Source of the DNA: Methanoregula sp. PtaU1.Bin051 | GTDB taxonomy: Archaea > Halobacteriota > Methanomicrobia > Methanomicrobiales > Methanospirillaceae | Length of the DNA: 64,000 bases | Assembly: GCA_002067895.1 (NCBI GenBank) | Contig: MVRE01000003.1 | Coordinates: 186,001 to 250,000, forward strand | Reading direction: 5' to 3' | Part shown: in pieces, positions 1 through 64,000 of the stretch | Layout of the letters: each line of letters opens with the position of its first letter | Position numbering within the stretch: the stretch's first letter is position 1 | The notes under the pieces: generated by a model | Databases searched by the model: none | Told to the model about the DNA's origin: nothing | What the model saw: the letters and a program-made list of their open reading frames with translations, nothing else | Position numbers and translations under genes: made by a program

Positions 1-961
1 TGGTCACGGCCGTATAGACGCTCGATTCCCGGGCAGCAACCGGCATGGAGCTCGTATTGCAGATGATGACGGTCCGTTCGCTCAGGGGACGGCCGGTCCG
101 GGGGTCATGGATCGAGGGGAATGTCTTTAAGATCTCGACAACTTCCCCGGCCCGCTCGCCACATGCAGCAATCACCACAATGTCCACATCGCTGTGCCGG
201 CTGATCAACTGCTGCAGCACCGTCTTTCCCGCTCCGAAGGGGCCGGGGATACAGTACGTCCCCCCGCGTGCCACGGGAAAGAGCGAGTCGATCAACCGCA
301 TTTTCGTCACCAGCGGTTCACCGGGTTTCAGTTTTTCGGCATACGACCGGATAGGAATTTTCACCGGCCAGTCCTGGGCCAGGTATACCGGAATGATATG
401 GTTGTCGGCATCCCTGATCTGCGCAACGACATCGCGGATAGTCAGTGGGCCAGCATGCTCAACCGATACAATCTCAAAAATCCCCCACAGAGAGAAGGGG
501 ACCATGCAGGAGTGCCGGAAGATATTCTCCTTAACAAATCCGATTCTGTCCCCGGCACGTACGCGGTCACCGGGTTTAACCACGGGCGTAAAGTCCCACG
601 TCCGGGTATCGGAGAGTGCCTTTTTGTATACGCCGCGCTGCAGGAAAAAACCGCACTCTTGTGCAATCTCCGGCAGCGGGTTCTGCAGGCCGTCAAATAT
701 CTGGCCGAGCAGCCCCGGCCCGAGCTCGGCCGAGAGAAGTTCCCCGGTAAACTCAACAACCTCGCCAATCCTTAATCCCACGGTTGCCTCATAGACCTGC
801 ATTTCAGCAAGGTTGCCGCGGACACGGATGATCTCCGATTTGAGACGCTCCTCATCATGCAGGATATAGGCAACCTCATTCTGCATCACCGCCGAATCGA
901 ACCGGGCGGTCACCATGTTGCCGCTGATTTTTGTAATCCGTCCGGTTCGTGGTGAAGTCAT
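1..961 (-). CDS. atpA: V-type ATPase catalytic subunit A (3' end beyond window)
   Basis: About 320 N-terminal residues are visible; the C-terminus lies outside the window. This is the nucleotide-binding catalytic subunit of a membrane rotary ATPase. The P-loop GPFGAGKT lies near residues 237-244 and is followed by the family block DPRTGRPLSERT and then NTSSMPVAARESS. The stretch after the P-loop (DIVVIAACGERAGEVVEIL) is less typical than the usual archaeal GCGERGNE form. The gene starts 12 bp after the DUF2764-like gene, which itself follows subunit E. That order (E, DUF2764, A) is the one known from V-ATPase operons of spirochetes, Chlamydiae and Bacteroidetes. I infer a second, bacterial-type V-ATPase beside the housekeeping A-type enzyme, which is not in the window. 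Whether it makes or hydrolyses ATP, and whether it moves H+ or Na+, cannot be read here. Confidence 0.93.
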   Translation of the reverse strand, partial: MTSPRTGRITKISGNMVTARFDSAVMQNEVAYILHDEERLKSEIIRVRGNLAEMQVYEATVGLRIGEVVEFTGELLSAELGPGLLGQIFDGLQNPLPEIAQECGFFLQRGVYKKALSDTRTWDFTPVVKPGDRVRAGDRIGFVKENIFRHSCMVPFSLWGIFEIVSVEHAGPLTIRDVVAQIRDADNHIIPVYLAQDWPVKIPIRSYAEKLKPGEPLVTKMRLIDSLFPVARGGTYCIPGPFGAGKTVLQQLISRHSDVDIVVIAACGERAGEVVEILKTFPSIHDPRTGRPLSERTVIICNTSSMPVAARESSVYTAVT

Positions 962-973
962 GGATACACCGGT

Positions 974-1504
974 CTACCCCTGCAGCGCCTGGTTAAGCAG
1001 GGCTGTTCCTTCAGCACGCCGGATCTTCTCCCAGCGTTCAAGGATCCGCAGTTTGATGGCATAGGTTATCAGGAAATCCAGGTCAAAATAATGGCCTGTT
1101 GCAAGCTCGTCCAGTGCCTTCCAGCGGGCTTCATCCAGTGCCTTTTCCGCGTCCAGCGGCGATGCACTCAGGATCGCCGCCATACCAGTGGGGAGAGAGA
1201 GGGATCCCGTGAAATTTTCGGGTCGCAGGTACGTTTTCGGCTCAAGGCGCTTTCGGGCAGCCCGCATCTTCACCAGCTCGTTTCTGAGAGCAGTATCGAA
1301 AGCGATCCATTGGCGGATGAGAGAGTGTCGTGTGCGCGTTTCGCCAAAGTCTTCCGGGTGCGGCAGGGATCGGAGAACCTGGCCATCCTTTTCCGGGATA
1401 AGCGGGCAGCACCGTTCAAGGAACTGTTCCGAGGAGAATGGCGGCTTCATTGAGAAGTGCAGCATCGGCAGGCTTGCAACGAGGTACGGATAAAATTCTG
1501 CCAT
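974..1504 (-). CDS. DUF2764-like protein of V-ATPase operon (probable stalk subunit)
   Basis: A protein of 176 residues, mostly helical and charged, starting MAEFYPYLVASLPML. The N-terminal YPYLVASLPxL pattern and the place between subunits E and A fit the DUF2764 family, which occupies this slot in bacterial V-ATPase operons and probably replaces the C subunit as part of the central stalk. It begins 6 bp after the end of subunit E and ends 12 bp before subunit A, so the three are one transcription unit. The family assignment rests mainly on context and the N-terminal motif; the internal sequence was not compared with a profile. Confidence 0.7.
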   Translation of the reverse strand: MAEFYPYLVASLPMLHFSMKPPFSSEQFLERCCPLIPEKDGQVLRSLPHPEDFGETRTRHSLIRQWIAFDTALRNELVKMRAARKRLEPKTYLRPENFTGSLSLPTGMAAILSASPLDAEKALDEARWKALDELATGHYFDLDFLITYAIKLRILERWEKIRRAEGTALLNQALQG

Positions 1505-1510
1505 GTCAGT

Positions 1511-2122
1511 TCATTCCTTCATCGCACCCTCAAGGATACGGTTCAGTCGCGGCTTGAGATGCGTGCCGATATAGGCCGCCAGGGCTTTATCGGTAAAATC
1601 ATGGCACGATTTACCGTCATCGAAACTTATGGAAAAACCCCCGGAAATTTCTTCAGAAGGCCGTAACACGATCGTCTTCTTTGTCTCCTCGCGGAGCCGG
1701 GTTAAAAAATGGTTCTCCAGCACCTCAAGGTCCCCCGCGTTTACAGAAACGGTAATATCGCCCCCCTTCCCTGCACTGTAATTCCTGACAGATTCTGTAA
1801 TGAGTCTGGCCAGTACTTCGGGAGTCAGGACATCCCGGACCTCAGAAACTACGATCCGCCCGAGCATGGCATTGATCTCTTCCCGTAACGAGAGGAGCAG
1901 GTCCCTTCCCGCCTGGGAGAGCAGGACCCGTTCCTTCTCCTCGTCCCGGCGGATCCTCTCCTGTGCCGCAGCAATCATCGCCTCAGCTTCAGCCGTTGCC
2001 TTTGTGAGGATCTCGCCTGCCCGCTGCTGCGCCGCCGCTTCGATTGCCCGTGCCTTCTCCTCCGCAGCCCGGACCCCCTCCGCGTTTATTTTTTCGATCA
2101 GGTCCCTGATCTCTTCTGCCAT
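1511..2122 (-). CDS. atpE: V-type ATPase subunit E (peripheral stalk)
   Basis: A protein of 203 residues. The first 100 residues are a long alanine/glutamate-rich helix (AEEKARAIEAAAQQRAGEIL) typical of the E/G peripheral-stalk helix. The C-terminal half holds a mixed alpha/beta head with the family-like GGFSISFDDGKSCHDFTDKAL near residues 160-180. It is the first gene of the V-ATPase operon. In the leader a TATA-like box lies at 2143-2152 and a GGGGGTAAGGGG purine tract precedes the ATG. The stalk role follows from the family; the bacterial-type affiliation follows from gene order. Confidence 0.85.
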   Translation of the reverse strand: MAEEIRDLIEKINAEGVRAAEEKARAIEAAAQQRAGEILTKATAEAEAMIAAAQERIRRDEEKERVLLSQAGRDLLLSLREEINAMLGRIVVSEVRDVLTPEVLARLITESVRNYSAGKGGDITVSVNAGDLEVLENHFLTRLREETKKTIVLRPSEEISGGFSISFDDGKSCHDFTDKALAAYIGTHLKPRLNRILEGAMKE

Positions 2123-2142
2123 AAGAACCCCTTACCCCCTCA

Positions 2143-2152
2143 TGATATATAG
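2143..2152 (-). promoter_or_regulatory. TATA-like box upstream of V-ATPase operon
   Basis: On the minus strand the sequence reads CCTATATATCATG about 22-30 nt before the subunit E start codon. This fits an archaeal TATA box driving a transcript with a very short leader. No factor-B recognition element was verified. Confidence 0.4.
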
Positions 2153-2394
2153 GGATGGCATATTCGTCCTGACGCAGTAATGCGATAGTTCTGTTTCTTC
2201 GGCTATGTTTATCACTGGTTGTTGCTGCCCTCCTATTAATACCTTTGAGTTTTTTATGGCATTTTCCGACCAGAGAACGGAATCCGCAGGGTAGTACAGT
2301 GCCGGACTTACGGAGAAGTAAAAAGACAAACCGGCCTTTTTGGTATGGATACGTTAAATTGTGGGAAGAGAGAGTAAACGTGAGGTGAGGAGAG

Positions 2395-3282
2395 ATGTTA
2401 GGAAAGGTACTTGTTCCCACAGATTTTTCTGAGGATGCAAAAAAGATCCTCCTGTGCCTTACCAGGATTCCCGGCATGAAAGAGGTCGTTCTCCAGCATG
2501 TTGTTGACGCCACTCATTACTCCAGGCACGGGTGGACACACGAACCGCACATCAGGAATGCAAAGATCCAGCTTATGGAGGAGAAAGAGCTCCTTGAAAA
2601 CCTCGGATTTGCGGTAACGGTCGCTGTTGACGTCATCACCAGCGGCGATATTGCGACTGCCATCATTGCGAGAGCGGGAAACGAGGACGTTTCCTTCATT
2701 ATCATGGGATCCCGGGGCCGGGGGCTCATCAGGGGGCTGTTGCTCGGGAGCGTTTCATCTGACGTGCTGCGGTATGGAAAGACGCATCTGCTCCTCATGA
2801 GGCATGACCATGCCGGAGAACCGGAGGGGGCAATATCTGACCGGTTCTGTTCCGGCCTGTTCCAGCGGGTGCTCTACCCTACGGACTTCTCAGAGCCGGC
2901 AGAATATGCGCTTTCCTTTATTAAGAATCTGGAAGCGCCGGGCGAAGTCCACGTGCTCCATGTCGTGACGAAGGGGGAGACGCGGGAAGAAGTAGAATCC
3001 AATGTGCTTGAGGCGACGAGGAAGCTGGAGGAGATGAAACGTGACCTTGCCGGAGCCGGGCTTTCGGTAAAGACCCATGTCCGCCTTGGCCGGCCAACGG
3101 ACGAGATCGTCAGTCTTGCAGAAGGGGAGGGGATTTCCCTGGTTCTTATGAGCTCGCACGGGAAAGGTTTCCTGAAAGGGCTCCTTGTCGGGAGTACCAC
3201 GCTGGGAGTCGCCATCCACACAAACAGGCCCTTAATGGTTATCCGGCCTGCCTGCTGCCGGCGGGATGCTGACACCCGGTAA
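2395..3282 (+). CDS. Tandem universal stress protein (two UspA domains)
   Basis: A protein of 295 residues made of two UspA domains, about 1-140 and 155-290. Each opens with a K/RVLxPTDFSE strand. Each carries the ATP-binding G-x2-G-x9-G-S/T signature: GSRGRGLIRGLLLGS near residue 102 and SSHGKGFLKGLLVGS near residue 251. Both domains keep the nucleotide-binding glycines, so this is likely an ATP-binding Usp. A strong Shine-Dalgarno (GAGGTGAGGAGAG) directly precedes the ATG. It is transcribed divergently from the V-ATPase operon across about 270 bp. A function in energy or redox stress is only inferred from that position. Confidence 0.93.
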   Translation: MLGKVLVPTDFSEDAKKILLCLTRIPGMKEVVLQHVVDATHYSRHGWTHEPHIRNAKIQLMEEKELLENLGFAVTVAVDVITSGDIATAIIARAGNEDVSFIIMGSRGRGLIRGLLLGSVSSDVLRYGKTHLLLMRHDHAGEPEGAISDRFCSGLFQRVLYPTDFSEPAEYALSFIKNLEAPGEVHVLHVVTKGETREEVESNVLEATRKLEEMKRDLAGAGLSVKTHVRLGRPTDEIVSLAEGEGISLVLMSSHGKGFLKGLLVGSTTLGVAIHTNRPLMVIRPACCRRDADTR

Positions 3283-3317
3283 CATCCCCAACATCATCGC
3301 TGCCGGCAAACTGGATA

Positions 3318-3491
3318 ATGCATCAAAGGGATTTGGCGAAAACCTTAATTCCGCTTGGTCTTGCGGCAATGGCAGTGTATTTCCTGATTTTTTTTACCGG
3401 TGTATCCCGGAATTTTCTGGTAAGAAATTATTTTGATCCTGCAGGGTCCGGGCAAGGCCACGGTCCAAACGCAAAGTTCAATATAATTTGA
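3318..3491 (+). CDS. Small single-span membrane protein (57 aa)
   Basis: An uninterrupted ATG reading frame of 57 codons. Residues 11-30 (IPLGLAAMAVYFLIFFTGVS) form one clear membrane span after a basic N-terminus (MHQRDLAK). A hydrophilic Gly/Asn-rich tail ends FNII. Non-random hydrophobic patterning supports coding, but no strong ribosome binding site is visible. The next recognisable sequences downstream are the remains of a DUF166 gene and a permease, so it may itself be a relic of the same locus. I do not recognise the family. Confidence 0.4.
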   Translation: MHQRDLAKTLIPLGLAAMAVYFLIFFTGVSRNFLVRNYFDPAGSGQGHGPNAKFNII

Positions 3492-3597
3492 AATATCGTT
3501 GAGGTATAATAACGATAACCTTTCTGGCCCAGAGTATCCGGCTGTACGGCGACAATCTGCCTGCTGGCGCACACCCATTGATGGTAAACGAGAATAA

Positions 3598-3925
3598 TGC
3601 TATGAAATCGGCATCGTCAGCGATGGAAAGTCCGGCGACCGGGCATTCGAGATCATACAAGAGAAGTTCCCGACCGAATGGATTCTGGTTTCCTTCCCCC
3701 AGAGCATGGTGGTTGACGATTTCGAACTGACCCTCCCGGAATGCGACCACTACATCTCCTATGTCCGCCACCCGGATTTCGCACTTGCGATCATCGAGAA
3801 GCAAAAGCCGGTCATCCTCGGGGTCAGTTTCGGCCCGGGATTCCTCCATCAGGCAAAGAGGACCAATGAGAACATCGTTGTACCGGTCACCATATGCTCG
3901 CTCGAAGACAACACGTGGGTACCGG
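3598..3925 (+). pseudogene. DUF166 family gene remnant (truncated at both ends)
   Basis: From 3601 the frame reads YEIGIVSDGKSGDRAFEII and continues through DDFELTLPECDHYISYVRHPD and KPVILGVSFGPGFLHQA to VPVTICSLEDNT. This matches the N-terminal half of the methanogen DUF166 family (annotated as thymidylate-synthase-related proteins). A TAA stop lies at 3595-3597 and there is no start codon before the conserved sequence; the first ATG (3706) would drop about 35 conserved residues. After SLEDNT near 3915 the frame loses similarity and the sequence becomes a permease fragment. The C-terminal Cys-rich half is missing. Family recognition is from memory of the motif string. Confidence 0.65.
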
Positions 3926-3926
3926 A

Positions 3927-4145
3927 GAGGGAAATGTTGTTGCAGCCCTTCTTGGCATTCCGACACCGTTCTGCTCCTGCTCGGCGGTTCCGCTCTTCAT
4001 CGGGTTCGTGGAATCCGGTAAGGGTATCGGCAGCTTTTACGACCGGGCGCGCTGCGGCAATCGCTATGGATGTCTGGCAGATCTTCGTAGAGCCAGTGCT
4101 TCCGGTCTGTCAATATCGTGCTGCACTGCAAAAACAATCGTATAA
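3927..4145 (+). pseudogene. COG0701/ArsP-type permease fragment
   Basis: In the frame ending at 4145 the sequence GNVVAALLGIPTPFCSCS followed by AVPLFIGFVESG matches the conserved core of COG0701 (ArsP/DUF318) permeases, which carry the TPFCSCS motif in a membrane helix. No start, no upstream helices and no downstream helices are present, and the frame breaks soon after VESG. The fragment is fused directly to the broken DUF166 gene. It lies just upstream of arsC, so I infer the relic of an arsenic-resistance permease gene. Weak similarity may continue in another frame near 4021-4110. Confidence 0.6.
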
Positions 4146-4166
4146 GGGAAACGAGAACATATTCAG

Positions 4167-4601
4167 ATGAGACAGATTATGAGCGGCCGGGAAAAGATCC
4201 TCTTCATCTGCACCGCGAATGCCGCCCGCTCCCAGATGGCAGAGGGGTACCTGCGGGCGAAGTATGGCGAGCGGTACGAAGCATTCAGCGCGGGAACCCG
4301 GCAGTCGAGCACAAGCACCCGTGCGATTACCGTCATGAGAGAGATCGGCATCGACATCTCGCACCACCGGAGCAAGACGCTGGATGCACTGAAGCACGAA
4401 TCATTCGACATCGCTGTTACTCTCTGCGACAATGCCCAAGCAATCTGCCCGGTTGTGCCAAACGCAAAAAAGACGATCCATAAGGGATTTGCCGACCCGC
4501 ACCTGACACCCGGCACCGACGAGGAACTCCTGAACGGGTACCGCAAGGTGCGGGACGAGATTGCAGCATGGATCGATAAGGAGTTTGGTGGACGTTGCTG
4601 A
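4167..4601 (+). CDS. arsC: Arsenate reductase ArsC, low-molecular-weight phosphatase type
   Basis: A protein of 144 residues. It has the phosphatase loop CTANAARS (Cys15 to Arg21), a second pair of cysteines at 87 and 94 (CDNAQAIC), and the general acid DPH near 110. The Cys spacing equals that of thioredoxin-coupled ArsC (Cys10/82/89), so it probably reduces arsenate to arsenite with an intramolecular disulfide relay. ATG 4167 is used; ATG 4179 is an alternative. The gene looks intact, while the permease upstream is broken, so arsenite export must be supplied elsewhere. A 10-T tract follows the stop. Confidence 0.92.
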   Translation: MRQIMSGREKILFICTANAARSQMAEGYLRAKYGERYEAFSAGTRQSSTSTRAITVMREIGIDISHHRSKTLDALKHESFDIAVTLCDNAQAICPVVPNAKKTIHKGFADPHLTPGTDEELLNGYRKVRDEIAAWIDKEFGGRC

Positions 4602-4605
4602 TTCG

Positions 4606-4615
4606 TTTTTTTTTT
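4606..4615 (+). terminator. T-tract terminator after arsC
   Basis: Ten consecutive T residues begin 5 nt after the arsC stop codon. Archaeal intrinsic termination needs only such a T-tract. Confidence 0.6.
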
Positions 4616-4775
4616 AACAGGAACTGGAAATCAGCGATGCACTGATTTTTTACAGATATCGTCTCGCAGGGGATGCCAGCGCGGCGGGGGCAAGGCACCA
4701 GCCGCAGCCCCCAGGAGCGTCAGCAAAATGAATTATTTATGGTAACATTTGAGAGATATTTACAATTTCCGGATT

Positions 4776-5450
4776 TCAGGCCCGGTTCTCATCGGTCTGT
4801 TTTGCCGGGCAGAAATTGCAGATAGAATAGAAGATCTCCTTTTCACGGTCCCGGATCGGGCAGTAGAACTCATTATTCCGCTTCTCTACCGTAAACCCTC
4901 CCGGGAACGGCATCCCGACAGGATGACCGGGCTCGTCAAGGACAAACATGGAAAAAGCTGCCATCAGGTAATAGAAAAGGCGATACCTCGGGTTCCGGAA
5001 ATGCGGGTTCCTTTCGGATCGGTCATCCCAGGAAAAACATCCAAGCGGCAGCATCCGGCAGAATTCAACAAACATTGCCGGATCATTCAGGCATGCCCCC
5101 ATCCTGCAGAATTCCCCGCTCCGGTGCAGGGTCACGAGACGATGGTAAGCCCCGAAAATCTGTTCTGTGAAATAAGGGCGGATCCGCTCCCGGTATGGCG
5201 ACGGCAGCTTTTCGACATCCGCATACATGCGCCCTCCAATCACCTGAAGTTCGAACAGGCTGAACTTCTGCGCCTCTTCGGCAATCAGGGTGCCGAGTTC
5301 CCCTTTTGTCCGGGCGCTGCAGAGCCGCTTTGCTATCGAGCGGATATGCCCCGCGTCTTCCGAGAACTCCTCCATCAGGGCTGCCGTTGCAGCGGTTCCG
5401 CCGGCCAAAAGAGACTCCCTGTACAGGGATTTGGCGGTTGGACAACACAT
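4776..5450 (-). CDS. UPF0305 (DUF2115) family protein
   Basis: A protein of 224 residues with the C-terminal family block EFYCPIRDREKEIFYSICNF followed by CPAKQ. This block and the central GCFSWDDRSERNPHFR region mark the methanogen family UPF0305/DUF2115. The three C-terminal cysteines (CPIR, CNFC) could bind metal. The function of the family is unknown. It is divergent from the malic enzyme gene; the two start codons are separated by about 80 bp. Confidence 0.85.
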   Translation of the reverse strand: MCCPTAKSLYRESLLAGGTAATAALMEEFSEDAGHIRSIAKRLCSARTKGELGTLIAEEAQKFSLFELQVIGGRMYADVEKLPSPYRERIRPYFTEQIFGAYHRLVTLHRSGEFCRMGACLNDPAMFVEFCRMLPLGCFSWDDRSERNPHFRNPRYRLFYYLMAAFSMFVLDEPGHPVGMPFPGGFTVEKRNNEFYCPIRDREKEIFYSICNFCPAKQTDENRA

Positions 5451-5529
5451 AGTTTATGATGATATCAGAAGTGCTACAGGACAACAAGTTTCATGGTTTC
5501 CTGTCCCCTTCAATCAACTAAGAGGCCTT

Positions 5530-6774
5530 ATGGGAGAGCGGATGCAGCGCAGGCAGAAGAAGCGGGATATTTTTAAGGAATCGCTCGACCTCCACGAACA
5601 GTACCGCGGGAAGATCTCGGTTCACTCGAAGGTTCCGCTCACGAACCGCCACGAGCTCTCCCTCGCTTATACCCCGGGCGTCGCATCGGTCTGCCGGGAG
5701 ATCGCAAAGGACAGGGATCTTGCATATACCTACACCATCAAGGCGAATACGATCGCGATCGTAACGGACGGATCCCGCGTCCTTTCTCTTGGCAATATCG
5801 GCGGGTACGCCGCGATCCCGGTCATGGAAGGTAAAGCGCTCCTTTTTAAGAAACTCGCGGACATTGACGCATTTCCCATCTGCTTTGAGAATTACCACAC
5901 GGAATTTTCCGATGAGATCCGGAATATCGCGCCGGTATTTGGCGGGATCGCGCTGGAGGATATCGCAGCCCCCAAGTGCTTCGAGCTGGAAGAGTCCCTG
6001 CAGGGGATCGGGATCCCAGTCATGCATGACGACCAGCACGGGACGGCAATTGTCGTCCTCGCTGCACTCCTGAACGCCTGCAGGGTAACGCGGCGCCGTT
6101 TTGAGGATTTGAAGGTCGTGATCAGCGGTGCCGGCGCTGCCGGGTTTGCAATAACCCGGATGCTGGCCGGGATCGGGTATAAGGCAGGCCTCATCCCGCA
6201 GGTTGCCGATATCATCGTCTGCGATCGAGATGGGATCATCCACCGGCACCGTGACGGGCTCTACAACAACAAGTACAAGTTCATCATGGCGGAAGAAACG
6301 AACAGGGGCGGCCGCACCGGAACGCTCTCTGATGCTTTGGCCGGAGCGGATGTCCTCATCGGCGTCTCGGCCCCGGATATCGTCACGCCGGCAATGGTGC
6401 GGTCGATGAACAAAAAAGCGATCGTCTTTGCTCTCGCAAACCCTTCGCCCGAGATCCACCCTCACGACGCGTCCCTAGCCGGCGCAGCCGTTGTCGGCAC
6501 CGGGAGGGGCGAGTTCCCCAACCAGATCAACTACGCGCTCGCGTTCCCCGGCATCTTCCGTGGAGCCCTCGACGTTAACGCCAGCCGGATATCGGACGAG
6601 ATGAAAGTCGCCGCGGCACATGCCATAGCAGATTATGTGAAGCGCCCGCGGAAAGACCGGATCCTCCCCCCCGTTCTCAACCGCGATGTCGTACGGGTAG
6701 TTGCCCGTGCTGTCAGTAGAGCAGCAGTGCAGAGCGGCTGTGCCCGGAAGATCCCTTCCGGAGATCCCGCGTAG
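5530..6774 (+). CDS. NAD(P)-dependent malic enzyme
   Basis: A protein of 414 residues of the short (maeB-like, single-domain pair) malic enzyme family, converting malate to pyruvate and CO2. It shows SLAYTPGVASVCREI (catalytic Tyr near 40), KANTIAIVTDGSRVLSLGN (Lys near 75), the metal-binding pair in MHDDQHGTAI (Asp167/168) and the Rossmann loop SGAGAAG near 199-205. ATG 5530 follows a GAGG tract; ATG 5542 is an equally possible start. The upstream in-frame extension overlaps the divergent gene and is not conserved. In a methanogen with an incomplete TCA pathway it would link C4 acids and pyruvate. Confidence 0.93.
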   Translation: MGERMQRRQKKRDIFKESLDLHEQYRGKISVHSKVPLTNRHELSLAYTPGVASVCREIAKDRDLAYTYTIKANTIAIVTDGSRVLSLGNIGGYAAIPVMEGKALLFKKLADIDAFPICFENYHTEFSDEIRNIAPVFGGIALEDIAAPKCFELEESLQGIGIPVMHDDQHGTAIVVLAALLNACRVTRRRFEDLKVVISGAGAAGFAITRMLAGIGYKAGLIPQVADIIVCDRDGIIHRHRDGLYNNKYKFIMAEETNRGGRTGTLSDALAGADVLIGVSAPDIVTPAMVRSMNKKAIVFALANPSPEIHPHDASLAGAAVVGTGRGEFPNQINYALAFPGIFRGALDVNASRISDEMKVAAAHAIADYVKRPRKDRILPPVLNRDVVRVVARAVSRAAVQSGCARKIPSGDPA

Positions 6775-6792
6775 TCCGGTTCTGGATTCCCG

Positions 6793-7422
6793 TTACTTTT
6801 TTTTTCTGTTTGCTGCATGGACAACCAAGAATGCCCCACAGGACATAAGAGCCACGGCGGCACAAAATCCCCCAGCCCTCGTCGTTGCCGGGGTTGTTTC
6901 CCCTCCTGAAACGGTTTCTGGCGGATTGACCGTTGGCATTGCAACCGGCCGGCTGACTGAAATCACGCTGCCCGGGACAACCGAGCCGCTGTTATCAAGC
7001 TCCATGATTTTCAGGAGAAGGACCTCGGGACCGGCTGTGGCCGGCACAGTCCCTTTTACTGTTACAACAAACGATACGTCATGATTTGTCCCGTAGGATA
7101 GGAGATACCCGTTCACAAATGCGGCGTCACCGGATGCGGCTTGTGTTGCTGCCGCAATCCCGTTCTCGAAAACCTGAATATTCCATAGAGCGGCTGAAAG
7201 ACCGGTCTGCATCTGGAGCGAATGTTCCCTCTGGAATGTCGTTGCACCGGAAGGCAGGACTGCAACCTTCACGACAACTTCCTGCGCTGAGAGAGGCGTG
7301 AGTGGCACTGTTACCGGTGCAAGCACCGTATCCGTAAGTACAAGTGTTGCCCCGGCCGGCATGATGAAAAAACCGGCAGAGATTGTAAGAAACAGGATTA
7401 TTACGATTGCTTTTAATTTCAT
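6793..7422 (-). CDS. Secreted, C-terminally anchored protein of unknown function
   Basis: A protein of 209 residues. Residues 1-25 form a signal peptide (LKAIVIILFLTISAGFFIMPAGA). A beta-rich ectodomain of about 145 residues follows, with a Thr/Pro linker (PPETVSGGETTPATTRAG). The C-terminus is a membrane helix (FCAAVALMSCGAFLVVHA) ending in NRKKK. The layout (signal, cohesin- or CARDB-like beta domain, linker, anchor) is common in methanogen surface proteins. The domain itself is not recognised. It is convergent with the malic enzyme gene and ends 18 bp from it. Confidence 0.75.
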   Translation of the reverse strand: MKLKAIVIILFLTISAGFFIMPAGATLVLTDTVLAPVTVPLTPLSAQEVVVKVAVLPSGATTFQREHSLQMQTGLSAALWNIQVFENGIAAATQAASGDAAFVNGYLLSYGTNHDVSFVVTVKGTVPATAGPEVLLLKIMELDNSGSVVPGSVISVSRPVAMPTVNPPETVSGGETTPATTRAGGFCAAVALMSCGAFLVVHAANRKKK

Positions 7423-7513
7423 CCGGATCCCTCATAAACGGGCTGAGATCGTGCCCTCGCACACACAGATTTTCGCTATGCTGTAACATAAATAGGCCGG
7501 AAAAGAGCTGTTC

Positions 7514-8317
7514 CTAGCGATAATCGTCCCAGAAGAGCGTGAGCGCCTTCCAGACCTGCCCGCGGAGTGTACGGATCCGCACCGGATCCGGTCCTGCCCT
7601 TTTTCCGCCACTGGTATCGCTGTTTTCGTACAGCGAACGGTTCACCTCGATCTGGATCCATGGTATCCCCTTGCGCCAGTAGTGCGCATTGGCGATAAAA
7701 CCCCCGGAGAACGGGTTATTGATCGCAACCTCTTTCCGGATCGCAAACGTGTCCCGGAACGCCCCGGCAAGTGCCTCGATCATCTCAGGCCGGCATGTGG
7801 CAATACTTCCTTTTTTCGCCCGCCCGTGCCGGTTGCCGTTGTTCCCGAGACAGATAAGCGGCCTGCCTTTCCCCGCATCGTTCTGGCCGCATGAGCCGAC
7901 CGGGAGCATCGAGTGGCAGTCGAACGCGATTTCTACCGGGCACTTGTCAATCAGCTCGTCGATGCGCTGATGGTACGGGAAGTAGTGCGCCATCATCAGA
8001 CGGTGGATTGTCTGCATATCCGGAAACTGCCCGGGCCGGTATACGTCCTTCCCGTCTATTGTTCGTACCTTGATGATCCCATCCGGGTCCCTGCCGGGCA
8101 GGGGAAGGGGCGGGCGGTTGAGATCGGTAACCATCCGGGAGATCTTCGTATCGATGTATGCAGCGACATGATCCCGGAACCCGAAGATCAGCCGGGTTTC
8201 CGGATCGCAGTAGTAAAGGAGTTCAGCTTCGGTGAGGGCGAAACGGTTCCGCAGGTCAGCCGGTATCTCCGTGCCCCCGTGCGGGACCGAGATCAGAAAA
8301 GGGTACCTTTTTTTCAT
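7514..8317 (-). CDS. N-formylglutamate amidohydrolase family protein
   Basis: A protein of 267 residues. The N-terminal SVPHGGTEIP (10-19) carries the conserved His. DLNRPP follows near residue 65, and DCHSMLP near 148 supplies further metal ligands typical of the FGase (HutG-like) family. Family members hydrolyse N-formyl or N-acyl amino acids with a divalent metal. In a methanogen the substrate is unknown, and no histidine-degradation genes are nearby. It appears monocistronic. Confidence 0.85.
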   Translation of the reverse strand: MKKRYPFLISVPHGGTEIPADLRNRFALTEAELLYYCDPETRLIFGFRDHVAAYIDTKISRMVTDLNRPPLPLPGRDPDGIIKVRTIDGKDVYRPGQFPDMQTIHRLMMAHYFPYHQRIDELIDKCPVEIAFDCHSMLPVGSCGQNDAGKGRPLICLGNNGNRHGRAKKGSIATCRPEMIEALAGAFRDTFAIRKEVAINNPFSGGFIANAHYWRKGIPWIQIEVNRSLYENSDTSGGKRAGPDPVRIRTLRGQVWKALTLFWDDYR

Positions 8318-8490
8318 GCCAGAGCTGCCGTATGTACTGTGAGGTACAGGGCTCTGTTATTGTTTTGGGTCGGGCCAGGACATGCCAGGGGATCCTGATA
8401 TGTGGCCTGGCAACAGGTCGCCAATGATATCCACAGGAGACCAGAACGGGAAAAATGTAAAGCGCTGCCGGTGCCGGAATAATTTTTTGG

Positions 8491-10293
8491 TCACGTCCCT
8501 TTTCCCGCCACCGGCAGGTCGATCCGGACTGACCGGGAACCGGTATCCTGAGGCCAGACAATCTGCCCTCCGCCCCTTATACATTCATCGGCAAGGAAAC
8601 GTTTCCGGACATTTCGGAATTCCGGCATTCTTCCGGGAGCATTCACTTCGACAATAACAGAAACGACGCAGTCGCTTCCGGATACCTCAACCGAGATATT
8701 CCCGGCCCCGCTGCCGGTGATATCCTCTAGAAGCGTTCTTACGATATCAGAGAGAATTGCACTGTCGGCCTGCACCGGCCTGCCAAATGATGATGGCAGG
8801 CACGAACAGGTCACGTCATCGAAGACAGGGACCCGGGCAATCCTTTTCACCAGAGCACGGGCAAAGGCCGTCGGATCGTCGGAAAGGTCCAGCAGGTCCT
8901 CATAGCTGGCACTGCCCTGTTTCAGTTGTCCGATCAGGTCAGCAACGAGCGGTCCGACCTCGACATCCTGCAGCATCCGGGGCTGGCAGAACCCGCGAAG
9001 AACAGTCGAATAATCGCACAACAGCCGACCTGCCCGCCGGACATATGCCGGGTCAAGTACGAGCTCCAGCTGTCCCGCATCAAACATCCGGTCGAGTTTC
9101 GCTACGACCTGTCCCGCTTTCAGCGCGAGGTGGATGTCCCTGTTGCTGCCGGCGCGGTAGGCAGACAGGAACTGCTGGAAATCGGCAAGGAGCGCATCAA
9201 TCCGATCGGCATCGATGAGGCTGGCAACATTCCCGGCCTCCCCGGCTTCCTCCAGCTCGTCGAGTACGTGCGAGACAAAGAGGAGCCGGGCGGAGATGAT
9301 GGTGAATATTTCGGAGACCTCGTCCATGAGCCCTTCGGCATACATTGCAGTCTCCTTTGCACGGGCTTCGTCAAGCTCCCCAATCCCATCTAAGGCTCCT
9401 GCATCTTTTTTCACGCCTTCAAGCACCCGGATGGCCTCAGCACAGGTCAGGATATTCCCGTGGCCGGGGCAGCAGTGCGTGATGCCCCCCTCGCGGAGTA
9501 GTGCGAGGATCTCATCGATCGAACGGATCAGGGCCTCCCGGTCCCAGCCGGATATCCCGGCAATGCCGGGGCTTGCGGCAAACATCAGGTCGCCGATGAA
9601 GAGGAGGGATCCGATCCGGATACAGATGCTGTCCGGGCTGTGGCCGGGAGTGTGGTATACCATGATCGGGCAGGATCTGTCCGTCTGCAGGATCTGGACT
9701 GCCATCTGCGTGCAATCCCCGCTCTCCATATAATCTGTTGAGAGCCGGAGTTCCGGGCCGGAAGATCCCATAAGGATCTCCGCTCTGCCATCGCCTTCGG
9801 TACCCGGACCTGCAAAGAGCCGGAACGCAGCAGTCACCGGTTCCAGCGTCAGTCCCATCAGGGCGGCCTGGGTCAGCCTTGAATCGGTTTCGGCAAGCGC
9901 ACGGGCGCCGTCTTCCTGGACCGCGATGAGGGCGTGATCCGGGTTGCTGAAAAACGGGTGATCCGTAAGAACCCTGCAATGATCGATGTGGGCATGGGTG
10001 AGCAGTACAATGACCGCTTGTGCCGTTCCTTCAGGTAGTGCCTTGATGATAGCACAGAGCTCGTCCGCCTGCCCGGATAGTCCCCCGGGATCGATGACCG
10101 CGACCAGGTCTCCTGACCGGATGATGTATGAATTCGATGAAACGGTATCGATTTTGCGGATATAGGGGTAGATTGTTGCCCCGGGAATACCTGGCAGAGG
10201 CTGCCAGCTCCCGTGGGCCAGTTTGGTGTCACCAGCGTGCAATCGCTTCGCCCTCAGAGGAGTAGATGGTAAAAATGGTGGTAAAGCCTGCAA
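8491..10293 (-). CDS. Metallo-beta-lactamase domain protein with C-terminal kinase-like module
   Basis: A protein of about 600 residues. Residues 40-270 are an MBL fold with HAHIDH (100-105 region), YHTPGHSPDS near 217, GDLMF near 235 and CPGHGN near 275, so both metal sites look complete. Residues 300-470 are helical and resemble a histidine-kinase dimerisation region. Residues 480-600 resemble a degenerate GHKL ATPase (ITGSGAGNISVEVSGSDCVV, then RSVRIDLPVAG). The ATG at 10293 overlaps the STAS gene by 65 nt; a TTG near 10245 is an alternative start. Its translational coupling to the STAS antagonist suggests it senses a signal, perhaps oxygen or redox at a di-iron site, and feeds the partner-switching cascade. 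That role is inference. Confidence 0.75.
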   Translation of the reverse strand: MQALPPFLPSTPLRAKRLHAGDTKLAHGSWQPLPGIPGATIYPYIRKIDTVSSNSYIIRSGDLVAVIDPGGLSGQADELCAIIKALPEGTAQAVIVLLTHAHIDHCRVLTDHPFFSNPDHALIAVQEDGARALAETDSRLTQAALMGLTLEPVTAAFRLFAGPGTEGDGRAEILMGSSGPELRLSTDYMESGDCTQMAVQILQTDRSCPIMVYHTPGHSPDSICIRIGSLLFIGDLMFAASPGIAGISGWDREALIRSIDEILALLREGGITHCCPGHGNILTCAEAIRVLEGVKKDAGALDGIGELDEARAKETAMYAEGLMDEVSEIFTIISARLLFVSHVLDELEEAGEAGNVASLIDADRIDALLADFQQFLSAYRAGSNRDIHLALKAGQVVAKLDRMFDAGQLELVLDPAYVRRAGRLLCDYSTVLRGFCQPRMLQDVEVGPLVADLIGQLKQGSASYEDLLDLSDDPTAFARALVKRIARVPVFDDVTCSCLPSSFGRPVQADSAILSDIVRTLLEDITGSGAGNISVEVSGSDCVVSVIVEVNAPGRMPEFRNVRKRFLADECIRGGGQIVWPQDTGSRSVRIDLPVAGKGT

Positions 10294-10570
10294 GGGTCAT
10301 GATCTTGGTCACCTCGGGGTTGAGAGAGCAAAGGGCAAACGACTCCCCGGATCCCCGCAGCTTTTTTGCGGTTGCGAGGAGAACGCGCAGGCCGCCACTG
10401 CTGATGTACGGGACATTGGAAAAATCAAGGATCACCCGGCGTATTCCTGTAGCAATAAGACTGTTTAGTTCCTGTTCGAGTGCGGGAGCAGCCGCAGTAT
10501 CGATCCTGCCTGCCGGGTACACGATGGCTCCACCTTCCCGCTTCTCTGTCCTGATCTCCATGGTTCTCAT
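10229..10570 (-). CDS. STAS-domain anti-sigma-factor-antagonist-like protein
   Basis: A protein of 113 residues, a complete STAS domain with GRIDTAAAPALEQEL and the switch segment SNVPYISSGGLRVLLA. Ser57/Ser58 occupy the phosphorylated position of SpoIIAA/RsbV. It should be phosphorylated by the RsbW-like kinase and dephosphorylated by the PP2C protein encoded divergently next door. Archaea lack sigma factors, so the downstream target must be something else. It is cotranscribed with the MBL protein, which starts inside it. Confidence 0.9.
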   Translation of the reverse strand: MRTMEIRTEKREGGAIVYPAGRIDTAAAPALEQELNSLIATGIRRVILDFSNVPYISSGGLRVLLATAKKLRGSGESFALCSLNPEVTKIMTLAGFTTIFTIYSSEGEAIARW

Positions 10571-10671
10571 CCTTCCTGAGCGGATCTTCTATGCCTGTAG
10601 TGTTGCGCTCTGCTAGGTCTTAACAGCGACGCTCGCGGTCCCGTTCCAATAAGAGAGGATTATGTGTACCG

Positions 10672-12078
10672 GTGTGTAATCCGTACTACAGGCAGAGCAT
10701 GGGCATCCCGATCATCGCCACGTCGTTAATCCTGCTCCAGATGAGCTGCGTGATCGTCGTTATCGCGTATCTCGTCAGCCGGAGCCGGTACTTTGCCGAG
10801 GTTCTCGAAGGACGCCCATCGATCAAAACGCAGTTTGTCCTCACCCTTGTCTTCGGGATTGTCTCCATCTACGGCACGGTCAGCGGCGTCGAGGTGCTCG
10901 GAGCGATCATCAACGTCCGGGACCTTGGGCCGATGGTCGCCGGCCTGACCTGCGGCCCGTTCGTCGGGATTGGTGCCGGGCTGATCGGTGCGGCGCACCG
11001 TATGACACTGGGCGGGTTCACGATGGTCTCGTGCTCGCTTGCAACCGTGCTGGCCGGGCTGCTGGGCGGACTTATCTGGCTCTTTGCCGGGAAAAAGTTC
11101 GTCGGGCTAAAGATCGCTGTCCTATTCGCGATTGGAATGGAAGGGCTCCACATGCTCCTTGCCCTCCTCATCTGCCGCCCGCTGTCCGATGCGATCAAGG
11201 TTGTTGAGAATGCGACGATCCCGATGATGTTTGCCAATGCGCTGGGCATGTTCATCTTCGCGTTCATTATCGTGAACCTTGAGAACGAGCGGAAGGTGCA
11301 GCTGGAACGGGATAACCTCGTGCGGGAGATGGAACGCAAGAACACCGAGCTTGCGATCGCCGCAGAGATCCAGAGGAGCTTTTTGCCGGATACGATCCAG
11401 CCGGTCAAGGGGTTTGATATCGCGGCAAAGAGCGTGATGGCAAAGGAGGTCGGGGGCGATTTCTTCGACGTTATCCCGTTCGAGGTCATGCGCTTAAAGA
11501 AAGGCAGGATCGGTATCCTGATCGCCGATGTCTCCGGAAAAGGTATCCCCGCCGCCCTCTTCATGGCCCTCTCAAGGATCGTGATCCGGGTCAATGCCTT
11601 ATGGCACCCGGATCCGGCCGATGCGATCAGGGATGCAAATAATATCATAGCCGGCGATTCCAGGGCAGGGATGTTTGTTACCGCCTTCTACGGGATCATC
11701 GACGAGGAGAAAAGGACGCTCACCTATGTCAATGCCGGGCATAACCCGCCCATGATCTTCCATGCCCATGACGGGGGAATGGATGAACTGAAGGCAACAG
11801 GCATTGTACTCGGTGCGATGGAGGATGCCGCGTTCACATCGGAGAGCATACGGATCGGTGTGGGGGATACCGTTGTATTATATACGGACGGCGTTACCGA
11901 GGCCACCAACGGCGCAAACGAGATGTTCGGGGAAGAACGGCTTAAGAGTGTCGTCGCAGAGAATACCGGAAAAACCTCTGCCGACATCCTTTCGGCCATT
12001 CTCGATGCAATCACCGCGTTTGCCCGGGGGCAGCCGCAGGCAGACGATATCACGCTCATGGTTATCCGGGGGGTGTGA
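10672..12078 (+). CDS. Membrane PP2C-type (SpoIIE/RsbU) phosphatase with LytS-like 5TM sensor
   Basis: A protein of up to 468 residues. The first 205 residues hold five or six membrane spans resembling the 5TMR-LYT sensor (GPMVAGLTCGPFVGIGAGLIG). A coiled-coil follows at about 208-235 (NLENERKVQLERDNLV), then a SpoIIE-type phosphatase domain from about 240. The latter has the metal-binding motifs GGDFFDV, ADVSGKGIPAALFM near 285 and DDITLMVI near the end. It should dephosphorylate the STAS protein in response to a membrane signal. GTG 10672 gives the longest form; ATG 10699 is possible. The next gene starts 5 nt after its stop. Confidence 0.9.
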   Translation: MCNPYYRQSMGIPIIATSLILLQMSCVIVVIAYLVSRSRYFAEVLEGRPSIKTQFVLTLVFGIVSIYGTVSGVEVLGAIINVRDLGPMVAGLTCGPFVGIGAGLIGAAHRMTLGGFTMVSCSLATVLAGLLGGLIWLFAGKKFVGLKIAVLFAIGMEGLHMLLALLICRPLSDAIKVVENATIPMMFANALGMFIFAFIIVNLENERKVQLERDNLVREMERKNTELAIAAEIQRSFLPDTIQPVKGFDIAAKSVMAKEVGGDFFDVIPFEVMRLKKGRIGILIADVSGKGIPAALFMALSRIVIRVNALWHPDPADAIRDANNIIAGDSRAGMFVTAFYGIIDEEKRTLTYVNAGHNPPMIFHAHDGGMDELKATGIVLGAMEDAAFTSESIRIGVGDTVVLYTDGVTEATNGANEMFGEERLKSVVAENTGKTSADILSAILDAITAFARGQPQADDITLMVIRGV

Positions 12079-12082
12079 TCCC

Positions 12083-12499
12083 GTGGCAGGCCGTTTCGCG
12101 TTCACGGTCGATGCAGCGATTGAGAACATCCCGGTCGTTGCCGACGGCATCGAGGACTACCTGGTGAGTGCCGGCGTGAACCCGGCAATCGTGCCCGACA
12201 TCGAGCTTGCCGTGGACGAGGTCATGACCAACATCATCACGCACGGGTTCCGCAGGCAGGCTGGTACAATCGGGATTACATGCTCGATCGGAGAGGGGGT
12301 TGTGAGAATCGAGATCCGGGACCGGGCACCTGCCTTCAACCCGCTCCTGCTGAAGGAACCCGATATTTCCGTGAAACTCGAAGATCGGCCGGTCGGGGGG
12401 TTGGGCATCTATCTTGTCCGGAAAGTGATGGATGCAGTCTCCTATGAGTACCGGGACGGGGAAAACGTGCTCACGCTGGAGAAGAAGATACCGGAATAA
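12083..12499 (+). CDS. RsbW-like anti-sigma serine kinase (GHKL ATPase)
   Basis: A protein of 138 residues with the HATPase_c_2 N-box ELAVDEVMTNIITHG (38-52) and the G-boxes IEIRDRAPAFNP and GGLGIYLVRKVMD. A GTG start at 12083 lies 5 nt after the phosphatase stop, so the pair is coupled. It should phosphorylate the STAS antagonist and be sequestered by it when that is dephosphorylated. What it releases in an archaeon is unknown. Confidence 0.88.
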   Translation: MAGRFAFTVDAAIENIPVVADGIEDYLVSAGVNPAIVPDIELAVDEVMTNIITHGFRRQAGTIGITCSIGEGVVRIEIRDRAPAFNPLLLKEPDISVKLEDRPVGGLGIYLVRKVMDAVSYEYRDGENVLTLEKKIPE

Positions 12500-12549
12500 T
12501 CCGGAAGAAGAGTCAACTCGTTTTATACCAATACCCATTTGGATAATAG

Positions 12550-12714
12550 ATGGTTAATTCACCGGATTCGTGGAAAAATTTCCCGCCGGGGTATTTGGAT
12601 TGCCCCCCTGGAATGATGAGTATTTCCAATTGGGAGATCTCCTGGGACAACCCGGTGTTGTCGCACAAAAGACAATGGAGCCGATCTGTTTCCCGGCTCT
12701 GGCTGGACCGATAG
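12550..12714 (+). CDS. Possible small ORF (54 aa), uncertain
   Basis: An ATG frame with aromatic- and Pro-rich residues (WKNFPPGYLDCPPGMM). A good TATA-like box (TTTTATACC) about 25 nt upstream would give a leaderless transcript. I recognise no family, and the composition is odd. It lies between the RsbW-like gene and the G/C-run block, and may be non-coding. Confidence 0.2.
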   Translation: MVNSPDSWKNFPPGYLDCPPGMMSISNWEISWDNPVLSHKRQWSRSVSRLWLDR

Positions 12715-12764
12715 TCAGGTACCCGTTGTCCGGAAGGATACCTCTCGATTAATCGTGGTAGACC

Positions 12765-13285
12765 TTTCCACCCACCCCGCTTTTTATTTGTGGGGGCGGT
12801 CCCCCCATCCCCATACCCCGGCAGGGGGTACCCGCCTTGGCCAGGGCCAACCTCCCCCCATGGGGGTGGGGGGTGTCTGCGATCCGGAGGGGTGGGGGGT
12901 ACCCTCCCCCACCCGATGGGGTGTACCCCCCGTTTTCCATGGGAAATTATGGTTAAGTCACTGAAATCACCGTCGGAGACATAAAAAACGCCCCAAGGGG
13001 GGTACCCCCACCCCCTCCCCCGGGGTGGGGGGGCCGGTCATCGTACCTCAGACCCCCGGGTGGGGGGGAGGAGGGTATCCCTGACCGATCGAGGCGGGGG
13101 TACCTGCTTACGGCCCCGGAGGGGGGTTACCCCCCCTTGCTCGTCGGAGAGTTGTCAAAAAATTCCTCCGGAACCCGGAAAAACGAGGGGGGAAACGGGG
13201 TCCGGAGGTGGGGGGGTAGGGGGTACCCCCTGGCCGTACTGGGTGGGGGTACCCGCCTCCGGGCTGATGAAAGGGGTATGCCCCA
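12765..13285. repeat. Non-coding block of G-runs, C-runs and GGTACC palindromes
   Basis: About 520 bp in which runs of 4-8 G are repeatedly paired with runs of 4-6 C around a GTAC or CCATGG centre. Examples are GGGGGTACCC at 12824-12833, GGGGGGTACCC at 12895-12904, GGGGGGTACCCCC at 12997-13009, GGGGGTACC at 13096-13104 and GGGGGTACCCCC at 13219-13230. Interspersed normal-composition pieces lie near 12940-12980 and 13145-13185. All reading frames here are low-complexity and unconvincing. Nothing like an insertion sequence or CRISPR repeat is present. Strong hairpins and four-stranded G structures are likely on either strand. Confidence 0.75.
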
Positions 13286-13374
13286 TAATTGATTGCGGAT
13301 CCTTACTTTTCAGTTGCACTCCCCGCGCCCGGCTTGACATTCTTAGATCCTTATTATCAATACTCTGTGAAGGC

Positions 13375-13533
13375 ATGCGGAAAGCCGCGCTAAGTGACGA
13401 TGAGGAGGATACTTTCCGGTATGTGCTGCACCCGATCCGTGAGCGCGTACGAGCTGGTGAAAAAACGATTTTACGTGGAATTAATGTTCGGCAATACATT
13501 CCCTGTGCGGCGCGGGGGCAAGTTGCAATATGA
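13375..13533 (+). CDS. Possible small protein (52 aa), uncertain
   Basis: An ATG frame with a charged, helix-compatible sequence (MRKAALSDDEEDTFRYVL, then IRERVRAGEKTILRG). It is preceded by GAAGG close to the ATG and an AT-rich TTATTATCAA about 20 nt upstream. Unlike the neighbouring G/C block it has ordinary composition. I recognise no family. The rest of 13286-13891 holds no other feature I can support. Confidence 0.3.
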   Translation: MRKAALSDDEEDTFRYVLHPIRERVRAGEKTILRGINVRQYIPCAARGQVAI

Positions 13534-13891
13534 ATGCCGGCCCTGCTTGTATTGTTGTGCGGGGCGGTGCGGAATTTTGGTAGATGGCATAGTAAGAGAA
13601 TAGATCCCCGGGATCTGCCATTTACCGGGATCCAGCCTTGCGGATGATCAGGAAAACTGGTGTGCCCGGTTTTCATCCGGCCTGCTAATTTTACACTTCC
13701 AGCCGCAATCAGGGCTGAAGAGATACAGCGTTACCCGACAGTTCTTCATCCCGCCATAGGATGCCCACTTCCGTTTCCCCGGGAAAATGCCAAAACGCGG
13801 GGCACTGCCGGCTATCCTTCCGTTTCACCGCTGACATACAGGTCATCTTCTGCAGTCCCGTGCCGGAATGACGGGGATCGCCGGCCCAGTC

Positions 13892-15688
13892 TCACTCCAG
13901 CTGCCGGATCACCACAGCAATATCCTCCGCCTGCCTGCGCAGTCCGGATACGGTCGCGCCGGCCTCACCGCCTTTCACCTCACGGAGTTTCCGGGCTGAC
14001 CGTATCGCCCCAAGTGTCGCATCAACAGCACGGGCGATACCGCTATCAAGTTCCGCGCTGAATTTTTTGAAACTCTCATCTACGCTCCGCGACGTTTCCC
14101 AGCGGAGGTTCTCAAGGTTGCGCATTACCAGAAGATCGATCTGTTTTCCGATTCGCTTCTCAGCCCGATCCTTCCGGAGCGCCCGGGGAATCATCCGGTC
14201 AAGGAATTCTGCAGAGACCGGCGAGATCGTATTCTCCCAGACATGCTCGATCCAGTAAGGCTTCCGGACCAGTTCATATGTCACGGGGCTCTCCGGGGGA
14301 TGGTAGGGGATATCGAAGAGCTCCGAGGCAGACTTACGTACCGATTCTATCAGGTCATCGGCCCGGCGGCGGTGCTCAGTCAGCCTCCGGACGATGTCGG
14401 CCTCGACTGCCGTGCCGATAGTCCCCAGCTCATGCTCGAAGATTGCGGGAATTGCCTCCTCCAGCGCCTTTTCCGCCGCTTTCTCCGGGGTGCTGTTGTC
14501 TGCCCGCATCGTGTCCTGTGCGATCCGTTTCAGCCTCTCGGTCAGCGGCTGCTTTAAGTTTTTGACGCTTGCCTCCAGCGCCTCCTGTGCGCGCCGCTTG
14601 TCCCCGGCAAGGATGTCCTGCGCATGGACCCGCTGCTGCGAGGCATCCGTTGCGACCCGTTCGAACGTGGCAAGTTTCCTGTCCAGATCCTCCAGCGGGA
14701 GTTCGCAGGACCGGATCGAGAGATTGAGCTGGAGCTGCACGTCGCGGAGCACATCGAGCGCTTTCTTCCGGATCGCATCCTGCAATACCCGTCCCTTTTC
14801 CTGCGCAAGGAACGTGATCAGGTGGTCCGACACGTCAGCCAGCCCGCTCTGCTGCCAGAGCGCCGGATCCCTGTCCGTCTTTGCCTTGAGGCCGTTGCGT
14901 GCCGAGACGGGGAAGATCTTAACCGCAGGGTCGAGCCCGGCCGACTTCACCAGCACGTCACGGTAGAACGTAACCGCGGTCTCCTGCTCTGACGGTGTTA
15001 AGTAGTCTACCTTGTTGAGCAGGAAGAAGATTGTCCCAATCCGCGACCGGATGGTCCGGAGAAATTCCAGCTCGCCTTCGGTGATCGGGGGATCTGCCGA
15101 GATGAGGAAGAGGGCTGCATCGCACTGCGGCAGGAAATTGAGGGTCGATTCGGTGTTGTGCCGGAAGGTCGAGCCGATGCCGGGGGTGTCAATCAGGACG
15201 ACCTCCCGCAGGATCGCGGCAGGGTGGGTGATCTCCACTTCCCGGACGCCCTTCGTGTTCCGGGGATTGGCGCTTTCGGTGACAAAAGCCATCAGCCGGG
15301 TGTTCAGGGAACCAGCCGGCTCCTCAGAAAAAAACGCATCGGGACGGCTGTCATTGAACCGCACAATGAGGTGCCGTTCTTCCCCGGAACGGATGAAGGT
15401 CGGGATCGCAGTCAGCGGGATGACCGAAGAGGGGAGGATCTCCTCGCCGAGGAGGGCGTTGAGAAGCGTACTCTTCCCCCGTTTCACCTGCCCAAGCACG
15501 GCAAGGTGGAACCGGCCCTGGATGAGACGGTCTTCCAGTTGGCGTAACCGCTCCGCATGGGACGCAAACGCGGGCCCGAGCGCTGCTGTCTTCTCCCGGC
15601 CCGTCCGGAGACGTGCAGAAAGTCCGTCGTGCGGTGCCGGTGGTGGGATTTTATTGCTTTCCGGTGATGGTGGATTCGATACGTCCAT
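13892..15688 (-). CDS. Dynamin-like large GTPase
   Basis: A protein of 598 residues. It has G1 GQVKRGKST (about 66-74), a G2-region threonine in SVIPLTAIPT, G3 DTPGIGST near 168 and G4 LNKVD near 225. Long helical segments follow in 300-600 that would form the neck, trunk and assembly surface. This is the layout of bacterial dynamin-like proteins (DLP/Mitofusin-like), which bind and remodel membranes. No transmembrane span is obvious, so contact would be peripheral or through an amphipathic paddle near 440-500. The neighbouring ABC exporter is divergent across a spacer with two copies of the 48-nt repeat. DLPs are uncommon in archaea; the role here is unknown. Confidence 0.88.
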   Translation of the reverse strand: MDVSNPPSPESNKIPPPAPHDGLSARLRTGREKTAALGPAFASHAERLRQLEDRLIQGRFHLAVLGQVKRGKSTLLNALLGEEILPSSVIPLTAIPTFIRSGEERHLIVRFNDSRPDAFFSEEPAGSLNTRLMAFVTESANPRNTKGVREVEITHPAAILREVVLIDTPGIGSTFRHNTESTLNFLPQCDAALFLISADPPITEGELEFLRTIRSRIGTIFFLLNKVDYLTPSEQETAVTFYRDVLVKSAGLDPAVKIFPVSARNGLKAKTDRDPALWQQSGLADVSDHLITFLAQEKGRVLQDAIRKKALDVLRDVQLQLNLSIRSCELPLEDLDRKLATFERVATDASQQRVHAQDILAGDKRRAQEALEASVKNLKQPLTERLKRIAQDTMRADNSTPEKAAEKALEEAIPAIFEHELGTIGTAVEADIVRRLTEHRRRADDLIESVRKSASELFDIPYHPPESPVTYELVRKPYWIEHVWENTISPVSAEFLDRMIPRALRKDRAEKRIGKQIDLLVMRNLENLRWETSRSVDESFKKFSAELDSGIARAVDATLGAIRSARKLREVKGGEAGATVSGLRRQAEDIAVVIRQLE

Positions 15689-15746
15689 TGTGATACTCCA
15701 TGTTATCCATATCGTTTCAACGTGGCCCGGTCAGCCGGGGCATGGG

Positions 15747-15793
15747 CAGGAGTTATCAGCACAAAAGGCGGTTATGAGGCGAACTCCATCACC
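15747..15793 (+). repeat. Dispersed structured repeat, copy 1
   Basis: A 47-nt copy. Its outer arms are GGAGTT (15749-15754) and AACTCC (15782-15787), differing from the other copies in both arms so that pairing is kept. The invariant GGCGGTTAT core is present, and the copy ends ATCACC. Confidence 0.85.
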
Positions 15794-15900
15794 TGATGTA
15801 CAGAACGTGTGAGCTTCCACATCATATTCTTTTTTTGGGTTATCCTCCGTGCGGGCATATTGATTTATTCATCCTGAACAATAGACGTACAGATCCAACA

Positions 15901-15949
15901 GGCGATGAAGTCCACCACCAACCGCCCGGATCCGGGCTGATGACTTCTG
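15901..15949 (-). repeat. Dispersed structured repeat, copy 2
   Basis: A 49-nt copy on the minus strand, with arms GAAGTC and GACTTC. The inner hairpin is a perfect palindrome, GCCCGGATCCGGGC. It faces copy 1 across about 107 bp. Confidence 0.88.
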
Positions 15950-16026
15950 TTTTACTATATGGTGAAGTATGAAAACGCCGGTACGGGCTATTCAGGTCAT
16001 GGCAGGTTCCGGCATCCGATCATTGC

Positions 16027-17889
16027 ATGAGCGGGGAGAACCGGATGAAGTTCAGTGATGACATGCGTCTTTTGTATTCCTTCAGCAGGCCGTACCGGAA
16101 GAAGCTTGCGCTCATCACAATCCTGGCAGTCGCCTGCGCAGGGTTCGAGGCGATCAACCTCGGGGCGCTGGTGCCGCTCCTCCAGCTGATGAACGCCGAG
16201 AGTGAACCCGGCGGGGCGCTCTGGTCGGCATTGTCAACAGGATTCTCTTTCATCGGGCTGCCGCTGAATTTCCTGACGCTCCTTTCTGTACTTACCATCC
16301 TGTTCCTGATCGGGCAGGCATTCCTGTACTACAAGAAGACGATCCAGATCCGACTCTGGTTCGCCGCAAGCTCTGACCTGAAGAACGTCATCTTCCACAA
16401 CGCTCTTGTAACCGATATCAGTTACCTCAATGCACACAGGTCCGGCTCATTAATCAACCTTCTTTCGCGTGAATCGGAGCAGGCTGCAAATACCCTCTTT
16501 ACGATCACAGAGATTTCAACATACTCCATCTTCATCTGCGTCTATTGCGCGATGCTGCTCTACATCTCAGTTCCGATGACGATCCTCTGCTTTGCGATCG
16601 CCCTTTTGACCCTCTTCCTGCTGAACGTCCGAATCGCGGCATCGAAGCGGATGGGGATCTTAAACGTGGAAACCAATACGCGGCTCAACGAGTTCATCCA
16701 CGAACGCATCGGCATGGTGAAGCTGATCAAGATCTTCTCGAAGGAAGAACGCGAGGCCGGCCGGTTCCAGCGATGCACGGACGCGTATGCCCGAAATACA
16801 AGCGCGTTCATGATCAATGGAGTCCAGATCGAGTCGATCTTCCAGGTCATCATCTTCCTGCTCGCCATCATGATCCTGACAGTATCGATGCTGGTCATCC
16901 AGATGCAGATAGCCCTCATGCTCGTCTTCATCTTCATCCTGATCCGGCTCACCGACCCGCTCCGGCAGTTCAATGTCCAGCGCCACCAGCTGGCCGGCAG
17001 TATCGCCAGCCTCAGGAAGATCGATGCGACGTTAAACGAGATGGAACGCACCCGGACAATCTCTGCCGGGAAGCGGGAGTTCACCGGCCTGAAGGAGGCG
17101 ATTGCACTTGAGAATGTCTCCTTCTCCTATGATCCCGGAAAACCCGTCCTGCAGGATATCACGTTCACCCTCAGGAAGAATGGGATGGTCGCTATTGTCG
17201 GGGCATCGGGAAGCGGGAAATCAACACTCGTGGATCTCATCATGCGGCTGATCGAACCGGACGGCGGGACGATCCGGATCGATGGGATCGACCTGAAGGA
17301 GTTCGATACCGGAAGTTACCATGCAAAGATCGGGTACGTCAGCCAGGACTGTTTCCTCTTCAACCAGTCCGTCATGGAGAATATCACCTATGGCTCGGAT
17401 TCCCCGTCACAGGAGAGGGCAATCGAAGCGGCAGTTGCCGCCCATGCACACGACTTTATCATGAACCTGCCGCAGCTGTATGACACCCTGCTCGGCGAAC
17501 GAGGCGTCATGCTCTCCGGCGGGGAACGCCAGCGGATTGCGCTCGCACGGGCGCTATACGGCAACCCCGATATCCTGATCCTCGACGAGGCGACCAGTGC
17601 TCTCGACTCCGCATTGGAGAAGATCATCCAGGACTCGATCCAGGAGATCCGTACCCGGTGCACGATCCTTGTCATCGCCCACCGGCTCTCAACCATTGAG
17701 ATGGCCGATGATATCCTCGTGATGGAGAACGGGAGGATTGTCGAGCGCGGAACCTTCGCCGGATTGCTCAACAACGGCGGCGCATTCGCCCGGTACCATG
17801 CATTGCAGACGGCGGGAAGATCCTTCGATCAGGATTCGCCGACTCACCACATCGATTCTGCCATTGCCCGGACATCGCCCGACACCTGA
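16027..17889 (+). CDS. ABC-type exporter, fused membrane and ATPase domains (MsbA-like)
   Basis: A protein of 620 residues. Six membrane spans lie in 20-320, then a nucleotide-binding domain from about 355. The latter has Walker A GASGSGKST (391-399 region), Q-loop YVSQDCF, signature LSGGERQRIALARAL near 496, Walker B ILILDEATSALDS and the switch His in AHRLST. This half-transporter should form a homodimer exporting lipids, peptides or drugs; the substrate is unknown. Its last 46 nt overlap the 3' end of a small minus-strand gene. Confidence 0.93.
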   Translation: MSGENRMKFSDDMRLLYSFSRPYRKKLALITILAVACAGFEAINLGALVPLLQLMNAESEPGGALWSALSTGFSFIGLPLNFLTLLSVLTILFLIGQAFLYYKKTIQIRLWFAASSDLKNVIFHNALVTDISYLNAHRSGSLINLLSRESEQAANTLFTITEISTYSIFICVYCAMLLYISVPMTILCFAIALLTLFLLNVRIAASKRMGILNVETNTRLNEFIHERIGMVKLIKIFSKEEREAGRFQRCTDAYARNTSAFMINGVQIESIFQVIIFLLAIMILTVSMLVIQMQIALMLVFIFILIRLTDPLRQFNVQRHQLAGSIASLRKIDATLNEMERTRTISAGKREFTGLKEAIALENVSFSYDPGKPVLQDITFTLRKNGMVAIVGASGSGKSTLVDLIMRLIEPDGGTIRIDGIDLKEFDTGSYHAKIGYVSQDCFLFNQSVMENITYGSDSPSQERAIEAAVAAHAHDFIMNLPQLYDTLLGERGVMLSGGERQRIALARALYGNPDILILDEATSALDSALEKIIQDSIQEIRTRCTILVIAHRLSTIEMADDILVMENGRIVERGTFAGLLNNGGAFARYHALQTAGRSFDQDSPTHHIDSAIARTSPDT

Positions 17890-18023
17890 TCGCACCATCT
17901 GGCGATCTCCTGCTGCGCTGCTGCAAGCTCCTGGCCGGCATCGGCCCCCTCTACAATCCGTTCTTTGGCGACCGCAATGCGGGCAAGGATCCGGTCGCGC
18001 AGGTCATCGATCATATTCGTCAT
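17844..18023 (-). CDS. Small helical protein coupled to MFS transporter gene (59 aa)
   Basis: A frame of 59 codons reading MTNMIDDLRDRILARIAVAK and ending AMAESMW. It is almost entirely amphipathic helix. Its ATG overlaps the stop of the MFS gene in an ATGA arrangement, which strongly suggests translational coupling. Its 3' end overlaps the convergent ABC exporter gene by 46 nt. I do not recognise a family; it may be a small partner of the transporter. Confidence 0.55.
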   Translation of the reverse strand: MTNMIDDLRDRILARIAVAKERIVEGADAGQELAAAQQEIARWCDQVSGDVRAMAESMW

Positions 18024-19219
18024 ACTGATACACCCCCCTGCCGCCCGTTGGCCCATGCGAGCATCATGATTGTCCCCGCAGCAGCAACAACCGCAGCGAA
18101 GAGAAACCCGGCCGAGTACCCGACAAACGCCCAGATGAACCCGATCAGGATGCTGGAGCAGAGATCGCCGATCCCGTTCATGGTCGCGAGCGCCCCGAAA
18201 CCAAGGCCACGGCACCGCTCCTCGATCATCTCGCCGGCTACCGCGCTTTCCAGCGTGTCCTCTGCGGCGATGAACACCCCGCAAAGAGCGAAAAGAATCC
18301 CGTAAAGGACCAAGTCTGGCGGGACAAGGGCAAACAGGATAAACGTCGCAACAGCGATCCCATACCCGAGCACGAGCAGCGTCTTCCTGCCGAACCGGTC
18401 CCCCAGCGCACCGAACGGGTAACATGCGGCGGCATATACGATGTTCCGGATCGTGTACAGGACCGCGCCGGCCATCGTTGCCTGCACGAACCCGAGCGAT
18501 GGCGTGAGCATGACGACGGCAAACGCGATCAGGAGCGTGTGGGAGAAATCCGCGATCCCGAAGACGAGGACAGCGGCAAGATATTTCCTGAACCCGCCCG
18601 GCAGCCCCCGGAGAGAGGCGACCAGCGTCCGGTGATCGCCCGAAGGGGCCGGGTCTCTCTCCCGCACGAGGAGCCAGAACGTCAGGAGCGCAAGGAACCC
18701 AGGGATCAGGGTGAGCCAGAGGATCTCCCGTGTCGTAAAATACCCGACCAGCGAGAAGGCAACGATTGGCCCGGCAATTGCACCGAGCGTGTCGCCGGCC
18801 CGGTGGAACCCGAACGCCTTCCCCATATCCGCTTTGTCAACTGATTTTGCAAGGATGGCGTCCCGGGGCGGGCCCCGGGTGCCCCTGCCCATCCACCCGA
18901 TCACCCTGCCGCAGAGGATCCCCGGCCACGATGCCGCCATCGCAACTATCGCCGGAAAGATTCCGGTCGCAACATAGCCGGCGAGCGCAAACTCCTTGCG
19001 CTTCCCCAGTTTGTCCGAAAGATATCCGGAAAATAATTTCACAAAACTCGATGCGCCGTCACTGATTCCCTCGACGATACCAAGGGCATACACCGGCGCT
19101 CCCAGAACGATAAGGAATGACGGGAGCAGCACCGTCACCGCTTCATGCCCGAGGTCCGAGAAGAAACTCGCAATACCAGCGCCAAAGACCGTCCGGTTCA
19201 GCCAACCAGTTTTCGTCAT
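18020..19219 (-). CDS. Major facilitator superfamily transporter
   Basis: A protein of 399 residues with about 12 membrane spans. The loop 2-3 motif SGYLSDKLGKRK (near 63-74) and its C-half counterpart FGALGDRFGRKT (near 272-283) are the two MFS A-motifs. GRGTRGPPRDAIL near 110 is typical of a family of drug- or unknown-solute MFS proteins with PRDA signatures. The substrate is not predictable. A repeat copy lies just upstream of its start (19238-19283). Confidence 0.9.
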   Translation of the reverse strand: MTKTGWLNRTVFGAGIASFFSDLGHEAVTVLLPSFLIVLGAPVYALGIVEGISDGASSFVKLFSGYLSDKLGKRKEFALAGYVATGIFPAIVAMAASWPGILCGRVIGWMGRGTRGPPRDAILAKSVDKADMGKAFGFHRAGDTLGAIAGPIVAFSLVGYFTTREILWLTLIPGFLALLTFWLLVRERDPAPSGDHRTLVASLRGLPGGFRKYLAAVLVFGIADFSHTLLIAFAVVMLTPSLGFVQATMAGAVLYTIRNIVYAAACYPFGALGDRFGRKTLLVLGYGIAVATFILFALVPPDLVLYGILFALCGVFIAAEDTLESAVAGEMIEERCRGLGFGALATMNGIGDLCSSILIGFIWAFVGYSAGFLFAAVVAAAGTIMMLAWANGRQGGVSV

Positions 19220-19237
19220 GGAAATGCTTCTCTCCTG

Positions 19238-19283
19238 CAGAAGTCATCATCCCATCGGGCGGTTATTGGCGGACTCCATCGCC
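19238..19283 (+). repeat. Dispersed structured repeat, copy 3
   Basis: A 46-nt copy between the divergent MFS and P-type ATPase genes. The left arm is GAAGTC and the right arm GACTCC (one mismatch). The inner hairpin is CCC/GGG around ATC, and the copy ends ATCGCC. Confidence 0.85.
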
Positions 19284-19461
19284 TGCCACGATATTCGTTT
19301 TACGAATGTAAATGGCTTGGTGCGCACGCAAACAGACTGCTTATCATACCGAAGATTCAACCTGCCAGGGTACCGCAAGCAGCCTCGAAACGAAGATGGG
19401 GCCGGCCAGTTAATAATCTTCATTACATCCGGTGCCAAGAAAGGATCACTGGCAGCAAATA

Positions 19462-22011
19462 ATGGCAGACGAAGAGGCCCGGTTCATTCCAGTTGACCAG
19501 CTGATGCAAACATACCATACTTCACATCAGGGCCTCTCTTCCTACGAGGTTAAATCCCGCAGATCAATTCATGGTCCTAACGAGGTCGTGCGGAAGAAAC
19601 GGTTTTCTGCCGTCCGCCAGTTTGCCGGCCAATTAAAAAACCCGCTTATTATCATACTTCTTATTGCCGCGGGCCTCTCGTTCTTTCTCGCCGAACTTAT
19701 CGATGCCCTGATCATCATTGTCATTGTATTCCTGAGCGTCTTCATTGACTTTTCCCAGGAGTACCGTGCAGAACGGGCCGTGGATCTGTTAAAGGGAAAG
19801 ATCTCAACCCTGGCAACGGTAATCCGGGACGGGGTCCGACAGGACGTGCCGTTGTCACAGCTGGTTCCCGGAGACATCATAGCCTTGTCAGCCGGGGATA
19901 TCGTGCCCGCGGATGCCCGGGTCCTTTTTGCCCGGGATTTTTTCGTTGACCAGTCAGCACTCACCGGTGAATCGTTCCCGGTGGAAAAATCGGCCCACTA
20001 CCGTCAGGGTATGGAAGAGGGCCCGTCCGGACGGGAACAGTACCTGTTCATGAGCTCCCCGGTGGTTTCCGGAAGCGCAACCGCAGTTGTCGTAAAAACC
20101 GGGATGCTGACCGAATACGGGAAGATTGCAGAACGGCTGACCGCCCGCCCCCCGGAGACGGAATTTGAGCGCGGGCTCAAGCAGTTTTCCTATCTTGTCA
20201 CCCGGATTATCTTCCTCCTGGTCATATTCGTTTTTTTCACCAATGCATTCTTCAAACACGGGGTGCTCGATTCGCTCCTGTTTGCGGTCGCACTTGCCGT
20301 CGGCCTTACTCCTGAACTCCTCCCCATGATCCTCACGGTTAACCTGGCAAAAGGTGCACTCGCGATGTCAGAAAAAGGTGTGATCGTCAAGCACCTTGCC
20401 TCGATCCAGAACTTCGGAAGCATGGACGTGCTCTGCACCGATAAGACCGGGACGCTGACAGAGAACCGGATTACCCTGATATATCATGTGGATGCCGAGA
20501 GAAACACCAGCGGGACGGTACTTCTGTATTCGTATCTGAACAGTTACCACCAGACCGGCCTGAAAAGTCCTCTTGACGAGGCTATCCTGAAAAAAACCGG
20601 CGTGGAGATCGGGCCGTATAAGAAAATCGACGAAATCCCGTTTGATTTTATCCGGAAAAGGATTTCGGTAGTCGTGGAAAAGAACGGTGAGCGGAACCTG
20701 ATCACCAAGGGTGCACCTGAGGAGATCCTGAGATTCTGTACCCGGATTTCACGGGAGAGCGGGTCTGAGCCTTTTACCGGTGAATGGCAGGCAAAGGCAG
20801 TGGCGTTATACAACACGCTCAGCAGGGAAGGATTCAGGATCCTTGCTGTCGCATCCAGAAAGGTCACTGATGAAAAATCCACGTACTCACCGGAAGACGA
20901 GACCGACCTTACCTTTCACGGATTTGTCGCCTTCATCGATCCTCCCAAAGAGACTGCCAGCGAATCACTTCTCATGCTGCATGATGCCGGTATCGCCGTG
21001 AAGATCATCACCGGCGATAACGAGCTTGTCACCCGTCATATCTGTACCGCCCTCAACATCCCGATCACACGGATTATTGAAGGTCACGAAATCGCCGGCA
21101 TGGATAGTGACACCCTTTCAAGCGCAGTCGAGCAGGCAAATATTTTTACGCGGGTTTCGCCGCCCCAGAAAGAACGGATCATCAGGGCACTGATGAAGAA
21201 CAATCACGTGGTCGGCTATCTGGGTGACGGGATTAATGATGCCCCGTCGATCCGTGCAGCTGATATCGGGATCACGGTGGATAACGCGGTCGATATTGCA
21301 AAGGAGTCTGCGGATATCGTTCTTCTGAAAAAGGATCTCCGGGTACTTCGCGACGGCATCATTGAAGGGAGGAAGACATTCGGAAACACGATGAAATATA
21401 TCATGATGGGGACCAGCTCGAATTTCGGGAACATGATCAGTGTCGCCGCCGCCTCCCTCTTCCTTGCCTTCCTGCCGCTTCTGCCGGTCCAGATACTTCT
21501 CAATAACCTCCTCTATGATGCATCGCAGTCAACCATTCCAACCGATACCATTGATGAGGAATATGTACTGGCACCTAAACGGTGGGATATCGGGTTCATC
21601 AAAAAATTCCTGCTCGTCTTCGGGCCGGTCAGTTCGATCTTTGACATTCTCACCTTCGCAACGCTCCTCGTAGTATTTCATGCCCCCATAGCCCTGTTCC
21701 GGACGGTCTGGTTCCTCGAATCGCTCTGCACCCAGACCTTCATCATTTTTTCCATCAGAACGATGCGGGTGCCGTTCTTTAAAAGCCGGCCTAGCAGGTT
21801 CCTTGTCATCAGCAGCATACTCGTGGTTATGACCGCGATTTTGATCATCTTCACTCCCCTCGGAGATCTCTTTGGTTTTGTCCCGCTTTCTCTCCCATAT
21901 TATGTGTTTATTGGGACAATTGTGGTAATGTATATCATCGTTGTTGAAATCGTTAAAAAATGGTTTTACCATCGCCCTCCCGACAGGGATAAAACTCATG
22001 GGATTTTCTGA
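19462..22011 (+). CDS. mgtA: Magnesium-transporting P-type ATPase (MgtA/MgtB type)
   Basis: A protein of 849 residues from ATG 19462; a GTG 30 nt upstream is less likely. It has the actuator motif LTGESFP near 167, phosphorylation motif CTDKTGTLTENR near 324 and hinge GDGINDAPS near 588. About ten membrane spans are present, including the C-terminal six (GNMISVAAASLFLAFLPLLP and VQILLNNLLYDASQ), which are characteristic of P3B Mg2+ importers. It should import Mg2+ at low external Mg2+. No Mg2+ sensor or leader structure was identified upstream. Confidence 0.92.
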   Translation: MADEEARFIPVDQLMQTYHTSHQGLSSYEVKSRRSIHGPNEVVRKKRFSAVRQFAGQLKNPLIIILLIAAGLSFFLAELIDALIIIVIVFLSVFIDFSQEYRAERAVDLLKGKISTLATVIRDGVRQDVPLSQLVPGDIIALSAGDIVPADARVLFARDFFVDQSALTGESFPVEKSAHYRQGMEEGPSGREQYLFMSSPVVSGSATAVVVKTGMLTEYGKIAERLTARPPETEFERGLKQFSYLVTRIIFLLVIFVFFTNAFFKHGVLDSLLFAVALAVGLTPELLPMILTVNLAKGALAMSEKGVIVKHLASIQNFGSMDVLCTDKTGTLTENRITLIYHVDAERNTSGTVLLYSYLNSYHQTGLKSPLDEAILKKTGVEIGPYKKIDEIPFDFIRKRISVVVEKNGERNLITKGAPEEILRFCTRISRESGSEPFTGEWQAKAVALYNTLSREGFRILAVASRKVTDEKSTYSPEDETDLTFHGFVAFIDPPKETASESLLMLHDAGIAVKIITGDNELVTRHICTALNIPITRIIEGHEIAGMDSDTLSSAVEQANIFTRVSPPQKERIIRALMKNNHVVGYLGDGINDAPSIRAADIGITVDNAVDIAKESADIVLLKKDLRVLRDGIIEGRKTFGNTMKYIMMGTSSNFGNMISVAAASLFLAFLPLLPVQILLNNLLYDASQSTIPTDTIDEEYVLAPKRWDIGFIKKFLLVFGPVSSIFDILTFATLLVVFHAPIALFRTVWFLESLCTQTFIIFSIRTMRVPFFKSRPSRFLVISSILVVMTAILIIFTPLGDLFGFVPLSLPYYVFIGTIVVMYIIVVEIVKKWFYHRPPDRDKTHGIF

Positions 22012-22061
22012 ACCCGACAGCAGGTCAATAATGGTATTAACCGTGAATTATGTGTTGAAAG

Positions 22062-22307
22062 TTACTTTTTCGATCCAAAGTCGATATTCCGGTAATAATA
22101 CGCGATAATTCCAAAAGTACCTAAAATAACAAGAATTGCCAGGCCCAAAACAGCATTATCCTTTGTACTCTGGATTGATGCTCCGGAACCTGTACCGGGG
22201 GGAGCAGGGGGCAGCTGGAGTATGCCGGATACTGCCATAATAATGACGAAGAGTATGACGCCACACGCGATCGCACCGGGTATCAGTCCAGTCCTGGTCC
22301 GGCGCAT
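22062..22307 (-). CDS. Small two-span membrane protein (81 aa)
   Basis: A protein of 81 residues with spans at about 10-30 (IPGAIACGVILFVIIMAVSG) and 52-72 (AVLGLAILVILGTFGIIAYY), joined by a Pro/Gly/Ser-rich loop (LPPAPPGTGSGAS) and ending DFGSKK. It starts 34 bp downstream of cofE on the same strand. The family is not recognised; similar small membrane proteins occur in other methanogens. Confidence 0.6.
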   Translation of the reverse strand: MRRTRTGLIPGAIACGVILFVIIMAVSGILQLPPAPPGTGSGASIQSTKDNAVLGLAILVILGTFGIIAYYYRNIDFGSKK

Positions 22308-22341
22308 GATTGATAATTCCCCCCTTCATCTCGGCCCGGCA

Positions 22342-23103
22342 CTATCCTTTCTTCTTCGGCTTTGCCCTCACGCAGAGCGCCCGCCGGATGAAATCCTCTT
22401 TTTTATTGAAGAAGAGGTTGTCGTGCCCCGTCCAGGGCTCGCATCCCCTGACGACAACCGCCGGAACACCGTTGTTGCTCTCGCCCATGACGAAATTGGC
22501 GATGCCGGCAATCTCATCGACAACGGCCTCTTCCGTGATCTTCAGGACATGCCCGAAGAGATCCTTGTCGCCCCGGAAGTCCCGGATCGCCGGTATCCCG
22601 CTCCAGCCGATGGCATTGCCGGTCTGGCCCCGGCGGAACGCCCGCCCGCAGGTGTCGGTGATGATGACCCCGACACTCTTTCCGGTGATTTTTTTCAGTG
22701 CATTTCGGACCTCTTCTGCCGCCTTTATCGGATCGGGAGGCAGGAGGATGACCATATCATCATCGATGTTGCTCTGGTCAACACCGGCACGGACGCCGAT
22801 ATGCCCTCCGGCGACCTCCGAGAGGATGAACGGGAACTCGATGAGCACATCCACGGAGACATCGAGGATCGACTGGAGGAACCGGGGATCCTCTCCGGTC
22901 ATCTTGCTGATCCGCTCCGCCCGGGGTGTTGGCGTGATATCGGTGAGTTTTCTCGTGTGGCCTTTCGCCTTGGAATATACCGATGAGGCGATGGTCACAA
23001 TGTCGCCGTCCTTGAGGGCACACCGTTCAGCTATCAGTGCGGGCAGGTTATCTCCCGCATGGATCAGCGGGAGGTCTTCAACAGGCATTATGGTAAGTTT
23101 CAT
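22342..23103 (-). CDS. cofE: Coenzyme F420-0:L-glutamate ligase
   Basis: A protein of 253 residues that adds the gamma-linked glutamates to F420-0 with GTP. Diagnostic stretches are IASSVYSKAKGH (near 40), SDVAGGHIGVRAGVDQSN-type sequence (EVAGGHIGVRAGVDQSN near 98-114), VIITDTCGRAFRRGQTGNAIG near 150 and FVMGESNNGVPAVVVRG near 210. The length matches archaeal CofE (about 250). It fits a methanogen that depends on F420. A repeat copy lies 105 bp upstream of its start. Confidence 0.95.
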   Translation of the reverse strand: MKLTIMPVEDLPLIHAGDNLPALIAERCALKDGDIVTIASSVYSKAKGHTRKLTDITPTPRAERISKMTGEDPRFLQSILDVSVDVLIEFPFILSEVAGGHIGVRAGVDQSNIDDDMVILLPPDPIKAAEEVRNALKKITGKSVGVIITDTCGRAFRRGQTGNAIGWSGIPAIRDFRGDKDLFGHVLKITEEAVVDEIAGIANFVMGESNNGVPAVVVRGCEPWTGHDNLFFNKKEDFIRRALCVRAKPKKKG

Positions 23104-23208
23104 GGCAATCGCTTTGTCCCATCAGAGAAACCTGCATGCTTCTGCCGGGGATACACTGAAAAGGTCAACATTCTGCCCTCTTCCCGGATATGTTCATGCG
23201 GGTTGCAG

Positions 23209-23256
23209 CAGAAGTCATCAGCCGGAAGCGGCGGTTATGGGGCGGACTTCATCACC
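23209..23256 (+). repeat. Dispersed structured repeat, copy 4
   Basis: A 48-nt copy between the glnA 3' end and the cofE start (both minus-strand genes). Its arms are GAAGTC and GACTTC, and its core from 23217 to 23244 is identical to that of copy 5. It ends ATCACC. Confidence 0.9.
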
Positions 23257-23369
23257 GGATCTGTTTTGATATGAAGTACTTTTCAGAGTGTCATCTGATA
23301 TTTATTTCGCCCGAATACAGATATATGGAATCGATACGGTGTCCGAAATAATAACGTGTAAAAAATGGT

Positions 23370-24698
23370 TTAATAGGTTGCAAGATACCGGTCGAGATCC
23401 CATGGGTGGACCGTGAGACGGAACGCCTCGGTCTCCGCAAAGGCGATGTTTGCGAGGTTCTCGACGATGTGGCTGTCGAGCGCTTCACAGAGCACCTTGT
23501 CGTTCATCAGGTGGGCCTGGGACTCCGCGAGGCTTCCGGGCAGCATCTCGATCTTCATCTTCTTCCGCTCCTTCTCGCTCAGGTGATAGATGTTCACATC
23601 CGTGCTGTCCGGGGGCATGATCTTGTTCCTGATACCATCGAGACCCGCTGCGAGCATACAGGCGAACGTGAGGTACGGGTTGCACATCGGATCCGGGCTC
23701 CGGAATTCAGCGCGCGTGCCGTTGCCACGGGCAGCGGGCACCCGGATCAACGCGGAGCGGTTGGTCGTGCTCCACGAGACGTAGCAGGGGGCTTCGTAAC
23801 CGGGAACGAGACGCCTGTACGAATTGATCGTCGGATTTGCTACGCGGGTGATTGCCTTTGCATGCTTCAGGATACCGCCGATGTAATAAAGGGCAGTCTG
23901 GCTGAGTCCCTTCTCTGCATCTGCATCGAAGAAAGCATTCTTCCCTCCCTTCGAGAGCGAGCCATGGGTGTGCATGCCGCTGCCGTTTATCCCGCCGATG
24001 GGTTTTGCCATGAAGGATGCGTGGAGCACGTACTTCAGGGCAATCGCCTTTGTCGCATACTTCTGGGTAATGACCCGGTCAGCGGTCGTGACAGCATCGG
24101 TGTACTTGAAGTTGATCTCGTGCTGGCTTGCCGCGACTTCGTGGTGGGACATCTCGATCTCAAAGCCCATCTGTCTCAGCGAGAGCACAATCTCCCGCCG
24201 GACATTCTCGGATGCATCGTTCGGTGCGAGATCGAAATATGCTCCGGTGTCCGAGAACTGCGTTGATGGTTTTCCGTTGACGAGATTGAACAAGAAGAAT
24301 TCGAGCTCGGGACCGGTGTTGAAGGTGTAGCCCATCTTCGCCGCTTCCGCCATGGTCTTCTTGAGGGAGTACCGGGGGTCGCCTTCGAACGGTTTGTTGC
24401 CGTACGTGTACACATCGCAGACGAACCGGGCGACCTTTCCATCGGCCGGCCGCCAGGGCAGGACCGCGTACGATGCCGGGTCCGCCTTGAGGAGCATGTC
24501 GGACTCTTCGATCCGGGTGAACCCTTCGATTGAAGAGCCGTCGAACCACGTCCCTTCGGTCAGTGACTTCTCGACCTGCTCTACCGGGATCGCCGCGTTC
24601 TTCGGCATGCCCGTAACATCGGTGAACTGGAGCCGGACGAACTGAACGTCGTCTTTCTTTATCTTTTCAAGCAGTTTCGTAACTTCGGTATTTGCCAT
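23370..24698 (-). CDS. glnA: Glutamine synthetase, type I
   Basis: A protein of 442 residues, the size of the short GSI-alpha form found in archaea and Gram-positives. It has FDGSSIEGF near 52, the metal-site motif GPELEFFLF near 128, VADRVITQKY-like central sequence, NGSGMHTHGSL near 238 and the active-site arginine stretch NRSALIRVPAARGNGTR. The C-terminus ends ETEAFRLTVHPWDLDRYLATY without an adenylylation loop. Regulation probably involves NrpR: a GGAA-N6-TTCC operator lies at the likely transcription start about 180 nt upstream (24877-24890). The long leader includes repeat copy 5. Confidence 0.96.
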   Translation of the reverse strand: MANTEVTKLLEKIKKDDVQFVRLQFTDVTGMPKNAAIPVEQVEKSLTEGTWFDGSSIEGFTRIEESDMLLKADPASYAVLPWRPADGKVARFVCDVYTYGNKPFEGDPRYSLKKTMAEAAKMGYTFNTGPELEFFLFNLVNGKPSTQFSDTGAYFDLAPNDASENVRREIVLSLRQMGFEIEMSHHEVAASQHEINFKYTDAVTTADRVITQKYATKAIALKYVLHASFMAKPIGGINGSGMHTHGSLSKGGKNAFFDADAEKGLSQTALYYIGGILKHAKAITRVANPTINSYRRLVPGYEAPCYVSWSTTNRSALIRVPAARGNGTRAEFRSPDPMCNPYLTFACMLAAGLDGIRNKIMPPDSTDVNIYHLSEKERKKMKIEMLPGSLAESQAHLMNDKVLCEALDSHIVENLANIAFAETEAFRLTVHPWDLDRYLATY

Positions 24699-24812
24699 GG
24701 TGTTCCTCTCCTAGGGGGACACCAGGAGTTTGCGAAAAGAGGTGGTGAGGTCTGGTTTCCTATGCAAACGATCTTCCGCCTCTTCCACCGGTCCTGGGAT
24801 CCCGGTTTTTGA

Positions 24813-24860
24813 CAGAAGTCATCAGCCGGAAGCGGCGGTTATGGGGCGGACTTCATCGCC
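24813..24860 (+). repeat. Dispersed structured repeat, copy 5 (in glnA leader)
   Basis: A 48-nt copy with perfect arms GAAGTC and GACTTC, ending ATCGCC. It differs from copy 4 at a single position (ATCGCC versus ATCACC). It lies between the NrpR-type operator and the glnA start, so it should be transcribed in antisense orientation within the glnA leader. Confidence 0.9.
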
Positions 24861-24876
24861 GTATGAAAGATTACTA

Positions 24877-24890
24877 GGAAGTACTATTCC
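24877..24890. promoter_or_regulatory. NrpR-type operator GGAA-N6-TTCC between glnA and ilvD
   Basis: The sequence GGAAGTACTATTCC matches the GGAA-N6-TTCC operator bound by the nitrogen repressor NrpR in methanogens. On the minus strand a TATA-like ACTTATAATAAGG lies at about 24897-24909, which places the operator at the expected glnA start site. It is also about 90 bp upstream of ilvD. Confidence 0.65.
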
Positions 24891-24980
24891 ACATACCTTA
24901 TTATAAGTATTTCGTTTTGTCCACGATATGAAATCGCTGATATTAAGATGTTCACCTGATGAACAATCTTATGTTGTATC

Positions 24981-26630
24981 ATGAGAAGCGATGAAATAAA
25001 AAAGGGGAACCAGCGGGCACCCAACCGCTCGCTGCTCCGGTCGCTGGGTGTTACCGATCGCGAGATGGACCTGCCGTTCATCGGGATTGCAAACGCATGG
25101 AGCGACATTGTCCCGGGCCATGTCCACCTGCGCACGCTGGCGCAGAAAGTGCGGGAAGGCATCACGGCTGCCGGCGGTGTGCCATTCGAGTTCGGCGTCA
25201 TCGGCATCTGCGACGGGATTGCAATGGGCCACGAAGGGATGCGGAACGCGCTCCCGTCCCGGGAAAACATCGCCGACTCCATCGAACTGATGGCACAGGC
25301 GCATTGCTTCGACGGGCTGGTCTGTGTCGGGACCTGCGACAAGATCATTCCCGGTATGCTCATGGCAGCCGCCCGGCTCAACATCCCCACGATTGTTATC
25401 ACCGGCGGGCCGATGCTCTCCGGCCATCTTGCCGGAAAAGAGCTCTCGCTCATCGATGTCTTTGAGGGAGTTGGCCGGCATGCCGGCGGGAAGATGACCG
25501 AATCCGAACTCTGCGAACTGGAATGCGCGGCCATGCCCGGCTGCGGATCGTGCCAGGGGCTCTACACGGCAAATACGATGGCCTGCATGACCGAAGCGCT
25601 GGGCATGTCCCTGCCCGGCTGTGCAGCAACGCCGGCAGTCCATGCCGAGAAACTCCGGCTCGCCCGACAGACAGGGGAGCGGATCGTGCCACTGATAAAG
25701 GAGCAGGTGCTGCCCCGGCATATCCTCACGCCAGAGAGCTTTGCCAATGCCATCAGGGTCGATATGGCACTGGGCGGATCGACAAACACGGTTCTGCATC
25801 TGATGGCAATTGCGCAGGAGGCGGAAGTCCCGGTCACACTTGATACGTTCCGCGACATTGCCCGGACAACCCCGCATCTCTGCCACATGCAGCCGGCGGG
25901 CCCGCACTCCATGGAAGCGCTGTTCCATGCCGGGGGTGTCCCGGCAGTCATGAACCGGCTGGTAAAATCCCTGGATGATACCATCACGGTCTCGGGAAAA
26001 AAGTCAAAGGCAATCGCCCGCGAACACCCGGTGAAAAACGAGCGGGTGATCACCCCGCTCAACGCACCCGTGCATGAAGCCGGCGGCCTGAAGATCCTGC
26101 GGGGTTCTCTTGCACCGGACGGTGCAGTAATCAAGTGCGGGGCCGTGGACGAGGGGATGTGGAAGCACGAGGGCCCGGCCCGGGTATTCAACGGAGAGCA
26201 GGATGCCATGCATGCCATCCTGAAACGGAAGATCAGGGAAGGCGATGTCATGGTCATCCGGTACGAAGGGCCGAAAGGAGCGCCCGGCATGCCGGAGATG
26301 CTCTCGCCAACCTCCGCGCTGATGGGCCAGGGCTACACCCGTGTTGCGCTGATCACCGATGGCAGGTTCTCGGGAGGTACGCGAGGGCCCTGTATCGGCC
26401 ATGTTGCACCGGAGGCGGCAGCCGGCGGCCCGATCGGGCTTGTGCAGGAAGGGGACACCATCCGGATCGACCTGTTTGCCGATACCGTTGATCTGGTCGT
26501 GCCGGAAAAGACCCTGCAGAAGCGCCGGAAAGAGTGGAAAAATCCGAAGAAACCTGTCACCGGGGTGCTGGCACGATACGCGGCGCTGGTCGGGCAGGCT
26601 GACAAGGGAGCGGTGCTGCGGAACGGGTAA
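24981..26630 (+). CDS. ilvD: Dihydroxy-acid dehydratase
   Basis: A protein of 549 residues that dehydrates dihydroxy-isovalerate and dihydroxy-methylvalerate in valine, isoleucine and leucine synthesis. Iron-sulfur cluster cysteines are visible in [10 protein letters not shown] near 118 and [15 protein letters not shown] near 185, and family blocks in [15 protein letters not shown] and [20 protein letters not shown] near 460-480. The length fits archaeal IlvD. It is divergent from glnA and monocistronic here. A weak T-tract (CCTTTTTTCC) follows the stop. Confidence 0.96.
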
Positions 26631-26733
26631 TCCTTTTTTCCCAGTGTTACATGTCGGTTCTCATGGCCCGGCATTCATGGACTCCGTTGCGAAAACCAAT
26701 AAAGGATCACATCCTATCATTTGTTGTCAAGAT

Positions 26734-26782
26734 GGCGATGAGGTCCGCCGTCAACCGCCCGACACAGGGCTGATGACTTCTG
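26734..26782 (-). repeat. Dispersed structured repeat, copy 6
   Basis: A 49-nt minus-strand copy between ilvD and the broken ABC gene. Its arms are GAAGTC and GACCTC (one mismatch), its inner hairpin is GCCC/GGGC around TGTGTC, and it ends ATCGCC. Confidence 0.85.
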
Positions 26783-26890
26783 TTTTAAAAAACCTGATCC
26801 GGGGATTGCACAGGCCTTCAGCGAACCGCACTGGTGCGGGACTCCTCCTGCCCCGTTGCAACCATTCCATCAGGAGGGGATCGTTCTATG

Positions 26891-27345
26891 CTGGCCATTG
26901 ACGCGGAACATATCACCCATGCATTTGGAAAAAGGACGGTACTGGAGGATCTCTCGTTCCGGGTCGATATGGGGGAATCGTTCGGCATTCTCGGGATGAA
27001 CGGCGCGGGAAAGACCACCCTTCTCCGGATCCTGAGGGGGGCTCGTTCCAACGGAGGGCACAATTACCCTGTTCGAGCGGTATGCGGGGGATGTCCCGCT
27101 GGACAAACGGAGGAGTGTCGGGATCGTGCCGGAAGTGACCCGGCTTGCGGGTTCCCGTACTGCATGGGAACACCTCATCGCATCGGGCGAGTTCCATTAT
27201 GTCCAGCCTGACGATCTGGAGCGGCGGGCAGGAGAACTGTTAGAGCTTCTCGGCCTGTTTCCCCGGCGGCACGAGAAGGTGGGGACGTTTTCTAAGGGCA
27301 TGAAGCGTCGCCCTGCCTGCCGCCATCACCCGGTTGCAAAAGACC
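26891..27345 (+). pseudogene. ABC transporter ATP-binding protein, frameshifted and truncated
   Basis: The frame opens MLAIDAEHITHAFGKRTVLE and reaches an intact Walker A (GILGMNGAGKTTLLRILRG). Near 27050 the frame is lost. Coding resumes in another frame as IVPEVTRLAGSRTAWEHLIA and runs through FPRRHEKVGTFSKGMKR, the position where the LSGGMKQ-type signature should be. A further shift occurs just after 27300 and similarity stops at about 27345. Walker B and the rest of the domain are absent. It is a dead copy of a DRA/NodI-type transporter ATPase. It abuts the disturbed 3' end of the HEAT-like gene on the other strand. Confidence 0.75.
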
Positions 27346-27693
27346 GCTCTTTACCACCGGGGAGGGATGATTAAGCAGCTCCGCAATGAGCAGCCGGCTC
27401 TGAGGCGTGTCGATCCGGTTCAGGGCAATAGCAATCTCCCGAAGCAGGTAAACATCCCGCTCGGTCCGGATCATCCGGGCAAAGACCGGCACGGCCCGCC
27501 GGTATCTCTTCCCGCCGAGGATCCGGATTGCGTCCATCCGGTGCTCTATGATCGGATGACGCAGCGTGAGCAGGAGCCGTTCCTCGTACGGGTGCTCCCG
27601 CCAGAACCGGATGGATTTGCCACAGAACGGGCAGCCCGGAAGATCCCCGGGTTCCTGCTTCCCACAGAACGGACAGAAGAATGTCGCTGCCAC
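27292..27693 (-). CDS. Zinc-ribbon/HEAT-repeat-like protein, C-terminus rearranged
   Basis: A protein of 133 residues. Residues 1-30 have two CxxC pairs (FFCPFCGK and GCPFCGK), a double zinc ribbon. Residues 40-115 look like HEAT repeats (IIEHRMDAIRILGGKRYRRA, TERDVYLLREIAIALNRID). The last about 20 residues (SGLLQPGDGGRQGDASCP) are the reverse complement of the dead ABC gene, so the original C-terminus was probably lost at a junction near 27345. It starts 10 bp after the prenyltransferase-like gene and is likely cotranscribed with it. Confidence 0.5.
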   Translation of the reverse strand: MAATFFCPFCGKQEPGDLPGCPFCGKSIRFWREHPYEERLLLTLRHPIIEHRMDAIRILGGKRYRRAVPVFARMIRTERDVYLLREIAIALNRIDTPQSRLLIAELLNHPSPVVKSGLLQPGDGGRQGDASCP

Positions 27694-27702
27694 GCATCCG
27701 CC

Positions 27703-28536
27703 TCAGTTATTCCCCTCCAGTCGCCGGAGAATTGCATGGCACTCCAGAGCCCGCCACGTATGCTCCAGCGTTGCCGAACCGCCGTATAACGACCGGCAGT
27801 ACCCGCCGTTCTCCCGGTGGCAGCGCCGGATAAATCCTTCGCAGGCATCTGGGAACCGGGGGCTATATCCGAGGAGTACGCACAGGGAAAGGCCTGCGTG
27901 AACGTGTTCGAGAAATCCCGGCCGTGCTCCCGGCACGGCAAGAAATCCGAAGACCAAATCTTCGCATGACGCAAGGAATGCGGGGCAGACAAGATCTTTC
28001 ATGTCATATCCGATGCCGGCAAGGGCAAAGACCGCGTGAAATGTCTCGATGAGCGTCGGCGATTCGTTCCCGAACCCGCCGTCCTTGTTCCGGTACCGAA
28101 GCGTGCCGGAAACAACCTGCTCCTTCAACACTTCAGGGACTTCGATCATCAACACGCGGCAGCATTCAGCTGCGAGCATGTACTCCTCGAACCCCGAGAC
28201 CGATTCCACCGGCCGGTTCTTCTGATCGGGCGAGAGGGCCCCGCCGATCCATTCCGACGGATCGGCCTGCGGGCGTTCTCCAAGCAGGTGCAGGGCCCGG
28301 ATGACAGCGGCTCCGACAAAGACATTCTGATAGCTCCCATCATCATGCTGGAAGCTATGCAGGTAATGGATAGTATCCGGATCCTCCCGTACCGGCTCGC
28401 CAAGGAGCCGGAACGAGTCGAGTGCATAGAACGTGTCGGCTGCATTCGGCTCATCGAGCCGGTAAAAGCAGTACCCGCCGGATGTGCAGCGCCGTTCCCG
28501 GATATACCGGAGCGTTTGTTCCCGCTGTTGCCGCAT
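27703..28536 (-). CDS. Prenyltransferase/squalene-oxidase-repeat-like protein
   Basis: A protein of 277 residues from ATG 28536, which is preceded by a GGTGG Shine-Dalgarno; an upstream ATG at 28566 falls inside repeat copy 7 and is rejected. Repeated helical blocks carry QHDDGSYQN, RYRNKDGGFGNESPTLIET and CHRENGGYCRS. These are the GGFG/GGY turns of the alpha-alpha toroid shared by protein prenyltransferase beta subunits and terpene cyclases. Archaeal members with this layout are of unknown function, so catalysis should not be assumed. Confidence 0.75.
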   Translation of the reverse strand: MRQQREQTLRYIRERRCTSGGYCFYRLDEPNAADTFYALDSFRLLGEPVREDPDTIHYLHSFQHDDGSYQNVFVGAAVIRALHLLGERPQADPSEWIGGALSPDQKNRPVESVSGFEEYMLAAECCRVLMIEVPEVLKEQVVSGTLRYRNKDGGFGNESPTLIETFHAVFALAGIGYDMKDLVCPAFLASCEDLVFGFLAVPGARPGFLEHVHAGLSLCVLLGYSPRFPDACEGFIRRCHRENGGYCRSLYGGSATLEHTWRALECHAILRRLEGNN

Positions 28537-28556
28537 AATGATCTTCCACCTATTGG

Positions 28557-28604
28557 TAGAAGTCATCAGCCAGAAAGAGGCAGTTTGCGGCGGACTTCAT
28601 CGCC
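28557..28604 (+). repeat. Dispersed structured repeat, copy 7
   Basis: A 48-nt copy immediately upstream of the prenyltransferase-like gene. The arms GAAGTC and GACTTC are intact and the inner stem is GCC/GGC around AGAAAGA. The core is the most diverged of the set (CAGTTTGCGGCG). It ends ATCGCC. Confidence 0.85.
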
Positions 28605-28725
28605 GGTACAAGAGTGTACGCGTCCTCCCAGATGAACATGACGATGGTATCGGGGCAGGAGTTCCTGAAAAATAAGATGAGAATCGATTGTATTAAAGAA
28701 ATTTTTTAAAAAATTGGGAAAAATT

Positions 28726-28875
28726 ACCCCGTCAGGTAATCGCCCGTGGTCGGCATCTGTTCCTTCAAGCCCTTCCGCTTCAGGATCGAGAGCACAACGC
28801 CCTTAATCATGTTGATGGACATAAACCCGGATTTGGAGAGCCCGGTGTTCTCCACCACACCACGTCCAATTTCTT
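28726..28875 (-). pseudogene. C-terminal fragment of an unrecognised protein
   Basis: A minus-strand frame opens after a TAA and reads EEIGRGVVENTGLSKSGFMS then INMIKGVVLSILKRKGLKEQ, ending PTTGDYLTG. It looks like a genuine protein C-terminus, but it has no conventional ATG start before the conserved-looking part and overlaps no known gene. I could not place the family. Confidence 0.35.
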
Positions 28876-28876
28876 C

Positions 28877-29107
28877 TTATTGCTTTGTTTTCGCAGGGAT
28901 CCCGCACACCCTGCTCGTGGGCACGATGCTCACTTCCGAGCGGGGGATCTTCGATTCCAGCGAGGCCTTGATCCGGTTGATGACCTCCTGGACCTCGCAC
29001 ATCCTTTTTTCCCCGTCAAACTCCAGGTGGATCTCGATATAGATGCGGCTCCCGCTCCGGCGCGACCGTACGCCGTGGAGCTCCGTGTGCCATGGTAGTA
29101 TTCGCAA
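28877..29107 (-). pseudogene. Cation diffusion facilitator, C-terminal domain fragment
   Basis: A frame of 76 codons with [20 protein letters not shown] then [20 protein letters not shown] and [13 protein letters not shown]. This is the ferredoxin-like cytoplasmic domain that ends CDF (zinc/iron efflux) transporters. The six-helix membrane part is absent upstream, where truA's 3' end begins within about 120 bp. It is therefore a truncated relic unless the domain is used alone. Confidence 0.6.
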
Positions 29108-29228
29108 ACGTATGCTGGTGAAACAAAAAACCCAGCGTTCTGGCAGGCAGAAGGAAAAATGCCCGCAGATCCGGACTATCCGCAGAAACGAAAAAACGCT
29201 GCGCCCGCAGGGCGCTCTGCAACCGGTA

Positions 29229-30026
29229 CTACGGTGCCGGGCTGGTCCCGAGAACCCCGCACACCCGGTCCATCAGGGCGTGGTGCCTCCGGAGGTGGTC
29301 AAGGTAGGCCGTGCTCCGTTTATCCTGATCCATCGGTGTGAATGAAATCCCGCAGTTCGTATCCCAGAGGATCAAGCCCTCCGCAGGCGCCGGGGGAATC
29401 GCCTTTGCCGCTTCCTTTCCAAGCAGCTCTGCAATCCATTCTTCACCGGCTTCCCCGTTGCCGATCTGGAAGAGAGCCGTGGCCATGCACCGCACCTGGT
29501 GCCAGAGGAAACTGTCAGCGGTCACTTCAAGGTAAAAAAAACCCGAGTCCTCGCCGACAGCCGCCGAGCGGACCGTCCGGTACGGGTTCTTGTCCTGAAC
29601 CCTTGCAAAGTTCGTAAAATTATGGCTGCCCACAAACCGGCCCGCAGCACGCACCATCGCTGCCGGATCCTTCGGAGGCGCGGCAAAGTAATAGCGGTAG
29701 GTACGGGATTTCGCATCGTACCGTGGGTGGAACCCGTCTTGAACCTTGGCAAACCCGGTGCACCAGCAGTCCGGCGGGAGCTGGTTATTGAGCGCGGTAG
29801 TTGCCCGATCCGGATATTCTGTCGAAAATGCGATGACCTGTCCGCGTGCATGGACGCCGCGGTCGGTGCGCCCGGCCGACAGGAATCCCGCTTTCCGGAA
29901 ATCCGAAAACAGGTCGAGGCGCTGGCAGGCTGCGATAAACTCGCCCTCGACCGTGCGCTGCACTGCCTGCATCTGCGAACCGAAGAACCGGGTCCCGATA
30001 TAAGAGACGCGGAACGCGAGCCTCAT
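29229..30026 (-). CDS. truA: tRNA pseudouridine synthase A
   Basis: A protein of 265 residues from ATG 30026, which overlaps the stop of the PHP gene (ATGA). The catalytic Asp is in [15 protein letters not shown] near 47-60. Further family motifs are [20 protein letters not shown] near 140 and [16 protein letters not shown] near 175. It isomerises uridines 38-40 in the anticodon arm of many tRNAs. The upstream in-frame extension lies inside the PHP gene and is not part of it. Confidence 0.95.
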
Positions 30027-30700
30027 TTCAGGCGCACGCGCCGGGTGAACCGGGCGATCTTTCTCCATGTATTCTTCAGCGACTGGCGGGTATACGTCCG
30101 GAGAGGCGTCTTCCTCCCGCCGCAGGAGACCTTTCCCTCCCGGATGGCCTGCAGGATTGCCGGCACAGTCGGCTCGGCATCGACAAACGTCCTCCCGTAC
30201 CCGACAAAACGGGCATGATGCGCATCGCTTCCCCCGACGCACGGCTTTCCGAGCCGCCGGGCGATCCGGGCCGCCTTCCGGTTTGCCGAACCGATGACAT
30301 ACCGGCTGTTGAACGCCTCGACTGCATCCACGATCAGCATCCCGCCCCTGCGCTTCCGGGCGACACCATGCCGCCAGACATGGTAGGGGTGAGGCAGGAT
30401 GAGGACAGCACCGAGGCGCCGGGCGATCGCGATTGTCTCGGTGACATCGAGTCCTGTCGGGATCATATCGGTTACACCAAGAACAAGCAGGTGCCCCTGT
30501 TTTGTCGATACCTCGATACCGGGGATCACGACCACGCCTGTTGCGCAGGACAGGGCTTTCTTTGCCCCGTCAACCGTGTCGTGATCGGTGATTGCGATCG
30601 CGTCCAGCCCGACCTCCTCCGCTCTTCTGAGTATCTCCTCCACGCTGCTTTCGCCATCCCTCGAAAAATTCGTATGCACGTGGAGGTCGCAGGTAAGCAT
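30023..30700 (-). CDS. PHP-domain phosphoesterase
   Basis: A protein of 225 residues with the PHP metal motifs [12 protein letters not shown] (5-16), [13 protein letters not shown] (38-50), IPGIEVST near 60, LPHPYH near 102 and GGSDAHH near 158. Members hydrolyse phosphate esters or nucleic-acid ends; the substrate is not known. A basic C-terminal tail ([21 protein letters not shown] in two parts) may bind nucleic acid. It is cotranscribed with truA. Confidence 0.9.
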
Positions 30701-30739
30701 CTGATCATATTTTTTACCTAGTGGATATTAAGGGAACTT

Positions 30740-32152
30740 ATGCGATTGCTCCTGCCCACCGGTTCGGCCACGGAGCAGATCGTCCGCGATGCTGCGCAGG
30801 GATTTGACGCCGATGTTGTCGTGACCGGGGAGATTGCGTCGTTTCTTACGCCCCACCAGCTGAACAGGCTTATAAAAAACGGGAAGTATGACATGGTAAT
30901 CGTCTCCGGTATGTCCACGGCATCGTTTGCCGGTGTCGAGCAGGCGACCGGGGTCCCCGTGTACCGCGGGCCACGGCATGCGGCAGACCTCGCGCTCCTC
31001 CTGCCGCTGCTGGGGACCGTCACTCTTTCCAGCACCGTCCCGGCCGATGACTTCCTTGCGGCAAAGAGGGCGGAAGAGGCGCGTGCGCTGGTATCTGCAC
31101 GGGAAAAGGATGCGACCTTCGATTACCTCATCCGCGGCCTGAAGATTGGCGGGACATCCCGGATGAAAGTGCTGGCCGAGATTATGGACGCCCACAAGCG
31201 CGAAAATATCAGGGGGGATGCCGAACGGTTCTTTCAATCGGGAGCGGATATTGTCGATCTCGGGTTCGGTTTCGACGCGACACCGGCCGATGTGCAGCGG
31301 GTGTTTTCTGCCATTGCAGACATCGACCGCCCGTTTGCCGTAGACACGCAGGACGCAGGACTGATCCGGGCAGCGCTCCCGCGTGCAGACCTCGTGCTTT
31401 CGCTCCATTCCGGTAACATCCCGTTTGTAGGAAAAGAGGTCGCAAAGGCAGGCGTTGCGGCAGTCATCGTTCCGGACGACCATCCGCTAGCCCATAATAT
31501 CGCCCTTGCAAAAAAGGCCGGCATCAGATGCATCATCGCCGACCCTCTCCTGCAGCCGGCGGGCTCGGGGCTTGTTGCGTCGCTTAAGAATTTCAGAAAG
31601 GGCCGGTATCCCCTCTTCTTCGGCGCCGGGAACGTTGTCGAGCTCCTTGACGCGGATTCACAGGGCATGAACGCACTGCTCGCTGCAGTTGCCATGGAAC
31701 TGGGAGCGTCGGTAATCTTTTCAAGCGAGCATTCCGACAAGACACAGGGATCCATTACCGAAATGCGGCGGGCAACCGAGATGATGGCGCTTGCAAAAGA
31801 CCGCCCGTACCCCAAGGATCTCGGGATCGACCTCTTGATACTCAAGGAGAAACGGCGCCGGCGCGAGCCTCCCCTCGAATACGAAAGGGTCGTCCCGGCA
31901 AAAGAGATGCCGGCCGAGATCCAGTACGACCCGAAGGGGAACTTCCGGATCGGGATCGAAGGCGATGAGATCGTTGCTGTCATCAACGGCAAAGCGGTGA
32001 AGGGGAAATGCTGGCAGGATGTCTTTTACACGATCCTGAAGAACGGCGACGTCTCGCTCCTCGACCATGCCGCATACCTTGGAAGGGAAATGTACAAGGC
32101 GGAGCTTGCCATACGGTACGGAAGGAGTTTCGAGCAGGACGGGGAGTTCTGA
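30740..32152 (+). CDS. Dihydropteroate-synthase-like protein (methanogen MJ0107 type)
   Basis: A protein of 470 residues. An N-terminal domain of about 140 residues is followed by a TIM-barrel pterin-binding domain. The latter has ADIVDLGFGFDATPADVQRV near 170, FAVDTQDAGLIRAALPRADL near 197 and GAGNVVELLDADSQGMNALL near 294. It matches the archaeal DHPS-related family, which is assumed to act in tetrahydromethanopterin synthesis. The classic DHPS substrate loops are diverged, so the exact reaction is unproven. It is divergent from the PHP-truA pair across 39 bp. Confidence 0.85.
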   Translation: MRLLLPTGSATEQIVRDAAQGFDADVVVTGEIASFLTPHQLNRLIKNGKYDMVIVSGMSTASFAGVEQATGVPVYRGPRHAADLALLLPLLGTVTLSSTVPADDFLAAKRAEEARALVSAREKDATFDYLIRGLKIGGTSRMKVLAEIMDAHKRENIRGDAERFFQSGADIVDLGFGFDATPADVQRVFSAIADIDRPFAVDTQDAGLIRAALPRADLVLSLHSGNIPFVGKEVAKAGVAAVIVPDDHPLAHNIALAKKAGIRCIIADPLLQPAGSGLVASLKNFRKGRYPLFFGAGNVVELLDADSQGMNALLAAVAMELGASVIFSSEHSDKTQGSITEMRRATEMMALAKDRPYPKDLGIDLLILKEKRRRREPPLEYERVVPAKEMPAEIQYDPKGNFRIGIEGDEIVAVINGKAVKGKCWQDVFYTILKNGDVSLLDHAAYLGREMYKAELAIRYGRSFEQDGEF

Positions 32153-32180
32153 AACGGTGTATCTGAAAAAATAGTGGATT

Positions 32181-32519
32181 TTATTTTCCGATTAGCCCGC
32201 CGGCCGCCCCGCCAACGCAGCCAAGGATCGCATAATACAGGGCAAATACAATCAGGACGACACCTATCCCGAGAGCGGCAAGGAACCCGAAAAGACCGAG
32301 CGCGAGCGTGCCGATAACAAGGCCGATGATGATCGCAACAAGCGCCCCGAAGATACCGGCAACAAACCCGGCCTTGGCCCCGTTCCAGAAACCGCCCTTT
32401 GCGATCAGCCCGGCAACAAAACCGCCGATGATCGGCCCGACAACCGGAAGGATGTTCCCGAGGATTACCATGATAATAAAGCCGATTGCGGCCCCGAGCC
32501 AGAAATTTCCTTTTGCCAT
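32181..32519 (-). CDS. DUF5518-like small membrane protein
   Basis: A protein of 112 residues from ATG 32519 (MAKGNFWLGAAIGF). It has four hydrophobic glycine-rich spans, with GPIIGGFVAGLIAKGGFWNG and CVGGAAGGLIGK, a pattern typical of DUF5518 proteins in haloarchaea and methanogens. The function is unknown. It is convergent with the DHPS-like gene. Confidence 0.75.
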   Translation of the reverse strand: MAKGNFWLGAAIGFIIMVILGNILPVVGPIIGGFVAGLIAKGGFWNGAKAGFVAGIFGALVAIIIGLVIGTLALGLFGFLAALGIGVVLIVFALYYAILGCVGGAAGGLIGK

Positions 32520-32634
32520 ACGGGAATCTTGCGCGTTCAACAGGAAAAAAGTTGGGTGGCAGCATCGCCCGCGTTGTTTTTAATAGCATTTCCCATCGTT
32601 AACACTTTTACCTCCCCCTGCCCACATCTGATGC

Positions 32635-32916
32635 ATGACAACACAGGTCCGTGCATCCCATATCCTTGTCAAGACCGAGGAGGAAGCGAACCGAATCATG
32701 AAAAGGATCGCCGACGGCGAAGACTTTATCGCCGTTGCAAAACGCTTCTCATCCTGCCCGTCCCGCAAGAACGGCGGCGATCTCGGCTGGTTCGGCAAGG
32801 GCCAGATGGTCCCCGAGTTCGAGCAGGCGGCATTCGCTGCCGAGGCCGGGAAAGTGATTGGGCCGGTCAAGACCCAGTTCGGGTTCCACGTCATCAAGGT
32901 CACCGGAAAGAAGTAA
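32635..32916 (+). CDS. Parvulin-type peptidyl-prolyl cis-trans isomerase
   Basis: A protein of 93 residues, a stand-alone parvulin domain. It has RASHILVKTEEEA at the N-terminus, GGDLGWFGKGQMVPEFEQAA in the middle and PVKTQFGFHVIKVT at the end. The active-site His residues and the phenylalanine pocket are all present. Being without a signal peptide, it acts in the cytoplasm. It lies 18 bp upstream of the acetolactate decarboxylase gene. Confidence 0.95.
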   Translation: MTTQVRASHILVKTEEEANRIMKRIADGEDFIAVAKRFSSCPSRKNGGDLGWFGKGQMVPEFEQAAFAAEAGKVIGPVKTQFGFHVIKVTGKK

Positions 32917-32934
32917 GCAAAAAGGCGTTCGACA

Positions 32935-33744
32935 ATGGACCGGAATTTTTTCCTCGGGATCGCCGTTGCAGTCGCCATCGTCTTCTTTGCCGCGGCGTTC
33001 TGTTCCTCGCTTCCAAAGAGCCCGGTCCCTTCACAGAACCGCGATACCCTCTACCAGGTCTCGACCATCGATGCCCTGCTGCAGGGGTCGTTCGACGGCA
33101 CCGAGCCGGTTTCGGAGATGCTTAGGCACGGCGATTTCGGCATCGGCACCTTCGACGGCCTCGACGGGGAGATGATCGTGCTGGACAGCATTGTGTACCA
33201 GGCCCGGGCTGACGGTTTGACCGCCCCGGTCGCAGGGACGGCAACAACGCCGTTTGCCACCGTCACGTACTTTGACAACGATTTCACCATAAACACGGCC
33301 CGGCCGCTGAACATCTCGGAACTCGGCTCCGAACTCTCCGCAGAACTACCCTCCCAGAACCTGATCTACGCGATCAGGTTCCATGGCAGGTTCCCATCAA
33401 TGAAAGTGCGTGCGATCCCGAAGCAGGATCCGCCATACCCGACGCTTACGGAAGCCTCGAAGGAGCAGGTCGTGCGCGTATATAACGATACGACCGGGAC
33501 AGTTGTCGGGTTCTACACGCCTGTCCTTTTCGACGGGATCAATGTCCCCGGTTACCATTTGCACTACATCTCCGATGACATAAGGGAGGGGGGGCACATC
33601 CTCGACCTGGCCGTACCGGCCGGCATGAGAGTAAACCTTGACCTCACGGACGGGTTTGCCATGTCGCTTCCCACAAAAGGAACGTTCGCTGGCGTTGATC
33701 TCTCGCAGAACCTCAGCGCAGACCTCGCAAAGGTCGAGCGGTAA
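32935..33744 (+). CDS. budA: Alpha-acetolactate decarboxylase with N-terminal membrane anchor
   Basis: A protein of 269 residues. Residues 8-26 form a hydrophobic signal or anchor (GIAVAVAIVFFAAAFCSS). The rest matches acetolactate decarboxylase: QVSTIDALLQGSFDG near 40, HGDFGIGTFDGLDGEMIVLD near 63-82 and the zinc-binding cluster GYHLHYISDDIREGGHIL near 207-224 with three His ligands. It converts 2-acetolactate to acetoin. The anchor implies an extracytoplasmic enzyme, odd for a biosynthetic side-reaction since acetolactate is made inside. A Cys at 23 might be lipidated, but no proper lipobox is certain. Confidence 0.88.
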   Translation: MDRNFFLGIAVAVAIVFFAAAFCSSLPKSPVPSQNRDTLYQVSTIDALLQGSFDGTEPVSEMLRHGDFGIGTFDGLDGEMIVLDSIVYQARADGLTAPVAGTATTPFATVTYFDNDFTINTARPLNISELGSELSAELPSQNLIYAIRFHGRFPSMKVRAIPKQDPPYPTLTEASKEQVVRVYNDTTGTVVGFYTPVLFDGINVPGYHLHYISDDIREGGHILDLAVPAGMRVNLDLTDGFAMSLPTKGTFAGVDLSQNLSADLAKVER

Positions 33745-33796
33745 CCTTTTTGCAACATTTTTTCTTCCGTTACAACACGATCCTATATACAATATC

Positions 33797-34168
33797 ATGA
33801 ATATCCGGGGTATCAGGAAGAAAACGCTCAGGCTGCTCTGCCAGCTGGGGCGCGACGCACACCCGAACGAGTTTGTCGCGCTTTTAACTGAACGGGACGG
33901 TCTGATCGACGAGGTGAACCTCCTCCCCGGCACGGTCGCGGGCGAGGACTCCGCATCGATTCTTTCCGACATGATGCCGCTCTCCACGCATCTCGCGGGC
34001 AGCTGCCATTCCCACCCCAACGGTGTGCTCCAGCCCTCTGATGCCGACATCCACTTCTTCCCCCGGAACGGCCGGTACCACATCATCATCGGCTATCCGT
34101 ATACCGAGCAGGACTGGCGCTGCTTCACGTCCGATGGCCGGCAGTGCCGGATGGAGGTCGTTTCATGA
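33797..34168 (+). CDS. JAMM/MPN-domain metalloprotease-like protein
   Basis: A protein of 123 residues with the full zinc-binding JAMM set: Glu25 in NEFVALL, His71 and His73 in SCHSHPNGVLQPSDAD, Ser81 and Asp84. Archaeal JAMM proteins cleave isopeptide-linked SAMP/ubiquitin-like modifiers; some act on sulfur-carrier proteins. The stop overlaps the start of ribL by an ATGA, so the two are coupled. The link between FAD synthesis and the JAMM protein is unexplained. Confidence 0.9.
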   Translation: MNIRGIRKKTLRLLCQLGRDAHPNEFVALLTERDGLIDEVNLLPGTVAGEDSASILSDMMPLSTHLAGSCHSHPNGVLQPSDADIHFFPRNGRYHIIIGYPYTEQDWRCFTSDGRQCRMEVVS

Positions 34169-34593
34169 AGCGCGTGGTCGCAACCGGGACGTTCGACATC
34201 CTGCATCCCGGCCATCTCTACTACCTCGAACAGTCGAAAAAACTGGGCGATGAGCTTACCGTGATCGTAGCCCGCGATGCCAACGTGAAGCACAAACCGA
34301 AACCGATCATACCGGAAGAGCAGCGCCGCAGGATGGTCGCGGCGCTCCGCTGCGTGGACCACGCGATCCTCGGAGACATGACCGACATGTTCCGGCCCAT
34401 CGGGGAGATCCGCCCCGACATCATCACCATCGGCTTCAACCAGCACTTTGACGAGGCAAAACTCCGCGAAGCCCTCGCCGCCCGCGGACTTGCAGCAGAG
34501 ATCGTCCGGATCGGGAAGTATGGCGATGACGAGCTCTGCAGCTCCCGCCTCGTAGTCCAGCGGATTGTCGAACAGCGCGGCGGAAACCCGTAG
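34165..34593 (+). CDS. ribL: Archaeal FAD synthetase
   Basis: A protein of 142 residues of the cytidylyltransferase fold. It has GTFDILHPGH (8-17), the nucleotide loop RRRMVAALRCVDHAILGD near 55-72, GFNQHF and a C-terminal SSRLV. RibL transfers AMP from ATP to FMN. The in-frame upstream ATG at 34144 lies inside the JAMM gene; ATG 34165 starts the conserved MKRVVATGTF. The riboflavin genes ribB and the riboflavin kinase lie at 57-58.5 kb in the same window. Confidence 0.93.
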   Translation: MKRVVATGTFDILHPGHLYYLEQSKKLGDELTVIVARDANVKHKPKPIIPEEQRRRMVAALRCVDHAILGDMTDMFRPIGEIRPDIITIGFNQHFDEAKLREALAARGLAAEIVRIGKYGDDELCSSRLVVQRIVEQRGGNP

Positions 34594-34598
34594 ACCCG

Positions 34599-35303
34599 TT
34601 ATTCGTAAAACAGGCAGTCCCTTGTGAGGCATTCCTCATTTAATGCCGAAAAGCCGCAGGTCACCGGTTTTCTGACCGGTATTTCGATCCCGAAGTGTTC
34701 ACGGACAAAATCCACCGCGGCAAGGATTGCGAGGAATGCATTGCGCTTGCAGCAGCGGGGCCCGCCGTGCATGGCGATCGCTTCCAGGCTCTTTGCGGTG
34801 ACGAGGTTGGAGAGCCTCCACTCCTCCCGCGAGAGCGGGGTTGCGCCGGTTGCGAGCGAGACGAAGATCCCGGTCCCGACTGCCGCCCCGCAGTCGCCGT
34901 GCGATCCGCAGAACCCGTCCTTTATGAGCTCCGCACGGGACCGCGCCTGCTCGATCTTCTTCATTTTAAGATCCGGTGTGCCGGTGACATTGTAATATGC
35001 AGCAAGGAGCACGGCAGGCACGAGGAAATGGTGCTCCGGGCCGTGCATCTTCACCTGCGGCGTATTCATGAGGGTACGGGCGATCGCGATCGGATCGGTT
35101 TCCGTGGTTGTCCGGCAGTACGAACTGATGATCTCTTCGGCCGGCGCCCGGCGGCAGCGGTCGCAGACGAAGTGGCCCTGCCGGCAGATGGTCTCGGTCT
35201 CATGCGACTCCCCGCAGAAATAACAGGTCGCACGGCCTGGGACCGTCCCGTACTCCAGCCGGTCGCCGCAGACACGGCACACGCTCCTGTGGCCCGGATC
35301 CAT
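34599..35303 (-). CDS. DUF5714 cysteine-rich protein
   Basis: A protein of 234 residues from ATG 35303. The N-terminal 55 residues hold two CxxC zinc pairs (VCRVCGD, CYFCGES) plus CRQGHFVCDRC. The C-terminal part has GFCGSHGDCGAAVGTGIF and HGGPRCCKRNAF, so there are many conserved cysteines. This is the DUF5714 family of methanogens and other anaerobes, often near methyltransferase or radical-SAM genes. The function is unknown; a metal or cluster role is inferred. It is convergent with ribL. Confidence 0.8.
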   Translation of the reverse strand: MDPGHRSVCRVCGDRLEYGTVPGRATCYFCGESHETETICRQGHFVCDRCRRAPAEEIISSYCRTTTETDPIAIARTLMNTPQVKMHGPEHHFLVPAVLLAAYYNVTGTPDLKMKKIEQARSRAELIKDGFCGSHGDCGAAVGTGIFVSLATGATPLSREEWRLSNLVTAKSLEAIAMHGGPRCCKRNAFLAILAAVDFVREHFGIEIPVRKPVTCGFSALNEECLTRDCLFYE

Positions 35304-35421
35304 TGTGATCCAGTAAGGCTGTCGATGGCCGGAATATAAAAGTTCGGGGCACACTCCCGTTTATTCAGGAAAGGAACCTTTATGGACTTTTACCCGTACC
35401 CACATCATACAGGCGGATACA

Positions 35422-36069
35422 ATGGATTCGGAAATCGGGACCGAGATACAAAAACTTACGGCGCTCGCAAAGGAACGCGGCATGACGGCACGCGAGATTT
35501 CAGCAGCGGATATTATCGTATCCCAGTGGGTGCGGTTCAAGTGCCGGTATGGCTGCAAGGGCTACGGCAAGCATTTCGGCTGCCCGCCGTACGCCCCGTC
35601 CTATGAGGAGACAAAACGGATGGTCGGGGAATTTTCGACCGGCCTCCTGCTCCGGTTCGACGGGGTCCCCGGCCATAAAAAGTTCGGCCCTGACGACATC
35701 CCGGAAGACTTCCATCCCTTCTACGCCGACCTGATCAAGTGGGTGAACGGGACCGTGCACCTCCTTGAAAAAACCGCGTTCTACGACGGGTTCTACAAGG
35801 CCTTCGGCTTCGGCGGCTACCCCTGCATCTGGTGCGAGCACCTCCACTGCGTCGCGGAGGAATCGGAGGGCATCGTTGACGAGAGCCTGCGGCGCAAGTG
35901 CCGGCACCTGGACATAGTGAGGCCGAGCATGGAAGCCGCGTGCATGGACGTGTTTGCCACGGCACTGAATGCCGGCTGGAAGCTCAACACGATCCCATGC
36001 AAGGACATGGAGTACGGGAAGATCGTACATTCGGATATCGTGTCGATCGGGCTTGTGCTGATAGAATAA
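35422..36069 (+). CDS. DUF2284 predicted metal-binding protein
   Basis: A protein of 215 residues with a ferredoxin-like cysteine pattern, CRYGCKGYGKHFGCPPYAPS near 40-57, then YPCIWCEHLHC near 133 and a further Cys in EAACMDVFATALNAGWKL. This is the signature of DUF2284, a putative metal- or cluster-binding family of anaerobes. The role is unknown. It is followed by the convergent antiporter gene. Confidence 0.88.
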   Translation: MDSEIGTEIQKLTALAKERGMTAREISAADIIVSQWVRFKCRYGCKGYGKHFGCPPYAPSYEETKRMVGEFSTGLLLRFDGVPGHKKFGPDDIPEDFHPFYADLIKWVNGTVHLLEKTAFYDGFYKAFGFGGYPCIWCEHLHCVAEESEGIVDESLRRKCRHLDIVRPSMEAACMDVFATALNAGWKLNTIPCKDMEYGKIVHSDIVSIGLVLIE

Positions 36070-36084
36070 CCGGCTATTGGCCGC

Positions 36085-37221
36085 TCAGTGCCCCCGCCGG
36101 TGACGGCCGCGGTGGCCTGACGGGGCAGCTATCCAGCGGCGCATGCGGACCGAATACTTGGAGGTAAAAGCACCGATGATGGAGGTCACAACCACCATCG
36201 CGGCAATGATGGTCGCGGCGGCGGGGGATCCAAAGAGCGCTGCAAGCGCTATCGAGAACTCACCCCGCGCGATTGTATTTCCCCAGATCTCGATACCGGA
36301 GAGGGGCGACCCATGAATGAAGATCCCGGTCAGTATACCGGAGATTAGCTTGCTTGCTATGGCAAGCAGGCTGATCGCTCCGATCATGAAAAAGTCCACG
36401 CCGGCCGACAGGTTCATCGTGATCCCGAAGAAGACGAAGAAGACAACGAGGAAGACGTCCTTGAACGGGCGGGCGTGCTGCTCGAACGCATCGGGATCCG
36501 TGGTCGCAAGGGCCGCTCCCAGCGCGATCACCATCATCGTCTCAGGGACTCCGATGTACATCGAGAAGGATGCTGTCGTCAGCACGGCGCCGAACGTGAA
36601 GAGGATCGGGAGCTCGTCAGAACGGTCGAGGATGCTGATCAAGAACTCCTTCCCGTAGTGGGCAATCGCGTAGAGAAACGCAAGGACACCGGCAATCTTG
36701 AGCAGGAAGATGAATGGGTTCTGGTCGCCTGCGGAGATGATCGCGAGGAAGATGATAAGCACGAGGTCCTCGAACATCATCAGCCAGATCACGGTCTCCG
36801 CCTCCCGCAGCATCAGTTTCCGGTTCTCGATGAGCGAGGTGATCGCCATCGCAGTGCTGGAGATGTAGAACGCCGAGGCGATCACGAGCGATTCGACAAG
36901 CGTGAACCCGAACATGTACGCTGCGATGAACCCGATCAGCATATTGATGTTCAGGTCGATGACCCCGCTCGTGAGCACCGCGGAGCGGTTTGCTGCAACC
37001 CGCTCCAGTTTCAGCTCGAGCCCCATGAAGAAGAGCAGGAAGATGAGCCCCATCTGGGAGAAGAAATGGCTGAGCTCGCTCGAAGTGACGAGCGAAAGGC
37101 CGCTCTGACCCAGAAGCACGCCGCCGATGATATAGAACGGGATTGGCGGGATCGAGAGATACTTGGTTACAAGCGCAAGGACCAGGCAGACGAACAGCGC
37201 AAGGACGATGCCTTCCATCAA
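36085..37221 (-). CDS. CPA2-family cation/proton antiporter (KhtU-like)
   Basis: A protein of 378 residues with about 12 membrane spans, including IYYIGGVLLGQSGL-type helix 2 (FYIIGGVLLGQSGLS) and the paired helix motif DPDAFEQH/ARPFKDVFLVVFFVFFGITM of the Kef/NapA class. There is no C-terminal RCK domain; that function is supplied by the upstream gene, which overlaps it by 4 nt. The pair matches the KhtTU-type K+(or NH4+)/H+ antiporter. The His/Arg-rich C-terminus (SGHRGRHRRGH) is unusual. Confidence 0.87.
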   Translation of the reverse strand: MMEGIVLALFVCLVLALVTKYLSIPPIPFYIIGGVLLGQSGLSLVTSSELSHFFSQMGLIFLLFFMGLELKLERVAANRSAVLTSGVIDLNINMLIGFIAAYMFGFTLVESLVIASAFYISSTAMAITSLIENRKLMLREAETVIWLMMFEDLVLIIFLAIISAGDQNPFIFLLKIAGVLAFLYAIAHYGKEFLISILDRSDELPILFTFGAVLTTASFSMYIGVPETMMVIALGAALATTDPDAFEQHARPFKDVFLVVFFVFFGITMNLSAGVDFFMIGAISLLAIASKLISGILTGIFIHGSPLSGIEIWGNTIARGEFSIALAALFGSPAAATIIAAMVVVTSIIGAFTSKYSVRMRRWIAAPSGHRGRHRRGH

Positions 37222-37703
37222 TCCACCATAACGTCCTGCTCGAATTTTTTAAGCTGGTCGGTCTCCCCGATGACGACGACGGCATCCCCCTCTTCGAAGA
37301 CAAACGACGGGGGAGGATTGATGATATTCCTGTCCTTCCGGCTGACCGCAATTACCGTCACGCCGGTCTTGGTCCGGATCTGGAGGTCTTCGATGGTCTT
37401 TCCGGCAATATTCTTTTTTATTGTGTAGGTATGGATAGTGATCCGGAGGTCTGCGATCGCGGAGAACGCAATTTCGACACTCTCGGACTCGGCCTCGATG
37501 ATCGCGCCGGTAAGAATGTTCCCGAGCCGCCGTGCCTCCATCGGGGTCATCTCCGCGGCGCTGGGCGTGTGGCAGCCCCCCTGCAGGGTGTACATCTGGA
37601 TAGTGCCGGTCTTCGTGAAGAATAGGGCGATCGTATCGCCTTTGTCTGTCGAAAATTCGTACTTCGTCCCGACCCCTGGGAGGTTCACCGATCGGAGAGC
37701 CAT
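37218..37703 (-). CDS. TrkA-C (RCK-C) antiporter regulatory subunit (KhtT-like)
   Basis: A protein of 161 residues from ATG 37703. The N-terminal domain begins VNLPGVGTKYEFSTDKGD, the characteristic opening of KhtT. The C-terminal about 75 residues form a TrkA-C domain (IAGKTIEDLQIRTKTGVTVI and FEEGDAVVVIGETDQLKKFE), which binds nucleotide-type ligands such as c-di-AMP in related proteins. Its stop overlaps the start of the antiporter gene by 4 nt. It should gate the antiporter. Confidence 0.87.
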   Translation of the reverse strand: MALRSVNLPGVGTKYEFSTDKGDTIALFFTKTGTIQMYTLQGGCHTPSAAEMTPMEARRLGNILTGAIIEAESESVEIAFSAIADLRITIHTYTIKKNIAGKTIEDLQIRTKTGVTVIAVSRKDRNIINPPPSFVFEEGDAVVVIGETDQLKKFEQDVMVD

Positions 37704-38147
37704 AGAGAACAAGTAAGGTTTTTGCGCCAAAGATATTTGATGATTATGAAAATCTGCAGGTAAAAATAAGAAAAGAGGATGCCCGTGCTCCCGGTGGACA
37801 GGAGACCGGTCACATCCAGGTCTGAGAGGATTGGGAGGGAGAGACGTGCAGCCCTTCAGTCAGGGCATCAGGGGATTATTTCCCTCCACACATACCCATC
37901 CCCTGCACGGGCGTATAAACCTCTGGCCGTGCACCGTGAAAGTAAACGGATCCGGTTCCGGTTCAGATTTCCTCTGATCGTTAGGGCAGGGCGGGCCATT
38001 TCCGGCTATCGGGTTATACGAAGAACAAACACATGACATCAGGAAAACCAATGAACGGAATGTTACTTTTTTTACAGCCACGGACAAATACTACTGGATC
38101 TGCGATCCCGTCATTTACAATCGGGAGACAATCAGGAGCCTGATACT
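37704..38147. other. Intergenic region upstream of 2-oxoacid oxidoreductase operon
   Basis: About 440 bp of mixed composition. An open frame at 37779-38036 has no coding character I trust. A TATA-like TTATTTCCC/GTATAAAC pair occurs near 37878 and 37912, and a poly-T tract at 38067-38073. No RNA gene or repeat recognised elsewhere in the window was found. Confidence 0.5.
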
Positions 38148-39029
38148 ATCGCCGAATTACCGAAAGAAGAATACATCCTGAAGTGCACGTCGGCCTGCGC
38201 AGGGTGCAGCGCCTCCCTCTCGCTCCGGTACGTGCTCAAAGCCGCAGGGCCGGATTCCGTGCTCGTTGTCCCTGCATGCTGCACGAGCGTCATTCAGGGG
38301 ATCTACCCGAATACCGCGATGAACATCCCGGTCTATAACGTAGGGTTCGCTACAGCTGCCGCGTCCGCGTCGGGGATGAGCGCCGCGTTCCGCTCGATGG
38401 GGAAGAAGACCAACGTGATCGTGTATGCCGGCGATGGCGGGACGCTCGATATCGGGATCCAGGCGCTCTCCGGCGCGTTCGAACGGGGCACGGACTTCCT
38501 GTACATCTGCTATGACAACGAGGCGTACGGAAACACGGGCATGCAGCGGTCCGGCGGCACCCCGCTCGGTGCGAAAACAACCACCACACCGGGAGGCAAG
38601 ACCGATTTCAAGAAGGATATCGATGCGATCGTCGCCGCCCACGAGCCCCCGTACCAGGCCACTGCCTGCGCTGCGTACCCGCAGGATCTCTTCAAAAAAG
38701 TGCAGAAGGCGCTCACGTTCCGCGGCCCGACCTTTATCCACGTGCTCGCCCCCTGCCCGCCCGGCTGGCGGTACGAGACCGGGAAATCGGTCGAGGTGGG
38801 GAAACTTGCCGTCAAATCCGGTATGTGGGTGCTCTACGAGCGGGAATACGGCAAGCTCACCATCACCGGCCCCTCGAAAGCCGCGATAAAAAAACCGGTT
38901 CCCCTTGAAGAATATCTCGCCCCGCAGGGCAGGTTCAAAGGCATTGACAGGAAAGCACTGGAGACTCTTAAGCAGCGCGTTGATCGGACCCTGAAACGGT
39001 TCGCTCAGGAGGAGGCCGGCGTATGCTGA
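38148..39029 (+). CDS. porB: 2-oxoacid (pyruvate-type):ferredoxin oxidoreductase, beta subunit
   Basis: A protein of 293 residues that binds thiamine diphosphate and a cluster. The conserved N-terminus is ELPKEEYILKCTSACAGCSA with CAGC and CCTSV cysteines. It is followed by VVYAGDGG-type sequence (VIVYAGDGGTLDIGIQAL) and YDNEAYGNTGMQRSG, the ThDP motif region. No ATG, GTG or TTG precedes this conserved sequence in frame. The codon at the expected start (38148) is ATC, nine nt after a good AGGAG. The first normal start, GTG 38232, would delete the cluster cysteines. Genes follow in the order beta, alpha, gamma, delta with overlaps. The likely reaction is pyruvate synthesis from acetyl-CoA. Confidence 0.85.
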   Translation: MAELPKEEYILKCTSACAGCSASLSLRYVLKAAGPDSVLVVPACCTSVIQGIYPNTAMNIPVYNVGFATAAASASGMSAAFRSMGKKTNVIVYAGDGGTLDIGIQALSGAFERGTDFLYICYDNEAYGNTGMQRSGGTPLGAKTTTTPGGKTDFKKDIDAIVAAHEPPYQATACAAYPQDLFKKVQKALTFRGPTFIHVLAPCPPGWRYETGKSVEVGKLAVKSGMWVLYEREYGKLTITGPSKAAIKKPVPLEEYLAPQGRFKGIDRKALETLKQRVDRTLKRFAQEEAGVC

Positions 39030-40135
39030 CAGTATCGACCGGCAACAAGGCCGTTGCGATGGCGGTTAAGCAGGCAAAGCCGGCAGTCGTGGCCGCGTAC
39101 CCCATCACCCCCCAGACCGAGATCGTGGAGCAGATCGCGGAGTACGTGACCGCAAAGGAGCTTGCAACGCGGTATATCGCGGTCGAGAGCGAGCACTCGG
39201 CGATGGCCGCCTGCATCGGTGCGGGCGTGACCGGCGTCCGGACGTTCACGGCAACGAGCTCCCACGGGCTCCTGTACATGCACGAGATGACCAACTGGGC
39301 GGCAGGCGCCCGGATCCCTGTCGTAATGGCAAATGTCAACCGCGCACTTGGGCCCGGCTGGAACATCTGGGCCGAGCACACCGACGCGATGCAGGAGCGG
39401 GACACCGGCTGGCTGCAGGTCTACGTCGCAAGCGTGCAGGAAGCCTACGATGCAACGCTCATGGCGTTCCGGATCGCCGAACACAACGACGTGCTCCTGC
39501 CCGTAATGATAAACCTTGACGGGTTTTTGCTCTCCCACATCATGCAGCCGCTCGTTGCGGACAAGATCGGGGATTTCATCCCGCCGCTCCACCTGCCGCA
39601 TGCAATCGATGTGACAAAACCGAGAGGGTACGGGGGGCTGACCGGGCCGGACGAGCATTTCAAATTCCGGTGGGACATCGAGCGATCGATGCGGGATTCG
39701 AGAAAGGTCATCGAAGAGACGCAGGCAGAATTCAACCGGCGTTTCGGAAGGGAATACGGGTGGACCGAGGACTACCGGTGCGAAGATGCGGACGTCGTGG
39801 TCCTTTCGCTCGGCACGCTCGGGAAGGAGGCTGAAATGGCGGTAGATTCCCTGCGGAAGGAGGGTATCAGAGCCGGGTCCATGCGGGTGCGCTGGTTCCG
39901 GCCGTTCCCGAAACTGGACCTGAACGGGCGGGACGTTGTCGTGATCGATCGCGATTACTCGTTCGGGTTCGGGGGAGTCCTCGCACGGTCGATTGAGGCA
40001 AAGAACAGGGTCGATCTCTTCTCCGTTATCGCGGGGCTCGGCGGGCAGGAGGTAACCTATGACGACATCGCCGGTTTTATCAGGAACCGTCGCATGGGGG
40101 AGGAATTCTGGTTCGGGGTGAGCGGCGATGTTTGA
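39023..40135 (+). CDS. porA: 2-oxoacid:ferredoxin oxidoreductase, alpha subunit
   Basis: A protein of 370 residues with NKAVAMAVKQAKPAVVAAYP, ITPQTEIVEQI (the alpha-subunit ITPxTxI motif), ESEHSAMAACIGAGVTGVRT and RVRWFRPFP. These match the alpha subunit of pyruvate- and 2-oxoisovalerate:ferredoxin oxidoreductases. It overlaps porB by 7 nt and porG by 8 nt. Assignment to pyruvate rather than branched-chain acids follows from methanogen physiology and is not proven by motifs. Confidence 0.92.
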   Translation: MLTVSTGNKAVAMAVKQAKPAVVAAYPITPQTEIVEQIAEYVTAKELATRYIAVESEHSAMAACIGAGVTGVRTFTATSSHGLLYMHEMTNWAAGARIPVVMANVNRALGPGWNIWAEHTDAMQERDTGWLQVYVASVQEAYDATLMAFRIAEHNDVLLPVMINLDGFLLSHIMQPLVADKIGDFIPPLHLPHAIDVTKPRGYGGLTGPDEHFKFRWDIERSMRDSRKVIEETQAEFNRRFGREYGWTEDYRCEDADVVVLSLGTLGKEAEMAVDSLRKEGIRAGSMRVRWFRPFPKLDLNGRDVVVIDRDYSFGFGGVLARSIEAKNRVDLFSVIAGLGGQEVTYDDIAGFIRNRRMGEEFWFGVSGDV

Positions 40136-40655
40136 GATCCGTATCCATTCCCGGGGAGGGCAGGGCGGGGTTACTGCCGCCCGGCTGATCGCGCTCGCTG
40201 CGATCCGTGATGGAAAGTACGCGACCGCGTTCCCGTTCTACGGTGCCGAGCGCCGCGGGGCGCCCGTCGTATCGTTCGTCCGAATCAATGAGAAGCCGAT
40301 CAAGGTTTACAGCCAGATCCGGCGGCCGGACATGGTCGTTGTGCTGGATGCGAGCGTGATGGAAACGGTCGACGTGCTCCATGGGCTCAGGCCAGGCGGC
40401 ACCGTCCTTCTCAACAGCGCACACAAGTCACAGTTCAAGGACGTGAAAAGCTACCATGTAGACCTGACCGGCATCGCGCTAAGAGAGAACCTTGTCGTTG
40501 CCGGTAGCCCGATCCTCAATACACCTGTCCTGGGCGCGCTCGCGAAACTGGGTATCATCACCGCGGAATCGGCAAAGAAAGCGATCGGCGAGATGTTCAC
40601 CGATGAGCGCAATGCCAGGGCCGCGGATGCAGCTTTCCGGGAGGTGGCGGCATGA
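40128..40655 (+). CDS. porG: 2-oxoacid:ferredoxin oxidoreductase, gamma subunit
   Basis: A protein of 175 residues. It has IRIHSRGGQGGVTAARLIAL at the start and FYGAERRGAPVVSFVRI near 43-59, both hallmarks of the gamma subunit, and ends NARAADAAFREVAA. It overlaps both neighbours and shares their operon. Confidence 0.93.
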   Translation: MFEIRIHSRGGQGGVTAARLIALAAIRDGKYATAFPFYGAERRGAPVVSFVRINEKPIKVYSQIRRPDMVVVLDASVMETVDVLHGLRPGGTVLLNSAHKSQFKDVKSYHVDLTGIALRENLVVAGSPILNTPVLGALAKLGIITAESAKKAIGEMFTDERNARAADAAFREVAA

Positions 40656-40903
40656 GCGGAAGAAAACGCCTCGCCATGAGCACGCCAAAAGAGGGAGCAG
40701 CCGGAAAGACCGGGTCGTGGCGGGTCTTTAAGCCTGTCGTTGACAAGGAGAAATGCAACCAGTGCGGGCTGTGCCATATGTACTGCCCGGATGCAGCGAT
40801 CGATGAAGAGCTCAATGTCGATCTTGATTTCTGCAAAGGGTGCGGCATCTGCGCCAACGAGTGTCCCAAGAAGGCAATCGAAATGGTACGGGAAGAGAAA
40901 TAA
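40652..40903 (+). CDS. porD: 2-oxoacid:ferredoxin oxidoreductase, delta subunit (2x[4Fe-4S] ferredoxin)
   Basis: A protein of 83 residues with two complete cluster motifs, CNQCGLCHMYCP and CKGCGICANECP. It passes electrons between the gamma/beta core and external ferredoxin. ATG 40652 overlaps porG's stop (ATGA). The order beta-alpha-gamma-delta is the reverse of the usual gamma-delta-alpha-beta. Confidence 0.94.
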   Translation: MSGRKRLAMSTPKEGAAGKTGSWRVFKPVVDKEKCNQCGLCHMYCPDAAIDEELNVDLDFCKGCGICANECPKKAIEMVREEK

Positions 40904-40989
40904 TCCCGTTATTTTTCACGTTTCCCGTGTTATTCCTGCAATGATTACCCTTTTTATGTCATAAAAATGACGAACCGGTCCGGGTTTTC

Positions 40990-41355
40990 TTACTGAACCT
41001 TCAGCTCATCCTTTGCCATGTACTCAAGGTCGAACTTGTAGAAATGGGTGAAGTTGCAGTTCCGGCACCGGACCGTGAAGTGCCGGCACCCGATCACGAT
41101 ATCATGGGGGTGCGTGCCATGACAGTTCCTGCATGGCGCATCGCTCGTAAGTTCCCACGTATCGTAACACCCGATCCTCGTGAATGTGCCGGGCTTGCTT
41201 ACGTCTTCGATTCTCGGGACAAAGACCCGTGTCGCCCCGCAGTTGTCGCAGGCAACCTCGGCCTTGTACGGCACGGCCTTGATGATCTGGTCGGCGATCT
41301 GTTTGCAGTGGTAGCAGTCGGTGCGGTACTTTGTAAAAATGAACCGGTCACTCAT
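40990..41355 (-). CDS. Multi-zinc-ribbon protein of unknown function
   Basis: A protein of 121 residues from ATG 41355. Paired cysteines are CYHC, CDNC, CRNC and CRNC, interleaved with His residues, so two to three zinc ribbons are likely. Such proteins are common in methanogens as putative nucleic-acid-binding or assembly factors. No further assignment is possible. It is convergent with the ferredoxin gene. Confidence 0.7.
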   Translation of the reverse strand: MSDRFIFTKYRTDCYHCKQIADQIIKAVPYKAEVACDNCGATRVFVPRIEDVSKPGTFTRIGCYDTWELTSDAPCRNCHGTHPHDIVIGCRHFTVRCRNCNFTHFYKFDLEYMAKDELKVQ

Positions 41356-41490
41356 GAGTGATACGTGAACGTCGGGGGTAATCAATCTGTTGCACTGCGG
41401 GTTCAATAAGCCCGGAACAGGTAGTTGAAATTCTCTCTTTCCGGCAGGGCGAAAAACGGCCGGATTACCCGGAAACCTTAAACAAATAAC

Positions 41491-42234
41491 ATGCCGATCA
41501 ATGTACAAACTCCTCGCAGGAAATCATACGAGCCACGATCATTTTCTGCTGCTGGAGAACCGGAGAACGGTGAAATGCCCAGGTGTCCGAAATGCGGGAA
41601 GGAGATCGAGACAGCCGGTCACCGTTATTGCAGGACATGCTCGCTCAGCCACGAGGCAATCCGGCGGGGAGAGGGTGGGATCCACTGGGAAAATTCGGTT
41701 CCTCTCCTCGCCAACTCGCTACTCTGGCGTGAGATCATCATTGCACTGGCAATCCCGGTGCTGGTCATTGCTGCAATCGTTCTTGTCGTCTCAGGATCGC
41801 CGGACAGGCTCCTGATCATTGCATTCTTCGTCGCTCTCTTCCTCGTCTTCCTGCTCATTGCGCTTACGGTGATGATCTCCATATCCCGTTCGCTTGAGGG
41901 TGGGCTTTCCGCACGGTTCTATGCAAACAATGCCGGTGCGGGTTTCGAAGCCGGCCGGAAGGCAGAACCCCTCAGATCAGGGGCACATGTTCTCTGGCTC
42001 ATCTCGGGGCTTATCGATGCAGCCGGGCCAAACCTCAAGTCCCTTACGCAGGAAGAGAATTTCATTGCATGGCTGGATGTATCCAATGTATGGATCTACC
42101 GCAGGCAGCGGGTGATCCTCATCCGCAGCAAGGAGCGGGTAAAGCCGCTGGCCCTCTATTGTACGCCGGAGAACTTTAAACCGGTAGAGGAAATGATCCG
42201 GAAAAAGGTCCCGTTGACAAGTATCCGTCCCTGA
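41491..42234 (+). CDS. Zinc-ribbon membrane protein with C-terminal PH-like region
   Basis: A protein of 247 residues. A zinc ribbon at about 32-52 (CPKCGKEIE and YCRTC) precedes two adjacent membrane spans (EIIIALAIPVLVIAAIVLVV and IIAFFVALFLVFLLIALTVM). A soluble tail follows that resembles a bacterial PH-type domain (VWIYRRQRVILIRSKERV). The function is unknown. A Shine-Dalgarno is weak; the start was chosen as the first ATG. Confidence 0.65.
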   Translation: MPINVQTPRRKSYEPRSFSAAGEPENGEMPRCPKCGKEIETAGHRYCRTCSLSHEAIRRGEGGIHWENSVPLLANSLLWREIIIALAIPVLVIAAIVLVVSGSPDRLLIIAFFVALFLVFLLIALTVMISISRSLEGGLSARFYANNAGAGFEAGRKAEPLRSGAHVLWLISGLIDAAGPNLKSLTQEENFIAWLDVSNVWIYRRQRVILIRSKERVKPLALYCTPENFKPVEEMIRKKVPLTSIRP

Positions 42235-42314
42235 TTTGTTCAGGATATCCGATGGGGATACTTAAACGTCCTTACTACGGACTGTACCAAAAAAATTGGG
42301 AAAATAAATTTGTC

Positions 42315-43973
42315 TCAGTAGTCGCCCATGCCGCCGGGGGGCATGCCGCCCATGCCACCCATGCCGCCGGGCCCGCCCGCGCCGGGTGCCGGCTCAGGGG
42401 CCTTCGAGGAGGCGATGACATCGTCGATGCGCAGGATCATGATCGCGGCTTCCGCAGCGGAGGAGATCGCCTGTGTCTTGACGCGGAGGGGCTCGACAAC
42501 GCCGGCTGCCTTCATGTCGACTGCCTTGCCGTCGAAGACGTTCAGGCCGTAGGTCTTCTTGCCCTTCTCATGGGAAGCGCGGATCTCGACGAGCATGTCG
42601 ATGGGGTCGAGACCTGCGTTCTCGGCAAGGGTGCGCGGGATGATCTCGAGCGCCTTTGCGAACGCCTCGATCGCGAGCTGCTCCTTGCCGCCAACCGTCG
42701 CCGCATACTCGGAGAGGCGGAGCGAGAGCTCGGTCTCAGGTGCTCCGCCACCGGCTACGACCTTCTTGTCCTCGAAGACTACGCCGACAACGCGGAGAGC
42801 GTCGTGGATAGCGCGCTCGAGCTCGTCGACGACGTGCTCGGTGCCGCCCTTGACGATGATGGAGACCGCCTTCGGGTTCTTGCACTGCTCGACAAAGGTC
42901 ATCTCTTCGCCTCCGACCTTGCGCTCTTCGACAAGCCCTGCCTTTCCGAGCTCTTCCTTGTTGATCGCATCGATGGAGGAGACGAGGCTGCCGCCGGTTG
43001 CGCGGGCGAGTTTCTCCATGTCGCTCTTCTTCACGCGCCGGGTGGCAAAGATGCCGGCCTTCGCGAGATAGTGCTGGGCGATGTCGTCGATACCCTTCTG
43101 GCAGAAGAGGACGTTTGCGCCGGAGTCGACGATCTTGTTGACGATATTCCTGACCATCTTTTCTTCTTCGTCGAGGAATGCCTGGAGCTGGTCCGGGCTC
43201 GTGATGTTGATCTCGGCATCGACCTCGGTCTTCTTGAATTCGACTGCCGCGTTCAGCAGCAGGATCTTTGCATTGGTGACTTTCTTGGGCATCGAGGGGT
43301 GGACGCGCTCCTTGTCGATGAGCACGCCCTCGATGATCTCGGAGTCGTCGATGGAACCGCCGGTCTTCTTCTCGACCTTGATGTTCTCAATGTCGACGGT
43401 CCCGTCGGCATCCGCGACCATGGTCACTGCCTTGACGACGAGGTCACAGAGTTTCTCCTTGCTTGCCTCTGCGCCCTTGCCGGTCATCGCGGTACCTGCG
43501 ATATTCTTCAGGATTGCCTTGTCGCTTGCCTTGACATCGATCGCGATATCTTTTAAGATCTCCTGTGCCTTCTCGGCAGCCTGCCGGAAACCGGCTGCGA
43601 TCACGGTCGGGTGGACGTCCTGCTCGAGAAGGTCCTCTGCCTTCTTTAACAGTTCGCCGGCAATGACAACTGCAGTAGTCGTGCCGTCGCCGACCTCATC
43701 GTCCTGCGTCTTTGCAACCTCGACCATCATCTTTGCTGCCGGGTGCTCGATGTCCATCTCTTTTAAAATCGTGACGCCGTCGTTCGTGATCACGACGTCT
43801 CCGATGGTGTCGACGAGCATCTTGTCCATACCTTTCGGACCGAGGGTTGTGCGCACGGCACTCGCCACTGCCTTGGCGGCAGTGATGTTCATGCCCTGTG
43901 CATCCCGTCCACGCGTGCGTGAACTGCCCTCCTTGAGAATAAGGATAGGTTGACCTCCAAGCTGTTGTGACAT
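42315..43973 (-). CDS. thsA: Thermosome subunit (group II chaperonin)
   Basis: A protein of 552 residues from ATG 43973, with GGTG eight nt upstream. It has [11 protein letters not shown] near 38, the ATP site [10 protein letters not shown] and [18 protein letters not shown] near 85, and [13 protein letters not shown] near 400. The C-terminus is the [17 protein letters not shown] tail that lines the chaperonin cavity. It refolds cytosolic proteins in double-ring complexes. The promoter has a strong TATA box at 44011-44024. Confidence 0.97.
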
Positions 43974-43985
43974 AGAATTCACCAC

Positions 43986-43999
43986 TTTTAGCACTAAAA
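43986..43999. promoter_or_regulatory. Palindrome between thermosome TATA box and start codon
   Basis: TTTTAG-CA-CTAAAA is a perfect 6-bp inverted repeat placed close to the predicted thsA transcription start. It could be an operator for a heat-responsive repressor; no regulator is identified. Confidence 0.35.
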
Positions 44000-44010
44000 T
44001 TGGTTTGTGG

Positions 44011-44024
44011 TTCTATATAAAAAT
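44011..44024 (-). promoter_or_regulatory. TATA box of thermosome gene
   Basis: On the minus strand ATTTTTATATAGAA lies about 40-50 nt upstream of the thsA start, with a predicted leader of about 15-20 nt holding the GGTG ribosome binding site. The box overlaps the stop of the upstream regulator gene. Confidence 0.6.
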
Positions 44025-44956
44025 TATGAATCCCCGATCAGGTCGATCAGCTCCGAACCGTCGTGGAGCCTGCGGAGCCGGTCCTCCCCGATGAGAAGGG
44101 TTCTTCCGATCTTTTTCTCCTTGTGGTAATCGGTGATCACGCACATCGCCTGCTTCTTTGCGATATGGGAGAGGTTTCCGATAAGGGCCGCCCGCTTGAT
44201 GACTTTCTGCGCCGTCCCGTATCCCGTGAAGATCGTGTGCTCGTCGAAGGTGACCAGTGCCTGGAACGGTGCGCCGTGCAGGGTATGGAGACGCATTCCC
44301 AGCCGTTCGATGAGCCCGAGGGGGGGAGCCGGCTGGCCCCTGCTCTCTGCGCGTTGCTCCACCTCAGGGCCCTTCTGCGGCTTATGCCGGAGAATATCGA
44401 TAGACTCGACAACCCCTTCATTGAAGACCTCCTCGATCCGGATCGCGACATCGAGTGTCGTGCCCATCCCGCTCTCGTACTTGCTGATGGTACGGCGCGA
44501 TACGCCGAGGAGATGCCCGAGATCGCCCAGCGACATGCCCCGCCGCTCCCGCATCCCGCGGAGCGCCTCCCCGTTGATATTGACATAGAGGCCGCCGGGC
44601 GAGGCGTAGACAAGCGGCGGGACCTTCTCCACGAAATAATCGTAGAGCGTGGCGACACTGATCGCGTAGATGCCGTACCGGATGTAGACCGCCCCGCGCT
44701 CCAGCTCGGCGTCCCGTGCCCTCTCCCCGATAATCAGAGGGATCCCGTGCAGGTAACGGGCAATGGTATCGAGGTCGAAGGCGACCTCCTCGCTGACGGA
44801 GTCGATGTGGGACACGACCTTGATCATCAGCAGCACGCCGTTTTTACGGGCAATCAGGTCGAAGGAGCGGGGCCGCAGCGAGAAGCGCTCGGAAACCTCG
44901 AACCCTGCGGTAATCATGACGCTGGTCACCAGCTGGAGCGATCGATCCTGTGTCAT
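44024..44956 (-). CDS. Archaeal HTH transcriptional regulator with nuclease-fold N-domain
   Basis: A protein of 310 residues. Residues 1-120 resemble the restriction-endonuclease-like N-domain of archaeal HTH proteins (FDLIARKNGVLLMIKVVSHI). A Cro/C1-type HTH lies at about 133-165 (MRERRGMSLGDLGHLLGVSR followed by RTISKYESG). A C-terminal ligand-type domain follows. It belongs to the archaeal putative transcriptional regulator family related to MJ1164. It may be cotranscribed with, or control, the thermosome gene 51 bp downstream. Divergent tiaS starts only 44 bp away. Confidence 0.85.
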   Translation of the reverse strand: MTQDRSLQLVTSVMITAGFEVSERFSLRPRSFDLIARKNGVLLMIKVVSHIDSVSEEVAFDLDTIARYLHGIPLIIGERARDAELERGAVYIRYGIYAISVATLYDYFVEKVPPLVYASPGGLYVNINGEALRGMRERRGMSLGDLGHLLGVSRRTISKYESGMGTTLDVAIRIEEVFNEGVVESIDILRHKPQKGPEVEQRAESRGQPAPPLGLIERLGMRLHTLHGAPFQALVTFDEHTIFTGYGTAQKVIKRAALIGNLSHIAKKQAMCVITDYHKEKKIGRTLLIGEDRLRRLHDGSELIDLIGDS

Positions 44957-45000
44957 TGCAGGTACAATTGACTATACCCTGCCCATATATTAATATAGAC

Positions 45001-46224
45001 ATGCTGATCGGCATTGATGACACGGACTCCCCGCAGGGGATGTGCACCACCTACCTCGGGGCAGTGCTCGCCCGCCGCCTGATCCGCGAGCACCTGCGGG
45101 TGCTGGAAGCCCGGCTCGTCAGGCTCAATCCCAATGTCACTTTCAAGACGAGGGGGAACGCCGCAATTGCCATCGCAGTCGACGGAGATATGAGTACTGC
45201 TTTCAAAACCGCTTGTGCGACTGTCGAGGAGCTGTCGGAATTTTCCTGCGCCAATACCAATCCCGGCGTCGTTGTCGTCGATCGTCCACCCGATCCGGCA
45301 TTTTACCGGAAGGCGGTCACGGATTTCTGTACTATCGATGAGGCGGCCGTTATCCTCGAATCCGCCGGTGCCCTCTATCGAGGGTACAAGAACCGTCGCG
45401 GCCTGATCGGTGCGACAGCGGCTGTTGCGTGCGATTTTCCGGATGCAACCTTCGAGATCCTGACCTACCGGAAACAGGAACAGTGGGGCACGCCCCGCGA
45501 GGTTGACAGGGCGAGCCTCTTTGCCGCCCAGCGGGCGACATTCCCCCACACGTGGGACACTGTCGATGAGATTAACGACGTTGTCGTCTGCGTTCCACAC
45601 ACGCCGGACCCGGTCCTCTTCGGCATCCGGGGGGAGAGCCCGTCGTGGGTGATGGCAGCCCGGCAGATGATCGCCTCGGAAAAACCTGCGCTCGAACAGA
45701 TCTGGGTCACCAACCAGGGAACGGATGCACATATCCTGCCGGGCCGGATCGGGGAGCTGCGTGAGGGGCTTTCGTACCGGATCCATGGAACCGTTGCCGA
45801 TGCTCCAAGAACCGGACGCGGCGGCCATGTTTCGTTTGCGATAAGAGACAGCGGCAGTACGGTGCGGTGCATGGCGTACGAGCCGACAAAAAATTTCCGG
45901 CAGATCGTGCGCCAGCTCGTGCCGGGCGACACGATTATTGCGGCCGGGAGTTACAAGAAAGGCAGCCTCAATCTCGAGAAGATGAAGGTTGTCTCGCTTG
46001 TTACAGCAAAGAGTGTCCGCCCCCCCGTCTGTACCGCGTGCAACAAAAGGATGGCAAGTGCCGGTGCCGGTAAAGGGTTCAAGTGCAAAAAATGTGGGGC
46101 GAAAGCCGATGAACCGGATGTGAAGGAGATTGCCCGGGCGGTTGAACCCGGGTGGTATGAAGTGCCTCCGACTGCACGCAGGCATCTCGCACAACCATTG
46201 TGCCGGGGAACGCCGGGTTGCTGA
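45001..46224 (+). CDS. tiaS: tRNA(Ile2) 2-agmatinylcytidine synthetase
   Basis: A protein of 407 residues. It begins MLIGIDDTDSPQGMCTTYLG, the TiaS signature, and continues with FKTRGNAAIAI and GLIGATAAVACDFPDATFEI. An OB-fold nucleic-acid-binding domain lies near 265-340 (GRGGHVSFAIRDSGSTVRCM), and a C-terminal zinc ribbon has CTACNKR and CKKCGAK. TiaS modifies C34 of the AUA-decoding tRNA with agmatine. ATG 45001 is chosen because conservation starts there. The 44-bp divergent spacer holds AT-rich TATA-like sequence (CATATATTAATATAG). Confidence 0.96.
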   Translation: MLIGIDDTDSPQGMCTTYLGAVLARRLIREHLRVLEARLVRLNPNVTFKTRGNAAIAIAVDGDMSTAFKTACATVEELSEFSCANTNPGVVVVDRPPDPAFYRKAVTDFCTIDEAAVILESAGALYRGYKNRRGLIGATAAVACDFPDATFEILTYRKQEQWGTPREVDRASLFAAQRATFPHTWDTVDEINDVVVCVPHTPDPVLFGIRGESPSWVMAARQMIASEKPALEQIWVTNQGTDAHILPGRIGELREGLSYRIHGTVADAPRTGRGGHVSFAIRDSGSTVRCMAYEPTKNFRQIVRQLVPGDTIIAAGSYKKGSLNLEKMKVVSLVTAKSVRPPVCTACNKRMASAGAGKGFKCKKCGAKADEPDVKEIARAVEPGWYEVPPTARRHLAQPLCRGTPGC

Positions 46225-46360
46225 CATTTTCATGGGATGGTAGCAAGCTAACTGAGATCAAAATGACACCGTCTGCGGATCATACAATGCCTTGCGAATG
46301 GATGGATTACATAATCAGTATACCAATATGATTGTAGAAGACCCCTGAGATAGATCCATA

Positions 46361-49030
46361 ATGGCAAAGGAGAGCATGCCCCAGGAAAGAGAATCCTTTG
46401 AAGAGAGCGGGCATACGTTCCGGACTCTCTTTGAGAATATGCCCAACGGGTTCGCCTACTGCCGGATGCTTTACGATGAAACAGGCAATCCTGATGATTT
46501 TATCTTCCTGCAGGCAAACAGGACATTTTCCGGGCTGACCGGCCTTGATAATGTTACCGGCAAACGGATAACCGGGGTGATACCTGATATCAAACAAACA
46601 GCCCCGGATCTGATTGGGACCTGTGGCAAGGTAGCGCAGACGGGTATCCCGGAAACGTTCGAGCTTGATTTCAAACCTCTGGGGAAATTGCTAAACATTT
46701 CGATATACAGTCCGGAAAAAGGATTCTTTGCCGTGGTCGTCGAGGACATCACCGGCCGGAAAAAGGCTGAAGAAGCACTCAGGGAAAGCGAAGAGAAAAT
46801 GGCCATGGTGATGGACAATGTCCCCACCCTCCTCGCCTACATGGACGCTGATCTCCGCTTTGTCTACATGAACAAGGCATATGCGGAATGGTTCGGGCGT
46901 CCCGAACAAGACCTGATCGGGAAAAGTCTTAAAGATCTGCTGCCGGCCGATGTGTTCTTCAGGGCTATCCCGTATTACCAGCAGGTCCTTGGCGGGCGCG
47001 AGGTCGGTTATGAGAGCCCGACAAAAGACCGGGACGGCCGGGATCGTGTCCTGAATGTACGGCTGGTCCCGCACTTCCATGGCGGAGAGGTTACCGGTTT
47101 CTTTGCGGCGCTTGATGACATTACCTCCCGGAAAAACACCGAGGCCGCATTCCATGCCATGGTCAGGAGCATGGTGGGCGCGACCGGGTTCAGTTCGCTC
47201 CAGAACATCACCCGCAGCATCAGCTCCTGGCTCGGGGCCGACTGCGTCATGATCGGCGAGATCCAGCCGGATAAAAAAACGGTCAGGGTCCTCTCCATGC
47301 TCCTTGACGGGAAAGACGTTACGGATTTTTCCTACGGTCTTACGGGCACACCCTGTGAGAACGCTTCGGAGAAGGGGTTCTGTATCTATCCGGATGATGT
47401 CCAGGATCTGTTCCCGCATGCCAGGGATCTTACCGAGCTGAATATCCGGGGGTACATCGGCACGGCGCTGAAAAATTCCGAAGGCGACGTGATGGGGATC
47501 CTGTGCGTCCTGACCCGGAAGCCGATCGTACCTGTTCCCTCCCTGCAGGAGATCATGAACATCATCGCTGTGAAAGCTGCCGCGGAGATCGAACGCCTGC
47601 GGATCACCGCAGCGCTCAAGGAGAGCGAGGAGCGGTTCCGCATGCTGCTCCAGCACGTTCCCTCGGTCGCCGTCCAGGGGTACCGTATGGATGGTACAAC
47701 GCAGTACTGGAATGACGCCTCTGCCAGGCTGTACGGGTACACCGCTGAGGAGGCTGTAGGGAGGAACCTCGTGGACATCATCATCCCGCCGGAGATGAGG
47801 GACGAGGTCCGGGGGGCGATCCGGTACATGGCGGAATCCGGGCAGCCGATCCCCGCATCCGAACTCTCCCTGATGAAAAAAGACGGGTCCCGTGTCGCTG
47901 TTTTCTCGAGCCATGCCGTCATCAGGAAGTCCGGGAGAGACCTGGAGCTCTTCTGCATCGATATCGATCTCACCGAACGCAAGCGGGCCGAAGAAGCTCT
48001 TGTCGATGAAATGACAAAGCGCAAGATCCTCATCGACCAGTCCCGGGACGGCATCGTAACGCTGGACTCGGAGGGGAAGGTCTATGAGTCCAACCAGCGC
48101 TTCGCAGACATGCTCGGCTATACGCCGGACGAGATGAAGGAACTCCATGTCTGGGACTGGGATGCCCAGATCGAGCGCGAACATCTGCTCGAGATGATCC
48201 GGACCGTTGATGAGGCGGGCGACCATTTCGAGACCCGCCACCGGCGCAAGGATGGCACAGTGCTGGATGTCGAGATCAGTACGAACGCGGCAACGTTCTC
48301 CGGGAAAAAACTGATCTTCTGTGTCGTGCGCGACATCACCGGACGCAAGCGGATGGAGGAGGCGCTCTGGCAGGCGAACGCGAAGATCAGCATGCTCAAC
48401 AGCATCACCCGGCACGACGTCCTCAACCAGCTCACCATCCTGCGGGCCTATCTCCATCTCTTAAAAGAGGATGTGAAGGATCCCAATTCCCTGGCGTATA
48501 TCGGGAAAGTCGAGCAGGCTGCAAAGGCCATCAAATGGCAGATCGAGTTCACCCGGGACTACCAGCACATCGGGGCGCAGGAGCCGTTCTGGCAGGTCCT
48601 CTCCGGCATCATCGGCCGCGTGATCCCGCAGCTGAGAACAGAAGGGGTTGAGATCAGCGCCGATGTAGGGAGCGTGGAGATCTTTGCCGACCCCCTGATG
48701 GAGAAGGTGTTCTACAACCTGATGGAAAATTCCCTCCGTCATGGCGAGCGTGTCACCCGCATGGAGTTCTCCCTGAAAAAGACGCAGGACGAGTTGATCA
48801 TTGTCTATCGTGACAATGGTATTGGAATCACTGCAGAGGAGAAGAAAAATCTCTTCATACGAGGATTTGGCAAGCACACGGGCCTCGGTCTCTTCCTGTC
48901 CAAGGAGATCCTCTCGATCACCGGCATGAAGATTGCGGAGACCGGCGAGCCGGGCAAAGGTGTACTGTTCGAGATAACCGTGCCGAAAGGGGCGTGGCGA
49001 ACTTTAAAAATTGGGAAGAGAACAGACTGA
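46361..49030 (+). CDS. Multi-PAS/GAF sensor histidine kinase
   Basis: A protein of 889 residues without membrane spans, so cytoplasmic. Its domains are PAS at about 20-140, PAS at 145-260 (MDNVPTLLAYMDADLRFVYM), GAF at about 270-410, and PAS at 420-540 and 550-665. A methanogen-type dimerisation helix follows with the phosphoacceptor His in SITRHDVLNQLTILRAYLHL near 685, then a GHKL ATPase domain with LMENSLRHG and DNGIGITAEEKKNLF/GKHTGLGLFLS. No response regulator is adjacent. The signal is unknown; GAF and PAS may bind haem or small ligands. Confidence 0.93.
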   Translation: MAKESMPQERESFEESGHTFRTLFENMPNGFAYCRMLYDETGNPDDFIFLQANRTFSGLTGLDNVTGKRITGVIPDIKQTAPDLIGTCGKVAQTGIPETFELDFKPLGKLLNISIYSPEKGFFAVVVEDITGRKKAEEALRESEEKMAMVMDNVPTLLAYMDADLRFVYMNKAYAEWFGRPEQDLIGKSLKDLLPADVFFRAIPYYQQVLGGREVGYESPTKDRDGRDRVLNVRLVPHFHGGEVTGFFAALDDITSRKNTEAAFHAMVRSMVGATGFSSLQNITRSISSWLGADCVMIGEIQPDKKTVRVLSMLLDGKDVTDFSYGLTGTPCENASEKGFCIYPDDVQDLFPHARDLTELNIRGYIGTALKNSEGDVMGILCVLTRKPIVPVPSLQEIMNIIAVKAAAEIERLRITAALKESEERFRMLLQHVPSVAVQGYRMDGTTQYWNDASARLYGYTAEEAVGRNLVDIIIPPEMRDEVRGAIRYMAESGQPIPASELSLMKKDGSRVAVFSSHAVIRKSGRDLELFCIDIDLTERKRAEEALVDEMTKRKILIDQSRDGIVTLDSEGKVYESNQRFADMLGYTPDEMKELHVWDWDAQIEREHLLEMIRTVDEAGDHFETRHRRKDGTVLDVEISTNAATFSGKKLIFCVVRDITGRKRMEEALWQANAKISMLNSITRHDVLNQLTILRAYLHLLKEDVKDPNSLAYIGKVEQAAKAIKWQIEFTRDYQHIGAQEPFWQVLSGIIGRVIPQLRTEGVEISADVGSVEIFADPLMEKVFYNLMENSLRHGERVTRMEFSLKKTQDELIIVYRDNGIGITAEEKKNLFIRGFGKHTGLGLFLSKEILSITGMKIAETGEPGKGVLFEITVPKGAWRTLKIGKRTD

Positions 49031-49099
49031 CAGAAGCAGAAACACAAGGCCGGGCTTTTTGAGTATTTCGCGATTCTGAACCGCAGCTTCAACAACAAA

Positions 49100-49215
49100 G
49101 CGTATCTCCATCCCGCTCCGTCTTTTCTTAAGAAAAAATTTTCTGAAGAATTCCCCCCCCCCGTGAAAAATTCACAGGAAAAAAATCCGGAAAAAATTTC
49201 CGGGAAAAATTCTGG
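49100..49215. other. Cluster of short hairpins between kinase and next gene
   Basis: A 10-C run (49153-49162) is followed by hairpins GTGAA/TTCAC (49163-49175) and CCGGAAA/TTTCCGG (49187-49203) in an A-rich context. The region probably terminates the kinase transcript or shapes the leader of the following gene. Confidence 0.45.
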
Positions 49216-49227
49216 AGCGTAAGATCA

Positions 49228-49686
49228 ATGAGAGGGCGAAAGCCGGACAAGACGATCGAAGCGGCAGAGAAGTTTGCACAGCGGCAGGGTTACCGGTGGG
49301 TTCCGAACCCGGATCCGGCCATGCCTTTTACTGCCATCGGGTACCGGGAGCATGACCTGATCGTCATCAGGGTGAAGACCTGCCGGCGGTCGATGGGCGA
49401 ATACGACATCTCGGAGGATTTCTTCCGGGAGGACTATGACATCCTCGCCTCGCTCCCGTTCCCTGAGTATACCCAGCGGGAGCTCTGGGTCCGGTACGCG
49501 TGGAGCCGGAAATTCATCCGGTACCGGATCCTGAACGAGTGGCTCGTCGAGCACACGTTCAAAGACCAGGAGCCGCCGGTCTTCACCCTGAAGAGGACAG
49601 AGAAGAAACCGAAGATCCCGACTACCCCTGATAGCCCCGGAGTGGGGGCCGGGGGCGGGCCCTCCGGGGGTACTACTCCCAAATAA
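49228..49686 (+). CDS. Hypothetical protein with G-run-encoded Gly/Pro tail
   Basis: A protein of 152 residues. The first about 120 form a compact alpha/beta domain (YRWVPNPDPAMPFTAIGYRE, LIVIRVKTCRRSMGEYDI) reminiscent of restriction-nuclease-like folds, but no active-site motif is certain. The last about 25 residues (PTTPDSPGVGAGGGPSGGTT) are encoded by a G-run/C-run stretch like the block at 12.8-13.3 kb. That suggests such an element inserted into or grew at the gene's 3' end. I do not recognise the family. Confidence 0.65.
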   Translation: MRGRKPDKTIEAAEKFAQRQGYRWVPNPDPAMPFTAIGYREHDLIVIRVKTCRRSMGEYDISEDFFREDYDILASLPFPEYTQRELWVRYAWSRKFIRYRILNEWLVEHTFKDQEPPVFTLKRTEKKPKIPTTPDSPGVGAGGGPSGGTTPK

Positions 49687-50096
49687 GCCCTGTACGGGCT
49701 CCGTTTGCCAATCCGGGCAAGGCCGTTTCCGGCGGTTCGGGCGAAGCGTCAACATCTCAGAAAAATATTGTTTTAAAGAGGTATTTCGTCAAAATACCAG
49801 TTTTAAACAAAAACAGACCTGCAAAAATAGCGGGCTTTAAACCAGCCCCGGTTTTGCCATGACCTGCAGTACGTGGAAAACGGCTGCTGGCCCGCTATTG
49901 CCGTTCGAGTGGAAAGAGCGGTTTGGGGGGATTGTTCGGGTGGAGGGCGGTTCCGTCGGATATATCAGAAAATCGGCATACCAATCTGACACAGAGTTAT
50001 CATCACAGCGCGCCAACCTCATTCCAGCAACCGGGGGAATGTGCAATCACACACCAGTGCGATGAGCCGGTCACCCAGCTGAAGATCCGGCCGGGC
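49687..50096. other. Intergenic region upstream of deoxyhypusine synthase
   Basis: About 400 bp. It contains a perfect 7-bp hairpin, GGTATTT-CGTCA-AAATACC, at 49780-49798 and a TTTTAAAC-type AT-rich segment near 49800, probably a promoter. A short frame MCNHTPVR from ATG 50039 looks like the expected start of dys but is in a different frame. No other gene is apparent. Confidence 0.5.
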
Positions 50097-50984
50097 ATGA
50101 CGGTCAACGAGCTCGTCAAAGCGATGGGCAAGGCCGGGGCGTATAACGGCGGCGCACTCGCAAAGGCAGCCGACCTTTATGAAAAAATGCTGCGCGACAA
50201 ACAGGCCACGAAGTTCTTCGGGCTTGCCGGCGCGATGGTGCCGGCCGGCATGGGCGGGATTGTCTCGGACCTGATCGAGGCCGGGCATATCGACGTGCTC
50301 GTCTCGACCGGCGCCAACCTCACGCACGACATCATCGAGGCGATCGGGTGCCGGCACTTCCACGGCACCGCGTTCTGCAACGACGTCGAGCTCCGGCACG
50401 ACGAGATCAACCGGATCTACGATGTCTACCTGCCCAACGAGGCGTTCGAGACATTCGAGGCGTTCATGCAGAAGACGTTTTCAGAACTCGAGCCGGAGAG
50501 CCGGATCTCGATCTCAGGCCTCCTCGCCCACATCGGCAGCCGGACAAAGAGCGGCATTTTGCACACGGCCGCAAGGAAAAAGATCCCCGTGTACTGTCCC
50601 GCGGTGCAGGACTCGATGGTCGGCCTCCAGTACTGGCTCTTCTCCCAGACAAACCATGTGACGGTCGACGCGTTCGCCGACATGCCGGCGCTCATGGACC
50701 GCTGCTTCTCCGTAAAGAAGGCCGGCGCCCTGCTGGTCGGCGGCGGCGTCCCGAAAAATTTCATCCTCCAGAGCATGCTCATGACCCCCAACGGCTTCGA
50801 CTACGCGGTCCAGCTGACCGGCGACCGCCCGGACCTCGGCGGGCTCTCCGGTGCAACGCTGGACGAGGCCCGCTCGTGGGGCAAGATCACCGAGGACGCG
50901 CAGGCAGTGACCGTGTACGGCGACGCGACGATCACGCTGCCCCTGCTGGTCGCTGCAGTAATGGAGCGGATGCACCATGGCTGA
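50097..50984 (+). CDS. dys: Deoxyhypusine synthase
   Basis: At least 295 residues. It has KFFGLAGAMVPAGMGGIVSD and STGANLTHDIIEAIG, the NAD-binding glycines and the catalytic lysine in GGGVPKNF near 215. It makes the hypusine precursor on archaeal IF5A from spermidine. Conserved sequence (PVTQLKIRPGMTVNELVKAM) begins about ten codons before ATG 50097 with no ATG, GTG or nearby TTG in frame. A plausible initiator, ATG 50039 (MCNHTPVR), is one base out of frame. This suggests a single-base sequencing or real frameshift at 50040-50070; ATG 50097 is given as the safe start. It overlaps pyrF by 8 nt. Confidence 0.93.
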   Translation: MTVNELVKAMGKAGAYNGGALAKAADLYEKMLRDKQATKFFGLAGAMVPAGMGGIVSDLIEAGHIDVLVSTGANLTHDIIEAIGCRHFHGTAFCNDVELRHDEINRIYDVYLPNEAFETFEAFMQKTFSELEPESRISISGLLAHIGSRTKSGILHTAARKKIPVYCPAVQDSMVGLQYWLFSQTNHVTVDAFADMPALMDRCFSVKKAGALLVGGGVPKNFILQSMLMTPNGFDYAVQLTGDRPDLGGLSGATLDEARSWGKITEDAQAVTVYGDATITLPLLVAAVMERMHHG

Positions 50985-51615
50985 GCTGATCCTCGCGCTG
51001 GATGTCGTGAAAAGGGACGAAGCAATTTCGATTGCAGGGTCCTGCGCCCCGCACATCGGCGCGATCAAGATCGGCTACCCGCTCGTGCTCGCGGCGGGTC
51101 TTTCCATCGCCCGCGACCTTAAACCTCTCGGCCTGCCCCTGATTGCCGACTTCAAGGTCGCCGACATCCCCAACACGAACACGCTGATTACCGATTTGGT
51201 GTTTGGTGCCGGGTTCTCCGCAATCATCTGCCAAGGGATTGTCGGCACGGACTCGGTCAGGGCCTGCGTTCAGGCAGCGCACCGGCACAACGGCGAATGT
51301 TACGTCGTTGCCGAGATGAGCCATCCCGGTGCAAAGGAGTTCTTCGTCCCGGGAACCCCGGAGCAGATCGCGGCCAACGCGATGATTGCAAAGGCCGACG
51401 GGATCATTGCCCCGGCCACGCGCCCGGAAAGGGTAAAGGCCCTTCGGGGAATTGTCGGTAAAAGAAAGATCCTCTCGCCGGGTGTCGGTGCGCAGGGAGG
51501 GGACATCCATGCGATCGCGGGGCTCGTCGACGGCGTTATCGTGGGGCGGGCGATCTACGAGGCAAAAGATCCCGCAAAGGCTGCGCAGGAATTCGCGCGG
51601 GACCTGCGCACCTGA
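50977..51615 (+). CDS. pyrF: Orotidine-5'-phosphate decarboxylase
   Basis: A protein of 212 residues, the last step of UMP synthesis. It has LALDVVKRDEA at the start, the catalytic DxKxxD in IADFKVADIPNT near 58-68, and GVGAQGGDIHAIAGLVDGVI with VGRAIYEA near 170-195 for phosphate binding. The length fits the short archaeal form. It is translationally coupled to dys, an unexpected functional pairing that may simply be an operon convenience. Confidence 0.96.
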   Translation: MAELILALDVVKRDEAISIAGSCAPHIGAIKIGYPLVLAAGLSIARDLKPLGLPLIADFKVADIPNTNTLITDLVFGAGFSAIICQGIVGTDSVRACVQAAHRHNGECYVVAEMSHPGAKEFFVPGTPEQIAANAMIAKADGIIAPATRPERVKALRGIVGKRKILSPGVGAQGGDIHAIAGLVDGVIVGRAIYEAKDPAKAAQEFARDLRT

Positions 51616-51824
51616 CCAGTTTTCCGGTTAATTCTGGCCTGAAACAGTACCCGTGAAGCACCCTTTCACTCATGGTTTCTCCGTCGTAACGGGGACGTTG
51701 CGTATATAAACAACCTTCAAATTGTGACCCGATCTGCTTATACGCTTGAGCATGTATTTAAATTGCATATTCAGATTCGCTGCACGGCCTGAAGGTTTAT
51801 TAAGAACTCCTGCGATGTATTGGT

Positions 51825-52187
51825 ATGGATTGGAGCGCAGAGCAATTGAATCTTACAAAAAAATACAAGAAACTCGAAGATATTCCGGAAAACGAGCGGA
51901 AATACAAGTGTCACACCTGCCATCTGATCGTGGATACAAATCCCTGCCCCAACTGCGGCGAGACGCACCTTGCCATCATGTGCCCGCTCGACCACTGCCA
52001 CTGCTCCCACGAGATGATCTCCGGCGTGGAATACTGCCCGCTCTGCAACCAGCCGGTCTGCCCCGAGTGCGGATCCCATGACGTCGTCCAGATAAGCCGG
52101 GTCACCGGGTACCTGCAGGACGTATCCGGCTGGAACGCCGGCAAGCAGCAGGAGCTCAGGGACCGGATGCGGTATTCGGTCGCATGA
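51825..52187 (+). CDS. Stand-alone NrdD-like zinc/glycyl-radical domain protein
   Basis: A protein of 120 residues. Four CxxC pairs lie in the centre (CHTC, CPNC, CPLC, CPEC) with extra His/Cys residues between them. The C-terminus [20 protein letters not shown] resembles the extreme C-terminus of class III ribonucleotide reductase, where a glycine in an RVxGYL context holds the radical and a four-Cys zinc site precedes it. The large catalytic barrel is absent. Annotated homologues are often called anaerobic NrdD, which is misleading. A TATA-like GTTTATTAAG lies 25 nt upstream, suggesting a leaderless transcript. Its stop overlaps the start of the next gene. Confidence 0.75.
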
Positions 52188-53065
52188 GATATTTTCTTGA
52201 CAACAGCACTCTTTTCGTCCGCGGTTCCTTTCGCGCCGTAAATATACGTACATCTGCCAGCGTCCTGCCGGTCTCGACCCTCCTGATTCATACGGTCAAT
52301 CCCAAAAAGAAACATGTCGCACCCGAAAAGGAACTGGAACTTGTCGCGGCTGCCGCCGGTATCGGGCCGGGATATACCGGGCTGCTCACAACCGTCCCTG
52401 TGCAGGATCTCTGTGTGCTCCAGTATGATTTTGTGACCGTTTTCATCGTGGCCCGGCACGGAGCCGTCAGGAAGAACGCGGGCGACCCGGTCAGCATCAT
52501 CGTCTGCAGCGGGCAGGGGCTGACCGATGCCGCTTTGCACGAGACTGCCGCGGTCGTAAAAGATGCGATGGCCGAGGCGCCCGGGGGCATTGCCGGCCAG
52601 AAACGTCCCTCCCCCCCGGGCGGCGTCATCGTCGCTTGTGAGGGGGCGCCGGAACACAATTCTGCCGGCCCGCAATCGCCGGTCGGGACCCGGGTCCGCG
52701 CCGCAATCCTGCACGGGATCGCTCACGCGATCAAGAAACAGGCACATACGGGTACGAGAAAACGCCCGTCCCTCTTCATCTTCAGCCGGTTCAAGGGGGA
52801 GCACTGGACGGAATGGTCTCCGGAGGACTGCCCGTACTATCCCTGCCACTTCGAGGGGCAGCGGTGCGACTTCTGCTACTGCCCGCTTTACCCTTGCGGC
52901 GACGAGGCCCTCGGTCAGTGGGTGGAGAGTTCGAACGGCGGGAAAGTCTGGAACTGCGCCCGCTGCACGATGATCCACGAACCTGCGGTTGCCGATTACC
53001 TGCTCCGGAACCCCGAGGCTTCAAAAGACGAGCTCGTGCGGGTCTGGAAATTAAGGAAAAAATAG
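52184..53065 (+). CDS. cbiZ: Adenosylcobinamide amidohydrolase CbiZ fused to Cys-rich domain
   Basis: A protein of 293 residues. Residues 1-200 match CbiZ ([20 protein letters not shown] near 19-38, [15 protein letters not shown] near 80, [12 protein letters not shown] near 180), which removes the side chain of adenosylpseudocobinamide to salvage corrinoids. Residues 210-293 are the Cys-rich small domain family PF04071 ([20 protein letters not shown], then [12 protein letters not shown]), often encoded near cobalamin genes. The fusion supports a shared role in corrinoid remodelling. The start overlaps the previous stop by 4 nt. Confidence 0.85.
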
Positions 53066-53123
53066 GTGCGGGCGTATCCCCGCCCTCAGGCCTTTTATCG
53101 TAAGAGCGGCTACGGAGTATTCG

Positions 53124-53318
53124 TTACTCTTTGATCCCGAGTGCTTTCAAGAGCTCGGGGAGCGGGATGCCGTGGGCTTCTGCTGCCTCGCGGATGGTCT
53201 CGCCGCGGGCGATCGCGCACCCGACACAGCCCATGCCGAACTTGAAGAGCGATTCTGCTGCATCGGGCTTGGCCTTCAGGAGATCGTAAATCGTGCTGTC
53301 TGCAGTAAGTTCTGCCAT
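53124..53318 (-). CDS. DUF1858 redox-disulfide domain protein (64 aa)
   Basis: A protein of 64 residues, a single DUF1858 domain with TADSTIYDLLKAKPDAAESL and the C-x2-C pair in GMGCVGCAIARGETIREAA. The family is associated with hybrid-cluster proteins and other redox enzymes as a small disulfide carrier. It stands alone here, with no hybrid-cluster gene nearby. It is convergent with cbiZ and divergent from rpa. Confidence 0.92.
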   Translation of the reverse strand: MAELTADSTIYDLLKAKPDAAESLFKFGMGCVGCAIARGETIREAAEAHGIPLPELLKALGIKE

Positions 53319-53432
53319 ACCTCACTTAGTCTGCCTGTCCTGACTTAAACCTGACCATCATGCCGTTCACTTTCGCTGTGCACACTTCACAATATATAGA
53401 CATGATGAGATCCGAATTGTAACCGGAGATGT

Positions 53433-54692
53433 ATGAGCATGGATTTTTCCGAAGCAGCAGCAAGAATCTCCCAGAAGATTGTGCAGAAAGGACAGGACGC
53501 ATCCAGGATCGATGTGAAAAAGATTGAAGGAAAGCTTAAGCGTCTTGTCGAAGAGTTCGGCGTCCAGCTGGCAGAAGCGGAACGCAGCGTTACAAATGAA
53601 CTGGCAAAGGAGTTCAATATCCCCGGCATCGGGACCGGCGGAAGCGCCGGGCCCGCAGGGGCAAGGGAGGAGCGGGCCATTTCCGAGATCGCACCCGGTG
53701 ACTGGGTGACCATCGAGGGCAAGGTTGTTGCGCTCCTCTCCCCGCCATCACCGGCGATCGCCCAGAGCGGGATCATCGCCGATGCGAGCGGCGCGATCCG
53801 GTTCGTCGCATGGGCCAAGGCCAACGCCCCGAAGATGAACGATGGCGGGTGGTACCGGATCGAGTCCGCTGTCGCAGACGAGTTCCGGGGGGTCACGAAC
53901 CTGAAGATCCATTCGGGCACGTCAATCAAACCAATCCTCGAGGACCGGGCGCTTGTCCCGTCAACGGTGAAGATCGCTGACCTTCGGCCGGGTATCGCAT
54001 CCGTCCGCGTCAAGGTCATGCAGGAATGGGAGTCCAGCCACGAGCGGATGCTCCAGTCCGGCATCCTTGGTGACGAGTCCGGAACGATCAAGTTCGTGAT
54101 CTGGAAGGAGCCCGGAAAGGAGAAGCTTGCAGTCGGCAGTGTCTATACCATCTATTACGCCACCGTCGACGAATACAACGGCAGGCTCTCGCTCAACCTG
54201 AGCGCGGCGACCCTGATGAAGGAGGAAGGCGACATCGTTGTCTCCGGCGGTGAGACAGAAGTGCGCGGCGTGATCGTGCACATCGCGCCCGGCTCCGGGC
54301 TCATCAAGCGCTGCCCGGTCGAGGGGTGCAACCGGGCGCTCTCGCGCCAGAACTACTGCCCGGTGCACGAGATCCAGCCGAAGTTTGTCTACGACCTGCG
54401 GATCAAGGGCTGGCTCGATGACGGGAAGAAGACGTACAACCTGCTCCTCCAGCGGGACGTTGTTGAATCCTTAACCGGCATGACCCTTGATGCGGCAAAG
54501 GAACTTGCCGAGAACAACCCGCTCGGCATGGACGAGGTTTTCCTGCGGATGCGCGATGCGGTGCTCGGCAGGTACGTCGTCTGCAAAGGCAGGGAGATCG
54601 AGAACCGGCTGCTAGTCAAGTCCTGCGAACGGGCAAAAATACCTGTTGGCGAACATGCTTCCCTCCTGAACCGTGCCGGGGGCGCAGCATGA
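53433..54692 (+). CDS. rpa: Replication protein A (single-stranded-DNA-binding, OB-fold)
   Basis: A protein of 419 residues. A helical N-terminus of about 60 residues is followed by two OB folds at about 85-180 (VTIEGKVVALLSPPSPAIAQ) and 185-285 (VRVKVMQEWESSHERMLQSG). A zinc finger then appears near 290-315 (CPVEGCNRALSRQNYCPVH) and a third OB-like domain. This is the euryarchaeal RPA type. It protects single-stranded DNA in replication and repair. ATG 53433 or 53439 could initiate. Its stop overlaps the start of the next gene (ATGA). Confidence 0.93.
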   Translation: MSMDFSEAAARISQKIVQKGQDASRIDVKKIEGKLKRLVEEFGVQLAEAERSVTNELAKEFNIPGIGTGGSAGPAGAREERAISEIAPGDWVTIEGKVVALLSPPSPAIAQSGIIADASGAIRFVAWAKANAPKMNDGGWYRIESAVADEFRGVTNLKIHSGTSIKPILEDRALVPSTVKIADLRPGIASVRVKVMQEWESSHERMLQSGILGDESGTIKFVIWKEPGKEKLAVGSVYTIYYATVDEYNGRLSLNLSAATLMKEEGDIVVSGGETEVRGVIVHIAPGSGLIKRCPVEGCNRALSRQNYCPVHEIQPKFVYDLRIKGWLDDGKKTYNLLLQRDVVESLTGMTLDAAKELAENNPLGMDEVFLRMRDAVLGRYVVCKGREIENRLLVKSCERAKIPVGEHASLLNRAGGAA

Positions 54693-55294
54693 GCAACGGC
54701 GGCTCCGGGCCGGGAGGCGGGCGAAGGGAAGGCGGCTTTGAGCGCGAACCGGCCCGGCGGGTCTTTGCAGGCGAGCTGCGGGAATGCCGGTACCAGTTCC
54801 GGGAGGGCGAGGACGAGAAAAGCCCCACCTTTGTCCTGCTCCCGACCGGCGAGCGCTGCAACCGGGTCTTCCTCGTCGGAACGCTGACGGAGAAGCAGCG
54901 GCAGGGCGACCAGAACATCTTCTACCGCGGGCGCGTTGTCGATCCCACCGGGACGTTCTTTGTCATGGCAGGCAGCTACCAGCCCGAGGCGATGCAGCAG
55001 CTGGCCCGGATCGAGACGCCGGCGTTTGTCGCGGTCGTGGGAAAGCCCAGCATCTACCAGACACCTGACGGGGCATACCTCGTCTCTGTCCGGGTGGAAT
55101 CCATAACCGTCGTTGACAAGGATACCCGGGACCTATGGGTGCTGGATACTGCGGCAAGGACCCTTGACCGGCTCGATGCCGCCGCAGCAGGGATCTCGCC
55201 GGATGCCGCGAGAATCAAGGAGCATTACCCGGCTCTCGAACCGGCCGTCTTCCGGAAGATGGCATACGAAGCGCTGGCGCAGATTAAGATGTGA
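54689..55294 (+). CDS. RPA-associated protein (COG3390, single OB-fold)
   Basis: A protein of 201 residues, beginning with a Gly-rich tail and then an OB-fold domain (CNRVFLVGTLTEKQRQGDQN, VVDPTGTFFVMAGSYQPEAM). A C-terminal winged-helix-like region ends AYEALAQIKM. COG3390 proteins are encoded next to RPA in many euryarchaea and bind it. The 4-nt overlap with rpa supports a complex. Confidence 0.9.
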   Translation: MSNGGSGPGGGRREGGFEREPARRVFAGELRECRYQFREGEDEKSPTFVLLPTGERCNRVFLVGTLTEKQRQGDQNIFYRGRVVDPTGTFFVMAGSYQPEAMQQLARIETPAFVAVVGKPSIYQTPDGAYLVSVRVESITVVDKDTRDLWVLDTAARTLDRLDAAAAGISPDAARIKEHYPALEPAVFRKMAYEALAQIKM

Positions 55295-55357
55295 GCTGCC
55301 CGCGAAAGGGCACAGCAAACCTTATTTTTTCCGGTTACTACTCTTCTTCGATCCGCT

Positions 55358-55519
55358 ATGGAGCAGAAGGCATTGAGTGAGCTGATCAAGAATATCGACA
55401 CAAAGGCCCTCAAGGATGAGGCAAAGAAGCTGAACCTGAAGCTGGGGCGCTGCCCGACAAAGATGAGCATCGCAAAGATGCTGCCGGAAGCGACACTGAA
55501 AAAACTGGCAAAGAAGTGA
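55358..55519 (+). CDS. Small basic helical protein downstream of RPA genes (53 aa)
   Basis: An ATG frame of 53 residues, [20 protein letters not shown] and on to [12 protein letters not shown]. It is rich in Lys and Leu with regular amphipathic helices and clean codon use, so probably real. It starts 63 bp after the COG3390 gene and after a T-rich stretch (CTTATTTTTTCC) that could end the previous transcript. Its family is not recognised; a DNA- or protein-binding accessory role is a guess. Confidence 0.6.
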
Positions 55520-55908
55520 GCGGCCGGTAGAACAGATATTGCATGGATGGATACAAGTGCCGTTTCTCGTACAGGTGCTGCCGTCCGATAGCATATCGCC
55601 ACAAGGTCATTCTTGGTAACAGTTGAGATACGACAGCGCCCACCAGTGCGCCGCCTCGTCGGGGCGCACGGCGGGCAGGAACTTATGCCATATACGAATT
55701 TTCCATAGTTAACTTTTCGTTTTCATCAGAATACTTCGATATGCAAAGAACCGAACGAAGTGAGGTTCGAGCAGGAGAAATTTTCGTCAGAAAATTTCGA
55801 CATCCAAAGGGCCGAGCTACGCGAAGCCCGAGGAAGAGAAATTTTCGTCAGAAAATTTCGACATCCAAAGGGCCGAGCTACGCGAAGGCCGAGGAAGAGA
55901 AATTTTCG
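55520..55908. other. Gene-free region with 61-bp tandem repeats
   Basis: About 390 bp between the small basic protein and the M24 peptidase 3' end. Its right half holds the 61-bp tandem repeat described separately. The left half (55520-55740) has no feature I can support. Confidence 0.5.
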
Positions 55909-55922
55909 TCAGAAAATTTCGA
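55775..55922. repeat. 61-bp tandem repeat with palindrome, about 2.4 copies
   Basis: The unit starts GAGAAATTTTCGTCAG and recurs at 55775, 55836 and 55897 (period 61). Each unit contains the perfect inverted repeat GAAATTTTC-GTCA-GAAAATTTC, then CATCCAAAGGGCCGAGCTAC and a GAAGSCCGAGGA segment. The last copy runs into the 3' end of the peptidase gene, encoding its terminal GLVEIF on the other strand. Confidence 0.85.
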
Positions 55923-57093
55923 CCAGACCACGGTTCGTCCCCGTCAGGGACCGCCCGCCCTGCGGGGTCACGGCAAACGTATTCTCGATCCCGACGAGGC
56001 CGACGTCGGCAATCCCTTTCTTGGGCTCGAGGGCAAGGACCATCCCTTCTTCGAGCGGCTCGTCGAAGCCTTCCGCGATGACCGGCAGCTCGTCGATCCA
56101 GAGCCCGATCCCGTGGCCGAGGAACTTTACCCGGTGCTCGCCAAAGCCCATGAAGTTTTCCAGGAACGACGGTTCGAGGCCGGCCATGACCGCCCGGTAG
56201 ATCTCCGAAGGAATCGCACCGGGTTTCAGCAGGGAGGCAAGCTCGTCCTGGATCTCCACGCACCGGTGGTGCGCTTCGATAGCGTGGTCCGGAATGGGCC
56301 TTCCGAACATGTACGACAGGGTCTTGTCGGTCTGGTATCCCTTGTACCCGCAGCCGATATCGACAACAACGAGGTCCCCTTTCCGGAGTTTCCGTTGCGG
56401 ATCCCCCGTCTGCGGGACCGAGGGGTGCATGCCGGCCATGCCGCCGGGAGTGTCCACACAGACCGGGCAGATGGTGCTTGTGCCAAACCCGATCTCGCCG
56501 AGCACCATCTCATTGAACCCCCCGAAGCGGATGATCCCCTGGTGGCCTTCCTTTACCATCACCGAGTACAGGTCGCAGGCAAACGTGACCTCGTCGATCC
56601 CTTCCGCAAGCATCCCGGGCACGAGGTGCTCGAGCACGCGCCGGTGGATCTTCCCGGCCCGCTCCATGAGGGCAAGCTCGTACGGGCTCTTTCTTGCCCG
56701 GACGGCGCCGACCTGATCGTCGACCGCCTTAACGTTCTGGAAACGCAGGTGCTTCTGCATCCGCTGGAGCTGGGCGACCGGCACATGCTCGGTTTCGAGA
56801 TGGATTGTTCCGGGGAACTTCTTCATCTCCGCAGCGATGTCGCGGTAACTCCGCATCTTCCGGATATCAGGGAAGAGCGATTCGCCAACGGCCCGCCCGT
56901 AGCTCTGCCGCACCCAGAAGACCGCATCGCCGTCCCGCGGGATGAGGAGGAGGCCGTCCTGCATCGTGCCCGTGAAGTAATAGAGGGGGACCTTGGCTGT
57001 AATGGCAGCAAGATCCCAGCCGGGCTGCGTTTTGTCCATCCGGGCCCGGAAGCGTTTCATCCGGTCTTCAAGTTCAGAAAGCGGGACTTTCAT
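55909..57093 (-). CDS. M24-family Xaa-Pro-type aminopeptidase
   Basis: A protein of 394 residues. A creatinase N-domain (1-135) precedes the pita-bread domain. Metal ligands are visible in VVVDIGCGYKGYQTDKT (Asp pair near 255), GHGIGLWIDELP (His near 330), LEPKKGI (Glu) and IENTFAVT (Glu). Xaa-Pro dipeptidases of this kind release N-terminal residues before proline. The C-terminus ends on the tandem repeat, and the last residues may have been replaced by it. Confidence 0.9.
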   Translation of the reverse strand: MKVPLSELEDRMKRFRARMDKTQPGWDLAAITAKVPLYYFTGTMQDGLLLIPRDGDAVFWVRQSYGRAVGESLFPDIRKMRSYRDIAAEMKKFPGTIHLETEHVPVAQLQRMQKHLRFQNVKAVDDQVGAVRARKSPYELALMERAGKIHRRVLEHLVPGMLAEGIDEVTFACDLYSVMVKEGHQGIIRFGGFNEMVLGEIGFGTSTICPVCVDTPGGMAGMHPSVPQTGDPQRKLRKGDLVVVDIGCGYKGYQTDKTLSYMFGRPIPDHAIEAHHRCVEIQDELASLLKPGAIPSEIYRAVMAGLEPSFLENFMGFGEHRVKFLGHGIGLWIDELPVIAEGFDEPLEEGMVLALEPKKGIADVGLVGIENTFAVTPQGGRSLTGTNRGLVEIF

Positions 57094-57160
57094 GCGGTAA
57101 CAGCTTCGCGTGATTCAGATATTAAGGGTGATGGGATGAACCGGAAAAGAGGAGACCTGT

Positions 57161-57859
57161 TCAGGAGAGGGTGTGGCGGGAAGAGCGGGATTTTTTCTCC
57201 TTCTCCCACCGCTCCAGCACTTCCGGCCCCTCAATGAACACGAAGCCGTGCTTCCTCGCGTACCGCTGTGCGTCCTCCTTGGAGAGCGCTAAGCCCGATT
57301 CGTCGTCCAGCATCTCGCAGATCGTGACGGCGGGTGTGATCCCTGCCATGTCGGCGAGTGCGATCGAGAGTTCCGTCTGGCCGCGCCTGACGTCGAGGAG
57401 CCCGTCGGCCGCCCGGAGCAGCGCCATGTGGCCGGGCGTCCTGAAGACCTCGTGGAAGTTTACACCGCCCCCGTTGAGCGCACACTTCACCTGTTCGGCG
57501 ATCGCGTTCACGGTCATCGTCCGGTCGCGGTCGGTAATCCCTGTAAACGTGTTCCGGTGGTTCACCCAGAGCGAGAATGAGGAGTGGTTCTTCCGGTCGT
57601 AGGGGATGTCGCCCTCCCGCTCGGCAACCGCCATCGCCCGGAGCGCGTCGCTTGCGAACGGGAGCCCGAGGCGCTGTGCAGCGACGGGATGCACGGCCGT
57701 GCAGATCAGCCCCCCGCCGTCCTTGCGCATCCGGAGAATGTCTTTCGGTGTTACGGCATCGGAGCGGATCGCAAAGTCCGTCTCGCGCTCGCGGTCGTCG
57801 AAGTCGTAGAGCAGGATGAACTTCCCGTCCCGGAGAGCCGCAAGCGCCTTTTCGATCAC
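57161..57859 (-). CDS. ribB: 3,4-dihydroxy-2-butanone 4-phosphate synthase
   Basis: A protein of 232 residues that makes the four-carbon riboflavin precursor from ribulose 5-phosphate. It has FDDRERETDFAIRSDAVTP near 20-38, the active-site DRDRTMTVNAI, GHMALLRAADGLLDVRRGQT and VTICEMLDDESGLALSKEDA. Its start overlaps the stop of the riboflavin kinase/regulator gene by 4 nt. Confidence 0.95.
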   Translation of the reverse strand: MIEKALAALRDGKFILLYDFDDRERETDFAIRSDAVTPKDILRMRKDGGGLICTAVHPVAAQRLGLPFASDALRAMAVAEREGDIPYDRKNHSSFSLWVNHRNTFTGITDRDRTMTVNAIAEQVKCALNGGGVNFHEVFRTPGHMALLRAADGLLDVRRGQTELSIALADMAGITPAVTICEMLDDESGLALSKEDAQRYARKHGFVFIEGPEVLERWEKEKKSRSSRHTLS

Positions 57860-58521
57860 GCCCCCACCTCAACGGTGATCGAGTCCGAGTCACCGACCCC
57901 GAGTTTCCTGCGCAGCGCAACCGGGGCGATCACTTCGATGATGTCCTCCGGGTAGTGCGTCCTTCCGGGAACAACGATGCCGCAGGAGATGGTCCCGATC
58001 CGGCACGGGATGCACTTTGCGTCGCCGAATGTCCGGCCGTCCGTGGAGAACCCCTTGATCCGGATCCAGTCGAGCGCATCGATCTTCTTGCGCACCGGGA
58101 TGCTGGATGGGGTGAGCCGGATATTGAGCGTTCCCGGGTACGGTTCGAAGCCGAGATTGGTCCTGAACTGCTCCTTGTAGGGCGGGAGGCTCATGTAGTA
58201 CTTGCCCTCGCCGAGCCCGGAGATGACGGCGCCATTCAGCAGGTACGTCTTTTCGCCCTCGGAAAAGATCCGCGTGTATTCCTGGAATTCCCTGCGGAGT
58301 TCGTCCTCCCCCTGCCGGGTCACCGAGACATGCTGCCCGTCCGCCGCGATCGCCCGGGTGATCAGCCCCTGCGTCTCGAGCGCCTTGAGCCGCCGCGATG
58401 CCGTCTGCTGGCTGATCCCAAGCATCGTGCCGATGCTCTGGGTGGAGACAAAGACCGGGCCGTTGCAGCCGCCCCGAAGCGCGATCGCCTTGAGGCACTG
58501 GAGATCCTCAGCCGGTATCAT
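57856..58521 (-). CDS. rbkR: RbkR: HTH regulator fused to CTP-dependent riboflavin kinase
   Basis: A protein of 221 residues. Residues 1-85 form a winged helix (GTMLGISQQTASRRLKALET). Residues 90-221 are the archaeal riboflavin kinase (GLGEGKYYMSLPPYKEQF, GFEPYPGTLNIRL, GIVVPGRTHYPEDIIEVIAP). It is both the CTP-dependent kinase making FMN and, by family, a repressor of riboflavin genes. Coupling with ribB fits self-regulation. On the minus strand CATAAATAG lies about 25 nt before the ATG, suggesting a leaderless transcript. Confidence 0.94.
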   Translation of the reverse strand: MIPAEDLQCLKAIALRGGCNGPVFVSTQSIGTMLGISQQTASRRLKALETQGLITRAIAADGQHVSVTRQGEDELRREFQEYTRIFSEGEKTYLLNGAVISGLGEGKYYMSLPPYKEQFRTNLGFEPYPGTLNIRLTPSSIPVRKKIDALDWIRIKGFSTDGRTFGDAKCIPCRIGTISCGIVVPGRTHYPEDIIEVIAPVALRRKLGVGDSDSITVEVGA

Positions 58522-58595
58522 GCTTATCAGAATTGAGATGCTTACTATTTATGAGTTGCTTTCCTGTCGCCGCTCCGTCGTTATTCGTTTTATGT

Positions 58596-58609
58596 CGAAC
58601 TGGTGTTCG
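58596..58609. promoter_or_regulatory. Inverted repeat upstream of mevalonate-cluster regulator
   Basis: CGAAC-TGGT-GTTCG, a perfect 5-bp palindrome with a 4-bp spacer. It lies just upstream of an AT-rich GGTATTTAAC and about 37 bp before the regulator's ATG. The position suits an autoregulatory operator. Confidence 0.4.
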
Positions 58610-58645
58610 TTAGGTATTTAACAGGGCACATCGTTGTTATACAGC

Positions 58646-59356
58646 ATGAAATCCGGTGTGCGCAATCAGCTTGCCGAGAAGATGGCAGGCGAGATAACGC
58701 TCTCGGACTCACCGGGGCAGGCACTGAAGAAATGGCGCGTGAGCTTTGAGATCGCGCCCGGTGTCCTCTCGGAACGCCTCGGCGTCTCCCCCTCCGTGAT
58801 CAGCGATTACGAGAGCGGGAGGCGGAAGAGCCCCGGCACGGCCATCGTCGGCAAGATCGTGGACGCGATCCTGTCTATCGACGAAGAGCACGGCGGGAAC
58901 CATATCCAGCAGTTCTCATCCATGCTGTATACCGGCATGGATGACGACGTCATCTATGACATGCACGAGTACGTCTCGCCGGTCCCGCTCGAGACGTTTG
59001 CCGCGACGATCGGGTGCACGCTCCTCTGCGGGTCGGTCGAGCAGGCCATCAACGGCTATACGATCATCAACAGCTTAAACGCGATCCTCCAGCTCTCCAG
59101 CAACGAGTTCAACCGCATCTACGGCTGGAGCACGGAGCGGGCGTTAATCTTCACGAACGTCTCCACGGGGAAATCCCCGATGGTTGCGATCCGGGTCACG
59201 CCGTTTAAGCCGCGGTGCGTCGTGCTGCAGGGCATTGAAGCAGCAGACGTGCACCCGATCGTTGGGAAGATGGCAGAGCGCGACCGGATCACGGTCATGT
59301 GCACGGGCATGGAAGTAGAAACTATCGTGAGTGTACTGAGGGAAAAAGAATGGTAG
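58646..59356 (+). CDS. HTH regulator of mevalonate entry cluster (COG1709)
   Basis: A protein of 236 residues from ATG 58646. A Cro/C1-type HTH occupies about 35-75 ([20 protein letters not shown]). The remainder is an alpha/beta ligand domain ([20 protein letters not shown]). The stop overlaps the start of the HMG-CoA synthase gene. COG1709 regulators are encoded directly upstream of HMG-CoA synthase in many methanogens, so control of isoprenoid (lipid) synthesis is inferred. A 5-bp palindrome precedes it. Confidence 0.88.
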
Positions 59357-60402
59357 GCATCATCACCTACGGTGCGTATATACCGGCATACCGGATCAAG
59401 GTTGAAGAGATCGCCCGCGTCTGGGGCGCAAACGCTAAGGACATCTCGGGAGGGCTCGGTGTTTTTGAAAAGTCCGTCCCGGACATGGACGAGGACACGG
59501 CGACAATAGCTGTCGAAGCGGCACGGAATGCCCTCGCGCGCAGGGCAGTGGACCCGGAGAAGATCGGGGCCGTGTACGTGGGGAGCGAGTCGCACCCGTA
59601 CGCGGTCAAGCCGACCGCCTGCACGGTCGGGGAGGCAATCGGCGCCACCCCGAACATGACTGCGGCCGACTACGAGTTTGCCTGCAAGGCGGGCACTGCC
59701 GGGATCCAGACCTGCATGGGGCTTGTTGCAAGCGGCATGATCCCGTACGGGCTTGCAATCGGCTCCGATGTCGCGCAGGGCGCTCCGTCCGATGCACTGG
59801 AGTACACTGCTGCCGCAGGCGGGGCCGCGTACCTGATCGGCAACGACGACCCCATCGCGACAATCAACCATACCTGCTCGTTCACGACGGACACTCCGGA
59901 CTTCTGGCGACGGGAGGGGCAGGACTACCCCCGCCACGGCGGGCGGTTTACCGGGGACCCCGGATATTTCAGGCACGTCGAAGGGGCTAGCAGGCTGCTG
60001 TTCTCCCAGGTGAAGAAGACCGCAAAGGACTACGATTATGCGATCTTCCACCAGCCGAATGCCAAATTCCCGCAGAAGATGGCAAAGACGCTCGGGTTCA
60101 CTGCAGAGCAGATCAAACCGGGGCTTGTCGTGCCGCGCCTCGGGAACACGTACTCCGGTGCGTCCCCGATCGGGCTTGCCGCAACGCTGGACATCGCAAA
60201 GCCTGGCGACCGGATTTTTGTCTGCTCCTTCGGGTCGGGTGCCGGAAGCGACGCGTTCGACATCACGGTGACGGACGCAATAAAAGGGCCGGCGTTTAAG
60301 CGGGACGCCGCGCCTTCTGTCGAGAGCCTCCTGAAAAATCCCATCTACCTCGACTATGCACGGTACGCGAAACACAAAGGGAAGATCGTGATGCAGTCAT
60401 GA
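59350..60402 (+). CDS. hmgS: Hydroxymethylglutaryl-CoA synthase
   Basis: A protein of 350 residues, the archaeal HMGCS type. It has [20 protein letters not shown] at the start and the catalytic Glu in [20 protein letters not shown] near 30-50. The nucleophilic Cys is in [16 protein letters not shown] near 110, and the His in [14 protein letters not shown] near 234. It condenses acetoacetyl-CoA with acetyl-CoA. It is coupled to the next genes by overlaps. Confidence 0.96.
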
Positions 60403-61565
60403 GAGACGTCGCAATAATCGGGGCCGGGTGCACGACATTCGGCGAGAAGTGGGGGAGCTCGTTCCGCGACCTGTTCGTCGAGGCCGGGGCGCTCGCGCTC
60501 GAGGACGCACAGCTCTCCGGTGAAAAGATCGACGCGATGTACGTGGGCAACATGAGTGCGGGCAGGTTCATCGAGCAGGAGCATATCGGTGCGCTGATCG
60601 CGGACTATGCCGGCATGGCGACCCGCCACATCCCGTCGACCCGCGTGGAAGCCGCCTGCGCATCGGGCGGGCTCGCGTTCCGGCAGGCCGTCATAGCCGT
60701 TGCAAGCGGCATGGAGGACATCGTCGTTGCAGCGGGGGTCGAGAAGATGACCGATGTCGAGCCCGGCGCGAGCACGGACACGCTGACCGGCGCGGCAGAC
60801 CGCGAATGGGAGGGGTTCGTCGGGGCAACGTTCCCGGGGCTCTACGCGATGATCGCAACCGACTACATGCACCGGTACCCTCTCACCCGCGAGCAGCTTG
60901 CGCTGGTCGCGGTCAAGAACCATTACAACGGGGCACGGAATCCGATCGCCCAGTACCGGCAGGAGATTACGCTGGAGACTGTTCTCAGGTCGACCATGGT
61001 GGCAGAGCCGCTCCGCCTCTTCGACTGTTCCCCGATCACGGATGGGGCAGCAGCGGTCATTGTCGCGCCGCTTGAGCGGGCGAAGGAGTTCACGGACACA
61101 CCGATCAAGGTGCTTGCAACCGCTCAGGCAAGCGACACCATAACGTTGCACGACCGGCGCGATATCTCGACACTGGACGCAACCGTCGCCGCATCGCAGC
61201 GGGCGTTTGCAATGGCAAAGCTCTCGCACAGGGACATCGACCTTGTCGAGGTGCACGACTGCTTCTCGATCGCCGAGATCTGCGCGATCGAGGACATCGG
61301 GTTCTGCAAAAAGGGAGAGGCCGGCAAGTTCACCGCAGACGGACAGACGGCGCTTGGCGGGAAGATCCCGGTCAACACGAGTGGCGGGCTGAAGGCCTGC
61401 GGGCACCCTGTCGGCGCGACCGGCATCAAGCAGGTCTTCGAGGTCGTCCAGCAGCTCAGGAACGAAGCAGGCAAACGGCAGGTCGACGGGGCGGAGATCG
61501 GGATGACGCATAACGTCGGCGGCACCGGGGCGACGGTTGCCGTGCACATCCTCGGGAGGGCGTGA
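60399..61565 (+). CDS. Acetyl-CoA C-acetyltransferase (thiolase)
   Basis: A protein of 388 residues of the archaeal thiolase type. The nucleophile Cys is in [20 protein letters not shown] near 86, and the catalytic His/Cys pair lies in the regions [17 protein letters not shown] near 335 and [11 protein letters not shown] near 285. It makes acetoacetyl-CoA. In methanogens the thiolase, HMG-CoA synthase and a DUF35 protein form one channelling complex; the gene order here matches that complex. Confidence 0.95.
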
Positions 61566-61566
61566 G

Positions 61567-61959
61567 ATGTCCGTCGCAAGGTTCTGGAGGAAGATCCCGC
61601 AGCGGTACAACCTGCTGGGGACAAAGTGCGGGACCTGCGGGAGGCATTTCTTCCCGCCAAGATCGTTCTGCCCCGACTGCCGCAGGGCAGGTAAAATCGT
61701 CGATCACCGGTTCGCCGGCACCGGTGCCGTCGTGACCTATACCGTCATCCACACCGCAAACGAGCAGTTCGAGGCGTATACCCCGTACGTGCTCGCCATC
61801 GTCCAGCTCGATGAGGGGCCGCGAATGACGGCGCAGGTCATCTGCGATCCGAAGGCTGTAAAGATCGGGATGCGGGTAAAGAGCGTGTTCCGCAGGATCG
61901 CCACCGACGGCGAGAGCGGCATCATCCACTATGGCACGAAGTTCGTGCCGGTGGAGTGA
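61567..61959 (+). CDS. DUF35 OB-fold/zinc-ribbon partner of thiolase and HMG-CoA synthase
   Basis: A protein of 130 residues. A zinc ribbon near 20-40 (CGTCGRHFFPPRSFCPDC) is followed by an OB fold (AVVTYTVIHTANEQFEAYTP). It matches the DUF35 scaffold that bridges thiolase and HMG-CoA synthase in archaeal complexes. The start lies 1 nt after the thiolase stop. A T-tract at 61961-61967 ends the operon. Confidence 0.93.
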   Translation: MSVARFWRKIPQRYNLLGTKCGTCGRHFFPPRSFCPDCRRAGKIVDHRFAGTGAVVTYTVIHTANEQFEAYTPYVLAIVQLDEGPRMTAQVICDPKAVKIGMRVKSVFRRIATDGESGIIHYGTKFVPVE

Positions 61960-61960
61960 C

Positions 61961-61967
61961 TTTTTTT
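61961..61967 (+). terminator. T-tract after mevalonate cluster
   Basis: Seven T residues begin 2 nt after the DUF35 stop. They mark the end of the GC-rich core block; the AT-rich region begins about 60 bp later. Confidence 0.5.
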
Positions 61968-62037
61968 CTGGGATCCAATTCGAATTTATTATTCCCTATG
62001 GGATGATGGGGAATAAAGGAGAGGGCGTTGTCTCATT

Positions 62038-63003
62038 TTAGATTGAATCGCCCCACCATGTCGAAAGATCTTCCAAATATTTGTAGTTAAAATGGTCTCC
62101 CCATCGATCTCTTAAACCAGCCCTGTCAAACTCAATTAAATAAAAAATTAGAAGTACTTCGGGTTGTGTTATTAAGGGATTTGAAATTTCTCCTCGTCTT
62201 TCATTACTTATAAATTCAATTTTTTTTCTATTTTTATGAATAAAATCGTCGATTTCTTGCTTAAATTCCTTTACAGTATGGATGTCAATCAATGTTAATA
62301 GAAAATCTAGATTTGTTTTCGAATAATTTGCATCATAGCTCGTCTTGAACAACTGATAAAAATAAGGAAGAAGGTAGTTCAATACGAATTCAGAGGAGAT
62401 TTCATCAGAATTTAAAATATTTTGATTCACTCTTGAGAAACAACTATCAGCGACTTCAAGCAGCCCACCTAGACAGTGCAATTCTCTTTTAATTGGTTCA
62501 GAAGTAACATTTGCTGGTTTATATCCTATATCGTGATAGATATCGGCCCATACGTTATCACATAATGTTCTAATTTGGATTTCAAATATCAAATTCTTAA
62601 ATTTTTCAAATTCTTTTTTTGTTTCTTTTAATTTCACATCTTTATGAATACTTTTATACCCTTGTTCATAGAAAGCATGTTTTTCATAAAAATCTTCAGT
62701 TTTCTTTACGTCAAAATTTTTATCAATTAATTCACAAATTAACGGAATTTCTTCTTTATATCTACAAATTATTCTCACTCCAAATTTATCCGTCATATCG
62801 TTGTAAGAATAATCCTTATTCTCGTTCCGTTTTAAATTCATTTTTTTATAGAATGAGTAATCTTCCTTTAATCTAGTTTCAATTTTAAAAGCAAGTCCGT
62901 TTGAGTAAGATAAATCCTTTAGAAAAGAGTGAATGATGCTTTCTAATTCTCGATATAATTTTTTTTCATTTTCCCATCGATCTAAATCTTCCTTTAGTGA
63001 CAT
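62038..63003 (-). CDS. RelA/SpoT-domain nucleotide pyrophosphotransferase-like protein, no HD domain
   Basis: A protein of 321 residues from ATG 63003. A RelA/SpoT-type synthetase domain spans about 40-190. It has RLKEDYSFYKKM, the YNDMTDKFGVRIICRYKE strand, the G-loop-like YKSIHKDVKL and the catalytic region FEIQIRTLCDNVWADIYHDI ending GYK. There is no N-terminal HD hydrolase and no TGS/ACT domain, so it resembles small alarmone synthetases, including toxic ones (toxSAS/CapRel type). The C-terminal about 130 residues are helical and unassigned. The gene is very AT-rich, unlike the block before it. It lies 33 bp after the NA37-like gene and is probably cotranscribed. Confidence 0.8.
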   Translation of the reverse strand: MSLKEDLDRWENEKKLYRELESIIHSFLKDLSYSNGLAFKIETRLKEDYSFYKKMNLKRNENKDYSYNDMTDKFGVRIICRYKEEIPLICELIDKNFDVKKTEDFYEKHAFYEQGYKSIHKDVKLKETKKEFEKFKNLIFEIQIRTLCDNVWADIYHDIGYKPANVTSEPIKRELHCLGGLLEVADSCFSRVNQNILNSDEISSEFVLNYLLPYFYQLFKTSYDANYSKTNLDFLLTLIDIHTVKEFKQEIDDFIHKNRKKIEFISNERRGEISNPLITQPEVLLIFYLIEFDRAGLRDRWGDHFNYKYLEDLSTWWGDSI

Positions 63004-63036
63004 ATCGCAGAGAATAACTAACTTCAATTTATCAAA

Positions 63037-64000
63037 TTACGAATCCGCCTCACTAATCTTTTGGGTTCTCTTTTTTGTCACTTTTAAAGGCATTTTACTG
63101 ATTCGTGATTTAATAGTTAATTTGGTAATATCATTAATAGTGCTCTCAATAATCACTTCAGATGCAAAATTTACACTTGCGGCAGTAAGAATAATTCCAT
63201 TTTCGAATAATACTTTCATTTTCTCCACTTGTTTTTTGACATGTTCGGTATCCTTTTCAAAACCATTAAGTTCAACATTTTTTGATTCATACTGGTTCAA
63301 TAAAGATGTTTGAATCCTATTCTGTGAGGGGAAATATGTTTCAACAAATTTTTTTGGTTCTATCCTTGGTACTTCGCTTAATAAATATGAGGATAAGTGT
63401 TCGCGATATTTTATTTGTTCGAGTGGATCATCGATACGAGAACTAATAAATTCAAGAGTGGTATTGTAAAACTCCTGTGTTTGAAATTTTGGATCATGGG
63501 TATATAAACATCCTAAAAAATCTTTCAAATAATAATCTGCACTTTTCCGCTCAATGTTTTGAATATCACATAAATAGGCAACGATCTCTGATTCTTTTCC
63601 ATCTGGCTTTTTAGGTTTTTGATAAAAGATACCCACTTTTAAAACGTTTGATTTATGCATTCTAATGATATTTTCAACGATGTTAATATCGAGTTTAAAA
63701 ATTCCCCCATCTTTTATCTCTTGAATTTGTAAATCTTCACCCTCCTCAAGTTTTGAAATTATTAGTACCGGTTTTTTCTCAATATGACCGGAGATTACAC
63801 ATAATACTCCACTTGTACTTCGCAAATCTTGGGAGTTATCCAAATTATGAGCCATTGAGACTGAATGCTGTAGAAAGGCGTCAAATTTTATTTTTTCATC
63901 AATTTTTGTGTTATCAATTTTTAAAAAGAAATCTCGAATTAACGCTGGCGTCGTAGACGGAGAGTTATCGTCAATTGATATTCGCACCGCATATTGTGAG
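63037..64000 (-). CDS. NA37/NdpA-like nucleoid-associated protein (5' end beyond window)
   Basis: At least 316 residues. The frame stays open to the window edge (a GTG at 63987 is an internal codon or a late start), so the N-terminus may be missing. Stretches such as STSGVLCVISGHIEKKPVLI, KSADYYLKDFLGCLYTHDPK and TTLEFISSRIDDPLEQIKYR fit the 37-kDa nucleoid-associated family PF04245. The C-terminus is Lys-rich (PLKVTKKRTQKI). It is AT-rich like its partner. The family binds nucleoid DNA in bacteria; related proteins turn up in defence neighbourhoods. A pairing with a RelA-like enzyme suggests antitoxin, sensor or DNA-associated trigger, which is inference. Confidence 0.65.
   Translation of the reverse strand, partial: SQYAVRISIDDNSPSTTPALIRDFFLKIDNTKIDEKIKFDAFLQHSVSMAHNLDNSQDLRSTSGVLCVISGHIEKKPVLIISKLEEGEDLQIQEIKDGGIFKLDINIVENIIRMHKSNVLKVGIFYQKPKKPDGKESEIVAYLCDIQNIERKSADYYLKDFLGCLYTHDPKFQTQEFYNTTLEFISSRIDDPLEQIKYREHLSSYLLSEVPRIEPKKFVETYFPSQNRIQTSLLNQYESKNVELNGFEKDTEHVKKQVEKMKVLFENGIILTAASVNFASEVIIESTINDITKLTIKSRISKMPLKVTKKRTQKISEADS

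Follow-up and report, generated by a model that had tools for sequence, protein, structure and literature searches.

Alarmone synthesis and toxins of the RelA type are considered bacterial. Among the closest described systems to the gene pair reported here are the toxSAS toxin-antitoxin modules (FaRel2/ATfaRel2, FaRel), in which a stand-alone synthetase deprived of a hydrolase domain is encoded in a two-gene operon of mobile distribution. The pair found in a methanogen genome shares these features together with the same active-site residues, and its neighbour gene is kept in a tight operon. It differs in the partner, an NA37 protein of roughly 360-380 aa instead of a pZFD, Panacea or hydrolase antitoxin, and in the enzyme, which is extended by a C-terminal helical region of about 150 aa. 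CapRel SJ46 is likewise a prophage-borne RelA-fold enzyme, kept off until infection as is proposed here. In CapRel, however, the enzyme and the sensor are fused, whereas the proposed sensor of the present system is a separate NA37 gene and no C-terminal pZFD sensor was found in the enzyme. The small alarmone synthetases RelQ and RelP provide the closest solved folds (5dec and 6ewz) but, as housekeeping genes, they occur singly and have no NA37 partner.

The NA37 relatives are nucleoid proteins. E. coli YejK/NdpA (PF04245) matches the NA37 protein in profile and fold, with 12% identity in the structural alignment; unlike it, the NA37 copies analyzed here are accessory, lie on mobile DNA and are coupled to a RelA gene. 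Defence in which NA37 proteins take part is already known in principle, since DefensePredictor validated an E. coli anti-phage system with a YejK nucleoid-associated domain, for which the main text of that paper names no partner (PMC13092281).

The window, i.e., the whole stretch of 64,000 nucleotides that was analyzed (C3:186001-250000), belongs to a 2.3 Mb assembly of 96% completeness. Its GC content was 0.58 over positions 1-61959 and dropped to 0.29 and 0.32 in the RelA_SpoT and NA37 genes, respectively, while every other 500-bp stretch of the window stayed at or above 0.438. The drop occurred just past the mevalonate gene cluster, after a host gene of the ChsH2-type OB-fold/zinc ribbon (61537..61959, plus strand; PF01796/PF12172), which adjoins a Trm5-like gene in the sister genomes. 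The AT-rich insert occupied the window from 61960 to its end at 64000 (GC 0.26-0.33) and measured 3.1 kb in total, reaching to about 65096 (C3:247960-251096); the contig ended at 253474, about 2.4 kb beyond it.

In six of the seven congeneric genomes the site was empty, with the OB-fold and the Trm5-like genes convergent and 12-20 bp apart. The last Trm5 codons were altered in the insert-bearing genome of the window. The insert is a clean gain by one species. A T-tract from the ancestral junction was present at both insert ends, being too simple to be called a target duplication, and neither an integrase or tRNA nor a clear terminal repeat was found at the archaeal insert. Its flanks were formed by housekeeping genes with no further defence genes; the host-GC genes on the right were named from the sequence as a Trm5-like methyltransferase and HMG-CoA reductase. 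An assembly chimera is unlikely because both sides carried host-GC genes of one conserved neighbourhood.

The earlier note on this DNA had described an AT-rich island with a sharp change of composition right after the mevalonate genes, containing only two genes separated by 33 bp on one strand. The composition change and the exact gap were borne out, and acquisition of the island was supported. The view of a two-gene island had to be abandoned when the sequence beyond 64,000 was read, as a third, divergent gene adjoined the NA37 gene just past the window end (C3:250230-250994; L002:2731-3495). It encodes a 254-aa ORFan with a GC content of 0.38; searches of the order (231 genomes), of plasmids and viral contigs, and of PDB and the family libraries detected no relatives of it.

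The putative effector gene (62038..63003, minus strand) starts with ATG, with an alternative TTG at 63027, and encodes a predicted RelA_SpoT-domain pyrophosphokinase of 321 aa. The match to Pfam RelA_SpoT (PF04607) reached 66.5 bits with a cut-off of 27, and no hydrolase domain was recognized by Pfam, in agreement with the earlier reading of a synthetase lacking one. In the AF2 model (pLDDT 89), an N-terminal helix was followed by the SYNTH domain (about 40-165) and an all-helical C-terminal region (169-317). The catalytic and ATP-binding residues that this reading presupposed were all nine present (R44, K46, S50, K54, D72, R77, Y116, E141 and Q143) and invariant across 14 diverse relatives. 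They correspond in order to R64, K66, S70, K74, D90, R95, Y128, E145 and Q147 on the published map of FaRel2 (PMC11782079). The nearest solved folds to the model were RelQ/SAS1 5dec (TM by target 0.80) and RelP 6ewz; CapRel matched it only in part, with a whole-chain TM by target of 0.38.

PADLOC model PDC-S33 also matched the RelA_SpoT region (E 2.9e-12), but the match spanned only 133 synthetase-domain residues (29-161; profile 48-175 of 349) and not the full length. To our knowledge, this model has no NA37 partner. The enzyme was the sole RelA_SpoT protein of the window genome, and no HD_4 hydrolase, which could undo alarmone synthesis, was recognizable in that genome. As its active site is complete and no hydrolase that could serve as an antidote is visible, the enzyme would be expected to need control.

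A candidate for such control is the NA37/YejK-type protein encoded upstream (63037..64000, continuing to 64170, minus strand), a proposed sensor or restraining partner. The full gene encodes 377 aa, and the window, which ends within it, shows 320 codons. The NA37-like identity, suggested previously from the letters alone, held up, with a match to Pfam NA37 (PF04245) of 37.2 bits against a cut-off of 24.6 and a YejK-like fold. Searches against Pfam, NCBIfam and PADLOC returned NA37/YejK models only and no known toxSAS antitoxin type (pZFD/YXXY, Panacea, hydrolase). For the structure comparison the AF2 model of the orthologue from G176, a member of another genus of the family, was used (pLDDT 74, moderate). 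Its sole significant PDB match was E. coli YejK 9be2 (Foldseek E 2.9e-8, probability 1.00) with a whole-chain TM of only 0.33-0.37, and the moderate pLDDT and the low TM make the domain arrangement uncertain. Profile and modelled fold both identify the NA37 protein as a distant relative of YejK. Judging from its family, it probably binds DNA or the nucleoid.

Among 231 genomes of the order, NA37 was detected in two and RelA_SpoT over the cut-off in four, which fits the earlier remark that alarmone synthesis is not a normal function of a methanogen. On the same count and the empty site in six sisters, a native archaeal alarmone system was rejected. Archaeal synthetases have been noted as rare and probably horizontally acquired (PMC3153485). 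Both NA37 carriers of the order had RelA_SpoT adjacent, a co-occurrence expected by chance at about 2e-4. The second carrier, G176, encodes both proteins at 51-57% identity to the window pair, and genes next to them specify a Type III restriction system and a D5-type primase; no pair beyond that of G176 was found in the scan of genome contigs. Two further genomes of the archaeal family (L011 and L012) encode lone RelA-domain proteins of 364 and 309 aa without NA37.

The earlier expectation that homologues of the two genes would be neighbours elsewhere proved correct, as they were paired in unrelated lineages in defence or mobile contexts. PLSDB yielded NA37 matches on one plasmid each of Streptomyces, Klebsiella (conjugative) and Ochrobactrum and in a Mu-like prophage in two N. 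gonorrhoeae records, all with the RelA gene directly after NA37. In the N. gonorrhoeae prophage (L015 8801-9810) NA37 is intact and RelA looks broken, being split into two overlapping frames. E. coli carried the pair in 4 of 5,426 genomes, and the three loci examined were integrase islands at tRNA-Thr. The NA37-RelA order was seen in 15 viral contigs. In IMG/VR, RelA relatives of full length occurred in 13 contigs, all with NA37 immediately upstream, and three partial RelA matches had no NA37 in that position; queries from the archaeal clade gave no match in viral contigs. In three NA37-led scans every complete NA37 match was followed by RelA, one match being truncated by the contig end.

The spacing between the two genes ranged from -4 to +34 bp across the loci, with frames often overlapping by 1-4 bases. 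Distances in the NA37 and RelA trees were strongly correlated (Mantel r 0.94, 19 loci, 0 of 10000 permutations as high), for which joint transfer alone may account. All full-length relatives checked were paired save one archaeal NA37. In this exception, the genome G325 (L028, G325:C32, 7560-12876), the genes after NA37 encode a membrane protein of 574 aa and then a large P-loop protein with TPR-like repeats. The association of NA37 with RelA is not absolute, since its partner at this locus is a membrane protein, and it may serve as a sensor module that can be combined with different effectors.

The distribution over plasmids, prophages and integrative elements would fit an addiction or maintenance cassette, i.e., a toxin-antitoxin pair stabilizing plasmids, prophages and islands with no real anti-phage role. 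We regard this as improbable in view of where the pair resides. At least two phage contigs carried the arrangement gpA replication gene - SLATT - NA37 - RelA - portal gene, and the gpA-gpQ interval of P2-like phages is an anti-phage hotspot in which P2 itself carries old and tin (PMC9122126). At other phage-type loci the neighbouring genes coded for a CI-type S24 repressor, an integrase or a Mu transposase, for Type I restriction-modification, or for a lysis amidase together with a serine recombinase. Such P2 and repressor-proximal hotspots are typical of anti-phage cargo, and in the archaeon the pair persists amid no element genes.

The same spread weakens the idea that NA37 controls the element while the RelA enzyme tunes host physiology in the element's favour. 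The kinship of NA37 with nucleoid proteins agrees with such a role, as does the reported control of ICE PAPI-1 transfer by NdpA2 (PMC8565334). However, the pair spans unrelated element types plus an archaeon without an element, and nothing element-specific is conserved alongside it, so we consider this explanation very unlikely.

In several phages and in E. coli and Klebsiella, the gene immediately ahead of NA37-RelA codes for a 2TM SLATT/DUF4231 protein. Its presence raised the possibility of a second-messenger system, in which NA37 would sense infection, the RelA-like enzyme would make an alarmone-type nucleotide and, in one clade, the SLATT/DUF4231 effector would permeabilize the membrane. 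SLATT has been predicted to act as a pore-forming effector that responds to nucleotides (PMC7159879), and the RelA model lies closer to RelQ and RelP, which make (p)ppGpp, than to CapRel. On the other hand, the SLATT-bearing loci formed one clade of the NA37 tree only and most lineages have no SLATT gene, the window island included; the third gene of the archaeal insert matches no family, and SLATT also goes with a reverse-transcriptase system (PMC9122126). We consider a second-messenger system unlikely. In one type of the E. coli tRNA-Thr islands, seen in two genomes (L020 10901-14322), the SLATT-NA37-RelA operon adjoins genes for a RecQ-like helicase and DprA, a pair resembling the rqlHI toxin-antitoxin genes.

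Altogether, we consider it fairly probable that NA37-RelA is a mobile two-gene anti-phage module, abortive-infection or toxin-antitoxin-like. The conserved pair and its order, the intact active site, the fold, the co-inheritance, the horizontal spread and the hotspot location were observed, and they point to a role in defence. Weighing against this reading are the housekeeping flanks in the archaeon, the G325 locus and the RelA-domain proteins that occur without NA37. The NA37/YejK-type protein, encoded by the first gene, would sense infection, probably via the state of the DNA or the nucleoid, and would either hold the RelA-fold enzyme inactive or activate it. The pyrophosphokinase, presumably toxic, would come from the second gene, whose translation is usually coupled to that of the first, and would be the effector halting growth upon infection. 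Once released, this enzyme would move pyrophosphate from ATP onto a nucleotide or tRNA, the candidate acceptors being the tRNA CCA end, ATP or GTP, and growth would stop before the virus matures. The toxSAS-like and CapRel-like readings serve here as working hypotheses. A wider proposal is that bacteria and archaea share a new defence class, in which a nucleoid-associated sensor of viral attack on host DNA organization frees a RelA-type pyrophosphokinase, leading to a new alarmone or a tRNA block, with an optional SLATT pore as a second effector; this we put forward only tentatively and think rather unlikely as a whole.

No description of the NA37-RelA pair, nor of a nucleoid-associated protein acting as a toxSAS antitoxin, was found in the literature searched, which covered few subscription papers or preprints. 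The genomic evidence for the pair is strong; its role as a further kind of RelA-based toxin or defence system is predicted from the sequence. A methanogen genome that has no recognizable HD_4 hydrolase encodes an intact RelA-type enzyme alongside a conserved partner. If NA37 senses nucleoid disruption, the take-over of host DNA by a phage would be linked to a response that acts through an alarmone or modifies tRNA, and the accessory YejK/NA37 proteins of mobile elements would gain a function.

Many related RelA-domain proteins stand alone, so NA37 is not in every case required by an enzyme of the RelA fold. Relatives without NA37 were noted at four loci (L022, L023, L018 and L017), on a 3.5-kb Klebsiella ColRNAI plasmid, in a filamentous Vibrio phage, on a Bacteroides phage-like plasmid and on a Limnohabitans plasmid, where a 483-aa protein is encoded next to several toxin-antitoxin genes.
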